This document shows, in pieces, positions 1 to 64,000 of a stretch of 64,000 nt of DNA (positions within the stretch are counted from its first letter, which is position 1; every line of letters begins with the position of its first letter). The stretch lies in contig NZ_NJGG01000002.1 of NCBI RefSeq assembly GCF_002224225.1, positions 124,001 to 188,000 of the forward strand. Direction: 5' to 3'. Both the position numbers and the translations under genes were made by a program. A model generated the notes under the pieces. It worked only from the letters and a program-made list of their open reading frames with translations. It had not been told where the DNA came from and made no database searches. Source of the stretch: Polynucleobacter cosmopolitanus (GTDB lineage Bacteria > Pseudomonadota > Gammaproteobacteria > Burkholderiales > Burkholderiaceae).

Positions 1-1092
1 TTGCAAATATCTCATGGCTAAAAGAGCGCCAACAATGAAGCCTGCTAAAGCTATGAATGAACTGATGGCCAAAGTTGAAATACCGGTCAAGCCCTGACCG
101 ATTGTGCAACCAAAAGCAGTCACACCACCCACGCCCATCAAAATGCCGCCAAGCAAATGATTGCCAGTATCTTCAGCATCTCTAAAAGTTTCCCAATGGA
201 ATGTCTTGGTCACGATTGAGTAGATGAATGAGCCAACAACCAAACCAAAGACTGAAGTAATACCTAAAGTTATTTTTCTGCTTGCATCGCTGAAGAATGT
301 CAGCCACTCAATCACGTAGGCGTAAGGCGCTACATACGTCAAGCTTTCCATGCGACCACTGTTGGTTGCCACAAAAACTTCCTCTAGGGTATTTGGATCT
401 TCAGCCACATAACCCAAGACCCCTGAAATCCACCAAACCAACAGGACGGCAGCTCCAACGCCAAAGCCAGCCAAGAGATTATTGAAGCTCCAGAATTCTT
501 TTTTGATCAGTGCAAACACAATCAAGGCCCCACCAATGATGAGCGCCAAACTGATCTGCAAAGTATCTTTGGCTATGCCCATCGAAGCAGCAAGCACACT
601 TGGCAAATCCTGTTGTGTTGATAAGGTGATAAACACAGTATCAGTGGTATTGACCCTGAAAACGCCAAACACGCCTCTTAAAGTCATATAAGACGATAGT
701 GCCAAAGTTAAAAAGACCACCAAAGACTTTAGATTGCCTGAACCAATGCGCAACAACGTTTTGCTTCCGCAGCCTGAAGCTAGGACCATGCCAAAGCCAA
801 ACATCAAAGAACCCACGATGGTGGATAACCAGGTCAAGCGTGAACCGGTATAGATCGATTTACTGGTGTCAATCATGCCCACTGCAGTCATAACACCCAC
901 ACCAATGATGGCCACACCAATGGCTAAAAGCCATTGACGCATGCGAGTCCACTCACCCATGATCGCAATATCAGTGATGGCACCCATGGTGCAAAACCGT
1001 GTTTTCTGTAAAACGATGCCCAAAAGGACAGTCACCACAAACGTGGCCCAAAGAACGGTGCTAGCAATGGAATTTAAGTTAATTTCAGGCAT
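1..1092 (-). CDS. YeeE/YedE (TsuA-like) sulfur-compound permease, partial
   Basis: Read directly on the minus strand from an ATG at 1092; the frame stays open for 364 codons and leaves the window at base 1, so the C-terminus is missing. The product is a polytopic membrane protein with two repeats of the YeeE/YedE family. Cys34 sits in KTRFCTMGAI, Cys108 in the first-repeat motif SGCGSKTLLR and Cys329 in the second-repeat motif FGCTIGQGLTG. In the TsuA branch of this family, membrane cysteines pass thiosulfate through the pore. The gene follows soxB on the same strand after a terminator, so import or export of thiosulfate or sulfur intermediates for the Sox pathway is a reasonable inference. 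Family assignment is firm; the substrate is not shown by the sequence. The ribosome-binding site is weak. Confidence 0.85.
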   Translation of the reverse strand, partial: MPEINLNSIASTVLWATFVVTVLLGIVLQKTRFCTMGAITDIAIMGEWTRMRQWLLAIGVAIIGVGVMTAVGMIDTSKSIYTGSRLTWLSTIVGSLMFGFGMVLASGCGSKTLLRIGSGNLKSLVVFLTLALSSYMTLRGVFGVFRVNTTDTVFITLSTQQDLPSVLAASMGIAKDTLQISLALIIGGALIVFALIKKEFWSFNNLLAGFGVGAAVLLVWWISGVLGYVAEDPNTLEEVFVATNSGRMESLTYVAPYAYVIEWLTFFSDASRKITLGITSVFGLVVGSFIYSIVTKTFHWETFRDAEDTGNHLLGGILMGVGGVTAFGCTIGQGLTGISTLAISSFIALAGFIVGALLAMRYLQ

Positions 1093-1205
1093 AAATAGAG
1101 GTTTTACCTTTTAGCCTGACATTTTATGGCATTTTTGGCGATTAGCCCTTGGCTTGATCTTTTTGTCGAGACTTTTAAGTACTTTTGAAATTACTTCTAA
1201 TAATG

Positions 1206-1244
1206 AAGCAAGACAGCACACCACAAAGGTATGCTGTCTTGCTT
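1206..1244 (-). terminator. Intrinsic terminator after soxB
   Basis: A 13-bp perfect stem (AAGCAAGACAGCA at 1206-1218 paired with 1232-1244) lies 9 bases past the soxB stop. On the minus strand it is followed by a T-rich but interrupted stretch. It separates soxB from the YeeE-family gene, which may therefore have its own promoter or depend on read-through. Confidence 0.75.
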
Positions 1245-1252
1245 GTGATTAG

Positions 1253-2980
1253 TTATGCAGCGAAACCAGGGTTACCTTTGGCGCCCTCAATGATTGGCAT
1301 ATTGAGTTGCTTGGCTTTAACTGTCTTAATATCGCGGAGGTATTTAGCCACCACATCCCAAATTGGCTCACCACCAGCAGCTTTTGCTTCTTCTGCTACT
1401 GGAGCCCAACCCGCGACTTTGTAAGTCTTATTAGGATCAATTAATTTGCCATTGAGCGTCATGTTGCTGATGCGCTTATTGGCCTCGCCCATTGGATTGA
1501 TGGTGTACTGCAAGCCGCCCACACGCACCATGTCACCACCTTGTTGGTAGTAAGGATCTGGATTGAACAAGTTGTCCGCAATATCTTCAAGAATAGTCTT
1601 GATCATGTCGCCCTTCATCATGGTCACAGTGGTCCATGGATAAGTGATCGCGGTTTGATCAAGCACGTGTTCCATGGTGATTGCTTGACCTGGTAACAAT
1701 GATGTGCCCCAGCGGAAACCTGGTGAGAATGCAATCTCAGCATTTTTCACGGCCATCAAACCATCCAGAATCAATTGATCGAAACTACCGTTAAAGTTAC
1801 CACGGCGGTACAAAGTACCTTCAGTCACCGCAAGCTTCTCACCCAACTTGGTTTCGTAAGGGGTGCGAATCTTATCAATCAATTTGTTCATCGCTGTATC
1901 AGCAGGAATCATGTCTGAAAATACTGGCAATAATTTGTAACGGAAATCAGCAATCTTGCCACCGTTCACTTTGAAATCTAGAACGCCCAAGTATTTACCG
2001 TTTGAACCAGCATTCGTCACCAACGTAACACCGCCTGAGTTTTTCACCTTAACAGGTGTTGGTACGCCATCATGCGTGTGACCACCCATGATTGCATCGA
2101 TACCAGTCACACGGCTGGCCATCTTCAAATCCACGTCCATACCGTTGTGAGACAAAACGATCACAACTTTTGCACCCTTGGCACGAACTTCATTGACCAT
2201 CTTCTGCATGTTGTCGTCTTGAATACCAAAGGTCCAGTTGGCTACCATATAACGTGGATTGGCAATTGGGGTGTATGGGAAAGCCTGACCGATCACGGCC
2301 ACTTTCACACCATTCATTTCGCGAATCACATACGGATCAAATACCTGGTCACCGAAGTCATTGGTTTTGATGTTTTGAGCCAAGAATGAAATCTTGCCCT
2401 TGAAATCTTTTTCAACAATCTCTTTCACGCGCTCTTCACCAAGAGTCATCTCCCAGTGTGGTGTCATGATGTCTACACCCAAGGCCAAACATGCATCCAC
2501 CATGTCTTGTCCATTGGTCCACAAAGCAGTACCTGAACCCTGCCATGTATCACCACCGTCCAATAGCAAAGCACCCGGACGATTGCCCTTCATTTTCTTG
2601 ACCAATGTGGCCAAGTGAGCAAAACCACCGACTTTGCCGTATGTCGCCGCTGCTTTTTCAAAGTTCAAATAAGTGAAAGCATGAGCTTCTAAGGTATTTG
2701 GTTTGATGTTGTGAGCCTTCAATAGATGCTCGCCTACCAAGTGAGGTGTTTTACCAAACTGATCACCGAAGCCTAAGTTCACACCGGGTTCGCGGAAGTA
2801 GATTGGCTTTAATTGTGCGTGACAGTCAGTGAAATGTAGAAAGTGCACATTACCAAAACGAGGCAAATCATAAAACTTATTGGCCGCTGTTTGTGCTTGC
2901 GCGTAATCAGTATTGAGGGCCATACCACCCGCTGAGGCAACTGCAAGTACTTGTAAAAACTCTCTACGATTCATTGACAT
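1253..2980 (-). CDS. soxB: Thiosulfohydrolase SoxB
   Basis: SoxB hydrolyses the terminal sulfonate from the cysteine-S-thiosulfonate carried on SoxY, releasing sulfate in the periplasm. The 575-residue product has a twin-arginine signal (NRREFLQVLAVA, residues 4-15) and the metallophosphoesterase-type metal-binding motifs HFTDCHAQL (49-57), DGGDTWQGS (141-149), MTPHWE (172-177), LSHNG (276-280) and GGHTHDG (299-305). These are the usual dinuclear manganese ligands of the family, and the length is typical. The ATG at 2980 is preceded by AAGG at good spacing. It is the last gene of the soxCDYZAXB cluster, separated from soxX by a terminator hairpin. Confidence 0.97.
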   Translation of the reverse strand: MSMNRREFLQVLAVASAGGMALNTDYAQAQTAANKFYDLPRFGNVHFLHFTDCHAQLKPIYFREPGVNLGFGDQFGKTPHLVGEHLLKAHNIKPNTLEAHAFTYLNFEKAAATYGKVGGFAHLATLVKKMKGNRPGALLLDGGDTWQGSGTALWTNGQDMVDACLALGVDIMTPHWEMTLGEERVKEIVEKDFKGKISFLAQNIKTNDFGDQVFDPYVIREMNGVKVAVIGQAFPYTPIANPRYMVANWTFGIQDDNMQKMVNEVRAKGAKVVIVLSHNGMDVDLKMASRVTGIDAIMGGHTHDGVPTPVKVKNSGGVTLVTNAGSNGKYLGVLDFKVNGGKIADFRYKLLPVFSDMIPADTAMNKLIDKIRTPYETKLGEKLAVTEGTLYRRGNFNGSFDQLILDGLMAVKNAEIAFSPGFRWGTSLLPGQAITMEHVLDQTAITYPWTTVTMMKGDMIKTILEDIADNLFNPDPYYQQGGDMVRVGGLQYTINPMGEANKRISNMTLNGKLIDPNKTYKVAGWAPVAEEAKAAGGEPIWDVVAKYLRDIKTVKAKQLNMPIIEGAKGNPGFAA

Positions 2981-3005
2981 AAAAAAACCTTATTAAAAAA
3001 TAAAA

Positions 3006-3035
3006 AGGCCGCTAGACGCGATGGCATAGCGGCCT
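3006..3035 (-). terminator. Intrinsic terminator between soxX and soxB
   Basis: A 9-bp perfect GC-rich stem (AGGCCGCTA at 3006-3014 with TAGCGGCCT at 3027-3035) is followed on the minus strand by TTTTTATTTTTT. It lies directly between the soxX stop and the soxB start, so soxB expression needs read-through or a separate start. Confidence 0.85.
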
Positions 3036-3048
3036 GATTTGATACAAA

Positions 3049-3657
3049 TTACTGATTAACTGGTGATGCTGGATCCAACAAAAGAGCCATCACGTGACGC
3101 ATTTGATCTTCAGTTAACAACTTGTAGTGACCCATGCGAGGCATATTGCTGCATGCGTTGTAAGCTTTAGAGTTATAAATCTTGCCCCATGTGTACTGAA
3201 CAACTGCTTCAGAGTTACCGCGAACTTTGCCGTAGTTCCATAGTGAAGGACCAATGTTGCCGTGAGAAATTTCTTTCTTATTGATCTGATGACAGTTGTA
3301 ACATCCGCCACCGTTTGGCGTGCCTGCTTTATCTGTCCAAGTAGCACCACGACCGCTTTGAGCAATTTTTTCGCCCTCTTTCCAATCGCCTAGATACTTA
3401 CCATCAGAAGGTTGCTTGATAGTGGCCATATTGGCTTTTTCAATTGCTTCACGTTTTTTAGGATCACCCTTACCAGCCAGGGCAGCAGGATCAGAGCAAA
3501 ACTTTTGCGTGTCATCACGCTCCAAACGATCCATGCCAGCTTGACCATTGGCCTTGAAACTGGCTGTATGATCTTTTTCAAATTTACTTTGAGCCATCAC
3601 GGATGTTGAGGCTGCCACCACTAGTGCAGCTGAAATCATTAAATGTAATTTTTTCAT
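3049..3657 (-). CDS. soxX: Sulfur-oxidation c-type cytochrome SoxX
   Basis: SoxX is the monoheme partner of SoxA; the SoxAX complex couples thiosulfate oxidatively to the SoxY cysteine and passes the electrons to cytochrome c. The 202-residue product has a Sec signal peptide ending near MAQS (residues 21-24), one heme c motif CYNCH (119-123) and a downstream NMPRMGH segment (171-177) with candidate methionine ligands. The region between signal and heme domain is longer than in the smallest SoxX proteins, as in other betaproteobacterial forms. The start has GGGAGAT upstream. It sits 17 bases after soxA on the same strand. Confidence 0.93.
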   Translation of the reverse strand: MKKLHLMISAALVVAASTSVMAQSKFEKDHTASFKANGQAGMDRLERDDTQKFCSDPAALAGKGDPKKREAIEKANMATIKQPSDGKYLGDWKEGEKIAQSGRGATWTDKAGTPNGGGCYNCHQINKKEISHGNIGPSLWNYGKVRGNSEAVVQYTWGKIYNSKAYNACSNMPRMGHYKLLTEDQMRHVMALLLDPASPVNQ

Positions 3658-3674
3658 TATTTATCTCCCGCGAC

Positions 3675-4475
3675 TTAGCGCTTCAATCCTGGTGTATTAA
3701 TCACGCCATCTTTGGCTTTTGCGCCCATATAAACCGACAAGGCAATGGTCACGTCTGATGTGTAAATTGGCTCAGGGAAACGCTGTTGACGGTAGCAGTC
3801 ATTCAAACGACGCTGCATGGTCCAAAAGTTTCCGCTTGATACGCGATAAGCGGGCCAGTAACCAAAACCTAAGGCAGCGCCTTTTTGATCAGTGATGTTA
3901 GGCAAGTCTTGCAAACGAATGCGCTTACCATCTTCAGCATGGCAAGATGCGCATGAGAAGTCCATTGGACCACCTTGGAAGAAGAAAGCCTTTTCACCCA
4001 TGGCGTACATTTCTTTTTCTTTTGGATGCTTCACAGGCACATTGATTTTCATACCTTTAGATGCAGTCACAACATAAGCAACAACTGCTTCAACATCTTT
4101 GCGCTTACCTTTTTCAAAGCCAGCATTGATGATTTCTTTTGCATCATAGCCTTGTAACTTTTCCATACAGGTGATGATCCGCGACTCTAAGTCTTGCACT
4201 TTATTAGTATCTTTAAAGTAACGTGGTAATTCAGCTGAGGCACCTTTTACAACGCCAGGACCTTTTCCAAGATCACACTTTTCAAGCGATGCATTTTTTG
4301 GTCCCATAGGCTTTGACCAAATGTCTTCACCAGCGGCTTCATATAACTCAGCTGGATTGCCATCAGCGATCATTTCACGGTATTTCGCAATATCATCAGT
4401 CGCACTTTGAGCCATGGCAAGACCTGCCATCATGCTTAAAGAGACTAATAAAGCACTGTTCATAGCTTTTTTCAT
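3675..4475 (-). CDS. soxA: L-cysteine S-thiosulfotransferase subunit SoxA
   Basis: SoxA is the catalytic subunit of SoxAX. I choose the ATG at 4475 rather than the upstream start at 4508, because GAGGAG lies 6 bases before it and it begins a clean Sec signal peptide (residues 1-23). The 266-residue protein has one heme motif CASCH (175-179) and the catalytic cysteine Cys227 in RRLNDCYRQQR, which carries the persulfide ligand in characterised SoxA. The site of the N-terminal heme of diheme SoxA holds only single cysteines (Cys67, Cys103), as in monoheme SoxA, where they form a disulfide. A terminator-like hairpin separates it from soxZ. Confidence 0.95.
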   Translation of the reverse strand: MKKAMNSALLVSLSMMAGLAMAQSATDDIAKYREMIADGNPAELYEAAGEDIWSKPMGPKNASLEKCDLGKGPGVVKGASAELPRYFKDTNKVQDLESRIITCMEKLQGYDAKEIINAGFEKGKRKDVEAVVAYVVTASKGMKINVPVKHPKEKEMYAMGEKAFFFQGGPMDFSCASCHAEDGKRIRLQDLPNITDQKGAALGFGYWPAYRVSSGNFWTMQRRLNDCYRQQRFPEPIYTSDVTIALSVYMGAKAKDGVINTPGLKR

Positions 4476-4497
4476 TACTTGCTCCTCATATTGACAA

Positions 4498-4527
4498 AAA
4501 CCCGTCAATCTTTCAATTGACGGGTTT
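4498..4527 (-). terminator. Terminator-like hairpin between soxZ and soxA
   Basis: A 12-bp perfect stem (AAACCCGTCAAT at 4498-4509 with its complement at 4516-4527, loop of 6) ends in five T residues on the minus strand. It lies 13 bases past soxZ and 22 bases before the soxA start, where partial termination would reduce soxAX relative to soxYZ. Confidence 0.8.
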
Positions 4528-4540
4528 CTTATTTTTCTTA

Positions 4541-4852
4541 TTAGCTTACTTTTGCTTTATCTGTGCGAGTGTCGTTCTTGTTATCAACCCAAGTTACGCT
4601 AACCTCATCACCTTTAGCGCCGCCCTTGAACTTGAAGTTCAAGAATGGATCTTTTGATACAGCTGGACCAAACTCACCTTGGAACACTTGCTTACCTTTG
4701 CAAGTTGCAGTGATAGTCGTGATGTGGTGTGCTGGAATAGTTTTTCCAGATGAATCTTTACGTTGACCAGTTTCCATGTCGTGTTTCATCAACACTTTAA
4801 CGTCAACAATACCGCCAGTCTCTTGGGCGCGTACGCGCATTGGATCTGCCAT
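4541..4852 (-). CDS. soxZ: Thiosulfate-oxidation carrier subunit SoxZ
   Basis: SoxZ is the small immunoglobulin-fold partner of SoxY; the heterodimer carries sulfur intermediates on the SoxY C-terminal cysteine. The 103-residue product starts MADPMRVRAQ and has the family segments KVLMKHDMETG and PAHHITTITAT, with the usual length. It has no signal peptide, consistent with export piggy-backed on the Tat signal of SoxY. It follows soxY with a 55-base gap and has AAAGGAA before its ATG. Confidence 0.96.
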   Translation of the reverse strand: MADPMRVRAQETGGIVDVKVLMKHDMETGQRKDSSGKTIPAHHITTITATCKGKQVFQGEFGPAVSKDPFLNFKFKGGAKGDEVSVTWVDNKNDTRTDKAKVS

Positions 4853-4907
4853 TTTTATTTCCTTTCAGTACAAATATGATTAGTTAAATGAATTGTGTGA
4901 GGGGGAA

Positions 4908-5363
4908 TTAACCGCCGCAACCACCCAAAGTCACCTTAACTTCTTTAGTCGATACAAACCATTTGCCATCAGCCTTCACCAAAGCGTGAACGTTGGATGT
5001 TTGACCCATCTTCACACGTGAAGCCACGAACGGCTCTGTGTCAGCAGTCATGATGAATTGAGCAGCCAATGCACTTGGGTTCTTCTCAACCAAAATAGCG
5101 ATTTGTTGTGTTTTTGCCATTGTTGTTGTTACGCCCACAGGCACAACCGCACCGTTTTCAGCAATATCAGGAGCGTTAATTGTGATCGCGCCAGATTTGT
5201 CAGCTGAAGAACCACCTAGTGCTTTTAGCACTTCATCCAATGTTTTGCCTTCAAAAGCAGCTTTGTTCCATGCTGCAGCTTCTGCTTGAGAAATGAGGCC
5301 TGTTGCAGCCATCAAACCGATTACCGCTGTCAATCGCAGTGCTTCACGACGTTTATGGTTCAT
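4908..5363 (-). CDS. soxY: Thiosulfate-oxidation carrier protein SoxY
   Basis: SoxY is the central carrier of the Sox cycle: substrate sulfur is bound to a cysteine on a flexible C-terminal arm that visits SoxAX, SoxB and SoxCD. The 151-residue product has a Tat-type signal (HKRREALRLTAVIG, residues 3-16) and ends in the diagnostic GGCGG, with Cys149 as carrier residue. It directly precedes soxZ. AAGGAG lies upstream of the ATG. Confidence 0.97.
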   Translation of the reverse strand: MNHKRREALRLTAVIGLMAATGLISQAEAAAWNKAAFEGKTLDEVLKALGGSSADKSGAITINAPDIAENGAVVPVGVTTTMAKTQQIAILVEKNPSALAAQFIMTADTEPFVASRVKMGQTSNVHALVKADGKWFVSTKEVKVTLGGCGG

Positions 5364-5428
5364 ACGAACTCCTTCATAAAAAACTAACTATCAAAAATTT
5401 CAATTTCTAACTAGACAATATTACCTGT

Positions 5429-6490
5429 TTATTTACCAGTAAGCATCCATTTTACGAGTACCTCAATATCACCATCAGAGACGTGGGCATGGGGTGGCAT
5501 GGGAATTGCACCCCAAACACCAGCACCACCCACCTTCACTTTTGCATGCATTTTCTTGATGGCATCAGCTTGGCCTTTGTATTTGGCAGCCACTTCAGAA
5601 ATAGCAGGACCGATGGCACGGCTGGCTGGGGCATGGCAAGTGGCACAGTTGTGCTTCTTGAACAAGCCTTCAGGCGTGATTGATTCAGCCGCAGTCATAC
5701 TCACCGCCATCAAACCTTTGCCTGGCAGATTGCTGACTGGAGGTTTGGTTGTATCAACGCCACGATATGGGCCGTATGGCCTATTTTGCAGCGCAAGATT
5801 TTCATGGGCATTGCGGGCATAGTCAGGCAATGACGATCCAATCGTGACGTGCTTTGTGCAATTGGTCATACAAGCAGTTGCTTTAACATCTGGCTTACCG
5901 CCTTCATTCCACATGCCGTGAGCTTGAGTCATGCCATTTCGGTTAGGCATTAATTTTTGAACATCAGCAATGTTTTTATCACTCAATGTGAAATCGTCCG
6001 GAACAATCTCAGCCATGGCCAAGATGTAACCTAAAACAGCATAGGTATCATCCGGCGTCAAAGTCCTTGGGGCATTCCAGGGCATGGCACGGTAAATGTA
6101 ATCCCAAAGTGTTGAAACAGTCGCAACCTTCATCAAGGTTGTCCGCTGTGGTTGTTTGTCACTCAACAATGAAGCCACACGACCAGTTTTCATGTCTTCT
6201 TTGGTTGTTCCACCAACAATTGGTGTGAACACTTCATTAGATTCACCAAAAGTACCGTGACAAGATGCACAACGACCTTCCCAAACTTCCTGACCACGCA
6301 AAGTATTACCAGATCCTGCTGGCAAGCCTTTGAAGTCTGGACGAACGTCGATATCCCATGCAGCAACTTCAGCCTTGGTCGCTTCACGACCAATACCAGT
6401 GTACTTAGACTGAGCAACACCTTCAGCAGTAAAGCTAAATGCCAAACCTGCTAAAACCAAAGTTTTAGTTAAATTAGCCAACTTGAACAT
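5429..6490 (-). CDS. soxD: Diheme cytochrome c subunit of sulfur dehydrogenase, SoxD
   Basis: SoxD accepts electrons from the molybdenum subunit SoxC during six-electron oxidation of the sulfane sulfur left on SoxY. The 353-residue product has a Sec signal peptide (residues 1-26) and two heme c motifs, CASCH (74-78) and CATCH (282-286), each in its own cytochrome domain. Its start overlaps the soxC coding end by 17 bases, suggesting translational coupling. Two further cysteines at about 207 and 211 (CMTNC) are not part of a heme motif. Confidence 0.93.
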   Translation of the reverse strand: MFKLANLTKTLVLAGLAFSFTAEGVAQSKYTGIGREATKAEVAAWDIDVRPDFKGLPAGSGNTLRGQEVWEGRCASCHGTFGESNEVFTPIVGGTTKEDMKTGRVASLLSDKQPQRTTLMKVATVSTLWDYIYRAMPWNAPRTLTPDDTYAVLGYILAMAEIVPDDFTLSDKNIADVQKLMPNRNGMTQAHGMWNEGGKPDVKATACMTNCTKHVTIGSSLPDYARNAHENLALQNRPYGPYRGVDTTKPPVSNLPGKGLMAVSMTAAESITPEGLFKKHNCATCHAPASRAIGPAISEVAAKYKGQADAIKKMHAKVKVGGAGVWGAIPMPPHAHVSDGDIEVLVKWMLTGK

Positions 6491-7823
6491 TGCTCAACTC
6501 CCCGTTCGTATCAAGCTTCCATGCTTGGATTGCATTGTTGTGATAGATGGAACGTGTACCACGCACTTCTCTTAATTGTTTGATCATTGGCTGAACATAG
6601 CCAGTTTCATCCGTTGCACGTGACATCAAGATGCCTGGTGAACCATCCCAAACCCAGTCAAGGTTAAAGCGCGTGACGGCTTTAGAAAGCACTGGAGTCT
6701 CAAGACGAGCTCTGCGCCAGTTGTTACCGCCATCAACAGATACATCCACATGTTTGACCTTACCGCGACCAGACCATGCCATACCGCTGATATTGTAGAA
6801 ACCTTTGTCTAGCAATTGCTGGCCACCAGATGGTGTGGTGATCACAGACTTACATTCTTGAATGGTGGTGTACTGACGGTGTAAACCACTTGGCATCAAA
6901 TCGATGTAGTGAACTGCTTCATCTTTTGTAGCGTAAGGCATATCGCCTACTTCAATACGACGTAACCACTTCACCGAGCTAACACCTTGAACACCAGGAA
7001 CCAACAAGCGCAATGGGTAGCCATTTTCAGGGCGCAACATTTCGCCATTCATACCCCATACAACCAATACGTCTTTAAGTGCTGCATCCATTGGAATGGT
7101 TCTGGTCATACCTGAGCCATCACCACCTTCAGCCAAGATGTATTTACCATTCTTAAGGTCAGCACCGCACATATCGAGCAATACTGAAAGAGGGACACCT
7201 GTGAATTCGCAACAAGACAACATGCCGTGGGTGTACTGCACGCTTGGTACAGCGACATTACCCCACTCTAAACCTGTATTAGCACCGCACTCAATGAAGT
7301 GAATGCGTGAAACGCTTGGCAAACGCATCAAATCGTCCATCGTGAACACTTTTTGCTGCTTAACCATTCCGTTCACCATCAAACGATGTTGTGCTGGATC
7401 GATGTCATACCAACCTTGGTGGTGACGCTCGAAGTGCAAACCGTTTGGCGTGATGATGCCGAAAAAACCTTGTAATGGTGCAAATGCCACAGACGCTGCG
7501 GAGACTCGTGTCAAACCTGGAGACTCGCGACGCTGTAAAGCAGCTTCCCATTGTGATGGCATGCCATAAGGACGAGCCGCTACTGGCTGCCCCAAAGTTG
7601 TTTGCCATGGCTGCTTTTCTAAAATAGCTTTATCACCATCAGCGGCAATTGCAGAACCTGCTGCAGTAGCACCCAATGCTGTTACAAAACTTTTGCGCAG
7701 GAAACCACGACGAGTTTCATTCAGACCATGCTCATAAACTTCATCAGCAAATTGCTGAGTCACGAAGTTTTCTGGCGCACGACGAAGCCTACCAATTGGC
7801 GTTGATTTACTCTTAAATGTCAC
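6474..7823 (-). CDS. soxC: Molybdenum subunit of sulfur dehydrogenase, SoxC
   Basis: SoxC belongs to the sulfite oxidase fold and forms sulfane dehydrogenase with SoxD. No ATG fits the start: I choose GTG at 7823, which has GGGGG at good spacing; a TTG at 7835 in the same frame is the alternative. From the GTG the protein has about 449 residues. It carries a twin-arginine signal (NETRRGFLRKSF), the molybdopterin-coordinating cysteine in HFIECGANTG (about residue 179) and the SVKWLRRIEV segment followed by a dimerisation domain. It is the first gene of the leftward sox cluster; its presence predicts complete oxidation of thiosulfate to sulfate without sulfur globules. Confidence 0.93.
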   Translation of the reverse strand: MTFKSKSTPIGRLRRAPENFVTQQFADEVYEHGLNETRRGFLRKSFVTALGATAAGSAIAADGDKAILEKQPWQTTLGQPVAARPYGMPSQWEAALQRRESPGLTRVSAASVAFAPLQGFFGIITPNGLHFERHHQGWYDIDPAQHRLMVNGMVKQQKVFTMDDLMRLPSVSRIHFIECGANTGLEWGNVAVPSVQYTHGMLSCCEFTGVPLSVLLDMCGADLKNGKYILAEGGDGSGMTRTIPMDAALKDVLVVWGMNGEMLRPENGYPLRLLVPGVQGVSSVKWLRRIEVGDMPYATKDEAVHYIDLMPSGLHRQYTTIQECKSVITTPSGGQQLLDKGFYNISGMAWSGRGKVKHVDVSVDGGNNWRRARLETPVLSKAVTRFNLDWVWDGSPGILMSRATDETGYVQPMIKQLREVRGTRSIYHNNAIQAWKLDTNGELSNVQVG

Positions 7824-7835
7824 TAGGACCCCCAA

Positions 7836-8057
7836 AGATTCATGCTAAACAAAATACTGACTTATTGATGTTGAATATCTTTTCAACTGAGATGTGTCAT
7901 TATTCACTTTTATAGATTGTTTTGGAATATGCAAATAATGAAAGTGTTGTTATTTTTTTGCTAACAAGGGTATTTACTGAGCAAAAAATGTGAATACTTA
8001 TTGCATCTACCTAACTGTTATTCACTTCTAGCAAACACTTATTTTTTATACCTAACT
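7836..8057. promoter_or_regulatory. Divergent control region soxC / modB with TATTCAC repeats
   Basis: This AT-rich gap separates leftward sox from rightward modB-modC. TTATTCACTT occurs as a direct repeat at 7900-7909 and 8018-8027, and its core appears inverted as GTGAATA at 7990-7996. No classical -35/-10 pair is obvious. The repeats could be operator sites for a sox regulator, which is not encoded in the window; this is inference from repetition alone. Confidence 0.35.
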
Positions 8058-8699
8058 ATGACGATTGATACGCAAGCACTGATACTGACTCTGAAGCTTG
8101 CATTATTTACCTTGCTCTTTTTAATTCCATTTGGAGTATGGGTTGCTTATCGTTTGGCGAGCATGCAAAAAGGCAAATCATTTTTAGAGGCCGCCCTCGC
8201 CTTACCTTTGGTTTTACCTCCTACAGTTTTAGGTTATTACTTGCTGGTGAGCTTTAGCAATGTCACTCTTTTCAATCAGCCACTGACTTTTACTTTCACT
8301 GGCTTGGTGATTGCTTCAATTATTTTCAATTTGCCATTTGCAATTCAACCGATTCAACGCGCGTTCGAAGCGATTCCACAAGACATACGTGAAGCCGCGC
8401 AATGCAGTGGCTTGAGCCCCTGGAAAGCCTTCAAGTTAATTGAGCTACCACTGGCTTGGCGCGGCATCGTGAGTGCTGCAGTGATTACTTTTGCGCATAC
8501 CTTGGGCGAGTTTGGTGTGATCTTGATGATTGGTGGCTCGATCCCAGGAGAAACTAAAACGATTGCCATCTCAATTTATGACAGCGTGCAGAACATGGAT
8601 CATGCCAGTGCCAGTGGCATGTCATTAATGCTGTTAATCATTTCATTGTTAGCCATTACTTGGAGCTATCAATTGACTGCCAAGAAGCGAGCTGCGTGA
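8058..8699 (+). CDS. modB: Molybdate/tungstate ABC transporter permease ModB
   Basis: ModB forms the membrane channel of the molybdate importer. I start it at the ATG at 8058; the open frame extends upstream to a TTG at 8001 but that leader is unlikely. The 213-residue product has about five hydrophobic spans and the permease EAA loop REAAQCSGLSPWKAF followed by IELP, which docks to the ATPase. It overlaps modC by three bases (ATGA-type junction). No modA binding-protein gene is present beside it, so the substrate (molybdate or tungstate) is inferred from ModB similarity and the molybdoenzyme neighbours. Confidence 0.85.
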   Translation: MTIDTQALILTLKLALFTLLFLIPFGVWVAYRLASMQKGKSFLEAALALPLVLPPTVLGYYLLVSFSNVTLFNQPLTFTFTGLVIASIIFNLPFAIQPIQRAFEAIPQDIREAAQCSGLSPWKAFKLIELPLAWRGIVSAAVITFAHTLGEFGVILMIGGSIPGETKTIAISIYDSVQNMDHASASGMSLMLLIISLLAITWSYQLTAKKRAA

Positions 8700-9787
8700 T
8701 GTTAAAAGTTCAATTACAACGCAGGACCGGCTTTCCAATGCACATTGACTTTGAATGCGCCCCTGGAGAACTTCACATCTTGGTTGGCCCCTCAGGCAGC
8801 GGCAAAACAACGATCCTGCGTAGCATTGCTGGACTGTCCGATGTATCAGGTTTGATTCAATGCAAAGATCAGGTGTGGCTTGATAGCGCCAATAAAGTGT
8901 TTGTGCCAACCCATCGTCGCTCGATCGGATTTTTATTTCAGAACTACGCCCTCTTTCCCCATCTCACTGTTTTAGAGAATGTTTCAATTCCGTTGATAGG
9001 TCGCAAGCAATCTACTCGTGATGAAGCGCTTCGTTGGCTAGAGCGATTGCGCATTGCTGATTTAGCCAATCGCTTACCGCATCAAATCTCTGGTGGACAA
9101 CAACAACGTGTGGCCTTGGCACGAGCATTGGCCAGAGATCCTCAAGCACTTCTTTTAGATGAGCCATTCTCGGCAGTTGATGCTCCCACACGACAAAATC
9201 TTTATGAGGCCCTATCTGAGCTTCGCCAAGCAGTTTCATTGCCGATCATTCTCGTGACACATGATTTGAATGAAGCGATTCGTTTGGGCGATCAAATCAC
9301 GGTGATTGATCACGGCAAGAGCTTACAAACTTCAGATCCTCACCACTTGATCGATAAACCTCGTAATGCGCGGGTGGCTGAACTGGTTGGCAGCCCAAAT
9401 CTATTTGAAGGCTTATATGACCAAGGACGTTTATCGTGGGGAAATCGTGGCTTAAGCTTATCAGTCAAAGATAAGGGCAAGATCAAAAAGCCAACCGAAG
9501 TGGCTTGGGTGATTCCAAGTCACAGCATCGAAATTGTTAACTCTAAAGAACAAGTCAATAGTTACAAAATTAATCTAATTGACTGCACGGTTGCAAGAGT
9601 CAGACAATTGGGACAGATTGCGGTGGTGTATTGGCAGGTCAATGGTTGTGATGATCAAATTATTTGGCAAGCATCATCGAGCGAATTAAGAAGATTGGGC
9701 ATTGAAGTGGGCGCACAGGAAAAGATTTATTTAGATCCTGAGCAAATCCACATCATGCCCATCAAGTTTCACCTAAAAAATACATAA
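8699..9787 (+). CDS. modC: Molybdate ABC transporter ATP-binding protein ModC
   Basis: ModC powers molybdate import. The start is the ATG at 8699 that overlaps the modB stop. The 362-residue protein has Walker A GPSGSGKT (30-37), the Q-loop region FLFQNYALFPH (78-88), signature SGGQQQR (131-137) and Walker B LLLDEP (151-156). The last ~65 residues form a TOBE/Mop-like domain, the oxyanion-sensing part of ModC proteins. The permease gene immediately upstream and divergent soxC, a molybdoenzyme, support the role. A stop codon is followed 10 bases later by the next gene. Confidence 0.88.
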   Translation: MLKVQLQRRTGFPMHIDFECAPGELHILVGPSGSGKTTILRSIAGLSDVSGLIQCKDQVWLDSANKVFVPTHRRSIGFLFQNYALFPHLTVLENVSIPLIGRKQSTRDEALRWLERLRIADLANRLPHQISGGQQQRVALARALARDPQALLLDEPFSAVDAPTRQNLYEALSELRQAVSLPIILVTHDLNEAIRLGDQITVIDHGKSLQTSDPHHLIDKPRNARVAELVGSPNLFEGLYDQGRLSWGNRGLSLSVKDKGKIKKPTEVAWVIPSHSIEIVNSKEQVNSYKINLIDCTVARVRQLGQIAVVYWQVNGCDDQIIWQASSSELRRLGIEVGAQEKIYLDPEQIHIMPIKFHLKNT

Positions 9788-9797
9788 GCGAGGTTGT

Positions 9798-10802
9798 ATG
9801 ACAAGTTATGACCGCAGAAGTGCTCTAAAACTTTCTTTAGGCGCTGTGGGGCTCTTAACTTTGCCTCAACTCACTCAATTTGCCAGAGCTGCTGAAGACT
9901 TTATTCGTGGACCTCGCATCAAAGATCATCCCATCAAACAGCTCAGCAAACATGTTTGGATGATTTACTCTCCGGACGGTTTCCCAACTCCTGAAAACCA
10001 AGGCATGATGGCCAATATCACCTTTGTTGAAACCGCCAAGGGCATTGTGGTGATTGACACAGGTGCTTCTGTGCAGATTGGTGAAATGGCCATCAGGATG
10101 ATGAAAACCTTCACCAAGAAACCTGTGATCGCTCTTTTCAATTCTCACTATCATGGCGATCACTTCTTGGGTAACCAAGCTTTCGTTGAGGCCTATGGAC
10201 CAATGCCCATTTATGCACACCCGTTCAGCATGAAAGAAATCAAAGGCGTTGAAGGCAATGCTTGGAAGAATTTGATGGAGCGCTGGACCAATCAAGCAAC
10301 CGCAGGCACCAAAGTGATTCCACCGACTCACATTGCGAATCATGGGGATGTATTCAAGTACGGCGATGTCACCATCAAGATTCATCACTATGGTGTTGCG
10401 CACACCCCTGGTGATATTTGCATGGAAATTGTTGAGGACAAGGTCACGCATGTTGGCGATGTGGCAATGGATGATCGAATTGCTAACATGGATGACGGTT
10501 CATATGTTGGCACCTTCAAAACATATAAAGCATTGACTCAAGCTGCAGGCCCTCAACTCTGGATTCCAGGACATGGCAATGCTAAAAAAGAATTGCTCGC
10601 AGAATATGGTGAGTTCATGTCAGGGATTTATGAAACTTGCGTTAAAGCAGTTCAAGATGGTCTTGACCCAAGCTCTGCCAAAAATCTGGTACTCAAAGAC
10701 CCTCGTGTAGTGAAGTATGCAAAACGCACCAAAGGATTTGATGGGAACATCGGTAAGTACACAAGTCTTGCCTACCTAGAAGCAGAAAAGGAAGCTTTTT
10801 AA
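9798..10802 (+). CDS. SoxH-like periplasmic MBL-fold metallo-hydrolase
   Basis: The 334-residue product has an arginine-pair signal peptide (YDRRSALKLSLG, residues 4-15, cleavage near ARAAED) and a metallo-beta-lactamase fold with the zinc motif HYHGDH (117-122), a further histidine in GVAHTPGD, an aspartate in THVGDVAMDD and a histidine in WIPGHGN. Proteins of this type occur as SoxH in sox clusters and as quinoprotein-relay zinc hydrolases. SoxH is not essential for thiosulfate oxidation in characterised strains and its substrate is unknown to me. It sits 10 bases after modC, apparently in one transcript, and a terminator hairpin contains its stop codon. Confidence 0.75.
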   Translation: MTSYDRRSALKLSLGAVGLLTLPQLTQFARAAEDFIRGPRIKDHPIKQLSKHVWMIYSPDGFPTPENQGMMANITFVETAKGIVVIDTGASVQIGEMAIRMMKTFTKKPVIALFNSHYHGDHFLGNQAFVEAYGPMPIYAHPFSMKEIKGVEGNAWKNLMERWTNQATAGTKVIPPTHIANHGDVFKYGDVTIKIHHYGVAHTPGDICMEIVEDKVTHVGDVAMDDRIANMDDGSYVGTFKTYKALTQAAGPQLWIPGHGNAKKELLAEYGEFMSGIYETCVKAVQDGLDPSSAKNLVLKDPRVVKYAKRTKGFDGNIGKYTSLAYLEAEKEAF

Positions 10803-10815
10803 GCTTCCTTTTCTG
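10783..10815. terminator. Bidirectional terminator between SoxH-like gene and metZ
   Basis: A 15-bp perfect stem (CAGAAAAGGAAGCTT at 10783-10797, loop TTT, complement 10801-10815) lies between convergent genes. The TAA stop of the upstream gene (10800-10802) is inside the loop. The distal arm is U-rich in both directions. Confidence 0.75.
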
Positions 10816-10834
10816 TTCTGATTCTCTTGATGAC

Positions 10835-12037
10835 TTATTTGCCTAGACCAGGCAGTAAGTCATTTTTAATATCTTCAATATTTTCCAAGCCAACAGCAAT
10901 CCTCACCAAGCTATCGGTGATGCCCGCTGCCGCTCGTGCTTCTGGTGTGACACGCACATGCGTGGTGGTTGCAGGATGAGTGATGGTGGTTCTTGTATCA
11001 CCCAAATTGGCTGTGATCGATAAAAGCTTGGTGCCATCGATGACTTTCCAAGCGGCCTCTTTACCGCCCTTCAGTACAAATGACAAAATTGGGCCGCCCA
11101 TTCTTTGCTGCTTCTTGGCTAATTCATACTGTGGGTGTGAAGATAAGCCTGGGTGATACACACGCTCAACCGCAGGATGCTTCTCCAACCAAGTCGCCAA
11201 TTCAAGCGCTGACTGACTTTGCTTTTCCAATCTCAAGTTCAGTGTTTCTAAGCCCTTCAACAAAACCCAGGCGTTGAAGGCAGACAGTGTTGGTCCAGCA
11301 GTTCTGACATAAGGGAACACTTTACCCAAAACAAATTCTTCAGTGCCGACAATGGCGCCGCCTAGAACACGACCCTGGCCATCTAGATACTTGGTAGCCG
11401 AATGAATGATCACATCAGCACCCAGCTCTAATGGCTTTTGCAGGGCTGGGGTGCAAAAGCAGTTATCTACCACGTAAAGCGCATTGGCTGCTTTTGCGAT
11501 TTTTGCAATAGCAGCAATATCACCCACCTCAGTCAAAGGATTGGATGGCGTCTCTAAATAAAATAGTTTGGTGTTGGGTTTAACAGCGGCTTTCCAAGAA
11601 TCAAGGTTGGCCATGTCCACGTAAGTTGTTTCAATCCCAAACTTACTCAAAATACTGTTGAACAGTTGAATGGTGGCACCAAACACCGAGCGAGAACAAA
11701 CCACGTGGTCGCCAGCTTGTAAATGTGACATCGCTACCGTCATGATCGCTGACATACCAGAAGATGTCGCAATACATGCCTCACCACCCTCTAGCGCTGC
11801 CAAGCGATCTTGGAACATCGCAACAGTTGGGTTGGTGAAACGAGAGTAAATAAAACCTTTTTCCGCGTTCGCAAAACCATGGGCAGCATCTGCCGCACTG
11901 TCAAAGCAAAAACTGGAGGTTAAAAACATCGCCTCAGAGTGTTCATTGAACTCAGTACGACGCACGCCTGCACGCACACCAAGAGTGTCGGTGTGCAGGT
12001 TTTTGATATCTAAAGGTGGTCGTTTTTTATCGCTCAT
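10835..12037 (-). CDS. metZ: O-succinylhomoserine sulfhydrylase MetZ
   Basis: A PLP enzyme of the Cys/Met metabolism family that makes homocysteine from O-succinylhomoserine and sulfide. The 400-residue product has YSRFTNPTV near residue 65, the phosphate-binding SSGMSAIM (92-99), and the PLP-binding lysine Lys216 in SATKYLDGQGR. It could be confused with MetY, MetB or MetC; the N-terminus, length and position after purF match MetZ of Burkholderiales. It is the last gene of the long leftward block, 10 bases after purF. Confidence 0.9.
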   Translation of the reverse strand: MSDKKRPPLDIKNLHTDTLGVRAGVRRTEFNEHSEAMFLTSSFCFDSAADAAHGFANAEKGFIYSRFTNPTVAMFQDRLAALEGGEACIATSSGMSAIMTVAMSHLQAGDHVVCSRSVFGATIQLFNSILSKFGIETTYVDMANLDSWKAAVKPNTKLFYLETPSNPLTEVGDIAAIAKIAKAANALYVVDNCFCTPALQKPLELGADVIIHSATKYLDGQGRVLGGAIVGTEEFVLGKVFPYVRTAGPTLSAFNAWVLLKGLETLNLRLEKQSQSALELATWLEKHPAVERVYHPGLSSHPQYELAKKQQRMGGPILSFVLKGGKEAAWKVIDGTKLLSITANLGDTRTTITHPATTTHVRVTPEARAAAGITDSLVRIAVGLENIEDIKNDLLPGLGK

Positions 12038-12046
12038 GACTCAATA

Positions 12047-13588
12047 CTACTCTTGAGAGGCTAAATGTAAATGTAATTGTGAACGGGCCAAGTCTGTTCC
12101 ATCGCCCTGCTGACGATCCGCCAAGGCTTTAGGTGTGTTTCTAGAAGCCTCTAAAGCGTCTAAATAAGACTCAGTGATATCGCCTGTGATGTACTTGCCA
12201 TCAAAGCAAGAGGCATCAAAATTAGTGATCGCAGGGTTGATGTCTCTGACCGCTTTTTTAAGATCTTCAACGTCTTGGTAAATAAGTTCATCCGCACCAA
12301 TCAACTTGGTGATCTCCTCATGGGTTCGGCCATAGGCGACTAATTCACTGCGAGTTGGCATGTCGATGCCATACACGTTTGGAAAACGCACAGGAGGTGC
12401 AGCGGAAGCAAAGATCACTTTCTTGGCACCAGCATCACGTGCCATTTGCACGATCTCATAAGAAGTTGTGCCACGCACGATGGAGTCATCCACAATCAAT
12501 ACGTTTTTATCTTTGAACTCTAAGCGCATCGCATTGAGCTTTTGACGCACTGATTTTTTGCGCATCGCTTGACCAGGCATGATGAAGGTGCGCCCCACGT
12601 AGCGATTTTTAAAGAAACCTTCACGGTATGGCACACCCAATAATTTGGCCACTTGCATCGCTGCTGGGCGGCTTGAATCAGGGATCGGCATCACCACATC
12701 AATTTGCGAGACATCGGTTTCTCGGGCAATTTTTTCTGCCAAGTAATTACCCATTAATAAGCGCACGTCATAAACAGTCACGCCATCAATGCATGAATCA
12801 GGTCTTGCCAAATAAACGTATTCAAAGATACATGGATTGAGCGTGGCATTTTCTGAGCACAACTTGCTTTGGAACTGACCATCAAGACCTATAAAGATCG
12901 CTTCACCGGGAGCCACGTCTCTGACGAACTTGAAACCCAAACCTTCTAAAGTCACAGACTCAGAAGCAATCAACCACTCAGGGCCATTAGGTGTGTCCAT
13001 GCGACCAATGCACAAAGGGCGAATGCCGAATGGGTCACGGAATGCCAATAAACCATAACCAGCGATCAAGGCGACCACTGCGTAGGAACCTTTTAAACGC
13101 TTTTGCACTTTGGTCACTGCGGTGAATGCTGATGCAGCATCCAAGGCAATGCTGTCTGTGGCGCGCTGCAACTCATCAGCCAACACGTTCAATAAAACTT
13201 CAGTATCTGAATTAGTGTTGATATGACGGCGATCACGGTAGAACATCTCATCGCGCAAAGCAGGAGCATTGGTTAGATTGCCGTTGTGAGCCAAGATCAA
13301 ACCAAATGGGGCGTTCACATAAAACGGCTGGGCCTCTTCTTCACTGCTTGCTGATCCAGCGGTGGGATAACGAACCTGACCAATACCAGCATTACCTGGC
13401 AAGCTGCGCATATTGCGTGTTCTAAAAACATCACGGACCATGCCGTTAGCTTTATGCATACTGAATGAACTGCCATTCATGGTAGCTATACCAGCGGCAT
13501 CCTGACCACGATGTTGCAAAAGCAACAATGCGTCATAGAGCAACTGATTCACTGGACTATTGCCAACCGCCCCGACAATTCCACACAT
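12047..13588 (-). CDS. purF: Amidophosphoribosyltransferase PurF
   Basis: PurF catalyses the first committed step of purine synthesis, PRPP plus glutamine to phosphoribosylamine. The 513-residue protein begins MCGIVGAVG, so Cys2 becomes the N-terminal nucleophile of the glutaminase domain, with HNGNLTN and DTEVLL further on. The phosphoribosyltransferase domain has the PRPP loop VLIVDDSIVRGTTS around residue 365. The arrangement cvpA-purF is widespread in proteobacteria. Length is normal. Confidence 0.97.
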   Translation of the reverse strand: MCGIVGAVGNSPVNQLLYDALLLLQHRGQDAAGIATMNGSSFSMHKANGMVRDVFRTRNMRSLPGNAGIGQVRYPTAGSASSEEEAQPFYVNAPFGLILAHNGNLTNAPALRDEMFYRDRRHINTNSDTEVLLNVLADELQRATDSIALDAASAFTAVTKVQKRLKGSYAVVALIAGYGLLAFRDPFGIRPLCIGRMDTPNGPEWLIASESVTLEGLGFKFVRDVAPGEAIFIGLDGQFQSKLCSENATLNPCIFEYVYLARPDSCIDGVTVYDVRLLMGNYLAEKIARETDVSQIDVVMPIPDSSRPAAMQVAKLLGVPYREGFFKNRYVGRTFIMPGQAMRKKSVRQKLNAMRLEFKDKNVLIVDDSIVRGTTSYEIVQMARDAGAKKVIFASAAPPVRFPNVYGIDMPTRSELVAYGRTHEEITKLIGADELIYQDVEDLKKAVRDINPAITNFDASCFDGKYITGDITESYLDALEASRNTPKALADRQQGDGTDLARSQLHLHLASQE

Positions 13589-13610
13589 AAAGACCTCTAT
13601 CTTTTTAAAA

Positions 13611-14126
13611 CTACTTCTTTAACTGCCCAGACACCTGAGCAGCCCATTCATCTGGTAACCAAGCTTGAGTCATGCCAGTGAGCAATTCAATTGCTGGCAA
13701 AGTCCAAGCTTTACGCCATTCGCTTGTTTGCGTTGCTCCAGTCAATGACAATAGACTGCTCAACACAACGATGACTAACAAACCTCTGAGGAGACCAAAA
13801 GCAAAACCTAAAAAACGATCCATCGGACTCAATCCAGCTTGCTGCATGAGCTTGGCCAAAAAACGTCCAATCAATGCGCAAATGATCATCGTCACAATGA
13901 ATAAAATCACAAAGCCAAGGGCCAACTGAGTCATCTCACCACCCGGCACGCCACTCAACCACTCTTTGGCCAACCAAGTGGCATAGTGATAAGAAATCCA
14001 AGCAGCAGCAACCCAAGCAATCAGAGCAAAAACTTCTCTGATCAAGCCACGCCAAATACCCAAGAGTGCTGAGATTGCGAGTACTGCAAAAAATGCTATA
14101 TCAACGACAGTGAAGTGAAGGTTCAT
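13611..14126 (-). CDS. cvpA: CvpA family membrane protein
   Basis: A 171-residue inner-membrane protein with four predicted spans and the CvpA N-terminal pattern FTVVDIAFFAVLAISALLG followed by WRGLIREVFAL. CvpA was named for colicin V production in Escherichia coli and is linked there to envelope stress tolerance; its molecular role is unclear. It lies directly upstream of purF with a 22-base gap, the usual place. Confidence 0.93.
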   Translation of the reverse strand: MNLHFTVVDIAFFAVLAISALLGIWRGLIREVFALIAWVAAAWISYHYATWLAKEWLSGVPGGEMTQLALGFVILFIVTMIICALIGRFLAKLMQQAGLSPMDRFLGFAFGLLRGLLVIVVLSSLLSLTGATQTSEWRKAWTLPAIELLTGMTQAWLPDEWAAQVSGQLKK

Positions 14127-14145
14127 GGCTGTTCAGATCCTGTTA

Positions 14146-14868
14146 TCACTGTGGCTTTTGCTCAATAATCTTCGGACTTAAACCAACGTACTTGATTTTT
14201 TTCTCAGCAGCTTCAGCACTGGCTTTATCTTGATATGGGCCAGATCTCAAATGATGAAGCTTGACGCCTTCTTTATTCGTTTTGATTTCAATGTAGCTGC
14301 TGACTTTTTGTTCTGTTAATTTTTTCTGCCAATTCTTGACGCGCTCTTCTGATGAGAAAGCGCCGATTTGAACAATGAACTTGCCATTGGAACTAACGCC
14401 TGAATTTGGAGCAGCAGGAGTTGCTGGCGTGCGACTTTCAAGAATCGACAAAACCTCTTCACCTTTATCCAATGATTTGGCAACCGGTGTGGTCTTGTCA
14501 GTCTTAATGTCTTCTTTTTTGGCGTCTTTAGATTCTTTGGAATCTTTGGTGTCTTTGGTGTCTTTGTTTTCTACTGATGTCACAGGCGCCGATGGTGTGG
14601 CTGAATCAGTGGCCTTTGTCTCTTTAGGCTCTTCAACTTTTTTCTCTTCTTTTGATCCAGGCTGAATGATCTGAATCGCAATATCGTTGTTATATTGTTT
14701 TGGCTTAGAGTCAAAAATGATGGGAAGACCAGCCACCGCAACAGTCACCAAAAAAACTGCGCCAATCAAACGGTGTCTGGCTTTTTGACGCTCTGGATCT
14801 TCTGTTAGACCATCCTCAACAGGTGTGTTGTTTTTACTACTTGGGCGGTTAAAGAAAGGTAGTCGCAT
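14146..14868 (-). CDS. SPOR domain protein (DedD-like)
   Basis: A 240-residue bitopic membrane protein: short cytoplasmic N-terminus, one span (about residues 32-49, HRLIGAVFLVTVAVAGLPII), a charged low-complexity linker rich in Lys, Asp, Glu, Thr and Ser (about 70-140) with repeated KDTKDSKESK-like units, and a C-terminal SPOR domain (about 165-238) starting GKFIVQIGAFSSEE. SPOR domains bind denuded septal glycan and target proteins to the division site. Placement between folC and cvpA matches DedD of many proteobacteria. Confidence 0.87.
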   Translation of the reverse strand: MRLPFFNRPSSKNNTPVEDGLTEDPERQKARHRLIGAVFLVTVAVAGLPIIFDSKPKQYNNDIAIQIIQPGSKEEKKVEEPKETKATDSATPSAPVTSVENKDTKDTKDSKESKDAKKEDIKTDKTTPVAKSLDKGEEVLSILESRTPATPAAPNSGVSSNGKFIVQIGAFSSEERVKNWQKKLTEQKVSSYIEIKTNKEGVKLHHLRSGPYQDKASAEAAEKKIKYVGLSPKIIEQKPQ

Positions 14869-14901
14869 CAGCTAAGTTTTAGGTTCAAAGTTGTGTCATG
14901 G

Positions 14902-16203
14902 TTAATGAGCTTTTGCATTTCGATAGGCCAGAACACCAGCAACGGTATAAAAGGACCCGAATACCGATATTCTATCACCCTCACCCGCCTTTTTTAAGGC
15001 TGATTCATAGGCCAAAGCAGGACTTGAGAAAACCTCGATCCCAGAGTCGGCACCCTCTTTAAAGCCTAAAGATCTCAAGCGTGTCGCCAGAGATTCTGCA
15101 GAGGCTGCACGAGCGGTCGGCAAATCACAAAAATACCAAAAATCAATCTTATCCATCATGGGTTTCAAGACACCATCAATGTCTTTGTCCGCCATCGCAC
15201 CAAAAACTGCAATTGTGTAGGGGTGGTAGGCCATGTTCTCAAGGTTTTGCGCAAGAGCAGCGCTGGCATGAGGATTGTGAGCCACATCCAAAATGATGGT
15301 TGGCTGCCCAGGTAGAACCTGAAAACGCCCTGGTAACTCAACCCAAGCCATGCCATTCCTGATTTCTTGAGCCCCAACCGGCAATCTGTCTCTGACAGCG
15401 ATCAAGGCCGCAATCACAGCGCTGGCATTGAGCAATTGATTGGCGCCCCGCAGCGCTGGATAACCCAGACCTGAAAAACGTTTACCTCGTCCTGCCCAGC
15501 CCCACTGCTGTTTATCACCCTGAAAGTTATAGTCTTTGCCGAGCAACCATAAATCAGCACCAATCGATGCTGCATGATCAATCAAGGATTGTGGTGGCAC
15601 AGGATCTGCGCAAATGGCAGGTTTATCGGAACGGAAGATACCCGCTTTTTCAAAAGCAATTTTTTCTCGGGTATCCCCAAGGTACTCCATGTGATCCAAA
15701 TCAATGCTGGTGACAATCGCACAATCTGTGTCAATCATGTTCACCGCATCCAAACGACCACCCAACCCAACTTCCAGAATGACCGCATCCAAATCAGCTG
15801 TTGCAAATAAATGCATGATGGCCAAGGTGGTGAACTCAAAGTAAGTCAGCGTTGGTGGATTAGGCAAAGATGCTCTGGCCAACTCAACTGCCTTGAAATG
15901 CTCAAGCAAAAGTTCATCACTCACGTTTTCTCCGTTCACACGGGCACGTTCATTGAATGACAGTAAATGTGGAGATGTATGGCAACCGACTTTGTAGGAT
16001 GCTGCTAACAAGACGCTTTCTAATAAAGCGCAGGTAGAACCTTTGCCATTGGTGCCGCCAACAGTAAAAACCACTGCTTGGAAATTTAGTTGAAGAGCTT
16101 CTTTAACGCGCGTGATGCGCTCCAAGCCCATATCGATCCCAACGGGGTGGGCTGTCTCTAGGTGCTGGAGCCAATCATCTAAATTGTCAAACGTGGCAGG
16201 CAA
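14902..16203 (-). CDS. folC: Bifunctional dihydrofolate/folylpolyglutamate synthase FolC
   Basis: FolC adds glutamate to dihydropteroate and then to tetrahydrofolate, using ATP. The 433-residue protein shows the Mur-ligase-like P-loop GTNGKGS (50-56), the HTSPHLLSFNERARVNGE region and the acidic-loop motif EVGLGGRLDAVN. The C-terminal Rossmann domain contains LDVAHNPHA. Length is typical. It follows accD on the same strand with a 14-base gap. Confidence 0.95.
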   Translation of the reverse strand: MPATFDNLDDWLQHLETAHPVGIDMGLERITRVKEALQLNFQAVVFTVGGTNGKGSTCALLESVLLAASYKVGCHTSPHLLSFNERARVNGENVSDELLLEHFKAVELARASLPNPPTLTYFEFTTLAIMHLFATADLDAVILEVGLGGRLDAVNMIDTDCAIVTSIDLDHMEYLGDTREKIAFEKAGIFRSDKPAICADPVPPQSLIDHAASIGADLWLLGKDYNFQGDKQQWGWAGRGKRFSGLGYPALRGANQLLNASAVIAALIAVRDRLPVGAQEIRNGMAWVELPGRFQVLPGQPTIILDVAHNPHASAALAQNLENMAYHPYTIAVFGAMADKDIDGVLKPMMDKIDFWYFCDLPTARAASAESLATRLRSLGFKEGADSGIEVFSSPALAYESALKKAGEGDRISVFGSFYTVAGVLAYRNAKAH

Positions 16204-16217
16204 GTGAGGCTGGGGGC

Positions 16218-17090
16218 TTAAACAACAGAATCTGTTGGCAACTTCAACAACAGCGCCAATAGATCAGCAATCTCTTTGCGCATTTGGCGACGATCGACAA
16301 TCATGTCAATGCCACCCTTTTGCATCAAGAACTCTGAACGCTGGAAGCCCTCAGGAAGTTTTTCGCGAACGGTTTGCTCGATCACGCGTGGACCAGCAAA
16401 ACCAATCAATGCTTTTGGCTCAGCCATCACCACATCACCCATGAAAGCGAAACTAGCAGAGATACCACCCATGGTTGGATCAGTTAGAACACTGATGTAA
16501 GGAAGTTTGGCATGCGCCAACTTCACCAACATCGCATTGGTTTTAGCCATCTGCATCAATGACAACAAACTCTCTTGCATACGAGCACCGCCGGTGGCGC
16601 TGACACAAATGAACGGCACTTTTTGCTCCAAGGCCATTTGCGCACCGCGCACAAAACGCTCGCCCACCACGGAACCCATGGAACCGCCCATGAATTCAAA
16701 TTCAAAACAGGCTACCACCACTGGAATGGTGTGAATCGATCCAGCCATGACGACCATGGCATCAGTTTCACCCGTTGAATCAATGGCATCTTTTAGACGA
16801 TCTGGGTATTTTTTAGTGTCCTTGAATTTCAGGGCATCAATTGGCAATACTTCTTGACCAATCTCATGACGACCTTCTAAATCCAATAATTTATCTAAAC
16901 GCTCACGCGCATTGATGCGCATGTGATGATCACATTTAGGGCACACGTGCATGTTTGACTCTAAGTCATTGCGGTAAAGAACGGCTTCACATGACGGGCA
17001 TTTGATCCATAAACCTTCAGGAACGCTTTTGCGCTGCGCAGGGTCAGTGTGTTGAATACTTGGGGGGAGAAGTTTATCAATCCAGCTCAT
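16218..17090 (-). CDS. accD: Acetyl-CoA carboxylase carboxyltransferase beta subunit AccD
   Basis: AccD with AccA transfers the carboxyl group from biotin carrier protein to acetyl-CoA, giving malonyl-CoA for fatty-acid synthesis. The 290-residue protein has the N-terminal four-cysteine zinc ribbon (Cys31, Cys34, Cys50, Cys53) and a crotonase-fold carboxyltransferase core with [12 protein letters not shown] and [10 protein letters not shown]. It follows trpA by 2 bases, which suggests translational coupling; trpBA-accD-folC is a common order in proteobacteria. Confidence 0.97.
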
Positions 17091-17092
17091 AT

Positions 17093-17890
17093 TTATTGAT
17101 CCAAAGCCTTACGGATATCCTTTAGAAAGTCTTCCAGCAATTGTACTCTCTGTGCCGGGGCTGCTTCTTCTAAAAGTTGAACGATTCGGCTGCCAATCAC
17201 AACCGCATCAGCAGCCTTGCCAATGGCCACGGCTGATTGGGCATCTCTGATGCCAAAACCAACCGCAATCGGTACTGAAGAAGCTGCTCTGATTTGGGGA
17301 ATAATGCCTGCCACTGCCTGGGTATCCAAATTAGCAGCTCCCGTGACGCCCTTGAGAGACACATAGTAGATGTAGCCAGCGGCCACTTTGCCAACCTGGT
17401 CAATGCGCGCTTGCGATGAAGTCGGTGCCAATAAGAAAATAGGATCGATACCGGCTGCTTTACTTTGCTTGGCAAAGTCTTCGCATTCTTCTGGTGGATA
17501 GTCCACCACCAAAATTCCATCAACCCCTGCATCTTTGGCAGTTCTAACAAAGGTTTCAGTGCCCATGTGCTCAATCGGGTTGGCATACCCCATTAAGACC
17601 ACTGGGGTGTGATCATTGGTTTGGCGAAATTGTTTGACCAATTTGATACAGTGCTTGAGTGTGGTGCCATGAGACAAAGCTCTTTCTGAAGCTCTTTGAA
17701 TCACAGGGCCATCAGCCATTGGGTCCGAGAAAGGCACTCCTAACTCAATGACATCAGCGCCGCCACGCACCAAGGCGTGCATTAAATCAAGGGTGATACC
17801 TGGCTCAGGATCACCTGCAGTGATAAACGGCACAAGACCTTTGCGGCCCTGTGCTTTTAAATCAGCAAATACTTTTGCAATCTTTGACAT
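17093..17890 (-). CDS. trpA: Tryptophan synthase alpha subunit TrpA
   Basis: TrpA cleaves indole-3-glycerol phosphate to indole and glyceraldehyde 3-phosphate and channels indole to TrpB. The 265-residue TIM barrel has catalytic Glu49 (in DVIELG) and Asp60 (in [10 protein letters not shown]), at the standard positions, and the phosphate-binding GFGIRD and VIGSRIV segments near the C-terminus. It follows trpB by 8 bases. Confidence 0.97.
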
Positions 17891-17898
17891 CTATATTC

Positions 17899-19092
17899 CT
17901 AAAACTTCAAACCTGATTCTTGAGCAACGGTGTGCATGTCTTTGTCCCCTCTTCCCGATAGATTGATCAAGATTGATTTATCTTTCGGCAAGGTTGGGGC
18001 CAATTTACAAGCGTATGCGATGGCATGGCTGCTTTCTAAAGCAGGAATGATGCCTTCAATTTGACAGCAATCATGGAAGGCCTTGAGTGCTTCGTCATCC
18101 GTTACAGCGACATATTCCGCACGCTTAGAGTCTTTTAACCAAGCATGCTCAGGGCCAACGCCTGGATAGTCCATGCCGGCTGATACTGAATGCGTCTCAG
18201 CAATTTGGCCGTTTTCATCTTGCAACAAATAAGTGCGGTTGCCGTGCAAGACGCCTGGAGTTCCTGCCACCAATGCAGCTGAATGCTCTTTGGTATTCAA
18301 ACCATGACCGGCTGCTTCAACACCAACCAACTTCACATTTGGCACATCGATGTACGGATAGAAAATACCCATAGCGTTTGATCCACCACCCACGCAAGCC
18401 ATCACGTAATCTGGTTGACGACCAATCATTTCTGGCATTTGTACTTTGCACTCTTCACCAATCACGCTTTGGAAATCCCTCACCATCATTGGGTATGGAT
18501 GAGGACCTGCCACCGTACCGATGATGTAGAACGTACTTTCCACATTGGTCACCCAATCGCGCATCGCTTCGTTCAAAGCATCTTTAAGAGTTTTGGTACC
18601 TGACTCTACTGGCACAACCGTCGCACCCAAGAGTTTCATGCGATAAACGTTTTGAGCTTGGCGCGCCACGTCGACAGAACCCTGGTAAACGATGCACTCT
18701 AATCCCATACGGGCACAGATCGTGGCTGTTGCCACACCGTGCTGACCAGCACCTGTTTCAGCAATGATGCGTTTTTTACCCATGCGTTTGGCCAACATCG
18801 CTTGACCAATCACGTTGTTAATTTTATGCGCGCCTGTGTGGTTCAAATCTTCACGCTTGAGATAGATTTGAGCTCCACCCAACATCTCGCTCCAGCGTTT
18901 GGCGTGATACACGGGTGAAGGACGACCCACAAAGTGTTTTAACTCTGAATGGAATTCAGCTAAAAATTCTGGGTCATGTTGATACTTGGCGTACGTCTCT
19001 TTGAGCTCAGTCAAGGCATACATCAAAGTTTCAGAAACGAAGACACCGCCATAGGGGCCGAAATGACCTCTGACGTCTGGAAAATCATACAT
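17899..19092 (-). CDS. trpB: Tryptophan synthase beta subunit TrpB
   Basis: TrpB condenses indole with serine using PLP. I choose the ATG at 19092, preceded by GAGGT at 6 bases; the open frame extends upstream to 19131 but would then overlap trpF. The 397-residue protein begins [16 protein letters not shown], has the PLP lysine Lys90 in HTGAHKINN, and the glycine-rich phosphate loop GGGSNAMG. It is the TrpB1 type that pairs with TrpA, encoded next to it. Confidence 0.97.
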
Positions 19093-19102
19093 AGTGTTAC
19101 CT

Positions 19103-19780
19103 CTACACGAATGAGATGCCTTGATCGGCATCCCGGACTGCTTGAATAAACGCCTTCATTAATTCAGGGCTTTTTTGACCTTTTGCCACTTCAATGCCAC
19201 TCGACACATCCACAGCGCAAGGTTTAAGGTGTGTAATACCCTCGCCCACGTTGTGCGTGTTCAATCCACCACTCAAAACGACCCGATGCGCGTTTTCTTT
19301 TGTCCATGTGTCCGGTATCAATGACCAATCAAATACATGCCCACCGCCACCATAGCCCTCAACGAAGGCATCCAGTAAAAAGCCGGCTGCATCTGCGTAT
19401 TGTAGAGAAAATTCAGATAAGTTGAAGCCCGCCTTGATTCTGGCGGCTTTCAGCCATGGCATGCCCTGAGCGATCTCTTGACAGCGTTCCGGGGTCTCAT
19501 CTCCATGAAACTGCCACAAAGTCGTGGGAACACGCTCCTGGATCCTCAAAACCTCTTCATCTGTTGGGTTTACCACCAAAGCCACAGCATCCATCCCACC
19601 AGGCATGCGGGCAATCAAGGCAGCGGCCATTTCAGGGCTGACATACCGGGGGCTGGGCTCATAAAAGACGAATCCCAGGGCATCAACTCCCATGGAAACA
19701 GCCGCATCCACATCGCTTGAACGAGTAAAACCACAGAACTTAATTCTGGTTTTATCAGCGGTTTGCTTGAGTAAGCCCAT
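19103..19780 (-). CDS. trpF: Phosphoribosylanthranilate isomerase TrpF
   Basis: TrpF converts phosphoribosylanthranilate to the carboxyphenylamino-deoxyribulose phosphate. The 225-residue barrel has the general-base cysteine Cys16 in IKFCGFTR and the catalytic aspartate region AVDVSSGIE near the C-terminus. The first codons overlap the end of truA by 26 bases. The truA-trpF-trpB-trpA order is common in beta- and gammaproteobacteria. Confidence 0.95.
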
Positions 19781-20609
19781 CAGTGCCTGACTGCCCTAAA
19801 AGATTGATTGGTAAAAAGCTATTGGCCAAATTCGGCTCAGGAATATCGAATTGTTCTGGGTATCCTACCCTAAGAAGATAAAGTCCATCGGCCATGAAGG
19901 TGGCGCCCGCCAATTGGCGATTTTTTGCTGCCAACAAACTGCTCATCCAAGTGACCGGTTCTTTTCCAGCCCCAATCAAGAGCAAACTGCCCACCAAATT
20001 ACGAACCATGTGATGAAGGAAGGCATTGCCCCTGAAAACAAAGTACACCCATGGTCCATTCTCAATCACTGATACTTGGTACAAAGTCTTGATCGGGGTT
20101 TTACTTTGGCATTCAGAGGAACGAAATGAACTGAAGTCATGCTCACCCACCAATACCTGGGCTGCTTCATGCATGGCCAGTGTATCCAAGGTTTTACCCT
20201 TGGGTAAATTCAGAAAGCCTGCTTTGCCGTGCAACAAAGGGGATGGCGTTGAACCAGTGAGCAAGGCATAGCAATAGCTTCGCTCAAAAGCCATGTAACG
20301 GGCATCAAAATGATCAGGCACTGGCTTGACCCACTGAACTGTGACACTTGGTGGCAAAAAGGCATTAACGCCTTTTACCCAAGAAAGATCTGGTCTCACC
20401 ACTTCAGTATCAAAATGAACCACCTGACCCAAAGCATGAACTCCTGTGTCGGTTCTTCCTGCTGTGATGGTTTTAACTGGCTCATTGTTTTCACCAATGA
20501 AGCGACTCAAGGCTAACTCTAGGTGATCTTGAACTGTTTGGCCGTTACTTTGGGTTTGCCAGCCAGAGAAAGCAGACCCGTCATACTGCAAACCCAAGGC
20601 AATGCGCAT
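19755..20609 (-). CDS. truA: tRNA pseudouridine(38-40) synthase TruA
   Basis: TruA makes pseudouridine at positions 38-40 of the tRNA anticodon arm. The 284-residue protein has the conserved catalytic Asp54 in [10 protein letters not shown] and the [13 protein letters not shown] segment near residue 200. The C-terminal ~25 residues run past the usual end and overlap trpF; that tail is poorly conserved by appearance. It follows fimV with a 1-base gap. Confidence 0.95.
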
Positions 20610-20610
20610 G

Positions 20611-21972
20611 CTATTTGGATGAGAGTTGATTAACTTCAGCCATCAATGATTTGGCTTGAATGGTTAACGCAGGATCAATCTGATTGCTCACTGCCAATAC
20701 TTCCTGGATGGCCACTCTAGCGGCGGCGAAATCTTCAATGGTGATGTAGGCTCTGATCAGATTCAGTTTCACACGAAGACTTTCAGGACTCGGCAAAGAT
20801 ACGCCAGAGTTTTGAGAAGCAACTGGTGCAGGTCCAAGATTTAAATCAAGCGATGCGAACAACTTGGCGGCTTGTTCAGGAACTGTATTTAACGGAGCAT
20901 TTGGCTTAGCAGCAGAACTATCAGACTGACGAACCTTCTTTGCCTCACTCTTTGATAGCTTTAATAAAACCAAAATTGCTAGGAAAACAAAAACGGCAAT
21001 AGCCAAAGGACCAGTTTGATTTCTCCAATCAAATGTCTCGGTATTTGCTTGCCCTGCCCCTTGGTTTTGCATCAACTTCTTGAGATCAGCAATGTTTTTT
21101 TCTAATTCAACAATTCTTTGCTTGGCTTCTGATAAAGCTTTCTCTTGAACCAGCAATTCTTCCATGCGGCGCTTGGCTTCACCCTCTAAGCCAGCAGCAG
21201 GACCCACCTTTAATCGATCACCCACAACGTTTGTTGGTGGAATCTCTTTATCTTGACTTGCAGTCAATCCACTCAATGGCATGTCAGCCTTGCCTGAGCG
21301 ATAAGCTACGTCCGCAGACTGTGCAATTTCTTTGGCCTCTTGCTTTGGCACACTCTTGACCATTGCTTGGCTAGGCATCTTTAACTCAGCACCAGCCATC
21401 AAGCGATGGATACTACCGCCAGCGAATGCTTGAGGATTGACCCTGTACAAAGAAATCAAAGCCTGATCAAGACTGGCCTCATCAAAATTAGCCGCCAGCT
21501 TGCTGGCAATTTCAGTCAGCGTATCTCCAGCTTTTACCTCTACACGCGCTTGATCTGCCACCATCAATGTGTAAACACGGCGCACCAAACCAGTTGACCA
21601 GCGAAGCTCTACCAAAGCATCCAAGAATATTTCATTGGCAGCTAATTTTAAGACTTCATCTGAAGTGATCTTGATCGCTACCGGCTCTTCTTTTGAGCCC
21701 TTCAGTAACTCGACTTTTAATTGCGCTTGGACATTAGAAGATGTGATGCCCAATCGTTGATACATCTCAGGACCGGCCAAAGCCGCCTGCACATCTTTGA
21801 TTGAGGCAAGTTCTGCAGGATCAATTTGAATCGAGATTTGAGCAAGCAGCGGCTCACCCACTTTTGACTGAATGCTCAAGTTGCCTAAATTCAAGGCAAG
21901 CGCTTGTCCGGCAAAAATTGCCGAGATCAACCCAAGTGCTAAACGATGAAAACTTGGCAAGAGCGCAATCAA
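20611..21972 (-). CDS. fimV: FimV-like peptidoglycan-binding membrane protein
   Basis: A 453-residue inner-membrane protein with the FimV N-terminal domain after a signal peptide ([19 protein letters not shown], from residue 27), a LysM motif (about 145-200, [14 protein letters not shown]), a coiled coil (about 265-300), one span (about 321-340) and a cytoplasmic C-terminal helical region. FimV of Pseudomonas organises type IV pili and polar signalling; that protein is about twice as long, and this copy lacks the long acidic linker. The gene sits between asd and truA, its usual position. Confidence 0.87.
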
Positions 21973-21976
21973 GAAA

Positions 21977-23110
21977 TTAACGCTCCAACAAAATGCGCAA
22001 CATACGGCGCAATGGCTCAGCAGCGCCCCATAACAACTGGTCGCCTACTGTGAATGCGCCTAAATAATCAGGGCCCATGGCTAATTTATGCAAACGTCCC
22101 ACAGGCACAGTCAAAGTACCAGTCACAGCAGCAGGTGTTAGATCTCTTTCGGTCGTTTCGCGATCGTTTGGCACTACCTTGACCCAATCATTTGCGCTCG
22201 CCAAGATGCCCTCAATATCGCTCAAAGGAATGTCTTTTTTGAGCTTGATGGTCAAGCCCTGTGAATGGCAACGCATCGCGCCGATACGCACACATAAGCC
22301 ATCAATTGGAATACTGCCCGCTGATCTGAATGGAGGGTTACCTAGAATCTTGTTGCACTCTGAACCGCCCTTCCACTCTTCCTTGGTTTGACCATGCTCA
22401 ACCGGCACATCAATCCATGGAATCAAGCTACCAGCCAAGGCTGTGTTGCGGAAATTCTTTTTCGGGAAATTAGCCGAGCGCATCGTTTCAGCAACTTTGC
22501 GATCAATGTCCAAAATAGCAGATGCAGGATCAGCCAATTCTACTTTAACGGCATCGTGCAAAGCACCCATTTGAGACAATAACTCACGCATGTTCTGAGC
22601 ACCCGCCCCAGAAGCTGCTTGGTAAGTCATGGCACTCACCCACTCAATGGCACCTTCACGGAACAAGCCGCCCATCGCCATCAACATCAAACTCACGGTG
22701 CAGTTACCGCCCACCCACAGATTGCCACCTTTGCTGATAGCAGAATCGATCACTGGGCGGTTCACTGGATCCAAAATGATCACAGACTCATCAACCATGC
22801 GCAATGAACTGGCTGCATCAATCCAATGACCTTTCCAACCAGCGGCACGAATCTTTGGGTAAATCTCTTTGGTGTAATCGCCACCTTGGCAAGTGATGAT
22901 GATCTCGCAACGCTTCAAGGCATCAATATCATCAGCTGAGTAAAGTTTTTTCTCATTCTTAGCCATCGCCGGCGCTGGCCCACCAGCATTGCTCGTGCTA
23001 AAAAAGACTGGCTCAATGAATGCGAAATCGCCTTCATCTTGCATGCGCTGCATCAAGACACTGCCAACCATACCGCGCCAACCTACTAAACCTACCAATG
23101 GAGTTGCCAT
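21977..23110 (-). CDS. asd: Aspartate-semialdehyde dehydrogenase Asd
   Basis: Asd reduces aspartyl phosphate to aspartate semialdehyde, the branch point to lysine, diaminopimelate, threonine and methionine. I choose the ATG at 23110 with AGGTG upstream over the two in-frame GTG codons before it. The 377-residue protein has the NADP-binding [10 protein letters not shown] (10-19) and the catalytic cysteine Cys137 in GGNCTVSLM. The length and sequence match the gamma/betaproteobacterial type. Confidence 0.96.
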
Positions 23111-23172
23111 CACCACACCTATATTTTTAAAAAGTTTTTGTTAATTTTATTAATGAACCTGGGACATCTATC

Positions 23173-24240
23173 TTACAGAGCTTTTAGAACCGCTTCGCCC
23201 ATTTCTTTTGTGCCTACCAATTGGCAGCCCGCCGTCTTGATATCACCCGTGCGATAACCCTGAGCCAACACTTTTTGCACAGCAGCTTCAATGCGGTTGG
23301 CTTGCTCAGCTTTACCCAATGAATAACGCAACATCATGGCTGCAGACAAAATGGTTGCCAAAGGATTAGCAATACCTTTACCTGCAATGTCAGGTGCTGA
23401 ACCATGGCTTGGCTCATACAGCCCTTTGTTATTTTTATCCAATGAAGCAGATGGCAACATACCGATTGAACCAGTCAACATGGATGCTTCATCAGACAAG
23501 ATATCGCCGAATAAGTTACCAGTCACCACCACATCAAATGCTTTTGGTGCTTTGACAAGTTGCATGGCTGCGTTATCAACATACATGTGGCTGAGTTCAA
23601 CATCAGGATATTCTTGTCCGATGCGCGTCATGACTTCTCTCCACAATTGTGAAGTCTCAAGCACATTGGATTTATCAACACTGCACAATCGTTTATGGCG
23701 TTTTTGAGCCGCCTGAAATGCCACGTGAGCAATGCGCTCCACTTCAGGCTCTGAATAACGCATGGTGTCAAAACCTTCACGCGCTCCAGGAAATAAACCA
23801 TCTGTGGCAGTGCGAATACCCTTTGGTGAACCAAAGTAAATATCGCCGTTCAACTCACGCACGATCAAGATGTTCAAACCAGCAATGATTTCTGGTTTTA
23901 AGCTAGATGCTTCAGTCAACTCTGGATAACAAATCGCCGGTCTTAAGTTAGCAAATAAACTGAGGTGTTTGCGCAAACCAAGAATCGCTTGCTCAGGTCG
24001 CAATTCACGGGCCAAAGTGTCGTACTTCCAATCACCTACAGCCCCAAACAAAATGGCATCAGCTTCTTTAGCTAACTTCAGAGTGTCTTCTGGCAATGGA
24101 TGGCCTTTAGCTTCATAGCCAGCACCACCCACTGGGGCAGTTTCCATTTCAAAAGATTCACCCAAGGCATTCAAGACCTTCACTGCTTCTGCAATGATTT
24201 CAGGGCCAATGCCATCACCTGGCAATACTGCAATCTTCAT
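23173..24240 (-). CDS. leuB: 3-Isopropylmalate dehydrogenase LeuB
   Basis: LeuB oxidatively decarboxylates 3-isopropylmalate in leucine synthesis. The 355-residue protein begins [15 protein letters not shown], and has [12 protein letters not shown] and the metal-binding [13 protein letters not shown], then [14 protein letters not shown] for NAD binding. It follows leuD with a 24-base gap in the leuC-leuD-leuB cluster. Confidence 0.97.
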
Positions 24241-24264
24241 GTCAAACCTTTAAACAGGAAAAAA

Positions 24265-24912
24265 TTAAGGGAGCTTTGTCGCTAACCAAGGCATGCGCAA
24301 AACTCTTTCAGACTCATAAGTCTTGATTTTGTCTGCGTGTCGCAAGGTCAAACCAATATCGTCCAAACCATTGACCATGCAATATTTTCTAAATGCCGCG
24401 ATATCAAAATCATACGTGCGACCATCAGGCGCAATCACCTGTTGTTTTTCTAGATCAATGGTTAATTGGTAACCATTGAATGCGGCTGTTTCATTGAACA
24501 AGTGATCAACTTGCTGAGCAGATAGAACGATTGGTAATAAACCATTTTTATAACAGTTATTAAAGAAGATATCTGCAAAGCTTGGAGCAATCACCGCTCT
24601 GAAACCATACTGCTCCAAAGCCCAAGGAGCATGCTCACGAGAACTGCCACAACCAAAGTTTTGGCGAGCTAAAAGAATGCTTGCGCCTTTGTAACGAGAT
24701 TGGTTTAAAACAAAGTCAGGATTTAATGGGCGGTTAGAACAATCTTGGCCAGGTTCACCATGATCTAAATAACGCCATTCATCAAACAAGTTTTGTCCAA
24801 AGCCAGTTCTTTTGATTGATTTCAAAAACTGTTTTGGAATGATGGCATCGGTGTCCACATTCTCGCGATCAAGTGGAGCAACCAAGCCTTGGTGTATTGT
24901 GAACTTATTCAT
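24265..24912 (-). CDS. leuD: 3-Isopropylmalate dehydratase small subunit LeuD
   Basis: LeuD pairs with LeuC to isomerise 2- to 3-isopropylmalate. The 215-residue protein has the swivel-domain motifs [13 protein letters not shown] (18-30) and [15 protein letters not shown] (about 85-99). Its start overlaps the stop of the small lipoprotein gene by one base (TAATG), so its translation is probably coupled to that gene rather than directly to leuC. Confidence 0.96.
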
Positions 24913-25097
24913 TATTTAACCGGTGTAACTACCACGCCAGAATTTGAAGCCTCATTACCAGAGTCAGATTTCTTAGAAGTGTTTTTATCAACCACGCTTC
25001 CTAGGTTTTGAAGATCTTGACCAATACCAGAAATCGTATTGCAGGCCATCAATGAAGTTGCCATCAAACAAGCAAATACTAATTTTAAAGTTCTCAT
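24912..25097 (-). CDS. Entericidin-like small lipoprotein
   Basis: A 61-residue product with a lipoprotein signal: charged MRTLK, hydrophobic core and lipobox LMAC with Cys19. The mature part begins [17 protein letters not shown], the pattern of the entericidin A/B family, followed by a Ser/Asn/Lys-rich tail. Entericidins are small envelope lipoproteins; in Escherichia coli they form a toxin/antidote-like pair. Only one copy is here, inserted between leuC and leuD, an arrangement seen in related betaproteobacteria to my recollection. Function is unknown. Confidence 0.8.
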
Positions 25098-25115
25098 ATT
25101 TATCGTCTCCGGGAT

Positions 25116-26528
25116 TTAGGCTATTTTACGAACATCAACAAAGTGACCTTCTAAAGCTGCAGCTGCCGCCATCGCAGGACTCACCAAATGTGTTCTCCCG
25201 CCATTACCTTGGCGTCCCTCAAAATTACGGTTTGATGTAGAAGCGCAACGCTCACCTGGCTCAAGACGATCAGCGTTCATGGCCAAGCACATGGAGCAAC
25301 CAGGTTCACGCCACTCAAAGCCAGCAGCCTTGAACACGCGATCCAAACCTTCGCGCTCTGCTTGCTCTTTTACTAAACCAGAACCAGGAACGACCATGGC
25401 CAACTTCACAGTGGGCGATACTTTCTTGGCGATACGCTCAACAACCCTTGCAGCAGCCCGGATGTCTTCAATACGACTATTGGTGCAAGAACCAATGAAG
25501 ACTTTATCTACCATGATGGCTTCAATCGCTGTATTGGGCGTGAGTGCCATATAGCTCAAAGCTCTTTCCATGGCTTCGCGCTTGACCGGATCTTTTTCTT
25601 TTTCAGGATCAGGTACTTTGTCTTCAATCGATAAAACCATTTCTGGTGAGGTTCCCCAAGTCACTTGAGGCTTGATCTCTTCTGCGCGCAACTCAACCAC
25701 TCGATCAAATACCGCGCCCTCATCGGTGTGTAACTTTCTCCAATACTGCAAAGCTTGACGCCAAGCTTCACCTTCTGCTGGAGCATAAGGACGACCTTTG
25801 ACGTAGTTGATGGTTGTTTCATCTACACCCACAATGCCTGCACGAGCACCCGCTTCAATTGCCATATTGCAGATGGTCATACGACCTTCCATCGATAAAG
25901 CACGAATCGCTTGACCTGCAAATTCAATCGTGTAACCAGTACCGCCAGCAGTACCAATCTTGCCAATAATGGCTAAAACAATGTCTTTAGCGGAGCAACC
26001 CAAAGGTAATTGACCTTCGACGCGCACCAACATATTTTTACTTTTCTTCATCAGCAACGTTTGCGTGGCCAAAACATGCTCCACTTCTGATGTGCCGATA
26101 CCAAACGCCAATGCGCCAAAAGCACCGTGCGTACTTGTATGAGAGTCACCACAAACCACTGTCATGCCAGGCAATGTAGCGCCCTGCTCTGGTCCAATCA
26201 CGTGCACGATGCCTTGACGCTTATCGTGCATCTTGTATTGAGTGATGCCAAATGCATCGCAGTTTTGATCCAAGGTATCAATTTGTAAACGTGATACTGG
26301 ATCTTTGATGCCTTCTGAACGATCGGTTGTAGGAACGTTGTGATCTGACACCGCCAAATTGGCTGAATTTCTCCAAACTGGGCGCTGCGCTAAAGACAAA
26401 CCCTCAAAGGCTTGAGGACTGGTTACTTCATGCAATAACTGTCGATCAATGTAGAGGACGGTGGTACCGTCCTCTTCCATGTGAACAACATGGTCATCCC
26501 ATAACTTGTCATACAAAGTACGAGCCAT
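25116..26528 (-). CDS. leuC: 3-Isopropylmalate dehydratase large subunit LeuC
   Basis: The 470-residue aconitase-family subunit carries the [4Fe-4S] cluster: GSCTNSR supplies the first cysteine and GCSMCLAMN the other two. HVIGPEQG and [13 protein letters not shown] are further family motifs. It starts the leu genes after gltA, 12 bases downstream, so leucine genes may share transcription with citrate synthase. Confidence 0.97.
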
Positions 26529-26540
26529 GAATCTTCCTAA

Positions 26541-27851
26541 TTAACGCTTGGCGATTGGCTGAACAGTGCGTGTTGGACTACCAACAAACAACTGACGCGG
26601 ACGACCAATCTTATATTCTGAATCAGTGATCATTTCTTCCCACTGTGAAATCCAACCCACTGTGCGTGCAAGAGCAAAAATACAAGTGAACATTTCTGTT
26701 GGAATACCCAATGCACGCTGAACAATGCCTGAGTAGAAGTCAACGTTTGGATAGAGTTTACGACTCACGAAGTATTCGTCTTCCAAAGCAATCTTCTCAA
26801 GTGTCATCGCTAACTTGAACAATGGATCATTCTCAAGACCCAACTCTTTGAGAACTTCATAACATGTTTCACGCATCAATTTAGCGCGTGGGTCAAAGTT
26901 TTTGTAAACGCGGTGACCAAAGCCCATCAAACGAACACCAGAGTTTTTGTCTTTAACTTTAGCAATGAAGTCGTCGATCTTCTCAACACCACCATTGGCT
27001 TGAATCTCTTCCAACATCTGTAAGCAAGCTTCGTTAGCACCGCCGTGAGCAGGACCCCACAAGCAAGCCACACCAGCAGCAATCGCAGCAAATGGGTTGG
27101 TACCTGAAGAACCAGCCAAACGAACTGTTGAAGTTGAAGCATTTTGTTCGTGGTCAGCATGCAAAATGAAGATGCGATCCAACGCTCTGACCAATACTTC
27201 ATTCACCTTGTATTCTTCACAAGGAGTTGCAAACATCATTTGCATGAAATTAGCTGTGTATGAAAGATTGTTCTTTGGGTAAATCATTGGCTGGCCAACT
27301 GAATACTTGTAAGCCATCGCTACCAATGTTGGCATTTTTGCGATCAAACGAATTTGTGACACTTCACGTTGATGAGCATCATTGATGTCTAAACCATCGT
27401 GATAGAAAGCCGCCATACCGCCTACCAAGCCAGTCAATACAGCCATTGGGTGTGCATCACGGCGGAAGCCACGCAAGAAGAATTGCATCTGCTCGTGCAC
27501 CATGGTGTGGTGCATGACCAAGTCATCAAATTCTTTCTTTTGAGTTGCATTTGGCAACTCACCTTTTAATAATAAATAGCAAGACTCTAAGAAATCGCAG
27601 TTAGTGGCCAAATCCTGAATTTGGTAACCGCGATAAAGCAACTCACCTTTGTCACCATCGATATAAGTGATCTTTGAGTTACATGAAGCAGTAGACATAA
27701 AACCTGGGTCATATGTGAATTTACCTGTCTGACCATAAAGTTTGCGAATATCAATCACGTCAGGACCAACTACACCCTTGTAGATAGGTAACTCAATGGC
27801 TGGTGTGCCATCAGAGAACGATAACGTGGCTTTTTCATTTGTTGCGTTCAT
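26541..27851 (-). CDS. gltA: Citrate synthase GltA
   Basis: GltA condenses oxaloacetate with acetyl-CoA, the entry step of the TCA cycle. The 436-residue protein is of the hexameric, NADH-sensitive gammaproteobacterial size class. Catalytic-region motifs are [21 protein letters not shown] and [15 protein letters not shown]. It lies 79 bases after sdhE with AAGGGA before the ATG. Confidence 0.97.
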
Positions 27852-27930
27852 ATTTCAATCCCTTATACGCGTTTTTGTTTTTTAGCAAACTAACAAGTTT
27901 TATTCCTAGCTACTTCTTTAATAGAAATGA

Positions 27931-28194
27931 TTAATTTCTAACTGGGCGCAACATGGCTAGAACACGATGCACACCTTCAGTCGCAAGTTCCCCCTCCGGT
28001 TCCTTGCGACGCAGCAACAAATCCATCAAGTCATTGTCACTTAAATCCAACAAAGTATTGAGAGGCTCTAAGTCAGCCTCTTCAATCCGATCATGAAAGC
28101 GCTCAAAGAAACGCTCCATCATCAAATCATTTTCAAGCAAACCTCGTCGCGCACGCCAACGCAAGAGCGACAAGGTTTCAGATGGTATCGGCAT
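27931..28194 (-). CDS. sdhE: FAD assembly factor SdhE
   Basis: SdhE helps covalent attachment of FAD to SdhA. The 87-residue helical protein has the family motif RARRGLLENDLM, with the RGxxE core. Its start overlaps the sdhB stop by one base (TAATG), as expected for a coupled accessory gene of succinate dehydrogenase. Confidence 0.93.
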   Translation of the reverse strand: MPIPSETLSLLRWRARRGLLENDLMMERFFERFHDRIEEADLEPLNTLLDLSDNDLMDLLLRRKEPEGELATEGVHRVLAMLRPVRN

Positions 28195-28901
28195 TAAACA
28201 GCTCGTCGAACCATTAACTCTTTGATCTTACCAATCGCTTTTGTTGGGTTCAATCCTTTAGGACAAACATCCACACAGTTCATGATGGTGTGGCAACGGA
28301 ACAAACGGTATGGATCTTCTAAGTTATCCAAACGCTCTGATGTCACTTGATCACGACTGTCTGCGATGAAGCGGTATGCCTGTAACAAACCAGCTGGGCC
28401 CACGAACTTATCTGGATTCCACCAGAATGATGGGCAAGCGGTTGAGCATGAGGCGCACAAAATGCACTCATACAAACCATCCAACTCTTCACGCTCTTCT
28501 GGGCTTTGCAAACGCTCTTTCTCAGGAGGCGGAACATCGTTCACCAAATAAGGACGAATCGAGTGGTATTGCTTGAAGAACTGAGTCATGTCAACGATCA
28601 AGTCACGCACCACTGGCAAACCAGGTAGTGGACGCAAAGAAATCTTCTTTGGCAAAGTCAACATATTGGTCAAGCAAGCTAGGCCATTTTTACCGTTGAT
28701 GTTCATGGCATCAGATCCACAAACACCTTCGCGGCAAGAACGACGGAAAGACAAAGTCTCATCCATCTTCTTTAGCTTCATCAACGCATCTAACAACATG
28801 CGCTCAGAACCATCCAACTCCACTTCATAACTTTGCATGCGTGGCGCTGCATCGACTTCTGGATCGTAACGGTAGACTTCAAATATACGTGTATCGCTCA
28901 T
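28194..28901 (-). CDS. sdhB: Succinate dehydrogenase iron-sulfur subunit SdhB
   Basis: SdhB carries electrons from SdhA flavin to quinone. The 235-residue protein has the [2Fe-2S] ligands in SCREGVCGSDAMNI and the later Cys of GLAC, the [4Fe-4S] set CILCASCSTACP and the [3Fe-4S] set in CHTIMNCVDVCPKGLNP. Length and spacing are standard. Confidence 0.97.
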   Translation of the reverse strand: MSDTRIFEVYRYDPEVDAAPRMQSYEVELDGSERMLLDALMKLKKMDETLSFRRSCREGVCGSDAMNINGKNGLACLTNMLTLPKKISLRPLPGLPVVRDLIVDMTQFFKQYHSIRPYLVNDVPPPEKERLQSPEEREELDGLYECILCASCSTACPSFWWNPDKFVGPAGLLQAYRFIADSRDQVTSERLDNLEDPYRLFRCHTIMNCVDVCPKGLNPTKAIGKIKELMVRRAV

Positions 28902-28919
28902 GTTTCTTCCTTAATACTT

Positions 28920-30698
28920 TTAGAAAGTACGAACTTTTGGTGGAATAGATTCGACTGTTAGCGGAGTTAACTTCACAGGCTTGTAATCAAGCTTGTTACC
29001 TTCGCTGTACCAGAGTGTGTGCTTCATCCATTGCTGATCGTTGCGCTCAGGGTGATCATCGTGAGCGTGTGCGCCACGACTTTCTTTACGAGCAGCAGCT
29101 GAAACCATTGTGGCGTTAGCAGCTTCAACCAAGTTCTCTAATTCAAGAGCTTCGATACGAGCTGTGTTGAACACTTTTGACTTGTCTTTCAAGTGAATGC
29201 TCTTCGCGCGCTCAGTGATCGCTGCCATTTTGGTGACGCCGCCATCCATGATTTCTTGAGTACGGAACACACCACAATGCTTTTGCATTGTGCTGCGAAT
29301 GTCATTGGCCACATCTTGTGTGTATTCACCAGATGTTGAATTGTCCAATTTAGCCAAACGTGCCAATGAGCTATCAGCAGCATCTGCTGGTAGTGGCTTG
29401 TGCTCTTTTTGTTTCAACGCTGTTTCCACAACGTGGTTACCAGCAGCACGGCCAAACACTAACAAGTCTAACAATGAGTTAGTACCTAAACGATTGGCAC
29501 CGTGCACTGATACGCAAGAGCACTCACCCATCGCGTAGAAGCCATTGATGATTTCGTTAGGATTGCCATTCTTAGGAGCCACCACTTGACCATGAATGTT
29601 GGTTGGAATACCGCCCATCTGGTAGTGAATCGTTGGCACAACTGGAATTGGATTCTTTGTAACATCAACGTTAGCAAAGTTGATACCAATCTCATAAACA
29701 GATGGCAAACGCTTGTGAATGGTATCGGCGCCCAAATGAGTTAAGTCGAGTTCGATGTAGTCTTTGTTTGGACCACAACCACGACCTTCTTTGATCTCTT
29801 GGTCCATACAACGAGAAATAAAGTCTCTTGGTGCAAGATCTTTTAGAGTTGGCGCATAACGCTCCATGAATCGCTCACCAGAGCTGTTCAAAAGAATCGC
29901 ACCTTCACCACGACAACCTTCGGTCAACAACACACCCGCACCAGCAACGCCAGTTGGGTGGAATTGCCAGAATTCCATGTCTTCTAGGGGTACACCAGCG
30001 CGAGCTGCCATACCCATACCATCACCTGTGTTGATGAAGGCATTGGTTGAAGCTTGCCAAATACGGCCAGCACCACCAGTTGCAAACATCACGCACTTGG
30101 CCTGAAGAATATGCACTTCTCCAGTTTCCATTTCTAAAGCAGTCACACCAACCACATCACCTTCAGAGTCACGAATAATGTCTAGCGCCATCCATTCAAC
30201 GAAGAAGTGTGTCTTGGCGCGCACGTTGCGCTGATAGAGGGTGTGCAATAAAGCGTGACCCGTACGATCCGCTGCAGCACATGCACGTTGCACAGCTTTT
30301 TCACCGTAGTTGGCAGTGTGACCACCGAATGGACGTTGATAAATAGTGCCATCTGGGTTGCGGTCAAAAGGCATACCGTAATGCTCTAACTCATAAACTA
30401 CTTTTGGAGCTTCACGACACATGAACTCGATCGCATCTTGGTCACCTAACCAATCAGATCCTTTGACTGTGTCAAAGAAGTGGTAGTGCCAATTGTCGTC
30501 ACTCATGTTGCCCAATGAAGCACCGATACCACCCTGCGCTGCCACTGTGTGTGAACGTGTTGGGAAAACCTTTGATAAAACTGCAACGTTTAAGCCAGCT
30601 TCAGCCAATTGCAATGAAGCTCGCATACCGGCACCGCCGGCGCCAACGATAACAACGTCAAAACGACGTGTAGGTAATGCTGTCTTGATGGCAGCCAT
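28920..30698 (-). CDS. sdhA: Succinate dehydrogenase flavoprotein subunit SdhA
   Basis: SdhA oxidises succinate to fumarate. The 592-residue flavoprotein has the dinucleotide-binding VIVGAGGAGMRASLQ (15-29), the covalent-FAD histidine in RSHTVAAQGGIGA and the active-site segments HPTGVAGAGVLLTEG and YQMGGIPTN. It sits between sdhD and sdhB on the same strand. Confidence 0.97.
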   Translation of the reverse strand: MAAIKTALPTRRFDVVIVGAGGAGMRASLQLAEAGLNVAVLSKVFPTRSHTVAAQGGIGASLGNMSDDNWHYHFFDTVKGSDWLGDQDAIEFMCREAPKVVYELEHYGMPFDRNPDGTIYQRPFGGHTANYGEKAVQRACAAADRTGHALLHTLYQRNVRAKTHFFVEWMALDIIRDSEGDVVGVTALEMETGEVHILQAKCVMFATGGAGRIWQASTNAFINTGDGMGMAARAGVPLEDMEFWQFHPTGVAGAGVLLTEGCRGEGAILLNSSGERFMERYAPTLKDLAPRDFISRCMDQEIKEGRGCGPNKDYIELDLTHLGADTIHKRLPSVYEIGINFANVDVTKNPIPVVPTIHYQMGGIPTNIHGQVVAPKNGNPNEIINGFYAMGECSCVSVHGANRLGTNSLLDLLVFGRAAGNHVVETALKQKEHKPLPADAADSSLARLAKLDNSTSGEYTQDVANDIRSTMQKHCGVFRTQEIMDGGVTKMAAITERAKSIHLKDKSKVFNTARIEALELENLVEAANATMVSAAARKESRGAHAHDDHPERNDQQWMKHTLWYSEGNKLDYKPVKLTPLTVESIPPKVRTF

Positions 30699-30701
30699 GC
30701 G

Positions 30702-31064
30702 TTACACCCTCCAAAGGATTTGAGCGGTATAGCCAAAACAAGCAATCAGCCATAACGCGGTTAATACGTGCAGTGTCAAACGAATGCTCACTGGTTTGAT
30801 GTAATCCATCCAAATGTCGCGAACACCAATCCATGCGTGAAACAACAAACTCATGATGGCCAACAATGTGATCAACTTCATGATCTGGTTGGCAAACAAA
30901 CCAGACCAAGCTTCATAAGTTGCATCACCTAGCAAAAATGACACCAATAAAATTAATGTAAAGACAATCAAAATGACCGCAGTCACGCGTTGCAACAACC
31001 AGTCTTTAAGGCCGTAATGAGCACCTACTACGATGCGCTTAGGTCCGATATTGTTATTAGCCAT
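30702..31064 (-). CDS. sdhD: Succinate dehydrogenase membrane anchor SdhD
   Basis: A 120-residue protein with three predicted spans, starting with a short soluble segment and GLKDWLLQRVTAV; the histidine in SLLFHAWIGVRDIWMDY fits the heme/quinone region of SdhD. It is encoded between sdhC and sdhA, 3 bases before sdhA. Confidence 0.93.
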   Translation of the reverse strand: MANNNIGPKRIVVGAHYGLKDWLLQRVTAVILIVFTLILLVSFLLGDATYEAWSGLFANQIMKLITLLAIMSLLFHAWIGVRDIWMDYIKPVSIRLTLHVLTALWLIACFGYTAQILWRV

Positions 31065-31073
31065 GTGGATTCC

Positions 31074-31460
31074 TTAAAACAAACCAAATAGCTTGGCAGC
31101 ACAAACTGCTGTCAAACTCAAACTAACCACCAGAACACCAACCGCTGATTTAGCTGCTGAGTACTTATCAATACCTTTGTGAAGATCTAGCATCAAGAAA
31201 CGAATGCCAGCACAGAAGTGATGGAGGTATGACCAAATCAAAGCCAAAACGATCAATTTGATGATCGGATGCGCCATCACTGCTTTGAAAGTTTCAAAAC
31301 TGATCTCTGAAGTGATGCTTTTATCTAAAAGATAAAGCACAAATGGGATCAAAATAAACATCAACAAGCCGCTCACGCGATGCAAGATTGACACTTTGCC
31401 AGCCCATGGCAAACGATATTTCATCAAGTCAAAAACATGAATATTTCTAAATTCTGGCAT
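31074..31460 (-). CDS. sdhC: Succinate dehydrogenase cytochrome b556 subunit SdhC
   Basis: A 128-residue protein with three spans, the family motif KVSILHRVSGLLMF (about 22-35) and SYLHHFCAGIRFLMLD (about 87-102), whose histidine is the expected heme b ligand. It starts the sdhCDAB-sdhE unit. A 130-base AT-rich gap separates it from the GntR gene upstream. Confidence 0.95.
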   Translation of the reverse strand: MPEFRNIHVFDLMKYRLPWAGKVSILHRVSGLLMFILIPFVLYLLDKSITSEISFETFKAVMAHPIIKLIVLALIWSYLHHFCAGIRFLMLDLHKGIDKYSAAKSAVGVLVVSLSLTAVCAAKLFGLF

Positions 31461-31590
31461 TTCAAACCCCTAATAATTTTTTGCTGTGCTGCAAAACAAA
31501 TGATTTTATCGCTTAATTAACTTTCTTAAGTCTGACTTTTCAAAAAAAACTGCTGCTAAATCCAAAAAATATTAAAAACTGCCTACATCG
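31461..31590 (-). promoter_or_regulatory. Leader/control region of sdhC
   Basis: AT-rich gap between the GntR gene and sdhC. It contains TCTTAAGTCT at 31524-31533, which shares half-site character with the palindromes in front of mdh. I see no clear -35/-10 pair; the assignment as sdh control region rests on position. Confidence 0.3.
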
Positions 31591-32319
31591 TTAATTTAAT
31601 TCATTTAAATAATGATGGCTTGCCGTCAAATAAACAGCCTTACGAACCTCGACTGGGCGCTCTCCGTAGGTGTATGAGACACGCTCCACGGCTAATAGTG
31701 GAGTATTTTGCTCAACTCCTAAGTGCTTAGCAGACAACTCATCTGCCGCAACTGCTCTCAAGCGTTCAGTTGCTCGCACCATGTGGGTGCCAAATTCAGT
31801 TTCAAACAAGGCGTACATCGGACCACGCCACTCAACCAAGCGCTCGACACTCAAACCCTTGAAAGTTGTTCCTGGCAGCCAAATTTCTTCGTAAACCGTT
31901 GCCTCACTCGAGAAGTACAGAATACGCTCAATTTGAATCACGGCATCGCCAGACTTCAAATCCAATAAACGGGCAATCTCAGCAGGCGCCCTCAAGCGCT
32001 TGCAGTCCAAAATAGTGCTTTTGGGGTAATGGGGCTCACCGTTATCTGGAACCAGTCTCAAAAATCTGAAATGAACCCGATCCTCGTGGTGGGTCGCAAC
32101 AAAAGTCCCCTTGCCTTGCCTTCTAACCAAGAGATTTTCACTGGCCAACTCATCAATCGCCTTGCGAACAGTGCCCTGACTGACCTTGAACCTGGTGGCC
32201 AAGTCATTTTCACTGGGAATGGCCTCTCCAGGCTTCCATTCTCCAGCCTGCAAGCTTCCCAGTATCAGAGCCTTAATTTGCTGATAAAGCGGGCTAAAAG
32301 TTGCAATTGTTTCGGTCAT
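31591..32319 (-). CDS. GntR/HutC-family transcriptional regulator of the TCA locus
   Basis: The 242-residue protein has an N-terminal winged helix-turn-helix (about 10-75, with EAIPSENDLATRFKVSQGTVRKAIDEL) and a C-terminal UTRA ligand domain (about 95-235), placing it in the HutC subfamily of GntR. It lies between the leftward sdh-gltA genes and rightward mdh, so it probably controls these TCA genes in response to a metabolite that I cannot identify. A palindrome CGGTCATGACCG overlaps its own start codon. No good ribosome-binding site is visible. Confidence 0.87.
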   Translation of the reverse strand: MTETIATFSPLYQQIKALILGSLQAGEWKPGEAIPSENDLATRFKVSQGTVRKAIDELASENLLVRRQGKGTFVATHHEDRVHFRFLRLVPDNGEPHYPKSTILDCKRLRAPAEIARLLDLKSGDAVIQIERILYFSSEATVYEEIWLPGTTFKGLSVERLVEWRGPMYALFETEFGTHMVRATERLRAVAADELSAKHLGVEQNTPLLAVERVSYTYGERPVEVRKAVYLTASHHYLNELN

Positions 32320-32324
32320 GACCG
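32313..32324. promoter_or_regulatory. Palindrome over the GntR start codon
   Basis: CGGTCATGACCG is a perfect 12-bp palindrome containing the gntR ATG. HutC-subfamily regulators often bind GGTC/GACC-like half sites, so autoregulation is possible; this is inference. Confidence 0.35.
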
Positions 32325-32350
32325 TTATTTCATCACAACCAAGGGGTTTT

Positions 32351-32378
32351 AGTCTATAGACTTATGTCTTATATAAGA
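32351..32378. promoter_or_regulatory. Tandem palindromes, candidate GntR operators before mdh
   Basis: Two perfect 12-bp palindromes lie four bases apart: AGTCTATAGACT (32351-32362) and TCTTATATAAGA (32367-32378). They stand directly upstream of a candidate mdh promoter and between the divergent gntR and mdh genes, the natural place for operators of the GntR protein. Confidence 0.55.
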
Positions 32379-32382
32379 GTAT

Positions 32383-32412
32383 TTGACAGAAATAGTCATA
32401 AAGTCCTAAACT
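32383..32412 (+). promoter_or_regulatory. Candidate sigma70 promoter of mdh
   Basis: A consensus -35 TTGACA (32383-32388) is followed after 18 bases by TAAACT (32407-32412, four of six matches to consensus). Transcripts would have a leader of about 60 bases before the mdh ATG. Confidence 0.5.
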
Positions 32413-32477
32413 TTGTACGTTTAGCGTCAGAACCAAGGCGCAATATCACTTTTTTAATTCAAGTTCGGAGCAAACTC

Positions 32478-33464
32478 ATGGCAAAAGCACCTTTGCGCGT
32501 CGCAGTTACTGGCGCAGCCGGCCAAATTGGCTATTCATTACTATTCCGCATCGCCAATGGCGACATGTTGGGTAAAGACCAACCGGTGATTTTGCAGTTA
32601 TTAGAAATCCCTGATGAAAAAGCTCAAAAAGCCCTTTCAGGCGTGATGATGGAAATCGATGACTGCGCATTTCCATTGTTGGCAGGTATGACAGCTCACA
32701 GCGACCCAATGACAGCATTCAAAGACATTGACTACGCAGTTCTAGTGGGTGCTCGTCCTCGCGGTCCTGGCATGGAGCGTAAAGATCTTTTGTCAGCCAA
32801 CGCTCAAATTTTCACAGCTCAAGGTAAAGCCTTGAACGCAGTTGCTAAGCGCACTGTTAAGACATTGGTGGTTGGTAACCCAGCAAACACCAATGCTTAT
32901 ATCGCCATGAAATCAGCACCAGATCTACCAGCTAAGAATTTCACAGCCATGTTACGTTTGGACCACAACCGTGCTTTGTCACAATTGGCAGCTAAGACTG
33001 GTAAAGCAGTGGCTGATATCGAGAAATTGATTGTGTGGGGTAACCACAGCCCAACGATGTACCCTGACTATCGTTTCGCAATGATTGGCGGTCAATCAGT
33101 GAAGCAAATGATCAATGATGAAGAGTGGAACAAGAACACATTCTTGCCTACAGTTGGTAAGCGTGGCGCAGCGATCATTGATGCACGTGGTTTGTCTTCA
33201 GCAGCTTCTGCTGCCAATGCAGCAATCGATCACATCCATGATTGGCATTGCGGCACAAATGGCAAGTGGGTCACGATGGGTATTCCATCAGATGGCTCAT
33301 ACGACATCCCTAAAGATGTGATGTATGGCTTCCCAGTGACTTGCGAGAATGGCGAGTACAAGATTGTTCAAGGTTTAGAAGTTGATGCGTTCTCACGTGA
33401 GCGCATGAATTTCACATTGAATGAATTGACTGAAGAGCAAGAAGGCGTGAAGCATTTGCTCTAA
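32478..33464 (+). CDS. mdh: Malate dehydrogenase Mdh
   Basis: Mdh interconverts malate and oxaloacetate with NAD. I choose the ATG at 32478 with GGAG upstream; the frame stays open 38 codons further up but crosses the promoter. The 328-residue protein starts [20 protein letters not shown], has the NAD-binding GAAGQIG motif, substrate-binding arginines in [11 protein letters not shown], and the catalytic histidine region [13 protein letters not shown]. The type with a [18 protein letters not shown]-terminus is the one found across betaproteobacteria. Confidence 0.97.
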
Positions 33465-33479
33465 GCAAACGCTCAACTC

Positions 33480-34451
33480 ATGCAACCTAGTCAAGTGTTG
33501 TTCCAAGGTGAGGCCCTTCCGAGGGCCTTACCTGTTTGTGATCACTACGCAGGCACTGAAGTGCGCATGCGCAAAGCATTGGCTTTGCAAGCAGAATTAG
33601 GTCCCGTCTTTGATATCACGTTTGATTGTGAAGATGGCGCACCTGTTGGCAAAGAAGCAGAACATGCTCAACTGGTTGCCGACATTCTTTTAAGTTCAGA
33701 TAATCGTTTCAATCGTGTGGGGGTCAGAATCCATGATCCGAGTCATTCTTGCTGGAAAGCGGATGTCGCAACTCTGATCAAGCAAGCTGGCAAAAAAATC
33801 GCCTTCGTGATGATTCCGAAAGTGGTTTCAGCCACACAAACACAAAGCATCATTGATGAAATCAATCATGTCGCTAAAACTGCCAATATTGGCCGAGTGA
33901 TTCCAATTCAAGTTCTGATTGAAACTCATGGCGCACTTCAAGATGTTCAAGCCATTGCAGCGCTAGAACAAGTCGAGTCTTTGAGTTTTGGTTTGATGGA
34001 TTTTGTTTCAGCTCATCATGGGGCCATCCCTGGTAGTGCAATGGACCGCGGTCAGTTTGATCATCCTTTGGTAGCACGCGCCATGTTAGAGATTTCAGCG
34101 GCCTGTCATGCACATGGCAAAGTAGCTTCTCATAATGTTTGCACCAATATCAATGATGTCGCCATCATTGAATCTGACACTTTGAGAGCCAAGAATGAAT
34201 TTGGCTTCACACGCAAATGGAGCATTCATCCAAATCAAATTCCTGTGATTGTGAAGACTTTATCGCCTTCCCCGAGTGAGATTGAAGAAGCCTGTTCTAT
34301 TTTATTAGCAGCCCAAGTAGCACAATGGGGACCGATACAGCATGAAGGCAAACTTCATGATCGAGCCAGTTACAGGTATTTCTGGACTATTTTGCAAAAA
34401 GCTCATTTAACTGGTCATGCCATTCCAGCCAAAGCTGAAAAGTTACTTTAA
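33480..34451 (+). CDS. HpcH/HpaI aldolase / CitE-like CoA-ester lyase
   Basis: The 323-residue TIM-barrel protein belongs to the citrate lyase beta / malyl-CoA lyase family: VFDITFDCEDGAPVGKE (about 41-57) supplies acidic metal ligands, FVMIPKVVS a lysine region and IETHGALQDVQ the second glutamate. No other citrate lyase genes are nearby, so a stand-alone malyl-CoA or beta-methylmalyl-CoA lyase or thioesterase is more likely than citrate lyase. It follows mdh by 15 bases and is probably cotranscribed. The exact substrate cannot be read from sequence. Confidence 0.8.
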   Translation: MQPSQVLFQGEALPRALPVCDHYAGTEVRMRKALALQAELGPVFDITFDCEDGAPVGKEAEHAQLVADILLSSDNRFNRVGVRIHDPSHSCWKADVATLIKQAGKKIAFVMIPKVVSATQTQSIIDEINHVAKTANIGRVIPIQVLIETHGALQDVQAIAALEQVESLSFGLMDFVSAHHGAIPGSAMDRGQFDHPLVARAMLEISAACHAHGKVASHNVCTNINDVAIIESDTLRAKNEFGFTRKWSIHPNQIPVIVKTLSPSPSEIEEACSILLAAQVAQWGPIQHEGKLHDRASYRYFWTILQKAHLTGHAIPAKAEKLL

Positions 34452-34518
34452 GCCTTAGATAAAAAAATATAGTTGCAAGCTTTGAACCACAGGGTCTTGT
34501 TTTGCTTAGAATGTGTTT

Positions 34519-35730
34519 ATGTCTAGTTACCGCCCTAAAAATTCCTCACGCATATCTCCTGAAGCAGAACGCTTGGTTTCTGATGCGCTGTCATTGGCAG
34601 CTTCGGGCAGTCGCGTAGAAGATATTTTTTGGGAAACCAAATTACTCGATCGTTTGTTGCGCTTATTGCATGCGCAAAATCAAAATGCGATTGAAAGCGC
34701 ATTGGATCAAACACTCAAAATCAATCCGATTGCTTTTGACTCATTGGCAGAAAACGCTGAAACTTTGGCAGAGTCTTTGACATTAGAACAAGACGGCAAG
34801 AGCTGGGATGTGGTGTTGATTGCTATCCCAATCATCGCAAGAACTCGTTACAGCATTCCTTCAGGCAAGCTCAGCTCTGAATCAATCGCAGCGACAGGCA
34901 ACTTGTTACATGACCAGATCGTTGCGCAAGATGCTTTGATTGCATTGGTACCTTGGCTTTACAGCATCGATCAAATGCCTCACTCACATTGTCAAACTCG
35001 TTTGTTGCTTGAAAAGTTAGCATCTGCGGCGGTGAATGCCGGAGAGATTAAATTAGAGTTGCGCGACATGCCTGAAACGATTCCTGTTTTAGCAGATCCA
35101 CGTTACATCGTTGGCGCAGTAGCAGCTCCTTCTGGTGGCCCAATTTTTAGATGGCAAGAGGATACGCCTAGACGCCAAGAGCGAAGTGTTTGTTTGCAGA
35201 ATTGGCAAACAGGGATGCAAGATACGGTTGCAGCGATCATGCCAGGCTGCGAATTTGAACTATCTTTACCAGAGGCTTATTTCACCAACTGCCGTGAAGC
35301 AGATCGCAAGATCAGACCTTTGAGCATTTTGGCAGCCGTCAATTATCTTGAATCAATGTTGAACGTTGAACCTGCTGGCTTATCTTGCATCATTGCAGGA
35401 TTTGGTGATGAGCAATGTGATGAATACAGAATATCTTTTGCGCTCAAAGGTTCCAAAGAAATCCTCTATGGCGTGGTTTGGCCTTTGTACGATAGAGAAA
35501 CCGTTGCCAATGATTCAATCAACGATATTTCAATTGAAGACAGTCCTATTCGGGAAATTTATGACACGATCAAAAACTCAGGCGTTGAAGATCAGCTCAG
35601 GCACGCTGAGTTATTTAGCCTAGAGATGTGTGAAGATTGTGGCGTGCCGATGTTCGTTGATCGTGCCGGTGAAATCGTTCATGCTGAAATGCCTGATGAC
35701 ACACCAAGTCAGCAACCATTATTTCATTAA
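34519..35730 (+). CDS. DUF2863 family protein
   Basis: A 403-residue cytoplasmic protein of the DUF2863 family, which I know only from betaproteobacteria and which has no assigned function. The N-terminus SPEAERLVSDALSLAASGSRVEDIFWE is characteristic. A C-terminal cysteine pair in EMCEDCGVP (about 377-385) could bind metal. I start it at the ATG at 34519, two codons after a GTG in frame. It is followed 8 bases later by an orphan antitoxin gene. Confidence 0.82.
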   Translation: MSSYRPKNSSRISPEAERLVSDALSLAASGSRVEDIFWETKLLDRLLRLLHAQNQNAIESALDQTLKINPIAFDSLAENAETLAESLTLEQDGKSWDVVLIAIPIIARTRYSIPSGKLSSESIAATGNLLHDQIVAQDALIALVPWLYSIDQMPHSHCQTRLLLEKLASAAVNAGEIKLELRDMPETIPVLADPRYIVGAVAAPSGGPIFRWQEDTPRRQERSVCLQNWQTGMQDTVAAIMPGCEFELSLPEAYFTNCREADRKIRPLSILAAVNYLESMLNVEPAGLSCIIAGFGDEQCDEYRISFALKGSKEILYGVVWPLYDRETVANDSINDISIEDSPIREIYDTIKNSGVEDQLRHAELFSLEMCEDCGVPMFVDRAGEIVHAEMPDDTPSQQPLFH

Positions 35731-35738
35731 ACGCATCC

Positions 35739-35972
35739 ATGAAGTATTCAAAAATCAGTATTTCAAATTTACGCAAGAATCTTAATGACATCATTGAAGA
35801 GTTAAGGTCTTCGCCAATTGCCGTTTACAGCTCTAAAAAGCCTATTGCGTATATTTTGTCGGCAAAATGTTATGAGGCACTTTTGGAGAAACTGGACGAT
35901 GTCCATCTAACGGAGCTAGCTAAAAGCCGATTGCAAGGCAAAAGAGTTCAGGTTGATTTAAGCACTCTTTAA
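35739..35972 (+). CDS. Orphan Phd/YefM/RelB-like antitoxin
   Basis: A 77-residue protein with the N-terminal DNA-binding pattern of type II antitoxins (KISISNLRKNLNDIIEELR, residues 5-23, then PIAVYSSKKPIAYIL) and a C-terminal tail (LAKSRLQGKRVQVDLSTL) like those that wrap a toxin. No toxin follows: the next gene is convergent and ends 22 bases away. It may be a degenerate module, a lone regulator, or act on a toxin encoded elsewhere. Confidence 0.75.
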   Translation: MKYSKISISNLRKNLNDIIEELRSSPIAVYSSKKPIAYILSAKCYEALLEKLDDVHLTELAKSRLQGKRVQVDLSTL

Positions 35973-35993
35973 GCGCACGCAAATCTAGATTAA

Positions 35994-36635
35994 TTAATCC
36001 AGCTTCATCCAAACTTCATTGCGGCGCCAGAATGGCAGAGTCCAAGGCGGGTTGTAACGCGACAACTGTGCTGAGCCAGAAGTCTTTAAACCATTCTTAG
36101 CCATCCATTCGTTCAAACGAGTCGTTTGTGCGGACAACTTCTCTTCATCCACCCAACCACTGAATGTCACAACTGCTACTTGCTGGGCGGGCATCTGTTT
36201 GATGATGACATTCGAGTTCTTAGGTTTGGGCAAAGTATCCATGGTGAACTTACTTGGCATCACAAAGGCCATTTTCCATGCACCACCACTGCCTTCCATG
36301 GTGACAGGTGCTGTCATAGCAATCTTTGAAGATGTGTCTGCTTCCATGGTCACGGGTGCCGTCATGGCAATTTTTTCTGACTGCTTCTTAACTGGATCTT
36401 CATTGTTACCAAAGATAAAGTCAGCTATCTGACGAAACCCCTTGTTAGAAGCCTCGCTCAAAGTGCCAGTGACCAACACTTCAGCAATGATCATGGGCTG
36501 ATAGCGGCGAACCTCGAAGTCACCCTCTTTTTTGACAACCTCATAACGCGGTTCTTCATTGGCCATCGCACCACCCATGAACACAGATAGAGCTGCAAAG
36601 CTCAAAAGAAATTTCGACACTTGCTTTGTCATCAT
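35994..36635 (-). CDS. SOUL family heme-binding protein
   Basis: A 213-residue exported protein: signal peptide to about MGGAMANEE (residue 27), then the SOUL/HBP domain with YEVVKKEGDFEVRRY and the family hallmark KIAMTAPVTME. That hallmark occurs twice in tandem here (about 90-115), separated by a few residues. Bacterial SOUL proteins bind heme loosely and their role is not defined. A second methionine two residues in is an alternative start. It is convergent with the antitoxin and lies 5 bases after yaaA. Confidence 0.85.
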   Translation of the reverse strand: MMTKQVSKFLLSFAALSVFMGGAMANEEPRYEVVKKEGDFEVRRYQPMIIAEVLVTGTLSEASNKGFRQIADFIFGNNEDPVKKQSEKIAMTAPVTMEADTSSKIAMTAPVTMEGSGGAWKMAFVMPSKFTMDTLPKPKNSNVIIKQMPAQQVAVVTFSGWVDEEKLSAQTTRLNEWMAKNGLKTSGSAQLSRYNPPWTLPFWRRNEVWMKLD

Positions 36636-36640
36636 TCAGT

Positions 36641-37414
36641 TCACTGTTCTTTTCTTCGGAACACAGGTTTTGCATCAGTGCTTTCTTTAGGGGCAAACTT
36701 ATAACCTTCATAGTCAAAGTCTTTTAAGTCAGCTGCTTTATCAATCTTGTTATCAATGATGAAACGAGTCATCAAACCTCTTGCACGTTTGGCGTAGAAA
36801 GAAACAATTTTGTATTTGCCAGCTTTTTCATCCTGAAAGACAGGAGCAACAATTGGAAAACCTAATGTATCAGCTTTAACCGATTTAAAGTACTCATCTG
36901 AAGCTAGGTTGATCAAAGTTTTAGATTTTTGTTGTTCCAATTCTTCTTTTAAAGCCAGGGTGATTTTGTCACCCCAAAAAGCATAGAGATCTTTGCCAAC
37001 GGTGTTTTTGAATGAAGTGCCCATCTCCAAACGGTATGGCTGCATCAAATCCAAAGGCTTTAAAACACCATAAAGGCCAGAAAGTACTCTGACGTGCTCT
37101 TGGGTGTAATCCAGAGCCTTAGCGTTCAAAGAACCTGCATCAAGCCCCTCATACACATCTCCATTGAAGGCCAAAATAGCTTGTTTGCTATTTTTAGCTG
37201 TGAACTTCTTAGACCACTCGCCAAAGCGAGCCACGTTCAAAGCGGCTAATTTGTCCGATAAATCCATCAATTCAGCGACTTCTTGTAAAGACAGTTTCTT
37301 TAAATCTGTCACCAACTTGGCTGATTCATTGATAAAAATAGGCAAGGTATGCTTGTCCGTGGAAGGCGGAGTGTCATAGTCCAAACTTTTTGCAGGCGAA
37401 AGTACGATCAACAT
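36641..37414 (-). CDS. yaaA: Peroxide-stress protein YaaA
   Basis: The 257-residue protein begins [17 protein letters not shown], diagnostic of the YaaA/DUF328 family, and has [21 protein letters not shown] (split over residues about 115-135). In Escherichia coli YaaA lowers free iron and limits oxidative damage during peroxide stress and binds DNA. It shares a divergent gap of only 19 bases with the aminotransferase gene. Confidence 0.93.
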
Positions 37415-37433
37415 GGCAGAATATTCAAATTAA

Positions 37434-38642
37434 ATGAATCTAAATAATACTGCTTTGAGACAAATACCGCTCCCTTCTCGCTTACCCAAAGTTGGCACCA
37501 CCATTTTTACCGTGATGTCTGCCCTTGCCAATGAGCACAAAGCCATTAACTTAGGTCAAGGTTTTCCAGACTTTGATTGCGATCCAGCTTTACCAGAGGC
37601 TGTTTATAAAGCCATGCGTGATGGCCACAATCAATACCCGCCTATGACGGGTATTGCACCCTTGCGCGAGGCTGTCAGTCAAAAGATAAGTGCCTTGTAT
37701 GGTCATCACTACGATCCAGCCACAGAGATCACAATCACTGCTGGCGGTACTCAAGGAATTTTCACGGTGATTGCATGTGCGATCAATCCTGGCGATGAAG
37801 TGATTGTGATTGAGCCCGTCTACGACTCTTACATCCCTTCGATTGATACGGTTGGAGGCACCGCTGTGCCAGTTCAGTTGATAGTGAAGAGAAATGATGA
37901 TGGGGATATCAGTGGTTATGAAATCCCATGGGATGCCATGGCAAAAGCCATCACTTCCCGTACCAAAATGATCATGATCAATTCCCCACACAATCCAACG
38001 GGAATGGTGTGGCAGTCTGCTGATATTGATCGTCTGGCTGATTTAGTTCGAGACACGGATATCTTGATTTGTAGTGATGAGGTCTATGAGCACATGGTCT
38101 TTGATGGCAAAGACCATCAAAGCGTGGCCCGCCATCCTGAATTAGCACAACGCAGTTTTGTTATTTCTAGCTTTGGTAAAACGTATCACGTCACTGGCTG
38201 GAAAGTCGGCTATGTGGCTGCCCCCGCTCATTTGAGTGCTGAATTTAGAAAAGTTCATCAGTTCAATGTCTTCACCATCAACACTCCAGTGCAATATGGC
38301 TTGGCTGATTATTTAAAAAATCCTGACCCTTATTTGAATTTGGCAGGGTTCTATCAGCAGAAACGAAATTACATGCGCCAAGGTTTGGAGCAAACCAAGT
38401 TCAAGCTATTGCCTGCTCCTGGAACTTATTTTCAGTGCGTTGATTACACGCAACTAGGCATTCCACAAGCTAAGTTGAATAGCTCTGATTTTTGTCAGTG
38501 GCTAACAAAAGAAGTGGGAGTGGCAGCGATTCCGGTATCTGCTTTTTACAGTGACCCTGTTGAATCAGGCGTGATCAGATTCTGTTTCGCCAAAAAAGAA
38601 AGTACTTTGGCTGAAGCACTGAAGAGACTTCAAAGTATTTAA
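37434..38642 (+). CDS. PLP-dependent aminotransferase, YbdL/methionine aminotransferase type
   Basis: A 402-residue fold-type I aminotransferase. It has NLGQGFPDFDCDP near residue 40, AGGTQGIF for phosphate binding, NSPHNPTGMVW and the PLP lysine in SSFGKTYHVTGWKVGY (about residue 250). The sequence is closest by eye to YbdL/MtnE enzymes that transaminate methionine with keto acids; kynurenine aminotransferase is a related alternative. The gene stands alone on the plus strand. Confidence 0.85.
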   Translation: MNLNNTALRQIPLPSRLPKVGTTIFTVMSALANEHKAINLGQGFPDFDCDPALPEAVYKAMRDGHNQYPPMTGIAPLREAVSQKISALYGHHYDPATEITITAGGTQGIFTVIACAINPGDEVIVIEPVYDSYIPSIDTVGGTAVPVQLIVKRNDDGDISGYEIPWDAMAKAITSRTKMIMINSPHNPTGMVWQSADIDRLADLVRDTDILICSDEVYEHMVFDGKDHQSVARHPELAQRSFVISSFGKTYHVTGWKVGYVAAPAHLSAEFRKVHQFNVFTINTPVQYGLADYLKNPDPYLNLAGFYQQKRNYMRQGLEQTKFKLLPAPGTYFQCVDYTQLGIPQAKLNSSDFCQWLTKEVGVAAIPVSAFYSDPVESGVIRFCFAKKESTLAEALKRLQSI

Positions 38643-38708
38643 TGGTTGGTTGATTACTTGCTTGGCTGTTTGATGATTTGAACACCCAAGTTTGTTAGAA
38701 AAGGAAAA

Positions 38709-39434
38709 ATGATGACAAAGAAACAAGGCATGATTGATATTTACAGCTGGGCAACGCCCAACGGTCACAAGGTTCACATCATGATGGAGGAATGTGGCTA
38801 TCGCTTAGGTAAAGATTGGCTAGCTCATCCGATTGATATTGGTGCTGGCGATCAGTTCACCAAAGAGTTTTTAGCCATCAGCCCAAACAACAAGATTCCA
38901 GCCATGGTCGACCCTAATGGCCCAGATGGCAAACCAATCGCCTTGTTTGAATCCGGCGCAATCCTTTTGTACCTTGCAAGCAAAACTGGTCGCTTTCTAC
39001 CAAAAACAGATCGTGCCAAGTTTGAGGTGTTGCAGTGGTTAATGTTTCAAATGGGTGGCGTTGGTCCAATGCTGGGCCAAACTCATCACTTCAGAATCTA
39101 CGCACCAGAAAAAGTCGAATACGCCATCAACCGTTACACGAATGAAACTCGCAGACTATATGGCGTGATGGACAAAGAGCTTTCTAAGAAACATTTCATT
39201 GCTGGCAAAGACTACAGCATTGCAGACATCGCTATTTTTCCGTGGACACGCTCATGGAAAAATCAAGGCATCACTCTTGAGGAGTTTCCGAACGTTTTGC
39301 GTTGGCATGAAGAAATTGCAGAGCGCCCCGCCGTCAAACGAGGTGTTGAAGTTTTAACATCACTCAGAAAACCTCTGAATGACGATAAAGCCAAAGAGAT
39401 TTTGTACGGAAAGACGCAATATCAAAAAAGATAA
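38709..39434 (+). CDS. Glutathione S-transferase family protein (YfcG/YghU-like)
   Basis: A 241-residue GST: thioredoxin-fold N-terminal domain (IYSWATPNGHKVHIMMEE, NNKIPAMVDP, LFESGAILLYLA) and helical C-terminal domain with IADIAIFPWTRSW. The Asn of ATPNGHKV at the usual Ser/Tyr place matches the Nu-class YfcG/YghU, which act as disulfide-bond reductases with glutathione. The ATG at 38709 or the one three bases later could be used. Confidence 0.85.
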   Translation: MMTKKQGMIDIYSWATPNGHKVHIMMEECGYRLGKDWLAHPIDIGAGDQFTKEFLAISPNNKIPAMVDPNGPDGKPIALFESGAILLYLASKTGRFLPKTDRAKFEVLQWLMFQMGGVGPMLGQTHHFRIYAPEKVEYAINRYTNETRRLYGVMDKELSKKHFIAGKDYSIADIAIFPWTRSWKNQGITLEEFPNVLRWHEEIAERPAVKRGVEVLTSLRKPLNDDKAKEILYGKTQYQKR

Positions 39435-40079
39435 TCAGCGCTTTAGCTTTTGCACCATGGCCTGTAGGAACACCCACAGTGCTGGTAATCCTGGGATGAT
39501 GATCATCGCCAAAGCCACCATTGAGAAGTTGGCTTTGACCCATGGGTGTTCGCCAATCATGTAACCCAAGGTCGTCAAACTTCCAACCCAAAGAATGCCG
39601 CCACCCACGTTGTAAGTAGCGAATTTTGGATAAGACATCTGCGCTGCTCCCGCAATGAATGGGGCAAAGGTTCTGATGAACGGCATGAAGCGGCCAACGA
39701 CAATGGTAATAGGCCCATGCTTTTCATAAAAAGCATGGGTTTTATCAAAAGCGTCTTTATTGAACCAACGAGAGTTTTCCCAACCAAATACTTTTGGTCC
39801 AAACCAGCGACCAATTGAATAATTAACTGCATCACCAGCAATTGCAGCAATGATCAACAAAATCAATAAAAGAGGCAGGCTCATACCACCCACCGCCGCT
39901 ATGGCACCAGCCACAAACAACAAAGAGTCACCCGGCAAGAAAGGCATCACTACAACGCCTGTTTCAATGAAGATGATGGCAAACAACAAGACATACACCC
40001 AAGGACCCCATTGATCAACAATGGTGACCAAGTGTTTGTCTAAGTGCAAAAAGATATCTAATAAAAGTGAAAAATCCAT
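39435..40079 (-). CDS. DedA family membrane protein
   Basis: A 214-residue inner-membrane protein with the DedA/SNARE-associated motifs FIETGVVVMPFLPGDSLLF (about 37-55), the GDAVNYSIGRWFG segment and GRFMPFIRTFAPFIAG, whose arginines are essential in studied DedA proteins. The family scramblases lipid carriers such as undecaprenyl phosphate. Its start overlaps the purU stop by one base (TAATG). Confidence 0.92.
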   Translation of the reverse strand: MDFSLLLDIFLHLDKHLVTIVDQWGPWVYVLLFAIIFIETGVVVMPFLPGDSLLFVAGAIAAVGGMSLPLLLILLIIAAIAGDAVNYSIGRWFGPKVFGWENSRWFNKDAFDKTHAFYEKHGPITIVVGRFMPFIRTFAPFIAGAAQMSYPKFATYNVGGGILWVGSLTTLGYMIGEHPWVKANFSMVALAMIIIPGLPALWVFLQAMVQKLKR

Positions 40080-40960
40080 TACTGAAAGACCACGGTACTT
40101 TTTCCATTCAACAAGATACGGTGCTCAGCATGCCAACGAACGGCGCGTGATAAAGCCATACATTCCACATCTCTTCCTACGGCAGCTAATTGATCCGGAT
40201 TCATGGCATGATCAACGCGCTCAACACCCTGCTCAATGATTGGGCCTTCATCCAAATCAGTGGTCACGTAATGAGCCGTTGCCCCAATTAGCTTGACTCC
40301 GCGCTGATGAGCTTGCCAATAAGGCTTCGCACCTTTAAAGCTTGGTAAGAAAGAGTGGTGGATGTTGATGGCTTTACCAGATAACTTTTCACAGACCTTA
40401 GGAGATAAAATCTGCATGTACCTGGCTAACACCACCAAATCGATTTTCTCCTGATCAATCAATTTCAATAATTGTTCTTCTTGTTCATTTTTTCGCTCAT
40501 CATTCGCACTGCTGAGTGGCATGAAATGAAACGGTATTTTGTAACCTGCGGCTAGATTCTGAAAATCTTGATGGTTTGAGACGATGCCAGCAATCTCAAT
40601 CGGCAAATATCCACTGTGAGTTCTGAATAACAAATCATTCAAACAATGGCCCAATTTAGAAACCATGATCAATACTTTGGGTTTGCTGGCCGCATCAAAT
40701 AGCTCCCAATCCATTTGAAAGCTATCGCCAATTCCTTTGAATAACTCTTGTAGATTTTGTAGATTCAATTCTTGCGAGGTCTTGGCAAAATGCACACGCA
40801 TGAAAAAGCGACTGGTGAACGTATCACTGAATTGAGCGGAATCTAGAATATTGGCCGTTTGATTGAACAAAAACTGACTGACAGCATGGACGATGCCTGG
40901 TCGGTCTGGGCAGGAGATTTTGAGGATGAAACCTTGTGTAGACATACCGACATTATCCAT
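40079..40960 (-). CDS. purU: Formyltetrahydrofolate deformylase PurU
   Basis: PurU hydrolyses 10-formyl-THF to formate and THF. The 293-residue protein has an N-terminal ACT-like domain (ILKISCPDRPGIV) and a C-terminal formyltransferase domain with INIHHSFLPSFKGAKPY and GATAHYVTTDLDEGPIIEQ, the latter holding the catalytic residues. An ATG five codons further in (40945) is an equally possible start; neither has a strong ribosome-binding site. Confidence 0.93.
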   Translation of the reverse strand: MDNVGMSTQGFILKISCPDRPGIVHAVSQFLFNQTANILDSAQFSDTFTSRFFMRVHFAKTSQELNLQNLQELFKGIGDSFQMDWELFDAASKPKVLIMVSKLGHCLNDLLFRTHSGYLPIEIAGIVSNHQDFQNLAAGYKIPFHFMPLSSANDERKNEQEEQLLKLIDQEKIDLVVLARYMQILSPKVCEKLSGKAINIHHSFLPSFKGAKPYWQAHQRGVKLIGATAHYVTTDLDEGPIIEQGVERVDHAMNPDQLAAVGRDVECMALSRAVRWHAEHRILLNGKSTVVFQ

Positions 40961-41047
40961 AAAGCCTGAGAAATATTGAAAAATTTCTACTATTTTCCAG
41001 ATGAAGCTTAAACTTAGGCTTTTAGTACTTAATTACAAGGTCAAGCG

Positions 41048-41899
41048 ATGGGTATTCAGTCTGTGGGCATTATTGGCGCTGGCACGATGGGCAATGGCAT
41101 TGCTCAAGCCTGTGCAGTTTCTGGCTTAAATGTGGTCATGGTCGATATCAATGAGGCCGCCGTAGCAAAAGGCCTAACAACCATTGCCAGCAGCCTTGAT
41201 CGCTTGATCAAAAAAGAGAAGATGACTGAAGCTGAAAAAGCATCTGCCTTGGCTCGCATCAAAACAAGCACCAATTACCAAGATTTCACAGGTTCACAAA
41301 TGGTGATTGAAGCCGCGACTGAAAACTACGACCTCAAGATCAAGATTTTGAAACAATTGGATGGCATTGTTAGCAAAGACACCATCATTGCTTCAAATAC
41401 CTCATCGATTTCAATCACACAAATGGCGGCTGAAGTCAGCAATCCTCAGCGCTTTATCGGCATGCATTTTTTCAACCCTGTGCCGATGATGACCTTGGTT
41501 GAAATTATCCGCGGCCTACAAACGGATGACCAGACACACGGTTTGGTTGAAGAGATGTCAAAGGTGTTGGGCAAAGAACCAATCACCGTTAAAAATGCCC
41601 CTGGCTTTGTTGTGAACCGTATCTTGGTACCGATGATCAATGAAGCATTCTTTGTGTTGGCTGAAGGTTTGGCCACACCAGAAGACATTGATGCAGGCAT
41701 GAAGCTTGGTTGCAACCACCCTATTGGTCCATTGGCCTTGGCTGACATGATTGGCTTAGATACTTGCTTGGCCATCATGGAGGTTTACTTCAAGAACTTT
41801 AATGACTCTAAATATCGTCCTTGCCCATTGCTTCGCGAGATGGTGGCAGCTGGTTACCTTGGCAGAAAATCAGGCAAAGGCGTTTACAGCTATAACTGA
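41048..41899 (+). CDS. 3-Hydroxybutyryl-CoA dehydrogenase
   Basis: A 283-residue NAD(P)-dependent dehydrogenase. It has the Rossmann motif IGAGTMGNGIAQACA (9-23), the family segments NTSSISIT, GMHFFNPVPMM (catalytic His) and NAPGFVVNRILVPMINEA. It probably acts in polyhydroxybutyrate or fatty-acid breakdown; it is of the single-domain Hbd/PaaH type, not the multifunctional FadB. AAGGTC upstream is a weak ribosome site. Confidence 0.92.
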   Translation: MGIQSVGIIGAGTMGNGIAQACAVSGLNVVMVDINEAAVAKGLTTIASSLDRLIKKEKMTEAEKASALARIKTSTNYQDFTGSQMVIEAATENYDLKIKILKQLDGIVSKDTIIASNTSSISITQMAAEVSNPQRFIGMHFFNPVPMMTLVEIIRGLQTDDQTHGLVEEMSKVLGKEPITVKNAPGFVVNRILVPMINEAFFVLAEGLATPEDIDAGMKLGCNHPIGPLALADMIGLDTCLAIMEVYFKNFNDSKYRPCPLLREMVAAGYLGRKSGKGVYSYN

Positions 41900-41901
41900 T
41901 C

Positions 41902-42369
41902 ATGTTGACACCGATTGCTAAATTTCTTGGTTACGCAGGACTGATTCCCTTCATCCTGCTGTCTGGATTGGTTCAATTTACAGAGCCACCGCTGGATTTT
42001 TGGGCCGCTAACTCATTACTCCTTTATGGAGCAACAATCGCTTCATTTGTAGGAGCCTTGCATTGGGGTCCTTTATTGAGCCCTCTGTCAAATCAAGAAG
42101 GTTATGGCTTTTGGAGATCTAAAGGCGCTTGGATTTGGGGCGTCACCCCATCATTACTAGCCTGGGTCGCTCTTCACCTACCCTTTTCTTCTGGTTACTT
42201 TTTGATTGCTGCAACACTTCTTCTTGCATTGCTCGTTGATCGCAAACAGTTTCGACATTTGATTCATGACGAAACGTATTTGGCAGAATTCTTAAAAATG
42301 AGAACCGTCTTGACAGCAGTTGCAACTGCCAGCCTTGTTTTGGCTGGCATTGCTATCAGACAGTTTTGA
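41902..42369 (+). CDS. DUF3429 membrane protein
   Basis: A 155-residue integral membrane protein with about five hydrophobic spans and the conserved YGATIASFVGALHWGPLL segment (about 43-60) of DUF3429. Function is unknown. It starts 2 bases after the upstream dehydrogenase stop and is likely cotranscribed. Confidence 0.75.
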   Translation: MLTPIAKFLGYAGLIPFILLSGLVQFTEPPLDFWAANSLLLYGATIASFVGALHWGPLLSPLSNQEGYGFWRSKGAWIWGVTPSLLAWVALHLPFSSGYFLIAATLLLALLVDRKQFRHLIHDETYLAEFLKMRTVLTAVATASLVLAGIAIRQF

Positions 42370-42385
42370 TTTGAATTAAATCTTT

Positions 42386-42928
42386 TTAGTGAGATTTGGC
42401 CTTAGCCAAAAGTGTTTCCGTGTAGGCAATCGCCAAAGCTGAAATCACAAACGTCAAGTGGATTAAGGTTTGCCACAACAGAGTTTTATCATCCAAGTGT
42501 TCTGCATTGATGAAAGTCTTCAATAAGTGAATTGAAGAAATGCCGATGATGGCTGTTGCTAACTTGACCTTCAAAACACCTGCATTCACATGCGACAACC
42601 ATTCAGGTTGATCAGGATGATTCTTGAGTTCTAGGCGAGATACAAATGTCTCCCAACCACCCACGATGACCATCACCAAGAGATTTGAAATCATCACCAC
42701 GTCAATCAAACCTAAAACAATCAACATGATTTCTGTTTCAGTCGTGCCACCCTTGGTCATCATCATGCCAATGAGATGAACCAATTCGCGCCAGAACTGA
42801 ATCACATAAACAATTTGAGCAACAATCAGCCCCATGTACAAGGGAGCTTGCAGCCAGCGGCTCATAAAAATCCAGCGTGGCAAAGGGCGTAATTTATCTT
42901 TTAATTGAGTTGATGTATCTTGGTTCAT
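42386..42928 (-). CDS. UPF0114 (YqhA) family membrane protein
   Basis: A 180-residue membrane protein with four spans. [18 protein letters not shown] (about 18-35), [25 protein letters not shown] (split over residues about 75-100) and the later [18 protein letters not shown] match the UPF0114/TIGR00645 family. Its function is not established. It is divergent from rarA with an 82-base gap. Confidence 0.83.
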
Positions 42929-43010
42929 GAGTTACTTTTTAATAATGATGAATTAGTTTTAAAAAACGATTTGGCATTCAGACAACATGCGACAATTTGC
43001 GTATTAAACC

Positions 43011-44321
43011 ATGTCTTTATTACCAAACAACGAAAATTTTACCCCCCTAGCGGAAATACTTCGCCCTCAACAAAAAGAGGACCTGGTTGGGCAAACTCAC
43101 CTTTTCGGACCAGGCAAACCACTTGACCTAGCATTCCGCTCCGGAAAACCCCACTCGATGCTTTTATGGGGTCCGCCAGGCGTTGGTAAAACCACCATTG
43201 CGCGCCTAACTGCCAATACTTTTGACTGCGAATTCATTGCCATTTCAGCAGTTTTGGCTGGGGTAAAAGAAATAAGACAAGCCATTGAGCAGGCAGAAAA
43301 CAATCTACAACAGTTCAATAAAAAAACGATTTTATTTGTTGATGAAATTCATCGATTCAATAAGTCTCAGCAAGACGCTCTACTCCCCTTTGTTGAATCG
43401 GGCTTAGTGACCTTTATTGGGGCCACCACTGAAAACCCCTCTTTTGAAGTCAATTCAGCATTACTTTCAAGAGCACAGGTCTATGTTCTTAAGTCTTTGA
43501 CTCATGAAGAACTTTTACAGTTACTGAATCGGGCCTTGGCAGCTTTACCAAGCTCACTTGAGTTTAATGAAGAAGCCAAAGCAGTTTTACTTCACCTGGC
43601 CGATGGCGATGCCAGACGTTTCCTTAATTTGATTGAGCAAACCTTCAACGCTGCAAAAATCAGTCAAATCACCAATATCACTGCGGAATTCCTAGAGCAG
43701 TCTTTAGGACACTTATCGAAACGATTTGATAAATCTGGCGATCATTTTTATGACCAGATTTCAGCCTTGCATAAATCTGTCAGGGGATCTAATTCAGACG
43801 GTGCTTTGTATTGGTTCTGCCGCATGATTGATGGTGGAGTTGACGTTAAGTATTTGTCACGTCGAATTGTTCGCATGGCTTGGGAAGATATTGGATTGGC
43901 AGATCCGCGCGCCATGCAACTAGCCAATGATGCTGCATTGACTTATGAGCGCTTGGGTAGCCCTGAGGGCGAACTAGCTCTTGCTGAAGCCCTGATTTAC
44001 TTGTGCGCAGCCCCCAAAAGCAACTCGGCCTATAAAGCATTCAATCAAGCCAGAGACTTTGTGGCAAAAGACACCAGTCGTGACGTGCCAATGCATTTGC
44101 GCAATGCCCCAACCAAGCTGATGGATGAATTGGGACATGGCAAGGCTTATCGTTATGCGCACGATGAAGCTCACGCCTATGCAGCCGGAGAAAACTATCT
44201 TCCTGACGGCGTTAAAGAGGCTAATTGGTATCAACCAACTGATCGGGGTTTGGAAGCCAAAATCAAAGAGAAGCTGGCTTTCTTAAAATCTTTGGATGAG
44301 GCGGTTAAGAATAAAAAGTAA
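43011..44321 (+). CDS. rarA: Replication-associated recombination protein RarA (MgsA)
   Basis: RarA is an AAA+ ATPase related to clamp loaders that acts at stalled forks. The 436-residue protein has Walker [13 protein letters not shown] (about 48-59), Walker [17 protein letters not shown], sensor segments [15 protein letters not shown], and the C-terminal tetramerisation region with [21 protein letters not shown]. No paired lolA or serS, common neighbours elsewhere, is present. A hairpin terminator follows. Confidence 0.95.
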
Positions 44322-44360
44322 ATTAAGAATTAAATAAAAATTGAATAAATGAGTCAAATA

Positions 44361-44386
44361 AAAAAGTCTGCTGAAGCAGACTTTTT
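44361..44386. terminator. Bidirectional terminator between rarA and fccB
   Basis: An 11-bp perfect stem (AAAAAGTCTGC at 44361-44371, loop TGAA, complement to 44386) is flanked by A-tract on the left and T-tract on the right, so it works for both convergent genes. Confidence 0.88.
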
Positions 44387-44417
44387 TATTTGGTGCAACT
44401 GAAAGTAATTCAGTGGC

Positions 44418-45695
44418 TTAAACCAACATGTCAGCCCAAATGTTTCTGGCCCATGCATTCGCATACTCACCCTCAAGAGGATTAGCAGCAGCAGACACAC
44501 CACCAGAACCTGGTACTGTGACCATGGTTTTCTTAGCAGCATCATAAGTATGAACGCTGGCAACGTGAACCACCTCTTCAGCAGATACGAAGCTATAGCA
44601 AGTGTTGTTATAAACCGGCAATTGGTTTATTTCCGCACCACTCAAGATAGCAACTACGGCTGCAGCACATGTCTTGCCGTGTTGATTGGCCATGTGACCA
44701 GATTTTGGCATACCTGGAGCGATTTGAATTGAGTCGCCCAATACGTGAACGTTTGGTGCAACCTTAGATTCAAAGGTCAAGAAATCAACTTCGCACCAAC
44801 GTGCGTTCATGTTAGCCAAACCTGTTTTCACAGCTATTGAACCAGCACGCATTGGAGGCAACACATTCAGTACATCAGCCTTGATGTCATCATTGAATTC
44901 AAACTTCAAAGTCTTACCTTTGACATCCACATCAGTTAGATTGTGTTTACCGCGATACTCAACCATGCCAGCATAACGGCGTGACCAAGCCAACTTAAAC
45001 AATCCTGGCTTAGATGTCACATCATCATTCGCATCCAAAATAAGTACTTTGCTCTTTGGCTTGTTCTTTTGGAAATAATCAGCCACTTGGCAAGCACGCT
45101 CGTATGGTCCTGGAGGGCAACGGTACGGAGCCAAAGGAATTGAAATGGCAAATACACCACCGTTCTTCATGCTTTCCAATTGCTTTCTTAGGCCCACAGT
45201 TTGCTCGCCAGCTTTCCATGCGTGCAGAACTTCGTTCTGAGCATTTGGCTTGAGCATGCCTGGTAATTTGTCGTAAGTTAAATCAATACCTGGGGAAACG
45301 ATCAAGCGATCGTAGAACAATGTTGAGCCGCCAGCAAGTTTCACTTGCTTCTTGGCAACGTCTACTGACACCACGTAGTCTTTCACCAATTTCACGCCGT
45401 GGTTCTTGCTCAAACCTGCGTATGAAACTGTGATGTCTTCCATCTTCTTACTACCACCAATCACTAGATTGGACATTGGGCAAGAAATGAAATTCTGATT
45501 TGGTTCGATCAGTGTGACATCTGCTGTGTAATTTGAAAACTTGCGCACGTATTTGGCAGCTGTTGCACCACCATAACCGCCACCAATTACCAATACTTTG
45601 GCATTTTTGGCATCAATTTGTGTTGAAGCACAACCAACCAAAGTTGTCGCCGCAGCACCCGCACCCACTAATTGTATAAATTCGCGTCTTTGCAT
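44418..45695 (-). CDS. fccB: Flavocytochrome c sulfide dehydrogenase flavoprotein subunit
   Basis: FccB (SoxF) oxidises sulfide in the periplasm and passes electrons to the cytochrome subunit. I choose the ATG at 45695 with GGGAG 6 bases before. The ~425-residue protein has a Tat-like signal (QRREFIQLVGAGAAATTLVGC), the FAD-binding VLVIGGGYGGATAAKYV and cysteines at FISCPMSN, YRCPPGPYERAC and NTCYSF, the redox-active set of the family. A lipobox-like LVGC overlaps the signal end. It lies 13 bases after the cytochrome gene. Confidence 0.9.
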   Translation of the reverse strand: MQRREFIQLVGAGAAATTLVGCASTQIDAKNAKVLVIGGGYGGATAAKYVRKFSNYTADVTLIEPNQNFISCPMSNLVIGGSKKMEDITVSYAGLSKNHGVKLVKDYVVSVDVAKKQVKLAGGSTLFYDRLIVSPGIDLTYDKLPGMLKPNAQNEVLHAWKAGEQTVGLRKQLESMKNGGVFAISIPLAPYRCPPGPYERACQVADYFQKNKPKSKVLILDANDDVTSKPGLFKLAWSRRYAGMVEYRGKHNLTDVDVKGKTLKFEFNDDIKADVLNVLPPMRAGSIAVKTGLANMNARWCEVDFLTFESKVAPNVHVLGDSIQIAPGMPKSGHMANQHGKTCAAAVVAILSGAEINQLPVYNNTCYSFVSAEEVVHVASVHTYDAAKKTMVTVPGSGGVSAAANPLEGEYANAWARNIWADMLV

Positions 45696-45708
45696 GATCA
45701 ACTCCCGA

Positions 45709-46056
45709 TTATTTTGTTTTAGCTACTGGTTTTTCAGCAGGCAAAGAGGCAAAGTAAGCAGAAATTTGTTCAATCTGCTCATCCGTATAACCTTTACTCA
45801 ACTGATGCATGATGGTGGCTACGCGCTTACCAGTTTTATATTCATTCATCTTTTTGATCATTTCGGCTTTATTTTGTCCCGCTAGGCTGGCCATGCCACC
45901 TTCGGAATAACCATCGGTACCGTGACAGGCTGCACATGAAGCAGCCCATTGTTTGATTTGTAGGCTTTGGGCATTTGCCAAAGAAGTTGCGCCTAATAGA
46001 CTCACGAATAAGCCCGCCATCAATATTGATGGTTTACGAATGAATGATTGCATCAT
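45709..46056 (-). CDS. fccA: Monoheme cytochrome c subunit of sulfide dehydrogenase (FccA/SoxE-like)
   Basis: A 115-residue periplasmic class I cytochrome: signal peptide to about ANAQ (residue 30), heme motif CAACH (41-45) and a Met in a SLAGQ/ATIMHQL context as axial ligand. FccA is diheme in purple bacteria; this one is monoheme, as in several chemotrophs. GGGGGG precedes two adjacent ATGs, so the start could be 46053 instead. Confidence 0.85.
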   Translation of the reverse strand: MMQSFIRKPSILMAGLFVSLLGATSLANAQSLQIKQWAASCAACHGTDGYSEGGMASLAGQNKAEMIKKMNEYKTGKRVATIMHQLSKGYTDEQIEQISAYFASLPAEKPVAKTK

Positions 46057-46277
46057 TTCCCCCCTTTAGTATCAGCTTGATTTTAATTGGATAAAACCTT
46101 TTTATATCTTGGGGTTTCACCTTACAGTTAATTGATTTAACTAACTAAAAGATTATTCAACAGAGTGGCATTTAAAACAACTTCATTCTTCTTATATGGG
46201 TATGCCCAAAGTGCATGATGAAAGTCCTGGTGATGATTTTTATCCTGAATTTTCTTATTTTGAGAGCTGTTGACTAC
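46057..46277. other. Non-coding gap between fccA and the TlpA-like gene
   Basis: 221 AT-rich bases containing the start region of the fcc transcript. I see no convincing promoter or operator. A 25-codon ATG frame on the plus strand (46196-46273) lacks a ribosome-binding site. Confidence 0.4.
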
Positions 46278-46808
46278 TTATCTGGTGGGCTTTTCTGATT
46301 TTGCGGCATATCTGGCCAAGTCAAAGAAATCCAGATCAACCATCAAACCGAAATCTTTCTGAATCACCCGCCCCTGGGGGTTGATCACATAAAGTTCAGG
46401 AACACCTCTTCTCTTACCAATGGCCTTTGATAGCTCTGGGGTCATCATCACTACAGGAAAGCTGTATTGATTCTTTCCCATGTAGTCTTTGACTGACTCA
46501 GCCCGTCGATCAATTGAAATTGTGACAATGTTCAACTGCTCAGCAGGCACTTTTTGCCTTAGCTGTTGCATGTATTTATTTTGAGTTCGGCAATAAGAAC
46601 ACCAAGTGGCCCAAACTTGAACAATGGTGTTTCTTTTTGCCCAATCTTCAGATATGAATGTTTCCCCCTGAATCGACTGAATTTGTCCCAAGGGCAAATG
46701 ATCTCCAACTTCAATCGCATTTGCTTGCGATGAAAGAAAAGTAAAGAGCATGCCTAAAAGCATGATCAGCTTCACCTTGTTAGAAGAGGATTTAAGAAGT
46801 CCTTGCAT
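46278..46808 (-). CDS. TlpA/ResA-like periplasmic thioredoxin
   Basis: A thiol-disulfide protein with signal region VKLIMLLGMLFTFLSSQANA and a thioredoxin fold with the active-site WATWCSYCR and the cis-proline loop RRGVPELYVIN. The open frame reaches 46844, but that start lies inside the terminator of the gene upstream, so I choose the ATG at 46808 (176 residues); an ATG at 46763 with AAGGTGAAG before it is also possible. Proximity to fccAB suggests a role in cytochrome maturation or sulfur-enzyme thiol reduction, as SoxW/TlpA proteins do; this is inference. Confidence 0.78.
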   Translation of the reverse strand: MQGLLKSSSNKVKLIMLLGMLFTFLSSQANAIEVGDHLPLGQIQSIQGETFISEDWAKRNTIVQVWATWCSYCRTQNKYMQQLRQKVPAEQLNIVTISIDRRAESVKDYMGKNQYSFPVVMMTPELSKAIGKRRGVPELYVINPQGRVIQKDFGLMVDLDFFDLARYAAKSEKPTR

Positions 46809-46837
46809 AGAATCAAGAATAAACGATATAAAGAAAA

Positions 46838-46859
46838 AGGCCATTCAAGTGAATGGCCT
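46838..46859 (-). terminator. Intrinsic terminator of the acyl-CoA dehydrogenase gene
   Basis: A 9-bp perfect stem (AGGCCATTC at 46838-46846, loop AAGT, complement 46851-46859) followed on the minus strand by TTTTCTTTAT. It lies 25 bases past the gcdH stop and excludes the longest start of the next gene. Confidence 0.88.
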
Positions 46860-46884
46860 GTGTTGCACATTACTTTTAATGTTT

Positions 46885-48075
46885 TTAAAAGAATGCTTGG
46901 ATATTGGTTTGAGCACGACCCAAAATCAAAGCATGAATATCGTGTGTTCCCTCGTAAGTGTTGACCACTTCTAAATTCACCATGTGTCTTGCCACTCCAT
47001 ATTCATCAGAAATACCATTGCCACCCATCATGTCTCTGGCCATTCTGGCAATAGCCAATGATTTGCCACAAGAATTACGCTTTAAAATGGATGTGATTTC
47101 AACAGCATCCGTGCCCTCATCTTTCATGCGACCCAAACGCAAGCAGGCCTGTAAACCTAAACTGATTTCTGTTTGCATATCGGCCAATTTCACTTGAATC
47201 AATTGATTGGCAGCCAGTGGACGACCAAACTGTTGGCGATTCATCACATAGTCACGGGCCCTGAACCAGCAATCTTCAGCGGCGCCCAAGGCACCCCATG
47301 CAATACCATAACGAGCACTGTTCAAGCATGTGAAAGGCCCTTTCAGACCTTTGATATTTGGAAAGATATTGTCCTTAGGTACAAAAACTTCATCCATGAC
47401 AATTTCACCGGTCAATGAGGTTCTCAAACCAACTTTGCCATGAATCGCAGGAGCCGTTAAACCCTTCCAACCTTTTTCCAAGATGAAACCGCGGATCTCA
47501 TCTTTACCAGTGGCCTCATCGATTAACTTTCCCCACACCACAAATACGTCAGCGATGGGACTGTTGGTGATCCACATTTTCGAACCAGACAATGAGTAAC
47601 CACCATCCACTGGTTTTGCGCGAGTCACCATGCTGGCAGGATCAGAACCATGATCAGGCTCAGTCAAACCAAAGCAACCAATCCATTCACCAGTAGCCAG
47701 TTTTGGCAGGTATTTCTTTTTTTGTTCTTCTGTTCCGAAATCATTGATAGGCACCATCACCAAAGAAGACTGCACACTCAACATAGATCTGTAACCAGAA
47801 TCGATTCGCTCAACTTCACGAGCGACCAAACCATATGCCACGTAATTCAAACCAGCACCGCCATATTGTTCAGGGATGGTCATACCCAACAAGCCCAAGC
47901 CGCCCATTTCTCTAAAAATAGCGATGTCTGTTTTTTCATGACGAAACGCTTCAGTCACCCTGGGTAATAACTGACCCTGACAGTAGTCATGAGCAGCATC
48001 TTTGATCATGCGCTCCTCGTCAGTTAACTGATCATCCAAACGCAGTGGATCATTCCATTGAAAAGTCTGACTCAT
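46885..48075 (-). CDS. gcdH: Glutaryl-CoA dehydrogenase GcdH
   Basis: GcdH is an acyl-CoA dehydrogenase-fold flavoenzyme converting glutaryl-CoA to crotonyl-CoA. The 396-residue protein has [33 protein letters not shown] and the catalytic glutamate in [17 protein letters not shown] (about residue 377). The TYEGTHDIH motif and [15 protein letters not shown] are typical of GcdH rather than other acyl-CoA dehydrogenases. It would feed lysine/tryptophan-derived glutaryl-CoA to the crotonyl route that the 3-hydroxybutyryl-CoA dehydrogenase continues. Confidence 0.9.
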
Positions 48076-48106
48076 AGAGAATTACCTATAAAAAAACTGA
48101 TTAAAC

Positions 48107-48802
48107 CTAGTTATAAAAATGTGTGAAGCTTTCCGCTTTTTCGCGGTCGGTGGTCAAAGTATTTTCGACTTTGCTTTGATCAGCGTATCCCAAGGACATG
48201 CCACAGATTAACTGTTGCTCAGGATTGAGGTTCAAATGCTTTGCAATCACTCGATGAAATTGAGTGAAGGCCGCTTGCGGACAAGTATCAAGACCACGGG
48301 CTTTCGCAGCCAACATCACGTTTTGCACAAACATGCCATAGTCAAACCAACTACCTTGCTGCATGACTCGGTCAATGGTGAAGAAAACTCCAACTGGCGC
48401 ATCAAAGAATTGGTAGTTGCGAGCGCCTTGGGCTTTCATGCGATCTTTGTCTTCCTTACCGATACCCAAAAGACCATACAAATCAAAACCAACCTTACGA
48501 CGGCGCGCTAAATAAGGATCAATCCACTTTGATGGGTAGTAGTTATATTCTTCAGTGTGTTCTTTGAGTGTTTCAGGATCATTAAAAATGCTGAGGATTT
48601 CATCGGTGATCGCCTGCTTGGCAGCCCCTTGAACAATGTGTACTTGCCAAGGTTGGGTGTTGGTACCTGATGGAGCACGACCAGCAACATTCATGATGTC
48701 CAGAATGTCTTGTTTTTTTACTTCAGTTGGCAAAAAAGCACGAATAGAGCGTCTTGCCTTGATGTTGTCATCAACAATTTTGGTGATTTCTACGTGATTC
48801 AT
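48107..48802 (-). CDS. Nitroreductase family protein
   Basis: A 231-residue FMN-dependent reductase with the FMN-binding RRSIRAFLP (17-25), NVAGRAPSGTNTQPWQVH (38-55) and the later MLAAKARGLDTCPQAAF. The physiological substrate (quinone, nitroaromatic or flavin) cannot be told from sequence. It lies downstream of a shared gap with the cold-shock gene, transcribed away from it. Confidence 0.87.
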   Translation of the reverse strand: MNHVEITKIVDDNIKARRSIRAFLPTEVKKQDILDIMNVAGRAPSGTNTQPWQVHIVQGAAKQAITDEILSIFNDPETLKEHTEEYNYYPSKWIDPYLARRRKVGFDLYGLLGIGKEDKDRMKAQGARNYQFFDAPVGVFFTIDRVMQQGSWFDYGMFVQNVMLAAKARGLDTCPQAAFTQFHRVIAKHLNLNPEQQLICGMSLGYADQSKVENTLTTDREKAESFTHFYN

Positions 48803-49177
48803 TTGTTTTATCTCTTCTTTTTATTGGGTAGGCTAGAGGATAAAACAGACTTTAAATCTTCGCTGAGGATTAAAACGCTCATATTTCAGTGAATTGAGTC
48901 GAAAAAGCCTGCTTTTTGGGCCCGCAAAACCCAATAAATCCTTTTTTTGCCAAAAATACCTGTTTTTGGGTGTTTTAGCCCCAGAAAACCTAGTAAAAGC
49001 CCTGATTAGATAATCATATCCCTTTATTCAAATTGTGCGATACTTAGTGCGTAGGTCTTCAAGTAGCTTCCGTCGTTTCCATTTTTCAAAATGGATGATT
49101 CGGTTAGTTGAATCTTCCAGCCCTGCAAAGAAAAGGTGAGAAATCACCACGTTTAATTTTTTTAAGGAATTTCAGTA
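48803..49177. promoter_or_regulatory. Intergenic region and long leader of the cold-shock gene
   Basis: 375 bases without a protein gene. The right half is probably the csp leader: it can fold a hairpin CCATTTT/AAAATGG at 49079-49094 and a GGTGA-GAAA-TCACC hairpin with a GNRA tetraloop at 49135-49148, then AAGGAA before the ATG at 49178. The left half carries an imperfect repeat CCTGCTTTTTGGG (48908-48920) and CCTGTTTTTGGG (48959-48970). Long structured leaders are typical of cspA genes, where RNA folding senses cold. I could not place a convincing -35/-10 pair. Confidence 0.5.
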
Positions 49178-49381
49178 ATGGCAACAGGTATTGTTAAGTG
49201 GTTCAACGACGCAAAAGGTTTTGGTTTTATTACTCCTGATGGTGGTGGTGAAGATTTATTCGCTCACTTCTCAGCGATTCAAGGTAACGGATTCAAAAGC
49301 TTGAAAGAAAACCAAAAGGTTAGCTTTGAAGTAACAACTGGCCCTAAGGGCAAGCAAGCTTCTAACATCAACCCAATGTAA
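49178..49381 (+). CDS. Cold-shock protein (CspA family)
   Basis: A 67-residue single cold-shock domain with RNP1 KGFGFITP (13-20) and RNP2 DLFAHFSAI (27-35), the nucleic-acid-binding surface. It acts as RNA chaperone. The leader folds as described, and a strong terminator follows, so it is monocistronic. Confidence 0.95.
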
Positions 49382-49401
49382 TTTGGTGTTATGTTTATAA
49401 G

Positions 49402-49426
49402 AACCCGACTTCGGTCGGGTTTTTTA
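49402..49426 (+). terminator. Terminator of the cold-shock gene
   Basis: A perfect 8-bp stem AACCCGAC/GTCGGGTT with a stable TTCG loop (49402-49421) followed by TTTTT. Classical rho-independent form. Confidence 0.93.
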
Positions 49427-49462
49427 TTGCCTATTTTTTATGGCTGGCTTTGATTCGATGAC

Positions 49463-50047
49463 TTAAATCAGCCCCACTCCGCCCAGCACTGCCCCAATCA
49501 ATAACAACAACAAAATATGTATCTTTGTTTTCCAAATCAGGAAGACAGTGACAATGGTGCACAACCACAATGGCCAGTCATTTTCCAAACTGGTATTAGC
49601 CGCACTGATCAACCAACTGGTTGCCAGAATGGCGCCGATCACCAATGTGGCCAACCCTTGTTTGAATGCCAAAATAAAATTACTGTCTTTGTTGGCTTGA
49701 ACCCACTTCGCAGTTGAGTACGTCAGAATTGAACTGGGTAGCATCACACCAATCATGGCCAATAACATACCAAAGGTTCCCCAAAGATACTGCGCATGAA
49801 TTGTTGTGACAGAGTTAATGCCTATGTGCCAACCCATCATGGCAATCACCAAGATGTTTGGGCCCGGGGCTGATTGAGCAATTGCAATTGATGCTGCGAA
49901 TTGGTCTTCAGACATCCAAGCATTTTGATAGACCAAATGGCGATGCATCTCAGGGATGACAGTCACTGCTCCGCCAACTGCCATCAACGAAACAGCCGTG
50001 AAATGCAAAAAAACATCCAGCCAGTTTGCGAAAGAAAATGGAATCAT
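49463..50047 (-). CDS. Chromate transporter half, ChrA-type (second)
   Basis: A 194-residue membrane protein of the CHR family with the PF02417-type features AVGGAVTVIPEMHRHLV near residue 20-36 and SAPGPNILVIAMMG (about 54-67). It is one half of a split (short-chain) ChrA; its start overlaps the end of the other half by four bases. CHR proteins export chromate by proton antiport; for these short pairs chromate resistance is possible but not certain. Confidence 0.83.
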   Translation of the reverse strand: MIPFSFANWLDVFLHFTAVSLMAVGGAVTVIPEMHRHLVYQNAWMSEDQFAASIAIAQSAPGPNILVIAMMGWHIGINSVTTIHAQYLWGTFGMLLAMIGVMLPSSILTYSTAKWVQANKDSNFILAFKQGLATLVIGAILATSWLISAANTSLENDWPLWLCTIVTVFLIWKTKIHILLLLLIGAVLGGVGLI

Positions 50048-50598
50048 GGCTTGACCCGACGATATGTCAGATAGATAGACAAAATGCCAAGGCTTAAGAG
50101 CACATGCACCAAAGGAATTCTGATCAACGCCACCAAAATAAAACAGAGTAAGGCAATACCAATGGCAGGCAAATAACCCAACGGATGCTTTTTAAGTGCG
50201 CTGGCCAATTTAAGAGATGTCCCAGCAATCAAGCCTGCTGCAACAGCGCCCATCCCTTTGATCGCACCTGCAACCGCTGGATTAGCACCCCAATGAAGAT
50301 ATGTGATCGCTATAACAATCAGCGCCAACATCGGAAATACCAACATGCCAGCAATGGCTGCTAATGCGCCGAGCAACCCAAAATGGCGTGAGCCAAAAAT
50401 GATGGCCAAGTTAACAACATTGGGGCCCGGTAATACTTGGGCAACTGCCCACTCTTCAAGAAACTCTTCTCTGGTGTACCAACGTTTTTTATCAACCAAC
50501 TCGCGCTCAGCAACTGGTAAAACACCACCAAATCCTTGAAGAGCCAGCCAAGTGAATACCCAGAAAATTTCAGATTTAGATTGGGGCAATTGGCTCAT
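50044..50598 (-). CDS. Chromate transporter half, ChrA-type (first)
   Basis: A 184-residue membrane protein with FGGVLPVAERELVDKKRW (about 23-40) and VLPGPNVVNLAIIFG (about 55-69), the CHR family motifs. With the overlapping downstream gene it forms a two-protein ChrA transporter, the halves likely inserted in opposite orientation. AATGAGCCA at the start has only a weak ribosome site. Confidence 0.83.
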   Translation of the reverse strand: MSQLPQSKSEIFWVFTWLALQGFGGVLPVAERELVDKKRWYTREEFLEEWAVAQVLPGPNVVNLAIIFGSRHFGLLGALAAIAGMLVFPMLALIVIAITYLHWGANPAVAGAIKGMGAVAAGLIAGTSLKLASALKKHPLGYLPAIGIALLCFILVALIRIPLVHVLLSLGILSIYLTYRRVKP

Positions 50599-50643
50599 GG
50601 TTTTATTTTATCGTGCCTGATTGCTCTAAACATAGGTAAATAA

Positions 50644-50663
50644 AAAGGAGCCGAAGCTCCTTT
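50644..50663 (-). terminator. Terminator after the RodZ-like gene
   Basis: Stem AAAGGAGC/GCTCCTTT with loop CGAA (50644-50663), followed on the minus strand by TTTATTTA. It lies between the RodZ-like gene and the chr pair. Confidence 0.85.
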
Positions 50664-50685
50664 GAATATCTTTTCTTTGGCAATC

Positions 50686-51771
50686 TTAATTAGTAGATAC
50701 TTCTTTAACGCGCATCGTTCTTGCTTGCTCATTGATTGGTCGAATACGCTTACCTTGGAAAAAGACAGCTGTTTGAGATAAACCATTGGTCAAAATAGTG
50801 AACGGTGCTTTACCGCTAAAGGTATGGCCAGCACCAAAACTAGTACCAGCCTCAATTGATTGCATCATTGATTTGCCAGTAGCATCCACCACACAAACAA
50901 TTTGTCTTGACTCTACATAGACATGCACAAAGTTACCTGGCTTGCTAGGTTCAGTCACAGATTGCTCTGTCAAGCTCGCATCAGGTTTTGGGCAACCAAC
51001 ATCTGATGGCAATGGTGCAACAGCTGCAACACTGGCTACTGCCGGTGTCGCTGAACTTGGTGCAGATGGGTTTGCCGGGTTTGCAGGATTGGCAGGTGTT
51101 GCTGGATCAGTGCTATCTTCTTTAGGTTCAGCCCCTTCAACCACCACAGCTTGAGGCTCTGCTGCTGGCGGATTGAATACAGCAATGATGTCATTTCTAC
51201 TTGAATAAAGGCCGCCCGCCACCAAGATCAATAACAAGACTGACACTAAGGCACGACGAGAACCTTTTTGTTGTGGTCTTGAAGAATCCATTTGACCGCC
51301 AGATTGAAGATTCTCCAAACTGACTTTCATTGGTTGACTTGCTGCTGCCGCTGCTGGTTTAGCAGTTTGTTGATTTGATTCTTGAGCAACTGGCTTCTTC
51401 TCAGGAGTGCTTACTTTTTCTTCTTTGGCGGCTTTTGTTTCTTGAACTTTCACAGACTGCTGCGTATCTTCAATGGCTGCATCAAAAGGTAAAGATTCTT
51501 GTTGAGCCAAATCACCATCGGGATGAACCAAAACAAGTGATTCGTCTAACTGCAATATTTTGGCAACTTTTTTTGCCACAGTGATCTTATGAGACTCAGA
51601 GTAAAAGCTAGTGACACCACCCTGCTCAAGCTCAGTGATGTGTTTTTTAGACAGGCAAGCCTTAGTTGCTAGATCTTGAATTTCAAGTCTGAGCTTTTCA
51701 CGGGCGGCTTTAAGCACCTTTCCCTGAATTTCAGGCAGGATTTCAAATTTATTTTTTGATCCTAATGACAT
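50686..51771 (-). CDS. RodZ-like membrane protein with N-terminal helix-turn-helix
   Basis: A 361-residue bitopic protein: N-terminal HTH (about 15-85, with LRLEIQDLATKACLSKKHITELE), a low-complexity linker, one membrane span (about 173-190, RALVSVLLLILVAGGLY), a Pro/Ala-rich stretch with tandem ATPANPANPANP (about 218-230) and a C-terminal periplasmic domain like DUF4115 (about 275-350, ending in VFFQGKRIRPI). This layout is that of RodZ, which links MreB to the wall machinery, though the gene is not beside ispG, its usual neighbour. GGAG lies just before the ATG. Confidence 0.65.
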   Translation of the reverse strand: MSLGSKNKFEILPEIQGKVLKAAREKLRLEIQDLATKACLSKKHITELEQGGVTSFYSESHKITVAKKVAKILQLDESLVLVHPDGDLAQQESLPFDAAIEDTQQSVKVQETKAAKEEKVSTPEKKPVAQESNQQTAKPAAAAASQPMKVSLENLQSGGQMDSSRPQQKGSRRALVSVLLLILVAGGLYSSRNDIIAVFNPPAAEPQAVVVEGAEPKEDSTDPATPANPANPANPSAPSSATPAVASVAAVAPLPSDVGCPKPDASLTEQSVTEPSKPGNFVHVYVESRQIVCVVDATGKSMMQSIEAGTSFGAGHTFSGKAPFTILTNGLSQTAVFFQGKRIRPINEQARTMRVKEVSTN

Positions 51772-51851
51772 GCTGTCTCCATGAGCTCTTTGGCCTCATC
51801 TTGTAACTTTAACATCGATAAATAACTCAAAACTATAAATTCATCAAAGCC

Positions 51852-52466
51852 TTACAACTTATTCTTCACCGAACCATACAAACGAACCAATTCTTGCAAA
51901 GAAGTGGCTCTCATTTTCTCCATGACCCTTGATTTATGGACTTTGATGGTGGCATCTGTGGTTCCCAAACGAACCGCCACGTCTTTGTTCATCAAACCCT
52001 CTACCAATAGAGCGCAAACCTCTTTTTCCCTGGGGGTCAAAGAGTCATAGCGTTGATTAATGGTCAATGACTGAGTCATTGATTGGAAAATTTCTTTATC
52101 TTTTTCAATCGCGGTGCCGATGCAACGCAATAGATCATCCAAATTGAATGGTTTGAACAAGAAATCTACTGCGCCTTGTTTCATGCTCACCACGATCTCG
52201 TGAGGCATTGATTCACCTGAAATGAAAATGATTGGAGTCTCACGACCCATCTCTTTCAATTTCTTTTGTAAGTCAACGCCTGACATAATTGGCATCCGCA
52301 TATCCAACAGGATGGTTGCTGGAGACACTGGAATTGATTTTTCTAAAAATGATTCTGGAGATTCATGTGACTCGATGGAGTAACCGCAACTCTTCAACAT
52401 GCGAGTCAAGGAACTGCGCATTGAAGCGTCATCATCGATGATGTATATATGGCCTATTTCACTCAA
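51852..52466 (-). CDS. FixJ/NarL-type response regulator, orphan
   Basis: A 204-residue two-domain regulator: receiver (about 6-120) with acidic residues at 11-13, phosphoacceptor Asp55 in ILLDMRMP and the conserved Lys in LFKPFN, then a LuxR-type HTH (about 140-200) with LTPREKEVCALLVEGLMNKDVA. The family resembles FixJ/TodT. No histidine kinase gene is adjacent. An 18-bp palindrome lies about 70 bases upstream and may be an operator. Confidence 0.9.
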   Translation of the reverse strand: MSEIGHIYIIDDDASMRSSLTRMLKSCGYSIESHESPESFLEKSIPVSPATILLDMRMPIMSGVDLQKKLKEMGRETPIIFISGESMPHEIVVSMKQGAVDFLFKPFNLDDLLRCIGTAIEKDKEIFQSMTQSLTINQRYDSLTPREKEVCALLVEGLMNKDVAVRLGTTDATIKVHKSRVMEKMRATSLQELVRLYGSVKNKL

Positions 52467-52527
52467 AATGTTATATCTTTCAGATATTTAACTTTGATCA
52501 TATTAGTTAGATTAATAACTTTCGGCT

Positions 52528-52545
52528 ATTAGCTTTAAAGCTAAT
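52528..52545. promoter_or_regulatory. 18-bp perfect palindrome upstream of the orphan regulator
   Basis: ATTAGCTTTAAAGCTAAT reads the same on both strands, centred about 70 bases before the regulator start codon. It could be a binding site for a dimeric regulator, perhaps the FixJ-type protein itself, or a weak second hairpin. Confidence 0.4.
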
Positions 52546-52551
52546 AAAAAA

Positions 52552-52578
52552 AAGGCCGCACAAATGTGGTGCAGCCTT
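52552..52578 (-). terminator. Terminator after the CMD family gene
   Basis: Ten-base-pair stem (AAGGCTGCAC on the minus strand with GTGCGGCCTT, one T-G wobble) at 52552-52578, followed on the minus strand by a run of eight T. It ends the Bug-receptor/CMD transcript. Confidence 0.9.
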
Positions 52579-52602
52579 GATGGGTTTAATTCATGCTCTA
52601 GA

Positions 52603-53142
52603 TCAGTGTTCGGGAGTGACCTGCAAAGCAACTAAAAATCTTGAAACCATGTTGTAGGTGGCAATGACACCCACCAACTCCACCAAATGCGAATTACCCA
52701 AAGCGCTTTGTAAACGTTTCATCAAAGCAGAATCGACTTCAATCGAGCGCGTCATTTGAATGGTTAATTCAATGGCATCCTCTTCCAATTGACTGAACAA
52801 GCCTGCTGACATTGGGCTAGAGCCAATCTGGCGCATGGCTTTGACTTGCTCTTCGGTGCCGCCAGCACTTAAAAAGACTGGGGCATGGTGAATGAATTCG
52901 TATTCAGCACGGTTCAAGATGGCCACACCACACATACCCAATTCACGTAGTTTTGGATCTAAGCCAAGATTGTTACGGACCTCACCTAAAAAAGCATTCC
53001 AACCCGTTGCAAATGGAGCGCTGTGCAACAACATGCGATCAAGATTGATGAATTGGCCGCCTCGCCTTTGACGAATAGCAGCCACCAAATCCGCTGGCTC
53101 TTGCAAGTCCAGCGGTTGATAAGGTACAAGACGTTCAGTCAT
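52603..53142 (-). CDS. Carboxymuconolactone decarboxylase family protein
   Basis: A 179-residue helical protein of the CMD/AhpD superfamily with DPKLRELGMCGVAILNRAEYEFIHH split over residues about 62-86, where the EYEFIHH portion holds the usual acidic and histidine residues. The AhpD-type CxxC pair is absent; a single Cys (about 71) remains, so a decarboxylase-like or unknown role is more likely than peroxidase reduction. It follows the Bug-receptor gene by 3 bases. Confidence 0.78.
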   Translation of the reverse strand: MTERLVPYQPLDLQEPADLVAAIRQRRGGQFINLDRMLLHSAPFATGWNAFLGEVRNNLGLDPKLRELGMCGVAILNRAEYEFIHHAPVFLSAGGTEEQVKAMRQIGSSPMSAGLFSQLEEDAIELTIQMTRSIEVDSALMKRLQSALGNSHLVELVGVIATYNMVSRFLVALQVTPEH

Positions 53143-53145
53143 TGA

Positions 53146-54114
53146 TTAATCAGCTGCCTTGATGTTGTTGGCCTTGATGAAAGCACCCCAAACATCAATC
53201 TGCTTATTAACAAAATCTTGAGCAGGCTTAGGACCCAAGGCTGCAATTTCAATGCCTTGTGATTTCAAGCGTTGCGCAATCTCAGGATTCTTCAAAGCTT
53301 TTGCAACTTCTTCGTGCATGCGATTAACGATTGCTGCTGGAGTTTTTGCTGGAGCAATGATGGCCCACCAAGCTGGAGCTTCAAAGTTAGGGTAACCACT
53401 TTCAGCAATCGTTGGCACGTTTGGCAATTCTGGCGAACGTTTGCTGGTCGTCACAGCCAAAGGAATCACACCACCCGAATCAACGTGAGGCTTGACCAAG
53501 AACAATGAACCAATGGCCAAAGGCACGTGGCCTGCCAAAGCGTCTTGCATCAGAGGGCCACCGCCACGATAAGGGACGTGTGTCCAATCAAATTTGGCGT
53601 CTTTAGCCAATGATGCCAAAGCCAAATGACCTAAGCTACCTGTACCAATTGAACCGTAGTTATTCGCTTTTTTAGCTTTTGCATCAGCAAGCAATTGTTT
53701 AAAGCTGGTGATGCCTGATGCTTTAGTGGCAGTTAACACCATTGGCGCTGTACCAATCATGGTCACAGTCGTCAAATCGGTTTTGGTCTTGTACGGCAAT
53801 TTTTCAATCATGTTCTCGTTCACGCCGTGAGTGTCAAACACCACGCCAAACGTGTAACCATCCGGTTGAGCTCTTGAAACTGCAGCAGCACCGATTGAGC
53901 CTGATGCTCCACCAATGTTTTCAACAATCACGTTTTGCTTCATTTGATTTTGCAAGGCTGGAGCCAAAATTCTGGCCACTTGGTCAACAGATCCCCCTGG
54001 TGGGAAAACTGCGATCATCTTGATTGTTTTTTGAGTTGGCCAGTCATTGCTTTGTGCCTGAGCGACACCACTGATACATAAAACCGACATCAAGCCGGCT
54101 AAAAGCTTATTCAT
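53146..54114 (-). CDS. Bug-type tripartite tricarboxylate transporter receptor
   Basis: A 322-residue periplasmic substrate-binding protein of the Bug/TctC family, abundant in Burkholderiales. I choose the ATG at 54114 with AAAGGAGA upstream; the frame extends to 54162 without support. Signal peptide ends near AQAQS; family segments are MIAVFPPGGSVDQVARILAP (near residues 30-49) and GSIGTGSLGHLA. No TctA/TctB membrane genes are adjacent. It may bind a carboxylate processed by the CMD-family enzyme encoded next to it. Confidence 0.87.
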   Translation of the reverse strand: MNKLLAGLMSVLCISGVAQAQSNDWPTQKTIKMIAVFPPGGSVDQVARILAPALQNQMKQNVIVENIGGASGSIGAAAVSRAQPDGYTFGVVFDTHGVNENMIEKLPYKTKTDLTTVTMIGTAPMVLTATKASGITSFKQLLADAKAKKANNYGSIGTGSLGHLALASLAKDAKFDWTHVPYRGGGPLMQDALAGHVPLAIGSLFLVKPHVDSGGVIPLAVTTSKRSPELPNVPTIAESGYPNFEAPAWWAIIAPAKTPAAIVNRMHEEVAKALKNPEIAQRLKSQGIEIAALGPKPAQDFVNKQIDVWGAFIKANNIKAAD

Positions 54115-54212
54115 TACGTCTCCTTTAGGTTTTGTCCGGCTTTTATAGCTCTGTGACTTCATAAATATCCCACACTCCTATAATGAATGCAATTAAAAAA
54201 ACGGGACCCATC

Positions 54213-55178
54213 ATGCGCAAGAAAATTGTGGTTTTAGATGATTATGAAAATTCATATGAAAAACTGTCCAATTGGAGCGCTATCAAAGGTTTGGCCGATG
54301 TACAGATCTTCAATCAGCCCCTGCTTGGCATTGCGCTACTGGAAAAAATTCAAGATGCTCATGCCTTAGTTTTAATGCGTGATCGCACCCCACTCAAAGC
54401 AGACCTGATTGCCCAGTTAAAGCATTTGGAATATGTGGTTTTTACAGGCACCCGCAATTTAGCTTTAGATACTGAAGCATTAAAACAAAGAGGCATTCCA
54501 ATCAGTTACACAGAATGGGGTCCATCCAAAGACAGCACAGCTGAATTAACTTGGGCATTGATTCTGGGCTTACACAAAAGATTGATCGAACAAAACAAAC
54601 TGATCATCGAAAATCAGTGGCGCAATCAACATTCTTTATTGCCAGTTTTAAAAGGTCAAACTTTGGGTTTAGTCGGCCTGGGTGAAATTGGCTCACGCGT
54701 GGCCAAAGTGGCGCTCGCCTTTGGCATGAAAGTGGTGACCTGGAGTCCCAATATGACCTCTGAAAGAGCTGCAGCCGTGGGTGCTGAATCAGTCAGCTTG
54801 AATATTCTCATGCAAACATCAGACATTGTTTCTTTGCACATCGTTGCTAGCCCAACGACCAAGGGGATGATCAATCAAGAAAAATTAGCTCTCATGAAAA
54901 AAGATGCTTTACTGATCAATACGTCACGCTCAACTTTGGTTGATACGGGTGCCTTGGTTCAAGCACTTCAAAAACAAAGTATCGGTGGTGCCGCTTTGGA
55001 TGTTTTTGACATCGAGCCTTTACCCGCAGATCATCCTTTGCGTAGCACACCCAATACATTACTTACCCCACACCTTGGTTTCGTGGCAGAGCCCGTGTTC
55101 AAGTCATTCACAACGGGTGTGGTGGAATCTTTGGAAGCTTGGTTAAATGGTCAAGCCATCATCCGTCCTCTGCCCTGA
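54213..55178 (+). CDS. D-isomer-specific 2-hydroxyacid dehydrogenase
   Basis: A ~321-residue NAD-dependent dehydrogenase with the Rossmann motif LGLVGLGEIGSRVAKVAL (about 146-163), active-site arginine region NTSRSTLVD and the glutamate/histidine pair (EPLP and TPHLGF) of the family. The ATG at 54213 has GGGA upstream; the in-frame ATG at 54183 adds ten residues and cannot be excluded. The substrate (hydroxypyruvate, phosphoglycerate-like or other) is undefined. Confidence 0.87.
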   Translation: MRKKIVVLDDYENSYEKLSNWSAIKGLADVQIFNQPLLGIALLEKIQDAHALVLMRDRTPLKADLIAQLKHLEYVVFTGTRNLALDTEALKQRGIPISYTEWGPSKDSTAELTWALILGLHKRLIEQNKLIIENQWRNQHSLLPVLKGQTLGLVGLGEIGSRVAKVALAFGMKVVTWSPNMTSERAAAVGAESVSLNILMQTSDIVSLHIVASPTTKGMINQEKLALMKKDALLINTSRSTLVDTGALVQALQKQSIGGAALDVFDIEPLPADHPLRSTPNTLLTPHLGFVAEPVFKSFTTGVVESLEAWLNGQAIIRPLP

Positions 55179-55611
55179 TTGCGGCAACCCACGTGGTGCC
55201 CTGCAATCAGAGTGTCCTTACTGTGGATCGCAAGAGACGCCACCACTGCCTAAAAAGTTGGCAGGCATTTTTACGCTCAATTTAGAGGAGAACTTGCCCA
55301 GGGTCGACGAAGCATTGATTCTTTTTGATCGAGCATTAAATGAACTCGCCAAAACAGCGATCAGGGTTGTGAAAGTGATACATGGGTATGGCTCAGGCGG
55401 ACAAGGTGGCCGAATCAAAGAAGCTATTCGCCAAGAACTGATGTATCAAAGGCGCTCTCACTTGATCAGCAGTTATTTTGCTGGTGAAGATTTGGGTCCT
55501 GGTAAAGAGTCCTACCAAGAACTGTGCAGACAATACCCTGCCGTCAAAGATATTCTGACAAAGGATATTCATGGCAACCCCGGTATTACTTTGATTATTC
55601 TGAAAAGATGA
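55147..55611 (+). CDS. Zinc-ribbon plus Smr domain protein
   Basis: A 154-residue protein joining an N-terminal four-cysteine zinc ribbon (CPDCGNPRGALQSECPYCG, residues 9-27) to a Smr domain (about 40-152) with VIHGYGSGGQGGRIKEAIR. Smr domains nick or cleave nucleic acid in MutS2 and related proteins. It overlaps the dehydrogenase gene by 32 bases and its stop overlaps the next start (ATGA), so the three are coupled. Confidence 0.82.
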   Translation: MVKPSSVLCPDCGNPRGALQSECPYCGSQETPPLPKKLAGIFTLNLEENLPRVDEALILFDRALNELAKTAIRVVKVIHGYGSGGQGGRIKEAIRQELMYQRRSHLISSYFAGEDLGPGKESYQELCRQYPAVKDILTKDIHGNPGITLIILKR

Positions 55612-55802
55612 ATAAACCGTTAACCGATTCTCAATGCCCTCAATGTGGCAAAATTTTTGAATGTCTCGCTGCCACAAATGTGGAAGATTGCTGGTGCATG
55701 TCACTGCCACCTGTGAGCTTCAAAGATGGCGAAAAAAGCAGTTCTTGCTGGTGCCCTGATTGCCTTCAACAGCAATTGGAAAAGCAATCAAAACAAGATT
55801 AA
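55608..55802 (+). CDS. Cysteine-rich CWC family protein
   Basis: A 64-residue protein with CPQCGKIFEC (10-19), DCWCM (27-31) and SSCWCPDC (46-53): the cysteine-rich CWC family pattern, probably zinc-binding. The frame opens further upstream, but the ATG at 55608 overlaps the Smr gene stop as ATGA. Function unknown. Confidence 0.8.
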   Translation: MNKPLTDSQCPQCGKIFECLAATNVEDCWCMSLPPVSFKDGEKSSSCWCPDCLQQQLEKQSKQD

Positions 55803-55833
55803 AGGGTTGCTAAGCTCTGAGAGTGAACAAAGC

Positions 55834-55956
55834 TCACTCCGAGCGAGAACAAACCCACTCACGTCTTTGCCATTCACCTGGTTTTTCAGCAAAAACCATC
55901 CAAATGACCAAACCGCTCATCAAAGACCAAATTGGGTTAGAAATCAAAGTTTTCAT
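55834..55956 (-). CDS. SOS-controlled 40-residue membrane protein (candidate)
   Basis: A short frame of 40 codons, ATG at 55956 and TGA at 55834, too small for usual gene calls. AAAGGAG lies 8 bases before the ATG. The product begins MKTLISNPIW, has one hydrophobic span (about residues 9-23, IWSLMSGLVIWMVFA) and a charged C-terminus with EKPGEWQRREWVC. A promoter with consensus -35 TTGACA and -10 TATATT lies upstream, overlapped by a near-consensus LexA box, so expression is predicted to rise on DNA damage. I do not recognise the protein. Small SOS-induced membrane peptides elsewhere inhibit division or depolarise the membrane; a similar role is inference. Confidence 0.72.
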   Translation of the reverse strand: MKTLISNPIWSLMSGLVIWMVFAEKPGEWQRREWVCSRSE

Positions 55957-56001
55957 TTAAATACTCCTTTTAAAGCCAGTAGATACAAGGCAAAGTGCCT
56001 A

Positions 56002-56021
56002 TACTGTATAAATATACAGTA
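56002..56021. promoter_or_regulatory. LexA (SOS) box
   Basis: TACTGTATAAATATACAGTA is a CTGT-N8-ACAG site, differing at one base from the ideal Escherichia coli SOS box TACTGTATATATATACAGTA. It covers the -10 element of the leftward promoter in front of the 40-codon gene, the classic repression layout. Confidence 0.88.
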
Positions 56022-56038
56022 TTTTTAAAAGATGTCAA
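56011..56038 (-). promoter_or_regulatory. Sigma70-type promoter under the LexA box
   Basis: On the minus strand a consensus TTGACA (56033-56038) is followed after 16 bases by TATATT (56011-56016). The start of transcription would fall near 56003, giving a leader of about 45 bases with an AAAGGAG site. Confidence 0.75.
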
Positions 56039-56149
56039 GAAAATGCTTAAAATTCTTAAAAAGCGCTTGTTTGGGCAGATAATTGATAATTCAAATGAGC
56101 CCAGCAATCCTGGGTTCTGCTGACCAATGAATAGATAACTGGGTAAACA

Positions 56150-56272
56150 ATGACGCTGGCTGAAATGATTTTTGATGGACTGGTTTGGTTGATCGGTGGT
56201 CTGGTGGTTTTGTATATGGTCCGCCGCTATTGGGTGATGTTTCGAGCCAGTAAAAAAGACTCTTCGCAATAA
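56150..56272 (+). CDS. Small single-span membrane protein (40 residues)
   Basis: A 40-codon frame, ATG at 56150 and TAA at 56270-56272. The product begins MTLAEMIFDGL, has one hydrophobic span (about 7-23) and a basic tail with MVRRYWVMFRASKK, so positive-inside topology is clear. Its own ribosome site is weak, but AAGGAGA of the next gene starts right at its stop, suggesting an operon with the 145-residue protein. Function unknown. Confidence 0.55.
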   Translation: MTLAEMIFDGLVWLIGGLVVLYMVRRYWVMFRASKKDSSQ

Positions 56273-56284
56273 GGAGACATTGCC

Positions 56285-56722
56285 ATGTTGTTAACCGCTA
56301 TTCTCACCCCACTCTCACGTGTTTTATTGAGTACCTGTTTGGTATTGTTTTCAGGCTTATCGTTGGCACAGGTCGATATTCCAGACGCCAAAGTTTCTCA
56401 AGGTATTGAATACATCAGTGGTGGTATTGGTAGTGAAGAGTCTGATGCAATGTTAGTTTTGGGTAAAAAATGGCCCTTGGTTTTGGAATTTTCCCAAGAT
56501 CATCCGCAAAGACCACTTTGGGTGGCTGATGTTACGGTGAAGATTCTTGATCAAAAAAAGAAGATCGTTTTTGAAGCCTTGAGTGATGGCCCCATCATGT
56601 TGCTGAAAATGAATCCGGGTAAATACGATGCTGAATATTCATTTGAAGGGAAAGTTTTGAAACGTTCCTTGGTGGTTGAAGAAGGTAAGTTTCAAAAACA
56701 ATCAGTTGTTTGGCCACAATAA
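56285..56722 (+). CDS. Hypothetical periplasmic protein
   Basis: A 145-residue protein with a signal peptide (about 1-28, cleavage near SLAQ) and a beta-rich mature part ending EEGKFQKQSVVWP. The pattern (LKMNPGKYDAEYSFEGK, charged beta hairpins) looks like a carboxypeptidase-regulatory or transthyretin-like fold, which is a guess. AAGGAGA precedes the ATG. It lies between a small membrane protein and an acyltransferase, so an envelope role is plausible. Confidence 0.65.
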   Translation: MLLTAILTPLSRVLLSTCLVLFSGLSLAQVDIPDAKVSQGIEYISGGIGSEESDAMLVLGKKWPLVLEFSQDHPQRPLWVADVTVKILDQKKKIVFEALSDGPIMLLKMNPGKYDAEYSFEGKVLKRSLVVEEGKFQKQSVVWPQ

Positions 56723-56737
56723 GACCTCGAAGATTCT

Positions 56738-57763
56738 ATGCGTTCAGCATTTCTTGACAACATCAAAGGCATTGCTTGCCTGTTGATTCTTTTTCATCAC
56801 TTGGCTTTTTATGGGCCCATGTCGGATGTAGCTAATGCAGTGATCCCCAACAGCATTGATTTCTTTTTTGATGACGCACGCTTGGCGGTTGCGGTATTTC
56901 TTTGTATTGGTGGTTTTTTAACTGGCTTAAAACTCAGCGAACCCAATTTTTTCGCCAAGCATTCTGTGCAACAAGTGATTTGGCATAAGTATCTTCGCCT
57001 GGTGATTCCCTACCTTGGCGCAATCGCTTTAGCCATTGCAGCTTCATTTACGGCGAGTCGCCTGATGGAGCACCATTCAATCTCTGCGATGCCAGATGTT
57101 CCTCAATTATTGAGCCATCTGTTCTTTTTACAAAACATCCTTGGTTATGAATCTTTATCTGCAGGCCTTTGGTATGTTGCGATTGATTTTCAGTTATTTG
57201 CCGTTTGCGCTCTGCTGGTTTTCTTGGTAGAGAAATTATCACCAGCCAGCTGGAGTTACCGCAGCACTCGCCTGATCACATTGATCATCTTTAGCGCCCT
57301 CACAATTGCATCGGTGATATTTTTTAATCGTCATAATATCTATGACGTTTTTTTCATTTTCTTCTTTGCCACCTATGGCTTGGGCTTGCTGACTGCATAC
57401 TTGGTAAGAAGCCAATCACATCATGTCTTGATTCTGTCTGTGGCAGCCATCACCATTTTTTCTCTTTACTATCAAGATTTCAGGGAGCGATTATTAATTG
57501 CATTGCTGATGGCATTTTTGTTATTCGGTAGTTATGAGAGCAATTGGTCCAAATCCAAACTGTGGAATAACCCATTGGGAAAAATTGGAGAGATGTCTTA
57601 TTCTATTTTCTTGGTGCACTTCCCAGTTTCCCTGGTGGTCAGTGGCATTTGGGTGAAGCTATACCCAAGTGATCCTTGGATGAATGTCTTTGGAATGAGC
57701 GTATCAGCAGTACTTAGTTTATTGCTGGCCATTCCTTTCTATAAATACATAGAAAAGAATTAA
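56738..57763 (+). CDS. Acyltransferase family membrane protein (OafA/YrhL-like)
   Basis: A 341-residue polytopic protein of the acyltransferase-3 family with about ten spans. It has the N-terminal FLDNIKGIACLLILFHHLAFY (5-25 region; His of LFHH is the catalytic candidate) and an EMSYSIFLVHFPV segment near the C-terminus. Such enzymes O-acetylate surface sugars or lipids. It lacks an SGNH domain. It starts 15 bases after the hypothetical periplasmic protein. Confidence 0.83.
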   Translation: MRSAFLDNIKGIACLLILFHHLAFYGPMSDVANAVIPNSIDFFFDDARLAVAVFLCIGGFLTGLKLSEPNFFAKHSVQQVIWHKYLRLVIPYLGAIALAIAASFTASRLMEHHSISAMPDVPQLLSHLFFLQNILGYESLSAGLWYVAIDFQLFAVCALLVFLVEKLSPASWSYRSTRLITLIIFSALTIASVIFFNRHNIYDVFFIFFFATYGLGLLTAYLVRSQSHHVLILSVAAITIFSLYYQDFRERLLIALLMAFLLFGSYESNWSKSKLWNNPLGKIGEMSYSIFLVHFPVSLVVSGIWVKLYPSDPWMNVFGMSVSAVLSLLLAIPFYKYIEKN

Positions 57764-57773
57764 ACCTAAGAAA

Positions 57774-58001
57774 TTAAACCCAACCCTGCTTCCATTCCAA
57801 TCCATTGGTGAGTGATCGCCATTGAATTGTTTTTTGACGCTTGCTCATCACCGCTTCAATCACCACCTGCTCCACTGCACCACCTTCTATTTCTGGATCA
57901 ATCACTTTGATCACCATGAAGTGTTTTTCTTTGTTCAAAGGTGTGACAGCTGTCCATTTACTCAAGAGCAGTTTTTTGGGGTGAATCGGATTTTTGGTCA
58001 T
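57774..58001 (-). CDS. TIGR02450 family tryptophan-rich protein
   Basis: A 75-residue protein with KKLLLSKWTAVTPLNKEKHF (9-28) and ending in WRSLTNGLEWKQGWV; the conserved tryptophans mark the TIGR02450 family. Function is unknown. It is convergent with the acyltransferase and divergent from the CoA-binding gene. Confidence 0.82.
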   Translation of the reverse strand: MTKNPIHPKKLLLSKWTAVTPLNKEKHFMVIKVIDPEIEGGAVEQVVIEAVMSKRQKTIQWRSLTNGLEWKQGWV

Positions 58002-58050
58002 GGATGAAATTTCAATGGCTCTTTAATTTTTATTCATTTCAATAGATACT

Positions 58051-58443
58051 ATGAAGATGAAACAATTATTGCAAGAAACCAAAACAATTGCTGTGGTCGG
58101 GCTATCCAATAAACCTGATCGACCATCTTATGGCGTGACGAAGTACATGCAAGCGCATGGCTACAAGATCATTCCAGTGAATCCAAGCTGTTCTGAAATT
58201 TTGGGCGAGCCCTGTTATCCAGATTTGAGCAGTATTCCAGTACCTGTGGACATGGTGAATGTGTTCAGAAAGTCAGAAGATTGCCTCGATGTTGCTCATG
58301 AGGCGGTCAAAATTGGCGCAAAATCCTTGTGGCTTCAAATGGGGGTCATTAACCAGGAAGCTTTGGATTACGCCAGCTCACATGGCCTAACTGGCATCAT
58401 GAATAAATGCCTGATGGTGGAACACCGCAAGCTGGGTCTTTAA
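58051..58443 (+). CDS. CoA-binding domain protein (YccU-like)
   Basis: A 130-residue Rossmann-fold protein of the CoA_binding type with IAVVGLSNKPDRPSYGVTKY (split near residues 13-32) and KSLWLQMGVINQEA. It resembles the CoA-binding half of succinyl-CoA synthetase alone. Function is not established. Confidence 0.87.
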   Translation: MKMKQLLQETKTIAVVGLSNKPDRPSYGVTKYMQAHGYKIIPVNPSCSEILGEPCYPDLSSIPVPVDMVNVFRKSEDCLDVAHEAVKIGAKSLWLQMGVINQEALDYASSHGLTGIMNKCLMVEHRKLGL

Positions 58444-58502
58444 GCCTTCAATTTAGAGAGGCAAATAAAGCAGAAATCCTGATTCTCGATTAAGCTAGAT
58501 GC

Positions 58503-59462
58503 ATGAAAAATACCCATGATATCCTGGCCAGCGAGATCACCCCTCAAAACATCTTTGAAAAGAGACGTCAATTAATCAAGTTGGCGGCGATGGGTGTGTT
58601 TGGCTTGTCGCAAGCAGAAGTATTCAGCAGAAGTGCTTTTGCTCAGAGCGGCCAAAAGCTTCCGGCCAAAGTCAATCCGCAGTTCTTTGTGGCAGATAAG
58701 CTGACAAGCTATAAAGATGTCACCACCTACAATAATTTTTATGAGTTTGGAACAGATAAAGCTGATCCTGCTCGCAATGCCCACACGCTAAAAACAAGAC
58801 CTTGGACTGTGAGTGTTGAAGGTCTGGTTAATAAACCAAAAGTTTGGGACATTGATGCCCTGCTCAAGTTGGCCCCCATGGAAGAACGAATCTATCGCTT
58901 TCGGTGTGTTGAAGGCTGGTCCATGGTCATCCCTTGGATTGGTTATTCTTTATCTCATCTGATCAAAGCCAGCGAACCACAAGGTTCTGCGAAGTACATT
59001 GAATTCATTTCTTTGGCCGACCCCAAACAAATGCCTGGAGTGAACAGTCGTGTATTGAATTGGCCATACACCGAAGGCTTGCGTTTAGATGAGGCCATGA
59101 ATCCATTGGCACTTCTAACATTTGGTCTTTATGGAGAAGTGCTGCCCAACCAGAATGGCGCACCAATTCGTATCAATGTGCCTTGGAAATATGGATTCAA
59201 GAGTGCTAAATCAATTGTAAAAATCCGCATCACCGATAAAGAACCCGCAACGAGCTGGAAAGTATCAGCCCCTTATGAGTATGGCTTCTATTCCAATGTC
59301 AACCCAGAGGTCAACCATCCTCGCTGGAGTCAAGCAACTGAGAGAAGAATCGGTGCTGAGGGCGGTATGTTTGCACCTAAGATCAAGACTTTGCCTTTCA
59401 ATGGCTACGCTGAGCAAGTGGCGCATCTTTATAAAGGCATGGATTTACGGAAGTTTTATTAA
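58503..59462 (+). CDS. msrP: Protein-methionine-sulfoxide reductase catalytic subunit MsrP
   Basis: MsrP (YedY) is a periplasmic molybdenum enzyme that repairs oxidised methionines. The 319-residue protein has a twin-arginine signal ([13 protein letters not shown], residues 19-31) and the molybdopterin-coordinating Cys135 in YRFRCVEGW, followed by [12 protein letters not shown]. Length is normal. It is followed by its membrane partner msrQ four bases later, and by an FGE-like gene overlapping msrQ. Confidence 0.95.
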
Positions 59463-59465
59463 GTG

Positions 59466-60032
59466 ATGAAAGCATTATTGATCGGCATTGGTTTACTGCC
59501 ATTGGTTCGATTGATAGTTTTGGGCTACCAAGATGATTTGACAGCGAACCCCATTGAATTCATCACAAGATCAACTGGTACATGGGCATTGGTGTTCTTG
59601 TGTTTGACCTTGGCCATCACACCTTTGAGAAGACTCACTGGTATCAATCAATTGATCCAATACCGAAGAACCTTGGGTTTATTTGTGTTCTTCTATGCCT
59701 GTCTGCACTTTTCAATTTGGTTTTGGTTAGATCACAGTCTGATATTTTCAGAAATGATCATCGATGTGATCAAGCGTCCTTTCATCACGGTGGGATTCAT
59801 ATCTTTTGTTTTACTGATTCCTTTGGCGCTAACATCCAATCAATGGGCCGTTAAAAAACTAAAACGGAGCTGGGCCAGGCTGCATCAATTGATTTACTTG
59901 ATTGCACCCTTGGTGATCCTTCATTATTTTTGGCACAAGTCTGGAAAAAATGATTACTTCACCGTGAGCATCTATGGCGCTATTCTTTTGATACTTCTAG
60001 CACTAAGACTAAGACCGAGGTTAAAACTATGA
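59466..60032 (+). CDS. msrQ: Heme-binding membrane subunit MsrQ
   Basis: MsrQ passes quinol or flavin electrons to MsrP. The 188-residue protein has about six spans and the ferric-reductase-like features: GTWALVFLCLTLAITPLRR, FFYACLHFSIWFW and HQLIYLIAPLVILHYFWH, with histidines for heme. I choose the ATG at 59466 rather than the adjacent GTG. Its end overlaps the next gene (ATGA). Confidence 0.93.
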   Translation: MKALLIGIGLLPLVRLIVLGYQDDLTANPIEFITRSTGTWALVFLCLTLAITPLRRLTGINQLIQYRRTLGLFVFFYACLHFSIWFWLDHSLIFSEMIIDVIKRPFITVGFISFVLLIPLALTSNQWAVKKLKRSWARLHQLIYLIAPLVILHYFWHKSGKNDYFTVSIYGAILLILLALRLRPRLKL

Positions 60033-60823
60033 ATCTGATCAAACAACACAATTTAAAGATGCCTGTTTACGGCAGTCTATTGGCCATCCTCATGACCTCC
60101 ATGATGAGCATAGCCAGCGCTCAATCAAAACCAAGTGCTTTAGAAAAAACGACTCGAATTGGTCAACTTGAATGGGACTTGCATGAAGTCACGATTGGTT
60201 CAGTCAAACTTTATGCACAACAAACCAAGTTTGTCAGCTCGGGCGAAAAAGAAGGCGGTAGTTTCATTTATGAAAACGGTTGGACACGCAAAAAAGGATG
60301 GACTTGGTTGCAACCATTTGGCGTGCCAGCAAAAGATCAAGAGCCAGCGGTTCATTTAAATTTTGATGAAGCACAAGCCATCTGCCAATTTTTTGGCAAA
60401 CGACTGCCCAAAGATCAAGAATGGACATCAGCGGCCTTTCTGGAACAGCGGGACGCTCCTCCACAGCCATTCGTCAAAGGTAAACGTTATACCTATGCCA
60501 ATGGTGATACCCCACAAAACTCGCATTGCTTGAATGGCTGTGCAGGTTTGAAAGGCCTAGCCCCTGCTAATGTTCTTAATCGCGGCACAGGCCATGTGGC
60601 AGTGATGACCACTCAGCCAGGTGTGAATGGTTTGTACGATATGGGCGGCAATGTTTGGGAATGGGTGGATGATGGTCCGGGCAATGAGCGAGTCACTCGC
60701 GGTGCCTCTTGGTGGTACGGACCAGAGAATCAAATTGAATCTGCTCTGGCCACAAAACCCAGAGATACCAAAGTGGCTTATGTTGGTTTTAGGTGCGTGA
60801 GAGATGCTAAGGCTGTAAAGTGA
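60029..60823 (+). CDS. Formylglycine-generating-enzyme-like (SUMF1/EgtB/PvdO) periplasmic protein
   Basis: A 264-residue exported protein: signal peptide to about ASAQSK (residue 33), then the FGE-sulfatase fold with AVHLNFDEAQAICQFFGKRLP, the hallmark GLYDMGGNVWEWVDD, RGASWWYG and the final VGFRCVRD. The cysteine pair of true FGE, expected shortly after RGGSF in the family, is not there; RGASWWYGPENQIES has none, so it should not oxidise sulfatase cysteines. Its start overlaps msrQ by four bases. The periplasmic location and coupling to MsrPQ suggest a role near methionine repair, which I cannot define. Confidence 0.72.
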   Translation: MNLIKQHNLKMPVYGSLLAILMTSMMSIASAQSKPSALEKTTRIGQLEWDLHEVTIGSVKLYAQQTKFVSSGEKEGGSFIYENGWTRKKGWTWLQPFGVPAKDQEPAVHLNFDEAQAICQFFGKRLPKDQEWTSAAFLEQRDAPPQPFVKGKRYTYANGDTPQNSHCLNGCAGLKGLAPANVLNRGTGHVAVMTTQPGVNGLYDMGGNVWEWVDDGPGNERVTRGASWWYGPENQIESALATKPRDTKVAYVGFRCVRDAKAVK

Positions 60824-61392
60824 AACTGCATCAACTGATTTAAATAATTTGGATAATCAGAGATGGCATGATCACCACCCTCTAAGATCAATTGCTGAGC
60901 ATCAGGGTATTTAGCGATCATCTCACGCCAATCTAAAACCTCATCTCCTTTTGCTACCAATAAGAAGTAACGCTCTGCTTGATTGATCTTTTCTACATAG
61001 ATCTCTTGAAGCTCTTCAATGTACTCTGGCAAGAAATGAAACACCTCTTCTTGGTGCCAAGATTTCTGCTCACCAATGTATTTTTGTAAATCTCTGGCTG
61101 GCTCAATCGCTGGATTCAGCAAACTGACCTTACTTGGAAAGAGTTCGCCCAAATGAGTAGCGTAGTAACCACCCAAAGAAGAGCCCATCAAAGACAAATG
61201 ACTGAATGTTTGCTTATCGATATGCTCTCGCACCATCGCGATTGCTGCGCGGGGTGAGGCAGGCAATTGCGGACAGTACCAAGTAATCTGCTCACCCAAC
61301 TGAATACGCTGCTCAATTGCAGCCTTGGTCAATTGGGCCTTATTAGAGAGTGGCGAAGATTTAAAACCGTGAAGATAAACAAATAAATGCAT
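60778..61392 (-). CDS. YqiA/YcfP-type alpha/beta-hydrolase
   Basis: A ~204-residue hydrolase with FVYLHGFKSSP (oxyanion region), the nucleophile elbow MGSSLGGYYA and a C-terminal GGDHAISDYP with the catalytic histidine; the acid is in VAKGDEVLDW. This is the YqiA/YcfP esterase family. I start at the ATG at 61392; a TTG at 61416 opens the same frame. Its 3' end overlaps the FGE-like gene tail to tail by 46 bases. Confidence 0.83.
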   Translation of the reverse strand: MHLFVYLHGFKSSPLSNKAQLTKAAIEQRIQLGEQITWYCPQLPASPRAAIAMVREHIDKQTFSHLSLMGSSLGGYYATHLGELFPSKVSLLNPAIEPARDLQKYIGEQKSWHQEEVFHFLPEYIEELQEIYVEKINQAERYFLLVAKGDEVLDWREMIAKYPDAQQLILEGGDHAISDYPNYLNQLMQFHFTALASLTHLKPT

Positions 61393-61471
61393 GTGAATGA
61401 TTTTAATTTGAATCAAGCAAGAGGAATTAGCCTAATATAGTCGAATCTTACTCAAGAAATCAGGTTTGTTG

Positions 61472-61882
61472 ATGAGCACAATATTTGAAAAACTTTTATC
61501 TGGCGAATTTCCCTGCGCCAAAGTCTATGAAGATGATCTCGTGTTTGCTTTCATGGATGCCGGCCAAGTGAATGATGGGCATGTGATCGTGGCCTCAAAA
61601 AAACCATACGAAACCATTTTAGATATCGACGAAGAAACCACCCAACGACTATTCTTAGTGGCCAAGCGCATTGCTCACGTTGTTCAAGATGTATTCAAGG
61701 CTGAAGGCATCACCCTCTTACAAGCCAACAAAGATGCTGGCTGGCAATCAGTACCGCACATCCATGTGCATGTTTTACCTCGATATAAAAATGATGGGGT
61801 TGAACTGGTTTGGCCAAGAAAAGAACCAGGCATCGAGCGCCTGCTTGAATTAGCCAAACTCATCAAAGTACCAAGTATTTAA
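61472..61882 (+). CDS. HIT family protein (HinT-like)
   Basis: A 136-residue histidine-triad hydrolase: the triad HIHVHVLPR (near residue 95) follows HIVASKKPYETIL-type N-terminal segments; it binds purine nucleotides. The ATG at 61472 has AGG seven bases before, preferred over the in-frame TTGs. It probably hydrolyses adenosine phosphoramidates. Confidence 0.9.
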   Translation: MSTIFEKLLSGEFPCAKVYEDDLVFAFMDAGQVNDGHVIVASKKPYETILDIDEETTQRLFLVAKRIAHVVQDVFKAEGITLLQANKDAGWQSVPHIHVHVLPRYKNDGVELVWPRKEPGIERLLELAKLIKVPSI

Positions 61883-61892
61883 GGAATCATCA

Positions 61893-62273
61893 ATGAACTG
61901 TCCGTGCGGCAAGGATCGCCACGAAACATGTTGCGGAAGATTTCTTGAGGGCAAAGAACTGGCCAGCAATGCCGAAGAATTGATGCGCTCACGCTACAGT
62001 GCCTTTGTTTTAAAAAATGAAGTTTATTTATTGAGCACATGGCACCCCTCCACCAGACCTCAAGAACCATTATTCAATCAAGATCCTACTCAATGGATGG
62101 GGCTGACTGTCAAGCAGTTCAATGAAGCCAGTGATCGTTTATCTGCCAAGGTAGAATTTGTGGCTATATATAAAATCAACGGTAAAGCCCATCGCCTTCA
62201 CGAAATCAGCTCCTTTGTTTTTGAAGGCAAACAATGGCTATATGTCGATGGGCAGTTTCCCAAGATAAAATGA
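61893..62273 (+). CDS. YchJ/UPF0225 family protein
   Basis: A 126-residue protein with the N-terminal SEC-C-like zinc motif (CPCGKDRHETCCGRF, residues 3-17) and the LMRSRYSAFV segment of the YchJ family, then an NTF2-like half. Function unknown. It follows the HIT gene by 10 bases. Confidence 0.88.
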   Translation: MNCPCGKDRHETCCGRFLEGKELASNAEELMRSRYSAFVLKNEVYLLSTWHPSTRPQEPLFNQDPTQWMGLTVKQFNEASDRLSAKVEFVAIYKINGKAHRLHEISSFVFEGKQWLYVDGQFPKIK

Positions 62274-62277
62274 TTCT

Positions 62278-62634
62278 ATGAACGACGATATTCTTCTTAA
62301 AATGCGCGCTGTCTTCCAAGATTGCCAAAAGCAGGCTGTCATATTGGTCCAACAGCACCCCAGTATCCACAAAGGATTTGTGGCTGATATGCAGTTTGCC
62401 AGCACGTTTGGCACCTTTTTGGGCGAAATCAAAATCAAGCATGGCATTGATATTGAAAAAGACTCTATGGCTCAACGCTTGATCAATGCTCTAGAAAAAA
62501 CAGACTCTCACACCATTGGTCTGATTCGCGAAGAAATCTATGATGCTTTAGATAAGATGCAAGCAGAACAATATGCCAGCTATATATTCATTAGCTGCTT
62601 CCCGAGCATTTACAAAGCAATGTCAGAAAAATAA
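62278..62634 (+). CDS. Hypothetical helical protein
   Basis: A 118-residue soluble, probably all-helical protein without signal or membrane span. Segments: LLKMRAVFQDCQKQAVI, an HKGFVADMQFASTFGTFLGEI core and LIREEIYDALDKMQAEQ. I do not recognise a family. It lies 4 bases after ychJ and 9 bases before the ion channel, so it is likely cotranscribed with them. Confidence 0.7.
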   Translation: MNDDILLKMRAVFQDCQKQAVILVQQHPSIHKGFVADMQFASTFGTFLGEIKIKHGIDIEKDSMAQRLINALEKTDSHTIGLIREEIYDALDKMQAEQYASYIFISCFPSIYKAMSEK

Positions 62635-62643
62635 AGGCCAATC

Positions 62644-63483
62644 ATGATGTCCGAACAATTAGCCAAGAAGACGCTCAAAGAAAAACTTTTCATCATCATC
62701 TTTGAGGCTGATACTCGCGCAGGACAGTTATTTGATAAAACTCTGATTTATTTGATTTTGCTATCACTGGTTGTGGTGGTGGTCGATAGCATCGAGTCAA
62801 TTTCTGCAGAATTTCACTTCAGCCTGACTGTTCTAGAGTGGATCTTCACGATCATTTTCAGCTTGGAATACATTGCGCGGGTTTACTGTGCGCAAAATCG
62901 GATGCAGTACATCAAGAGCTTTTACGGCATCATCGATTTGGTGGCGATTCTTCCGACCTATCTAGCGATGCTCTTCCCTGAGTTACATGCCTTGATTGAT
63001 GTGCGCGTGTTGCGCTTGATTCGTATCTTCAGAATTTTCAAACTCACTGAATATGTCACGGAATATGTTCATCTAGGAGCTGCCCTAGCAGCCAGCAGAA
63101 GAAAGATTTTTGTCTTTTTGTCTGCTGTTTTGATGATTGTGATGGTCTTGGGCACTCTCATGTATGTGATTGAGGGTCCAGCCAACGGATTTACGAGCAT
63201 ACCAACGAGTATTTATTGGGCCATCAGCACCATGACCACTGTTGGGTTTGGTGACATCACTCCTAAAACAGACTTGGGAAGATTCATCACATCCATCATG
63301 ATGTTGATGGGTTGGGGAACCTTGGCAGTACCAACGGGTATTGTGACCGCTGAATTAGCCAGTTCGCGTCCCGAACAAATCACCACCAGAACTTGTAAAG
63401 AATGCATGTCAGAAGGTCATGCTGCTACCGACCAATACTGTCGACATTGTGGTGCCAAACTACCTGACTACGTTCACGACTAA
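62644..63483 (+). CDS. Voltage-gated-type potassium channel with C-terminal zinc ribbon
   Basis: A 279-residue six-span ion channel. S4-like RVLRLIRIFRIFKL (about 120-133) carries the regularly spaced arginines, and the pore has TMTTVGFGDITP, the potassium selectivity filter. Unusually, the cytoplasmic C-terminus ends in a four-cysteine ribbon, CKECMSEG with CRHCGAKLP (about 248-273), which could bind zinc or sense redox state. ATGs at 62644 and 62647 are both possible. Confidence 0.88.
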   Translation: MMSEQLAKKTLKEKLFIIIFEADTRAGQLFDKTLIYLILLSLVVVVVDSIESISAEFHFSLTVLEWIFTIIFSLEYIARVYCAQNRMQYIKSFYGIIDLVAILPTYLAMLFPELHALIDVRVLRLIRIFRIFKLTEYVTEYVHLGAALAASRRKIFVFLSAVLMIVMVLGTLMYVIEGPANGFTSIPTSIYWAISTMTTVGFGDITPKTDLGRFITSIMMLMGWGTLAVPTGIVTAELASSRPEQITTRTCKECMSEGHAATDQYCRHCGAKLPDYVHD

Positions 63484-63519
63484 ATCATCGCCTTTATTCA
63501 TCGAACTTATTTATCTTTC

Positions 63520-63966
63520 TTATTTTTTGGATGATGTCCAGTATTTTTGCATCTCTAAAAACAGAAATGATGCTGACCAAGTGATCAGCAAGAGGCCTAG
63601 CAGAGCCTCAATACCGGTCAAATATCTCAAATAGCCATGGGCCACCACATCTCCATAACCAACAGTTGTGTAGGTGACGAAAGATAAATAAACATAATCC
63701 AATAGGAGGCCATGACCACTGGCTGCCCCGGTCAAGCCGCCCATGCCATCAAATTGCAGTGCCAGCAAATAACCTAAAGCAAATATCCAAATTTCAACAA
63801 TGTGGGCCATGAAAATCACACCAGCACCCACCAGCACTTTGAAACGCCCAGGTAAATGCGCGACTTTGGGCAATTGTTTATCCAATTGAAATAAGACTTC
63901 ATAGTGAAGCAGGATCACTAAAAAAGCCAAGAGTGTATTAAATATAAAAGCGAAGGTCAGCAGCAT
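63520..63966 (-). CDS. Two-span potassium channel family protein
   Basis: A 148-residue membrane protein with the pore motif YTTVGYGDVVAHG (about 98-110), three or four hydrophobic segments and no obvious C-terminal ligand domain. It resembles small ion-channel-2 family proteins. It is convergent with the voltage-gated-type channel, 36 bases apart. The start ATG at 63964-63966 has a modest AAGAAG-type ribosome site. Confidence 0.83.
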   Translation of the reverse strand: MLLTFAFIFNTLLAFLVILLHYEVLFQLDKQLPKVAHLPGRFKVLVGAGVIFMAHIVEIWIFALGYLLALQFDGMGGLTGAASGHGLLLDYVYLSFVTYTTVGYGDVVAHGYLRYLTGIEALLGLLLITWSASFLFLEMQKYWTSSKK

Positions 63967-64000
63967 AAATAGGCTTCTTTAAAAAAGAATTGGTCCATAT

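What the first reader, a model, noticed from the sequence alone, without database searches (positions are those of the whole stretch)
55834..56038. Unannotated SOS-controlled 40-residue membrane protein
A near-consensus LexA box (56002-56021) overlaps the -10 of a promoter with consensus TTGACA, and a start codon with AAAGGAG follows 46 bases downstream on the minus strand. The frame encodes one membrane span plus a charged tail. The arrangement matches known SOS-induced membrane peptides in design, but I do not recognise this protein. It is the strongest candidate here for an undescribed element.
Basis: partly seen in the sequence, partly recalled or inferred. Interest (0 to 1): 0.78.

Follow-up and report, generated by a model that had tools for sequence, protein, structure and literature searches.

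The report
New SOS-controlled mini-protein family
A freshwater bacterium encodes a 40-residue protein that matches no named protein family, sits behind one of the three best predicted DNA-damage (LexA) switches in its genome and is conserved in related species, and that likely helps to pause cell division while DNA is repaired.

Summary
In detail: box, promoter, ribosome site and 40-codon frame are where stated. TACTGTN8ACAGTA occurs three times in this genome (control 0): at recA, at umuDC and here. In 14 A-type genomes 19 of 20 box columns are invariant, against 9 of 60 before and 1 of 30 after; the frame is under purifying selection (pN/pS 0.17). A profile finds the family in 49 of 186 Polynucleobacter genomes, convincingly in none outside the genus in an order sample. 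All 28 carriers of two subfamilies have core LexA boxes; 21 other carriers have none.

Corrections: the membrane span is borderline here and weaker in sister subfamilies; the constant part is a short hydrophobic helix plus F-x-E-x3-E-(W/F)-x3-EWxC. SOS control is lineage-specific.

Unexpectedly, 0 of the 28 boxed-gene genomes has a LexA-like box before mraZ, head of the division cluster, while 134 of 186 genomes do: the SOS set looks like {recA, umuDC, this gene} or {recA, umuDC, mraZ}. On the tree this is one switch. Best reading: an SOS checkpoint effector, likely a division inhibitor; induction and function untested.

The parts
55834..55956 (-). 40-residue protein frame (MKTLISNPIW...EWVCSRSE), stop codon included; hydrophobic helix residues 8-23, conserved F22, E24, E33, W34, C36
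   Evidence: conservation; pN/pS; helix
56002..56021 (-). LexA-type box TACTGTATATTTATACAGTA, the same 20 bases as the box of umuDC
   Evidence: 19 of 20 columns invariant in 14 A-type genomes
56033..56038 (-). -35 hexamer TTGACA
   Evidence: last 20 bases before the box hold 8 of the 9 invariant columns of the 60 upstream
56011..56016 (-). -10 hexamer TATATT, inside the box
55964..55970 (-). ribosome-binding site AAAGGAG, 7 nt before the ATG; leader not unusually structured
   Evidence: leader fold z +0.69
55833..55847 (-). stem-loop across the stop codon, possible weak terminator
   Evidence: 80-nt stretch folds with z -2.56

Best explanation
The gene at 55834-55956 encodes a conserved 40-residue protein of a family found only in Polynucleobacter in these searches, is predicted to be repressed by LexA and induced by DNA damage, and likely acts as an SOS checkpoint effector that would hold back cell division during repair. 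Proposed working: LexA on the box (56002-56021) covers the -10; LexA self-cleavage on RecA filaments frees the promoter; a short, open leader with a strong ribosome site gives fast synthesis; the N-terminal hydrophobic helix (residues 8-23) would place the peptide at the inner membrane or in a groove of a partner, and the constant F-x-E-x3-E-(W/F)-x3-EWxC part would bind one target, most likely a divisome protein. Shown here: the sequence features, conservation of frame and box, the box shared with recA and umuDC. Inferred from the shared box: LexA binding and damage induction (I put this part alone at 0.93). Guessed from anatomy, from the lack of a detectable SulA and from the exchange with a LexA-like box at mraZ: the division-arrest function and its target.
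For: Box identical to that of umuDC and one of three full boxes in the genome; box is a phylogenetic footprint; core boxes in 14 of 14 A and 14 of 14 B genomes, two tandem core sites in 13 of 14 B genomes; frame under purifying selection in A, B and C; one convincing copy per carrier genome; no SulA (PF03846) over the cut-off in 25 genus genomes; genomes with the boxed gene have no LexA-like box at mraZ, 0 of 28, against 134 of 186 overall, and 0 of 19 readable mraZ loci of other genera have it. Known non-SulA SOS division inhibitors are small hydrophobic proteins: SidA, 29 residues (PMC4211646, passages), and SosA, 77 residues (PMC6851548, passages).
Against: No damage, binding or translation data. 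21 of 49 carriers have no LexA box at the gene, so the protein also has, or had, a use outside SOS. 137 of 186 genus genomes have no detectable copy. The hydrophobic stretch is short for a membrane span. The exclusion between the two boxes is a single split on the tree, so it is one event. MraZ may act in either direction: repressor in E. coli (PMC7761207, passages) but overexpression raised the cluster and gave smaller cells in Neisseria elongata (PMC9395523, passages). The SulA test is weak: Burkholderia cenocepacia is reported to have SulA (PMC7761207) yet PF03846 passed its cut-off in only 3 of 16 non-genus genomes of the order; one genus genome (G016) had a match below the cut-off.
Confidence: 0.38

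Rival explanations
1. It is an SOS-induced modulator of a repair or SOS protein (RecA, LexA, UmuD or the like), a soluble peptide whose hydrophobic helix docks on its partner instead of the membrane.
For: The hydrophobic stretch is too short for a span in B, C and K examples while F22, E24, E33, W34 and C36 are invariant over 28 members, as expected of a binding surface; the gene shares its box sequence with umuDC.
Against: The boxless C and K versions would work without SOS; no physical link to a repair gene in A or B loci.
Confidence: 0.2
2. It is an SOS-induced small membrane toxin of the TisB/DinQ kind that depolarises the membrane and makes dormant cells.
For: Size and LexA control as in TisB (29 residues; PMC11449926) and DinQ (PMC3567139), both seen as abstract openings only; hydrophobic N-terminal half.
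Against: No promoter-like site on the opposite strand pointing at the gene; leader not unusually folded, whereas such toxins are held back by RNA (recalled); one copy per genome; strongly conserved charged and aromatic tail.
Confidence: 0.15
3. It is a housekeeping small protein, not a checkpoint factor, whose expression was placed under LexA only in the A+B lineage.
For: 18 C and 3 K genomes have it without a LexA box; all 18 C loci share another palindrome, GCTCA-N5-TGAGC, upstream; purifying selection also in C.
Against: Box conserved over all 28 A and B genomes while the DNA around it changed; three different gene contexts, with the box in two of them.
Confidence: 0.17
4. The transcript acts as an RNA and the frame is incidental.
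For: Short transcript with a folded 3' end (z -2.56).
Against: pN/pS 0.17; variable columns are 29 third, 12 first and 6 second codon positions; 0 of 60 ungapped columns invariant after the stop; best Rfam match E 0.46, far below its gathering score.
Confidence: 0.02

Closest known systems
SidA (Caulobacter crescentus SOS division inhibitor, 29 residues)
   Same: Very small, hydrophobic, LexA-controlled, single gene (PMC4211646, passages)
   Different: No sequence relation shown here; SidA is an inner membrane protein that binds FtsW; here the hydrophobic helix is 11-16 residues, the conserved part lies after it, and no target is known
SosA / YneA / ChiZ / DivS (Gram-positive SOS division inhibitors)
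   Same: Small LexA-controlled proteins with one hydrophobic segment and a conserved part behind it (PMC6851548, passages)
   Different: Those have a full span and an extracellular C-terminus, several a LysM domain, and usually sit beside lexA; none of this here
TisB and DinQ (E. coli SOS-induced membrane peptides)
   Same: Size class and LexA control (abstract openings)
   Different: No antisense promoter-like site or structured leader found; conserved charged and aromatic tail
LexA control of mraZ
   Same: mraZ holds the third full-box slot in most Polynucleobacter genomes; LexA binding to an mraZ site was shown in vitro for a gut metagenome site (PMC3998124, passages)
   Different: MraZ is an unrelated protein, a regulator of the division cluster; B. 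subtilis LexA and Gram-positive gut sites, not Polynucleobacter

Membership tests
LexA (SOS) regulon of this genome | LexA protein present in the genome | tested here: met
   PF01726 match in G000, frame of 222 residues; 164 of 186 genus genomes
LexA (SOS) regulon of this genome | Same operator as the core genes recA, lexA, umuDC, placed on the promoter | tested here: met
   Same 20 bases as umuDC; full box also at recA, core box at lexA; overlaps the -10
LexA (SOS) regulon of this genome | Operator conserved at orthologous genes | tested here: met
   Core box in 28 of 28 A and B genomes; but 0 of 21 C and K genomes
LexA (SOS) regulon of this genome | LexA binding and induction by DNA damage | not testable with these tools
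   Needs EMSA and expression data
SidA-type SOS division inhibitors (analogy) | Transmembrane helix | tested here: inconclusive
   19-residue mean 1.59 in A, 0.02-1.02 in examples of the other groups; helix 8-23, mean pLDDT 70.4, pTM 0.34
SidA-type SOS division inhibitors (analogy) | Blocks division through a divisome partner | not testable with these tools
   No interaction or phenotype data
SulA | PF03846 domain | tested here: not met
   0 Pfam families for 17 members of the family
Type I toxin (TisB, DinQ) | Antisense RNA antitoxin or RNA structure that blocks translation | tested here: inconclusive
   No opposite-strand promoter-like site pointing at the gene, leader fold z +0.69; consensus scans are weak tests
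Any described protein family | Significant profile or fold match | tested here: not met
   Pfam 0, NCBIfam best E 0.15, PHROGs best E 0.056 (17 members each); PADLOC one of 28 members at E 0.0064 (HEC-01B, not followed); PDB sequences 0 at E 1; Foldseek PDB 0 at E 10

The most novel reading that the evidence does not exclude
The genus has exchanged its SOS division-control arm: in one clade LexA controls this 32-40-residue protein, in the other it controls mraZ, head of the division cluster, with recA and umuDC constant; the small protein is a new class of division inhibitor built from a helix too short to be a normal span and an EWxC tail.
Probability: 0.25. Interest if true: 0.8.

Novelty: new variant of a known kind. 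Interest (0 to 1): 0.6.

Why it matters
In this small genome the genes found with a LexA-type box are lexA, recA, umuDC and this one (two further intergenic core sites not followed), so this gene is the one SOS output without an explanation. Small proteins are missed by annotation, and what stops division after DNA damage in bacteria of this kind is not known here. If the exchange with a LexA-like box at mraZ means what it looks like, it would show a checkpoint output being replaced within one genus, and it can be tested with a few mitomycin C experiments on harmless lake bacteria.

Tried and rejected
Rejected as chance: the core CTGTN8ACAG alone as evidence (1 found, 0.95 expected in the window); seven of the 13 core sites in the genome, which lie inside long frames (the control had 7); a second 'EWLC' mini-frame before the HNH gene of some C-type loci, which comes from that gene's ribosome site read in another frame and is not kept in all eight loci read.

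Led nowhere: viral contigs (8 stretches, 0 relatives); order sample (399 genomes, 158 genera, at most 19 candidates scored per genome; two partial matches at E about 0.008 in G289 and G376 dropped); fold search (0 matches); Rfam (best E 0.46); papers with Polynucleobacter and LexA (3) or SOS response (4), none on its SOS genes by title and abstract opening (supplements, preprints and most subscription journals not held).

Dropped before counts: five weak genus matches (G160, G210, G028, G014, G221, E 0.04-0.09) and two weak second matches in G003 and G054. The K type (G034, G102, G192) is kept as a probable member only: it scores high because the profile contains it (L019), and it alone breaks the motif (27 of 28 members keep it). 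(0 of 186) is void, see below.

Full report
What is there. On the minus strand the stretch reads TTGACA, a 16-nt spacer, TATATT inside the palindromic box TACTGTATATTTATACAGTA (56021-56002), a leader with AAAGGAG, and a 40-codon frame (55956-55834). The neighbours look ordinary: convergent genes for a cysteine-rich CWC protein and an Smr-domain protein on one side; on the other a divergent 40-residue frame, a 145-residue protein without Pfam match and an acyltransferase.

Is the box a LexA box? The genome (G000, 1.78 Mb) has a protein with the LexA DNA-binding domain (164 of 186 genomes of the genus do). The pattern TACTGTN8ACAGTA occurs three times in it and not once in the reversed control: before recA (core 60 nt from the frame), before umuD (core 7 nt from the frame) and here (RecA, Peptidase_S24 and IMS domains). 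This box and the umuDC box are the same 20 bases. lexA itself has a core box one base before its frame. Of the 13 core sites CTGTN8ACAG in the genome (7 in the control) seven lie inside long frames, four are those just named, and two lie between other genes and were not followed. In the genus 184 of 186 genomes have at least one full box, typically two to four, with usually none in the control.

Is the frame a gene? In 14 A-type genomes the box begins 59-97 nt before the ATG; 30 of 40 residues are invariant, the box has 19 of 20 invariant columns, the 60 bases before it 9, the 30 after it 1, the 60 after the stop 0, all compared without gaps. Mean pN/pS is 0.17 over 91 pairs; four other frames give 1.35-2.59, and the antisense register that pairs third with third positions gives 0.28, which mirrors the sense signal. 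Two length classes of B give 0.25 and 0.28, four C sequences 0.25.

The family. A profile search of 186 genus genomes gives 54 with a match at E 0.1, of which I keep 49 (all below E 1e-12, one convincing copy each) and drop five; 137 have none detectable. The order sample of 399 genomes gives nothing convincing outside the genus. The protein database gives 35 relatives among 51 candidates, none with a Pfam domain, the few named ones 'hypothetical protein'. By length, context and sequence I sort the 49 genomes into A (14 genomes, 40 residues), B (14, 35-36 residues), C (18, 31-34 residues, up to 40 if an earlier start is used) and K (3, 37 residues, probable members only). B has a core box beginning 51-57 nt before the ATG in 14 of 14 genomes and a second core site 51-63 nt further upstream in 13 of 14. 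For C and K I read 20 loci (18 C, 2 K): none has CTGTN8ACAG in up to 250 nt upstream; the third K genome, G034, has none in 200 nt. All 18 C loci carry GCTCA-N5-TGAGC instead; the 2 K loci do not. Contexts differ: A sits between the small divergent gene and the Smr gene in 8 of 8 stretches read, B follows the same gene (cluster c7, from its sequence probably an acyltransferase, not tested) in 11 of 12, C has an HNH gene downstream in 8 of 8, not obviously in one operon with it. Invariant over 28 diverse members are F22, E24, E33, W34 and C36; F-x-E-x3-E-(W/F)-x3-EWxC holds in 27 of 28, the K member being the exception.

Is it a membrane protein? Perhaps. The best 19-residue mean is 1.59 for the window's protein and 1.02, 0.21, 0.02 and 0.46 for one example each of B, C1, C2 and K. 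AlphaFold2 gives one long helix, 8-23 (block mean pLDDT 86 for residues 11-20), and a loose tail, mean pLDDT 70.4, pTM 0.34, with no match in the PDB library. What selection keeps is a short hydrophobic helix and what follows it.

An unexpected partner: mraZ. In four genomes without the gene and in one C genome the box at about 145 kb, or its counterpart, lies between coq7 and mraZ, about 240 nt before mraZ, the first gene of the division cluster. A pattern tied to the repeats just before mraZ finds a core box there in 134 of 186 genomes, with control 0: A 0 of 14, B 0 of 14, C 15 of 18, K 3 of 3, genomes without the gene 116 of 137. Reading 15 mraZ loci directly agrees: six C, K or gene-less genomes have it (in G101 and G054 with imperfect outer bases), nine A and B genomes do not. 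Of 20 mraZ loci from other genera 19 could be read and none has the core box in 450 nt. A tree of Coq7-MraZ-RsmH proteins puts A+B together against the rest (support 1.000, 15 genomes, unrooted); with six other-genus genomes A+B has 0.765 and the other side 0.997. So the mraZ box looks like a gain of the main clade, and the exclusion between the two boxes is one event, however many genomes show it. Whether the box drives mraZ, and what MraZ does here, is open: repressor of the cluster in E. coli (PMC7761207, passages), but overexpression raised the cluster and gave smaller cells in Neisseria elongata (PMC9395523, passages). LexA at mraZ has a precedent in gut metagenomes, where the authors also suggest that the link between SOS and division arose several times (PMC3998124, passages).

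How it likely works. LexA control is a strong prediction (0.93 by my estimate). The function is inference. I commit to an SOS checkpoint effector, most likely a division inhibitor, at 0.38: known non-SulA inhibitors are small, hydrophobic and LexA-controlled (PMC4211646 and PMC6851548, passages); no SulA passed the cut-off in 25 genus genomes, a weak test because the family model also rings in few relatives although a Burkholderia SulA is reported (PMC7761207); and the other clade has its third full box at the division cluster. The modulator, housekeeping and toxin rivals stand at 0.20, 0.17 and 0.15.

Novelty. No library or fold search names the family; one of 28 members touches a PADLOC model at E 0.0064, not followed. 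Searches for Polynucleobacter with LexA or with SOS response returned three and four papers, none on this subject by title and abstract opening. LexA-controlled small proteins are a known kind; this family and the exchange with mraZ are new as far as these searches reach.

Noticed in passing
L106:2013-2032, L107:2061-2080, L108:2052-2071, L109:1922-1941, L117:1976-1995: LexA-type box between coq7 and mraZ, about 240 nt before the first gene of the division cluster; core form in 134 of 186 genus genomes, in 0 of 19 readable mraZ loci of other genera.
   Followed up: partly
L031:1082-1582 (minus strand) and box 1501-1520: The umuDC box may also serve a divergent gene for an HNH-type protein (Pfam HNH just below its cut-off).
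   Followed up: no
window 56150-56272 (plus strand): A second 40-residue frame with a long hydrophobic stretch, divergent from the SOS gene; no Pfam match; a similar start is seen in L062.
   Followed up: no
L139, L141-L157 (C-type loci): Palindrome GCTCA-N5-TGAGC 15-63 nt before the gene in 18 of 18 C-type loci, possibly the site of another regulator that replaced LexA.
   Followed up: partly
L076 (CALPOM020000114.1): Record titled Thermoflexus hugenholtzii carries a B-type locus; a contig of the same length and number is in G025, held as same genus, so the title looks wrong.
   Followed up: no
L015, L016, L017, L018, L039-L042, L044-L051: Two core LexA-type sites 51-63 nt apart before the gene in 13 of 14 B genomes; tighter repression is possible.
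   Followed up: no
L112:2040-2059 (G010): Full box between two divergently placed frames of 492 and (on the other side) unassigned genes; not identified.
   Followed up: no
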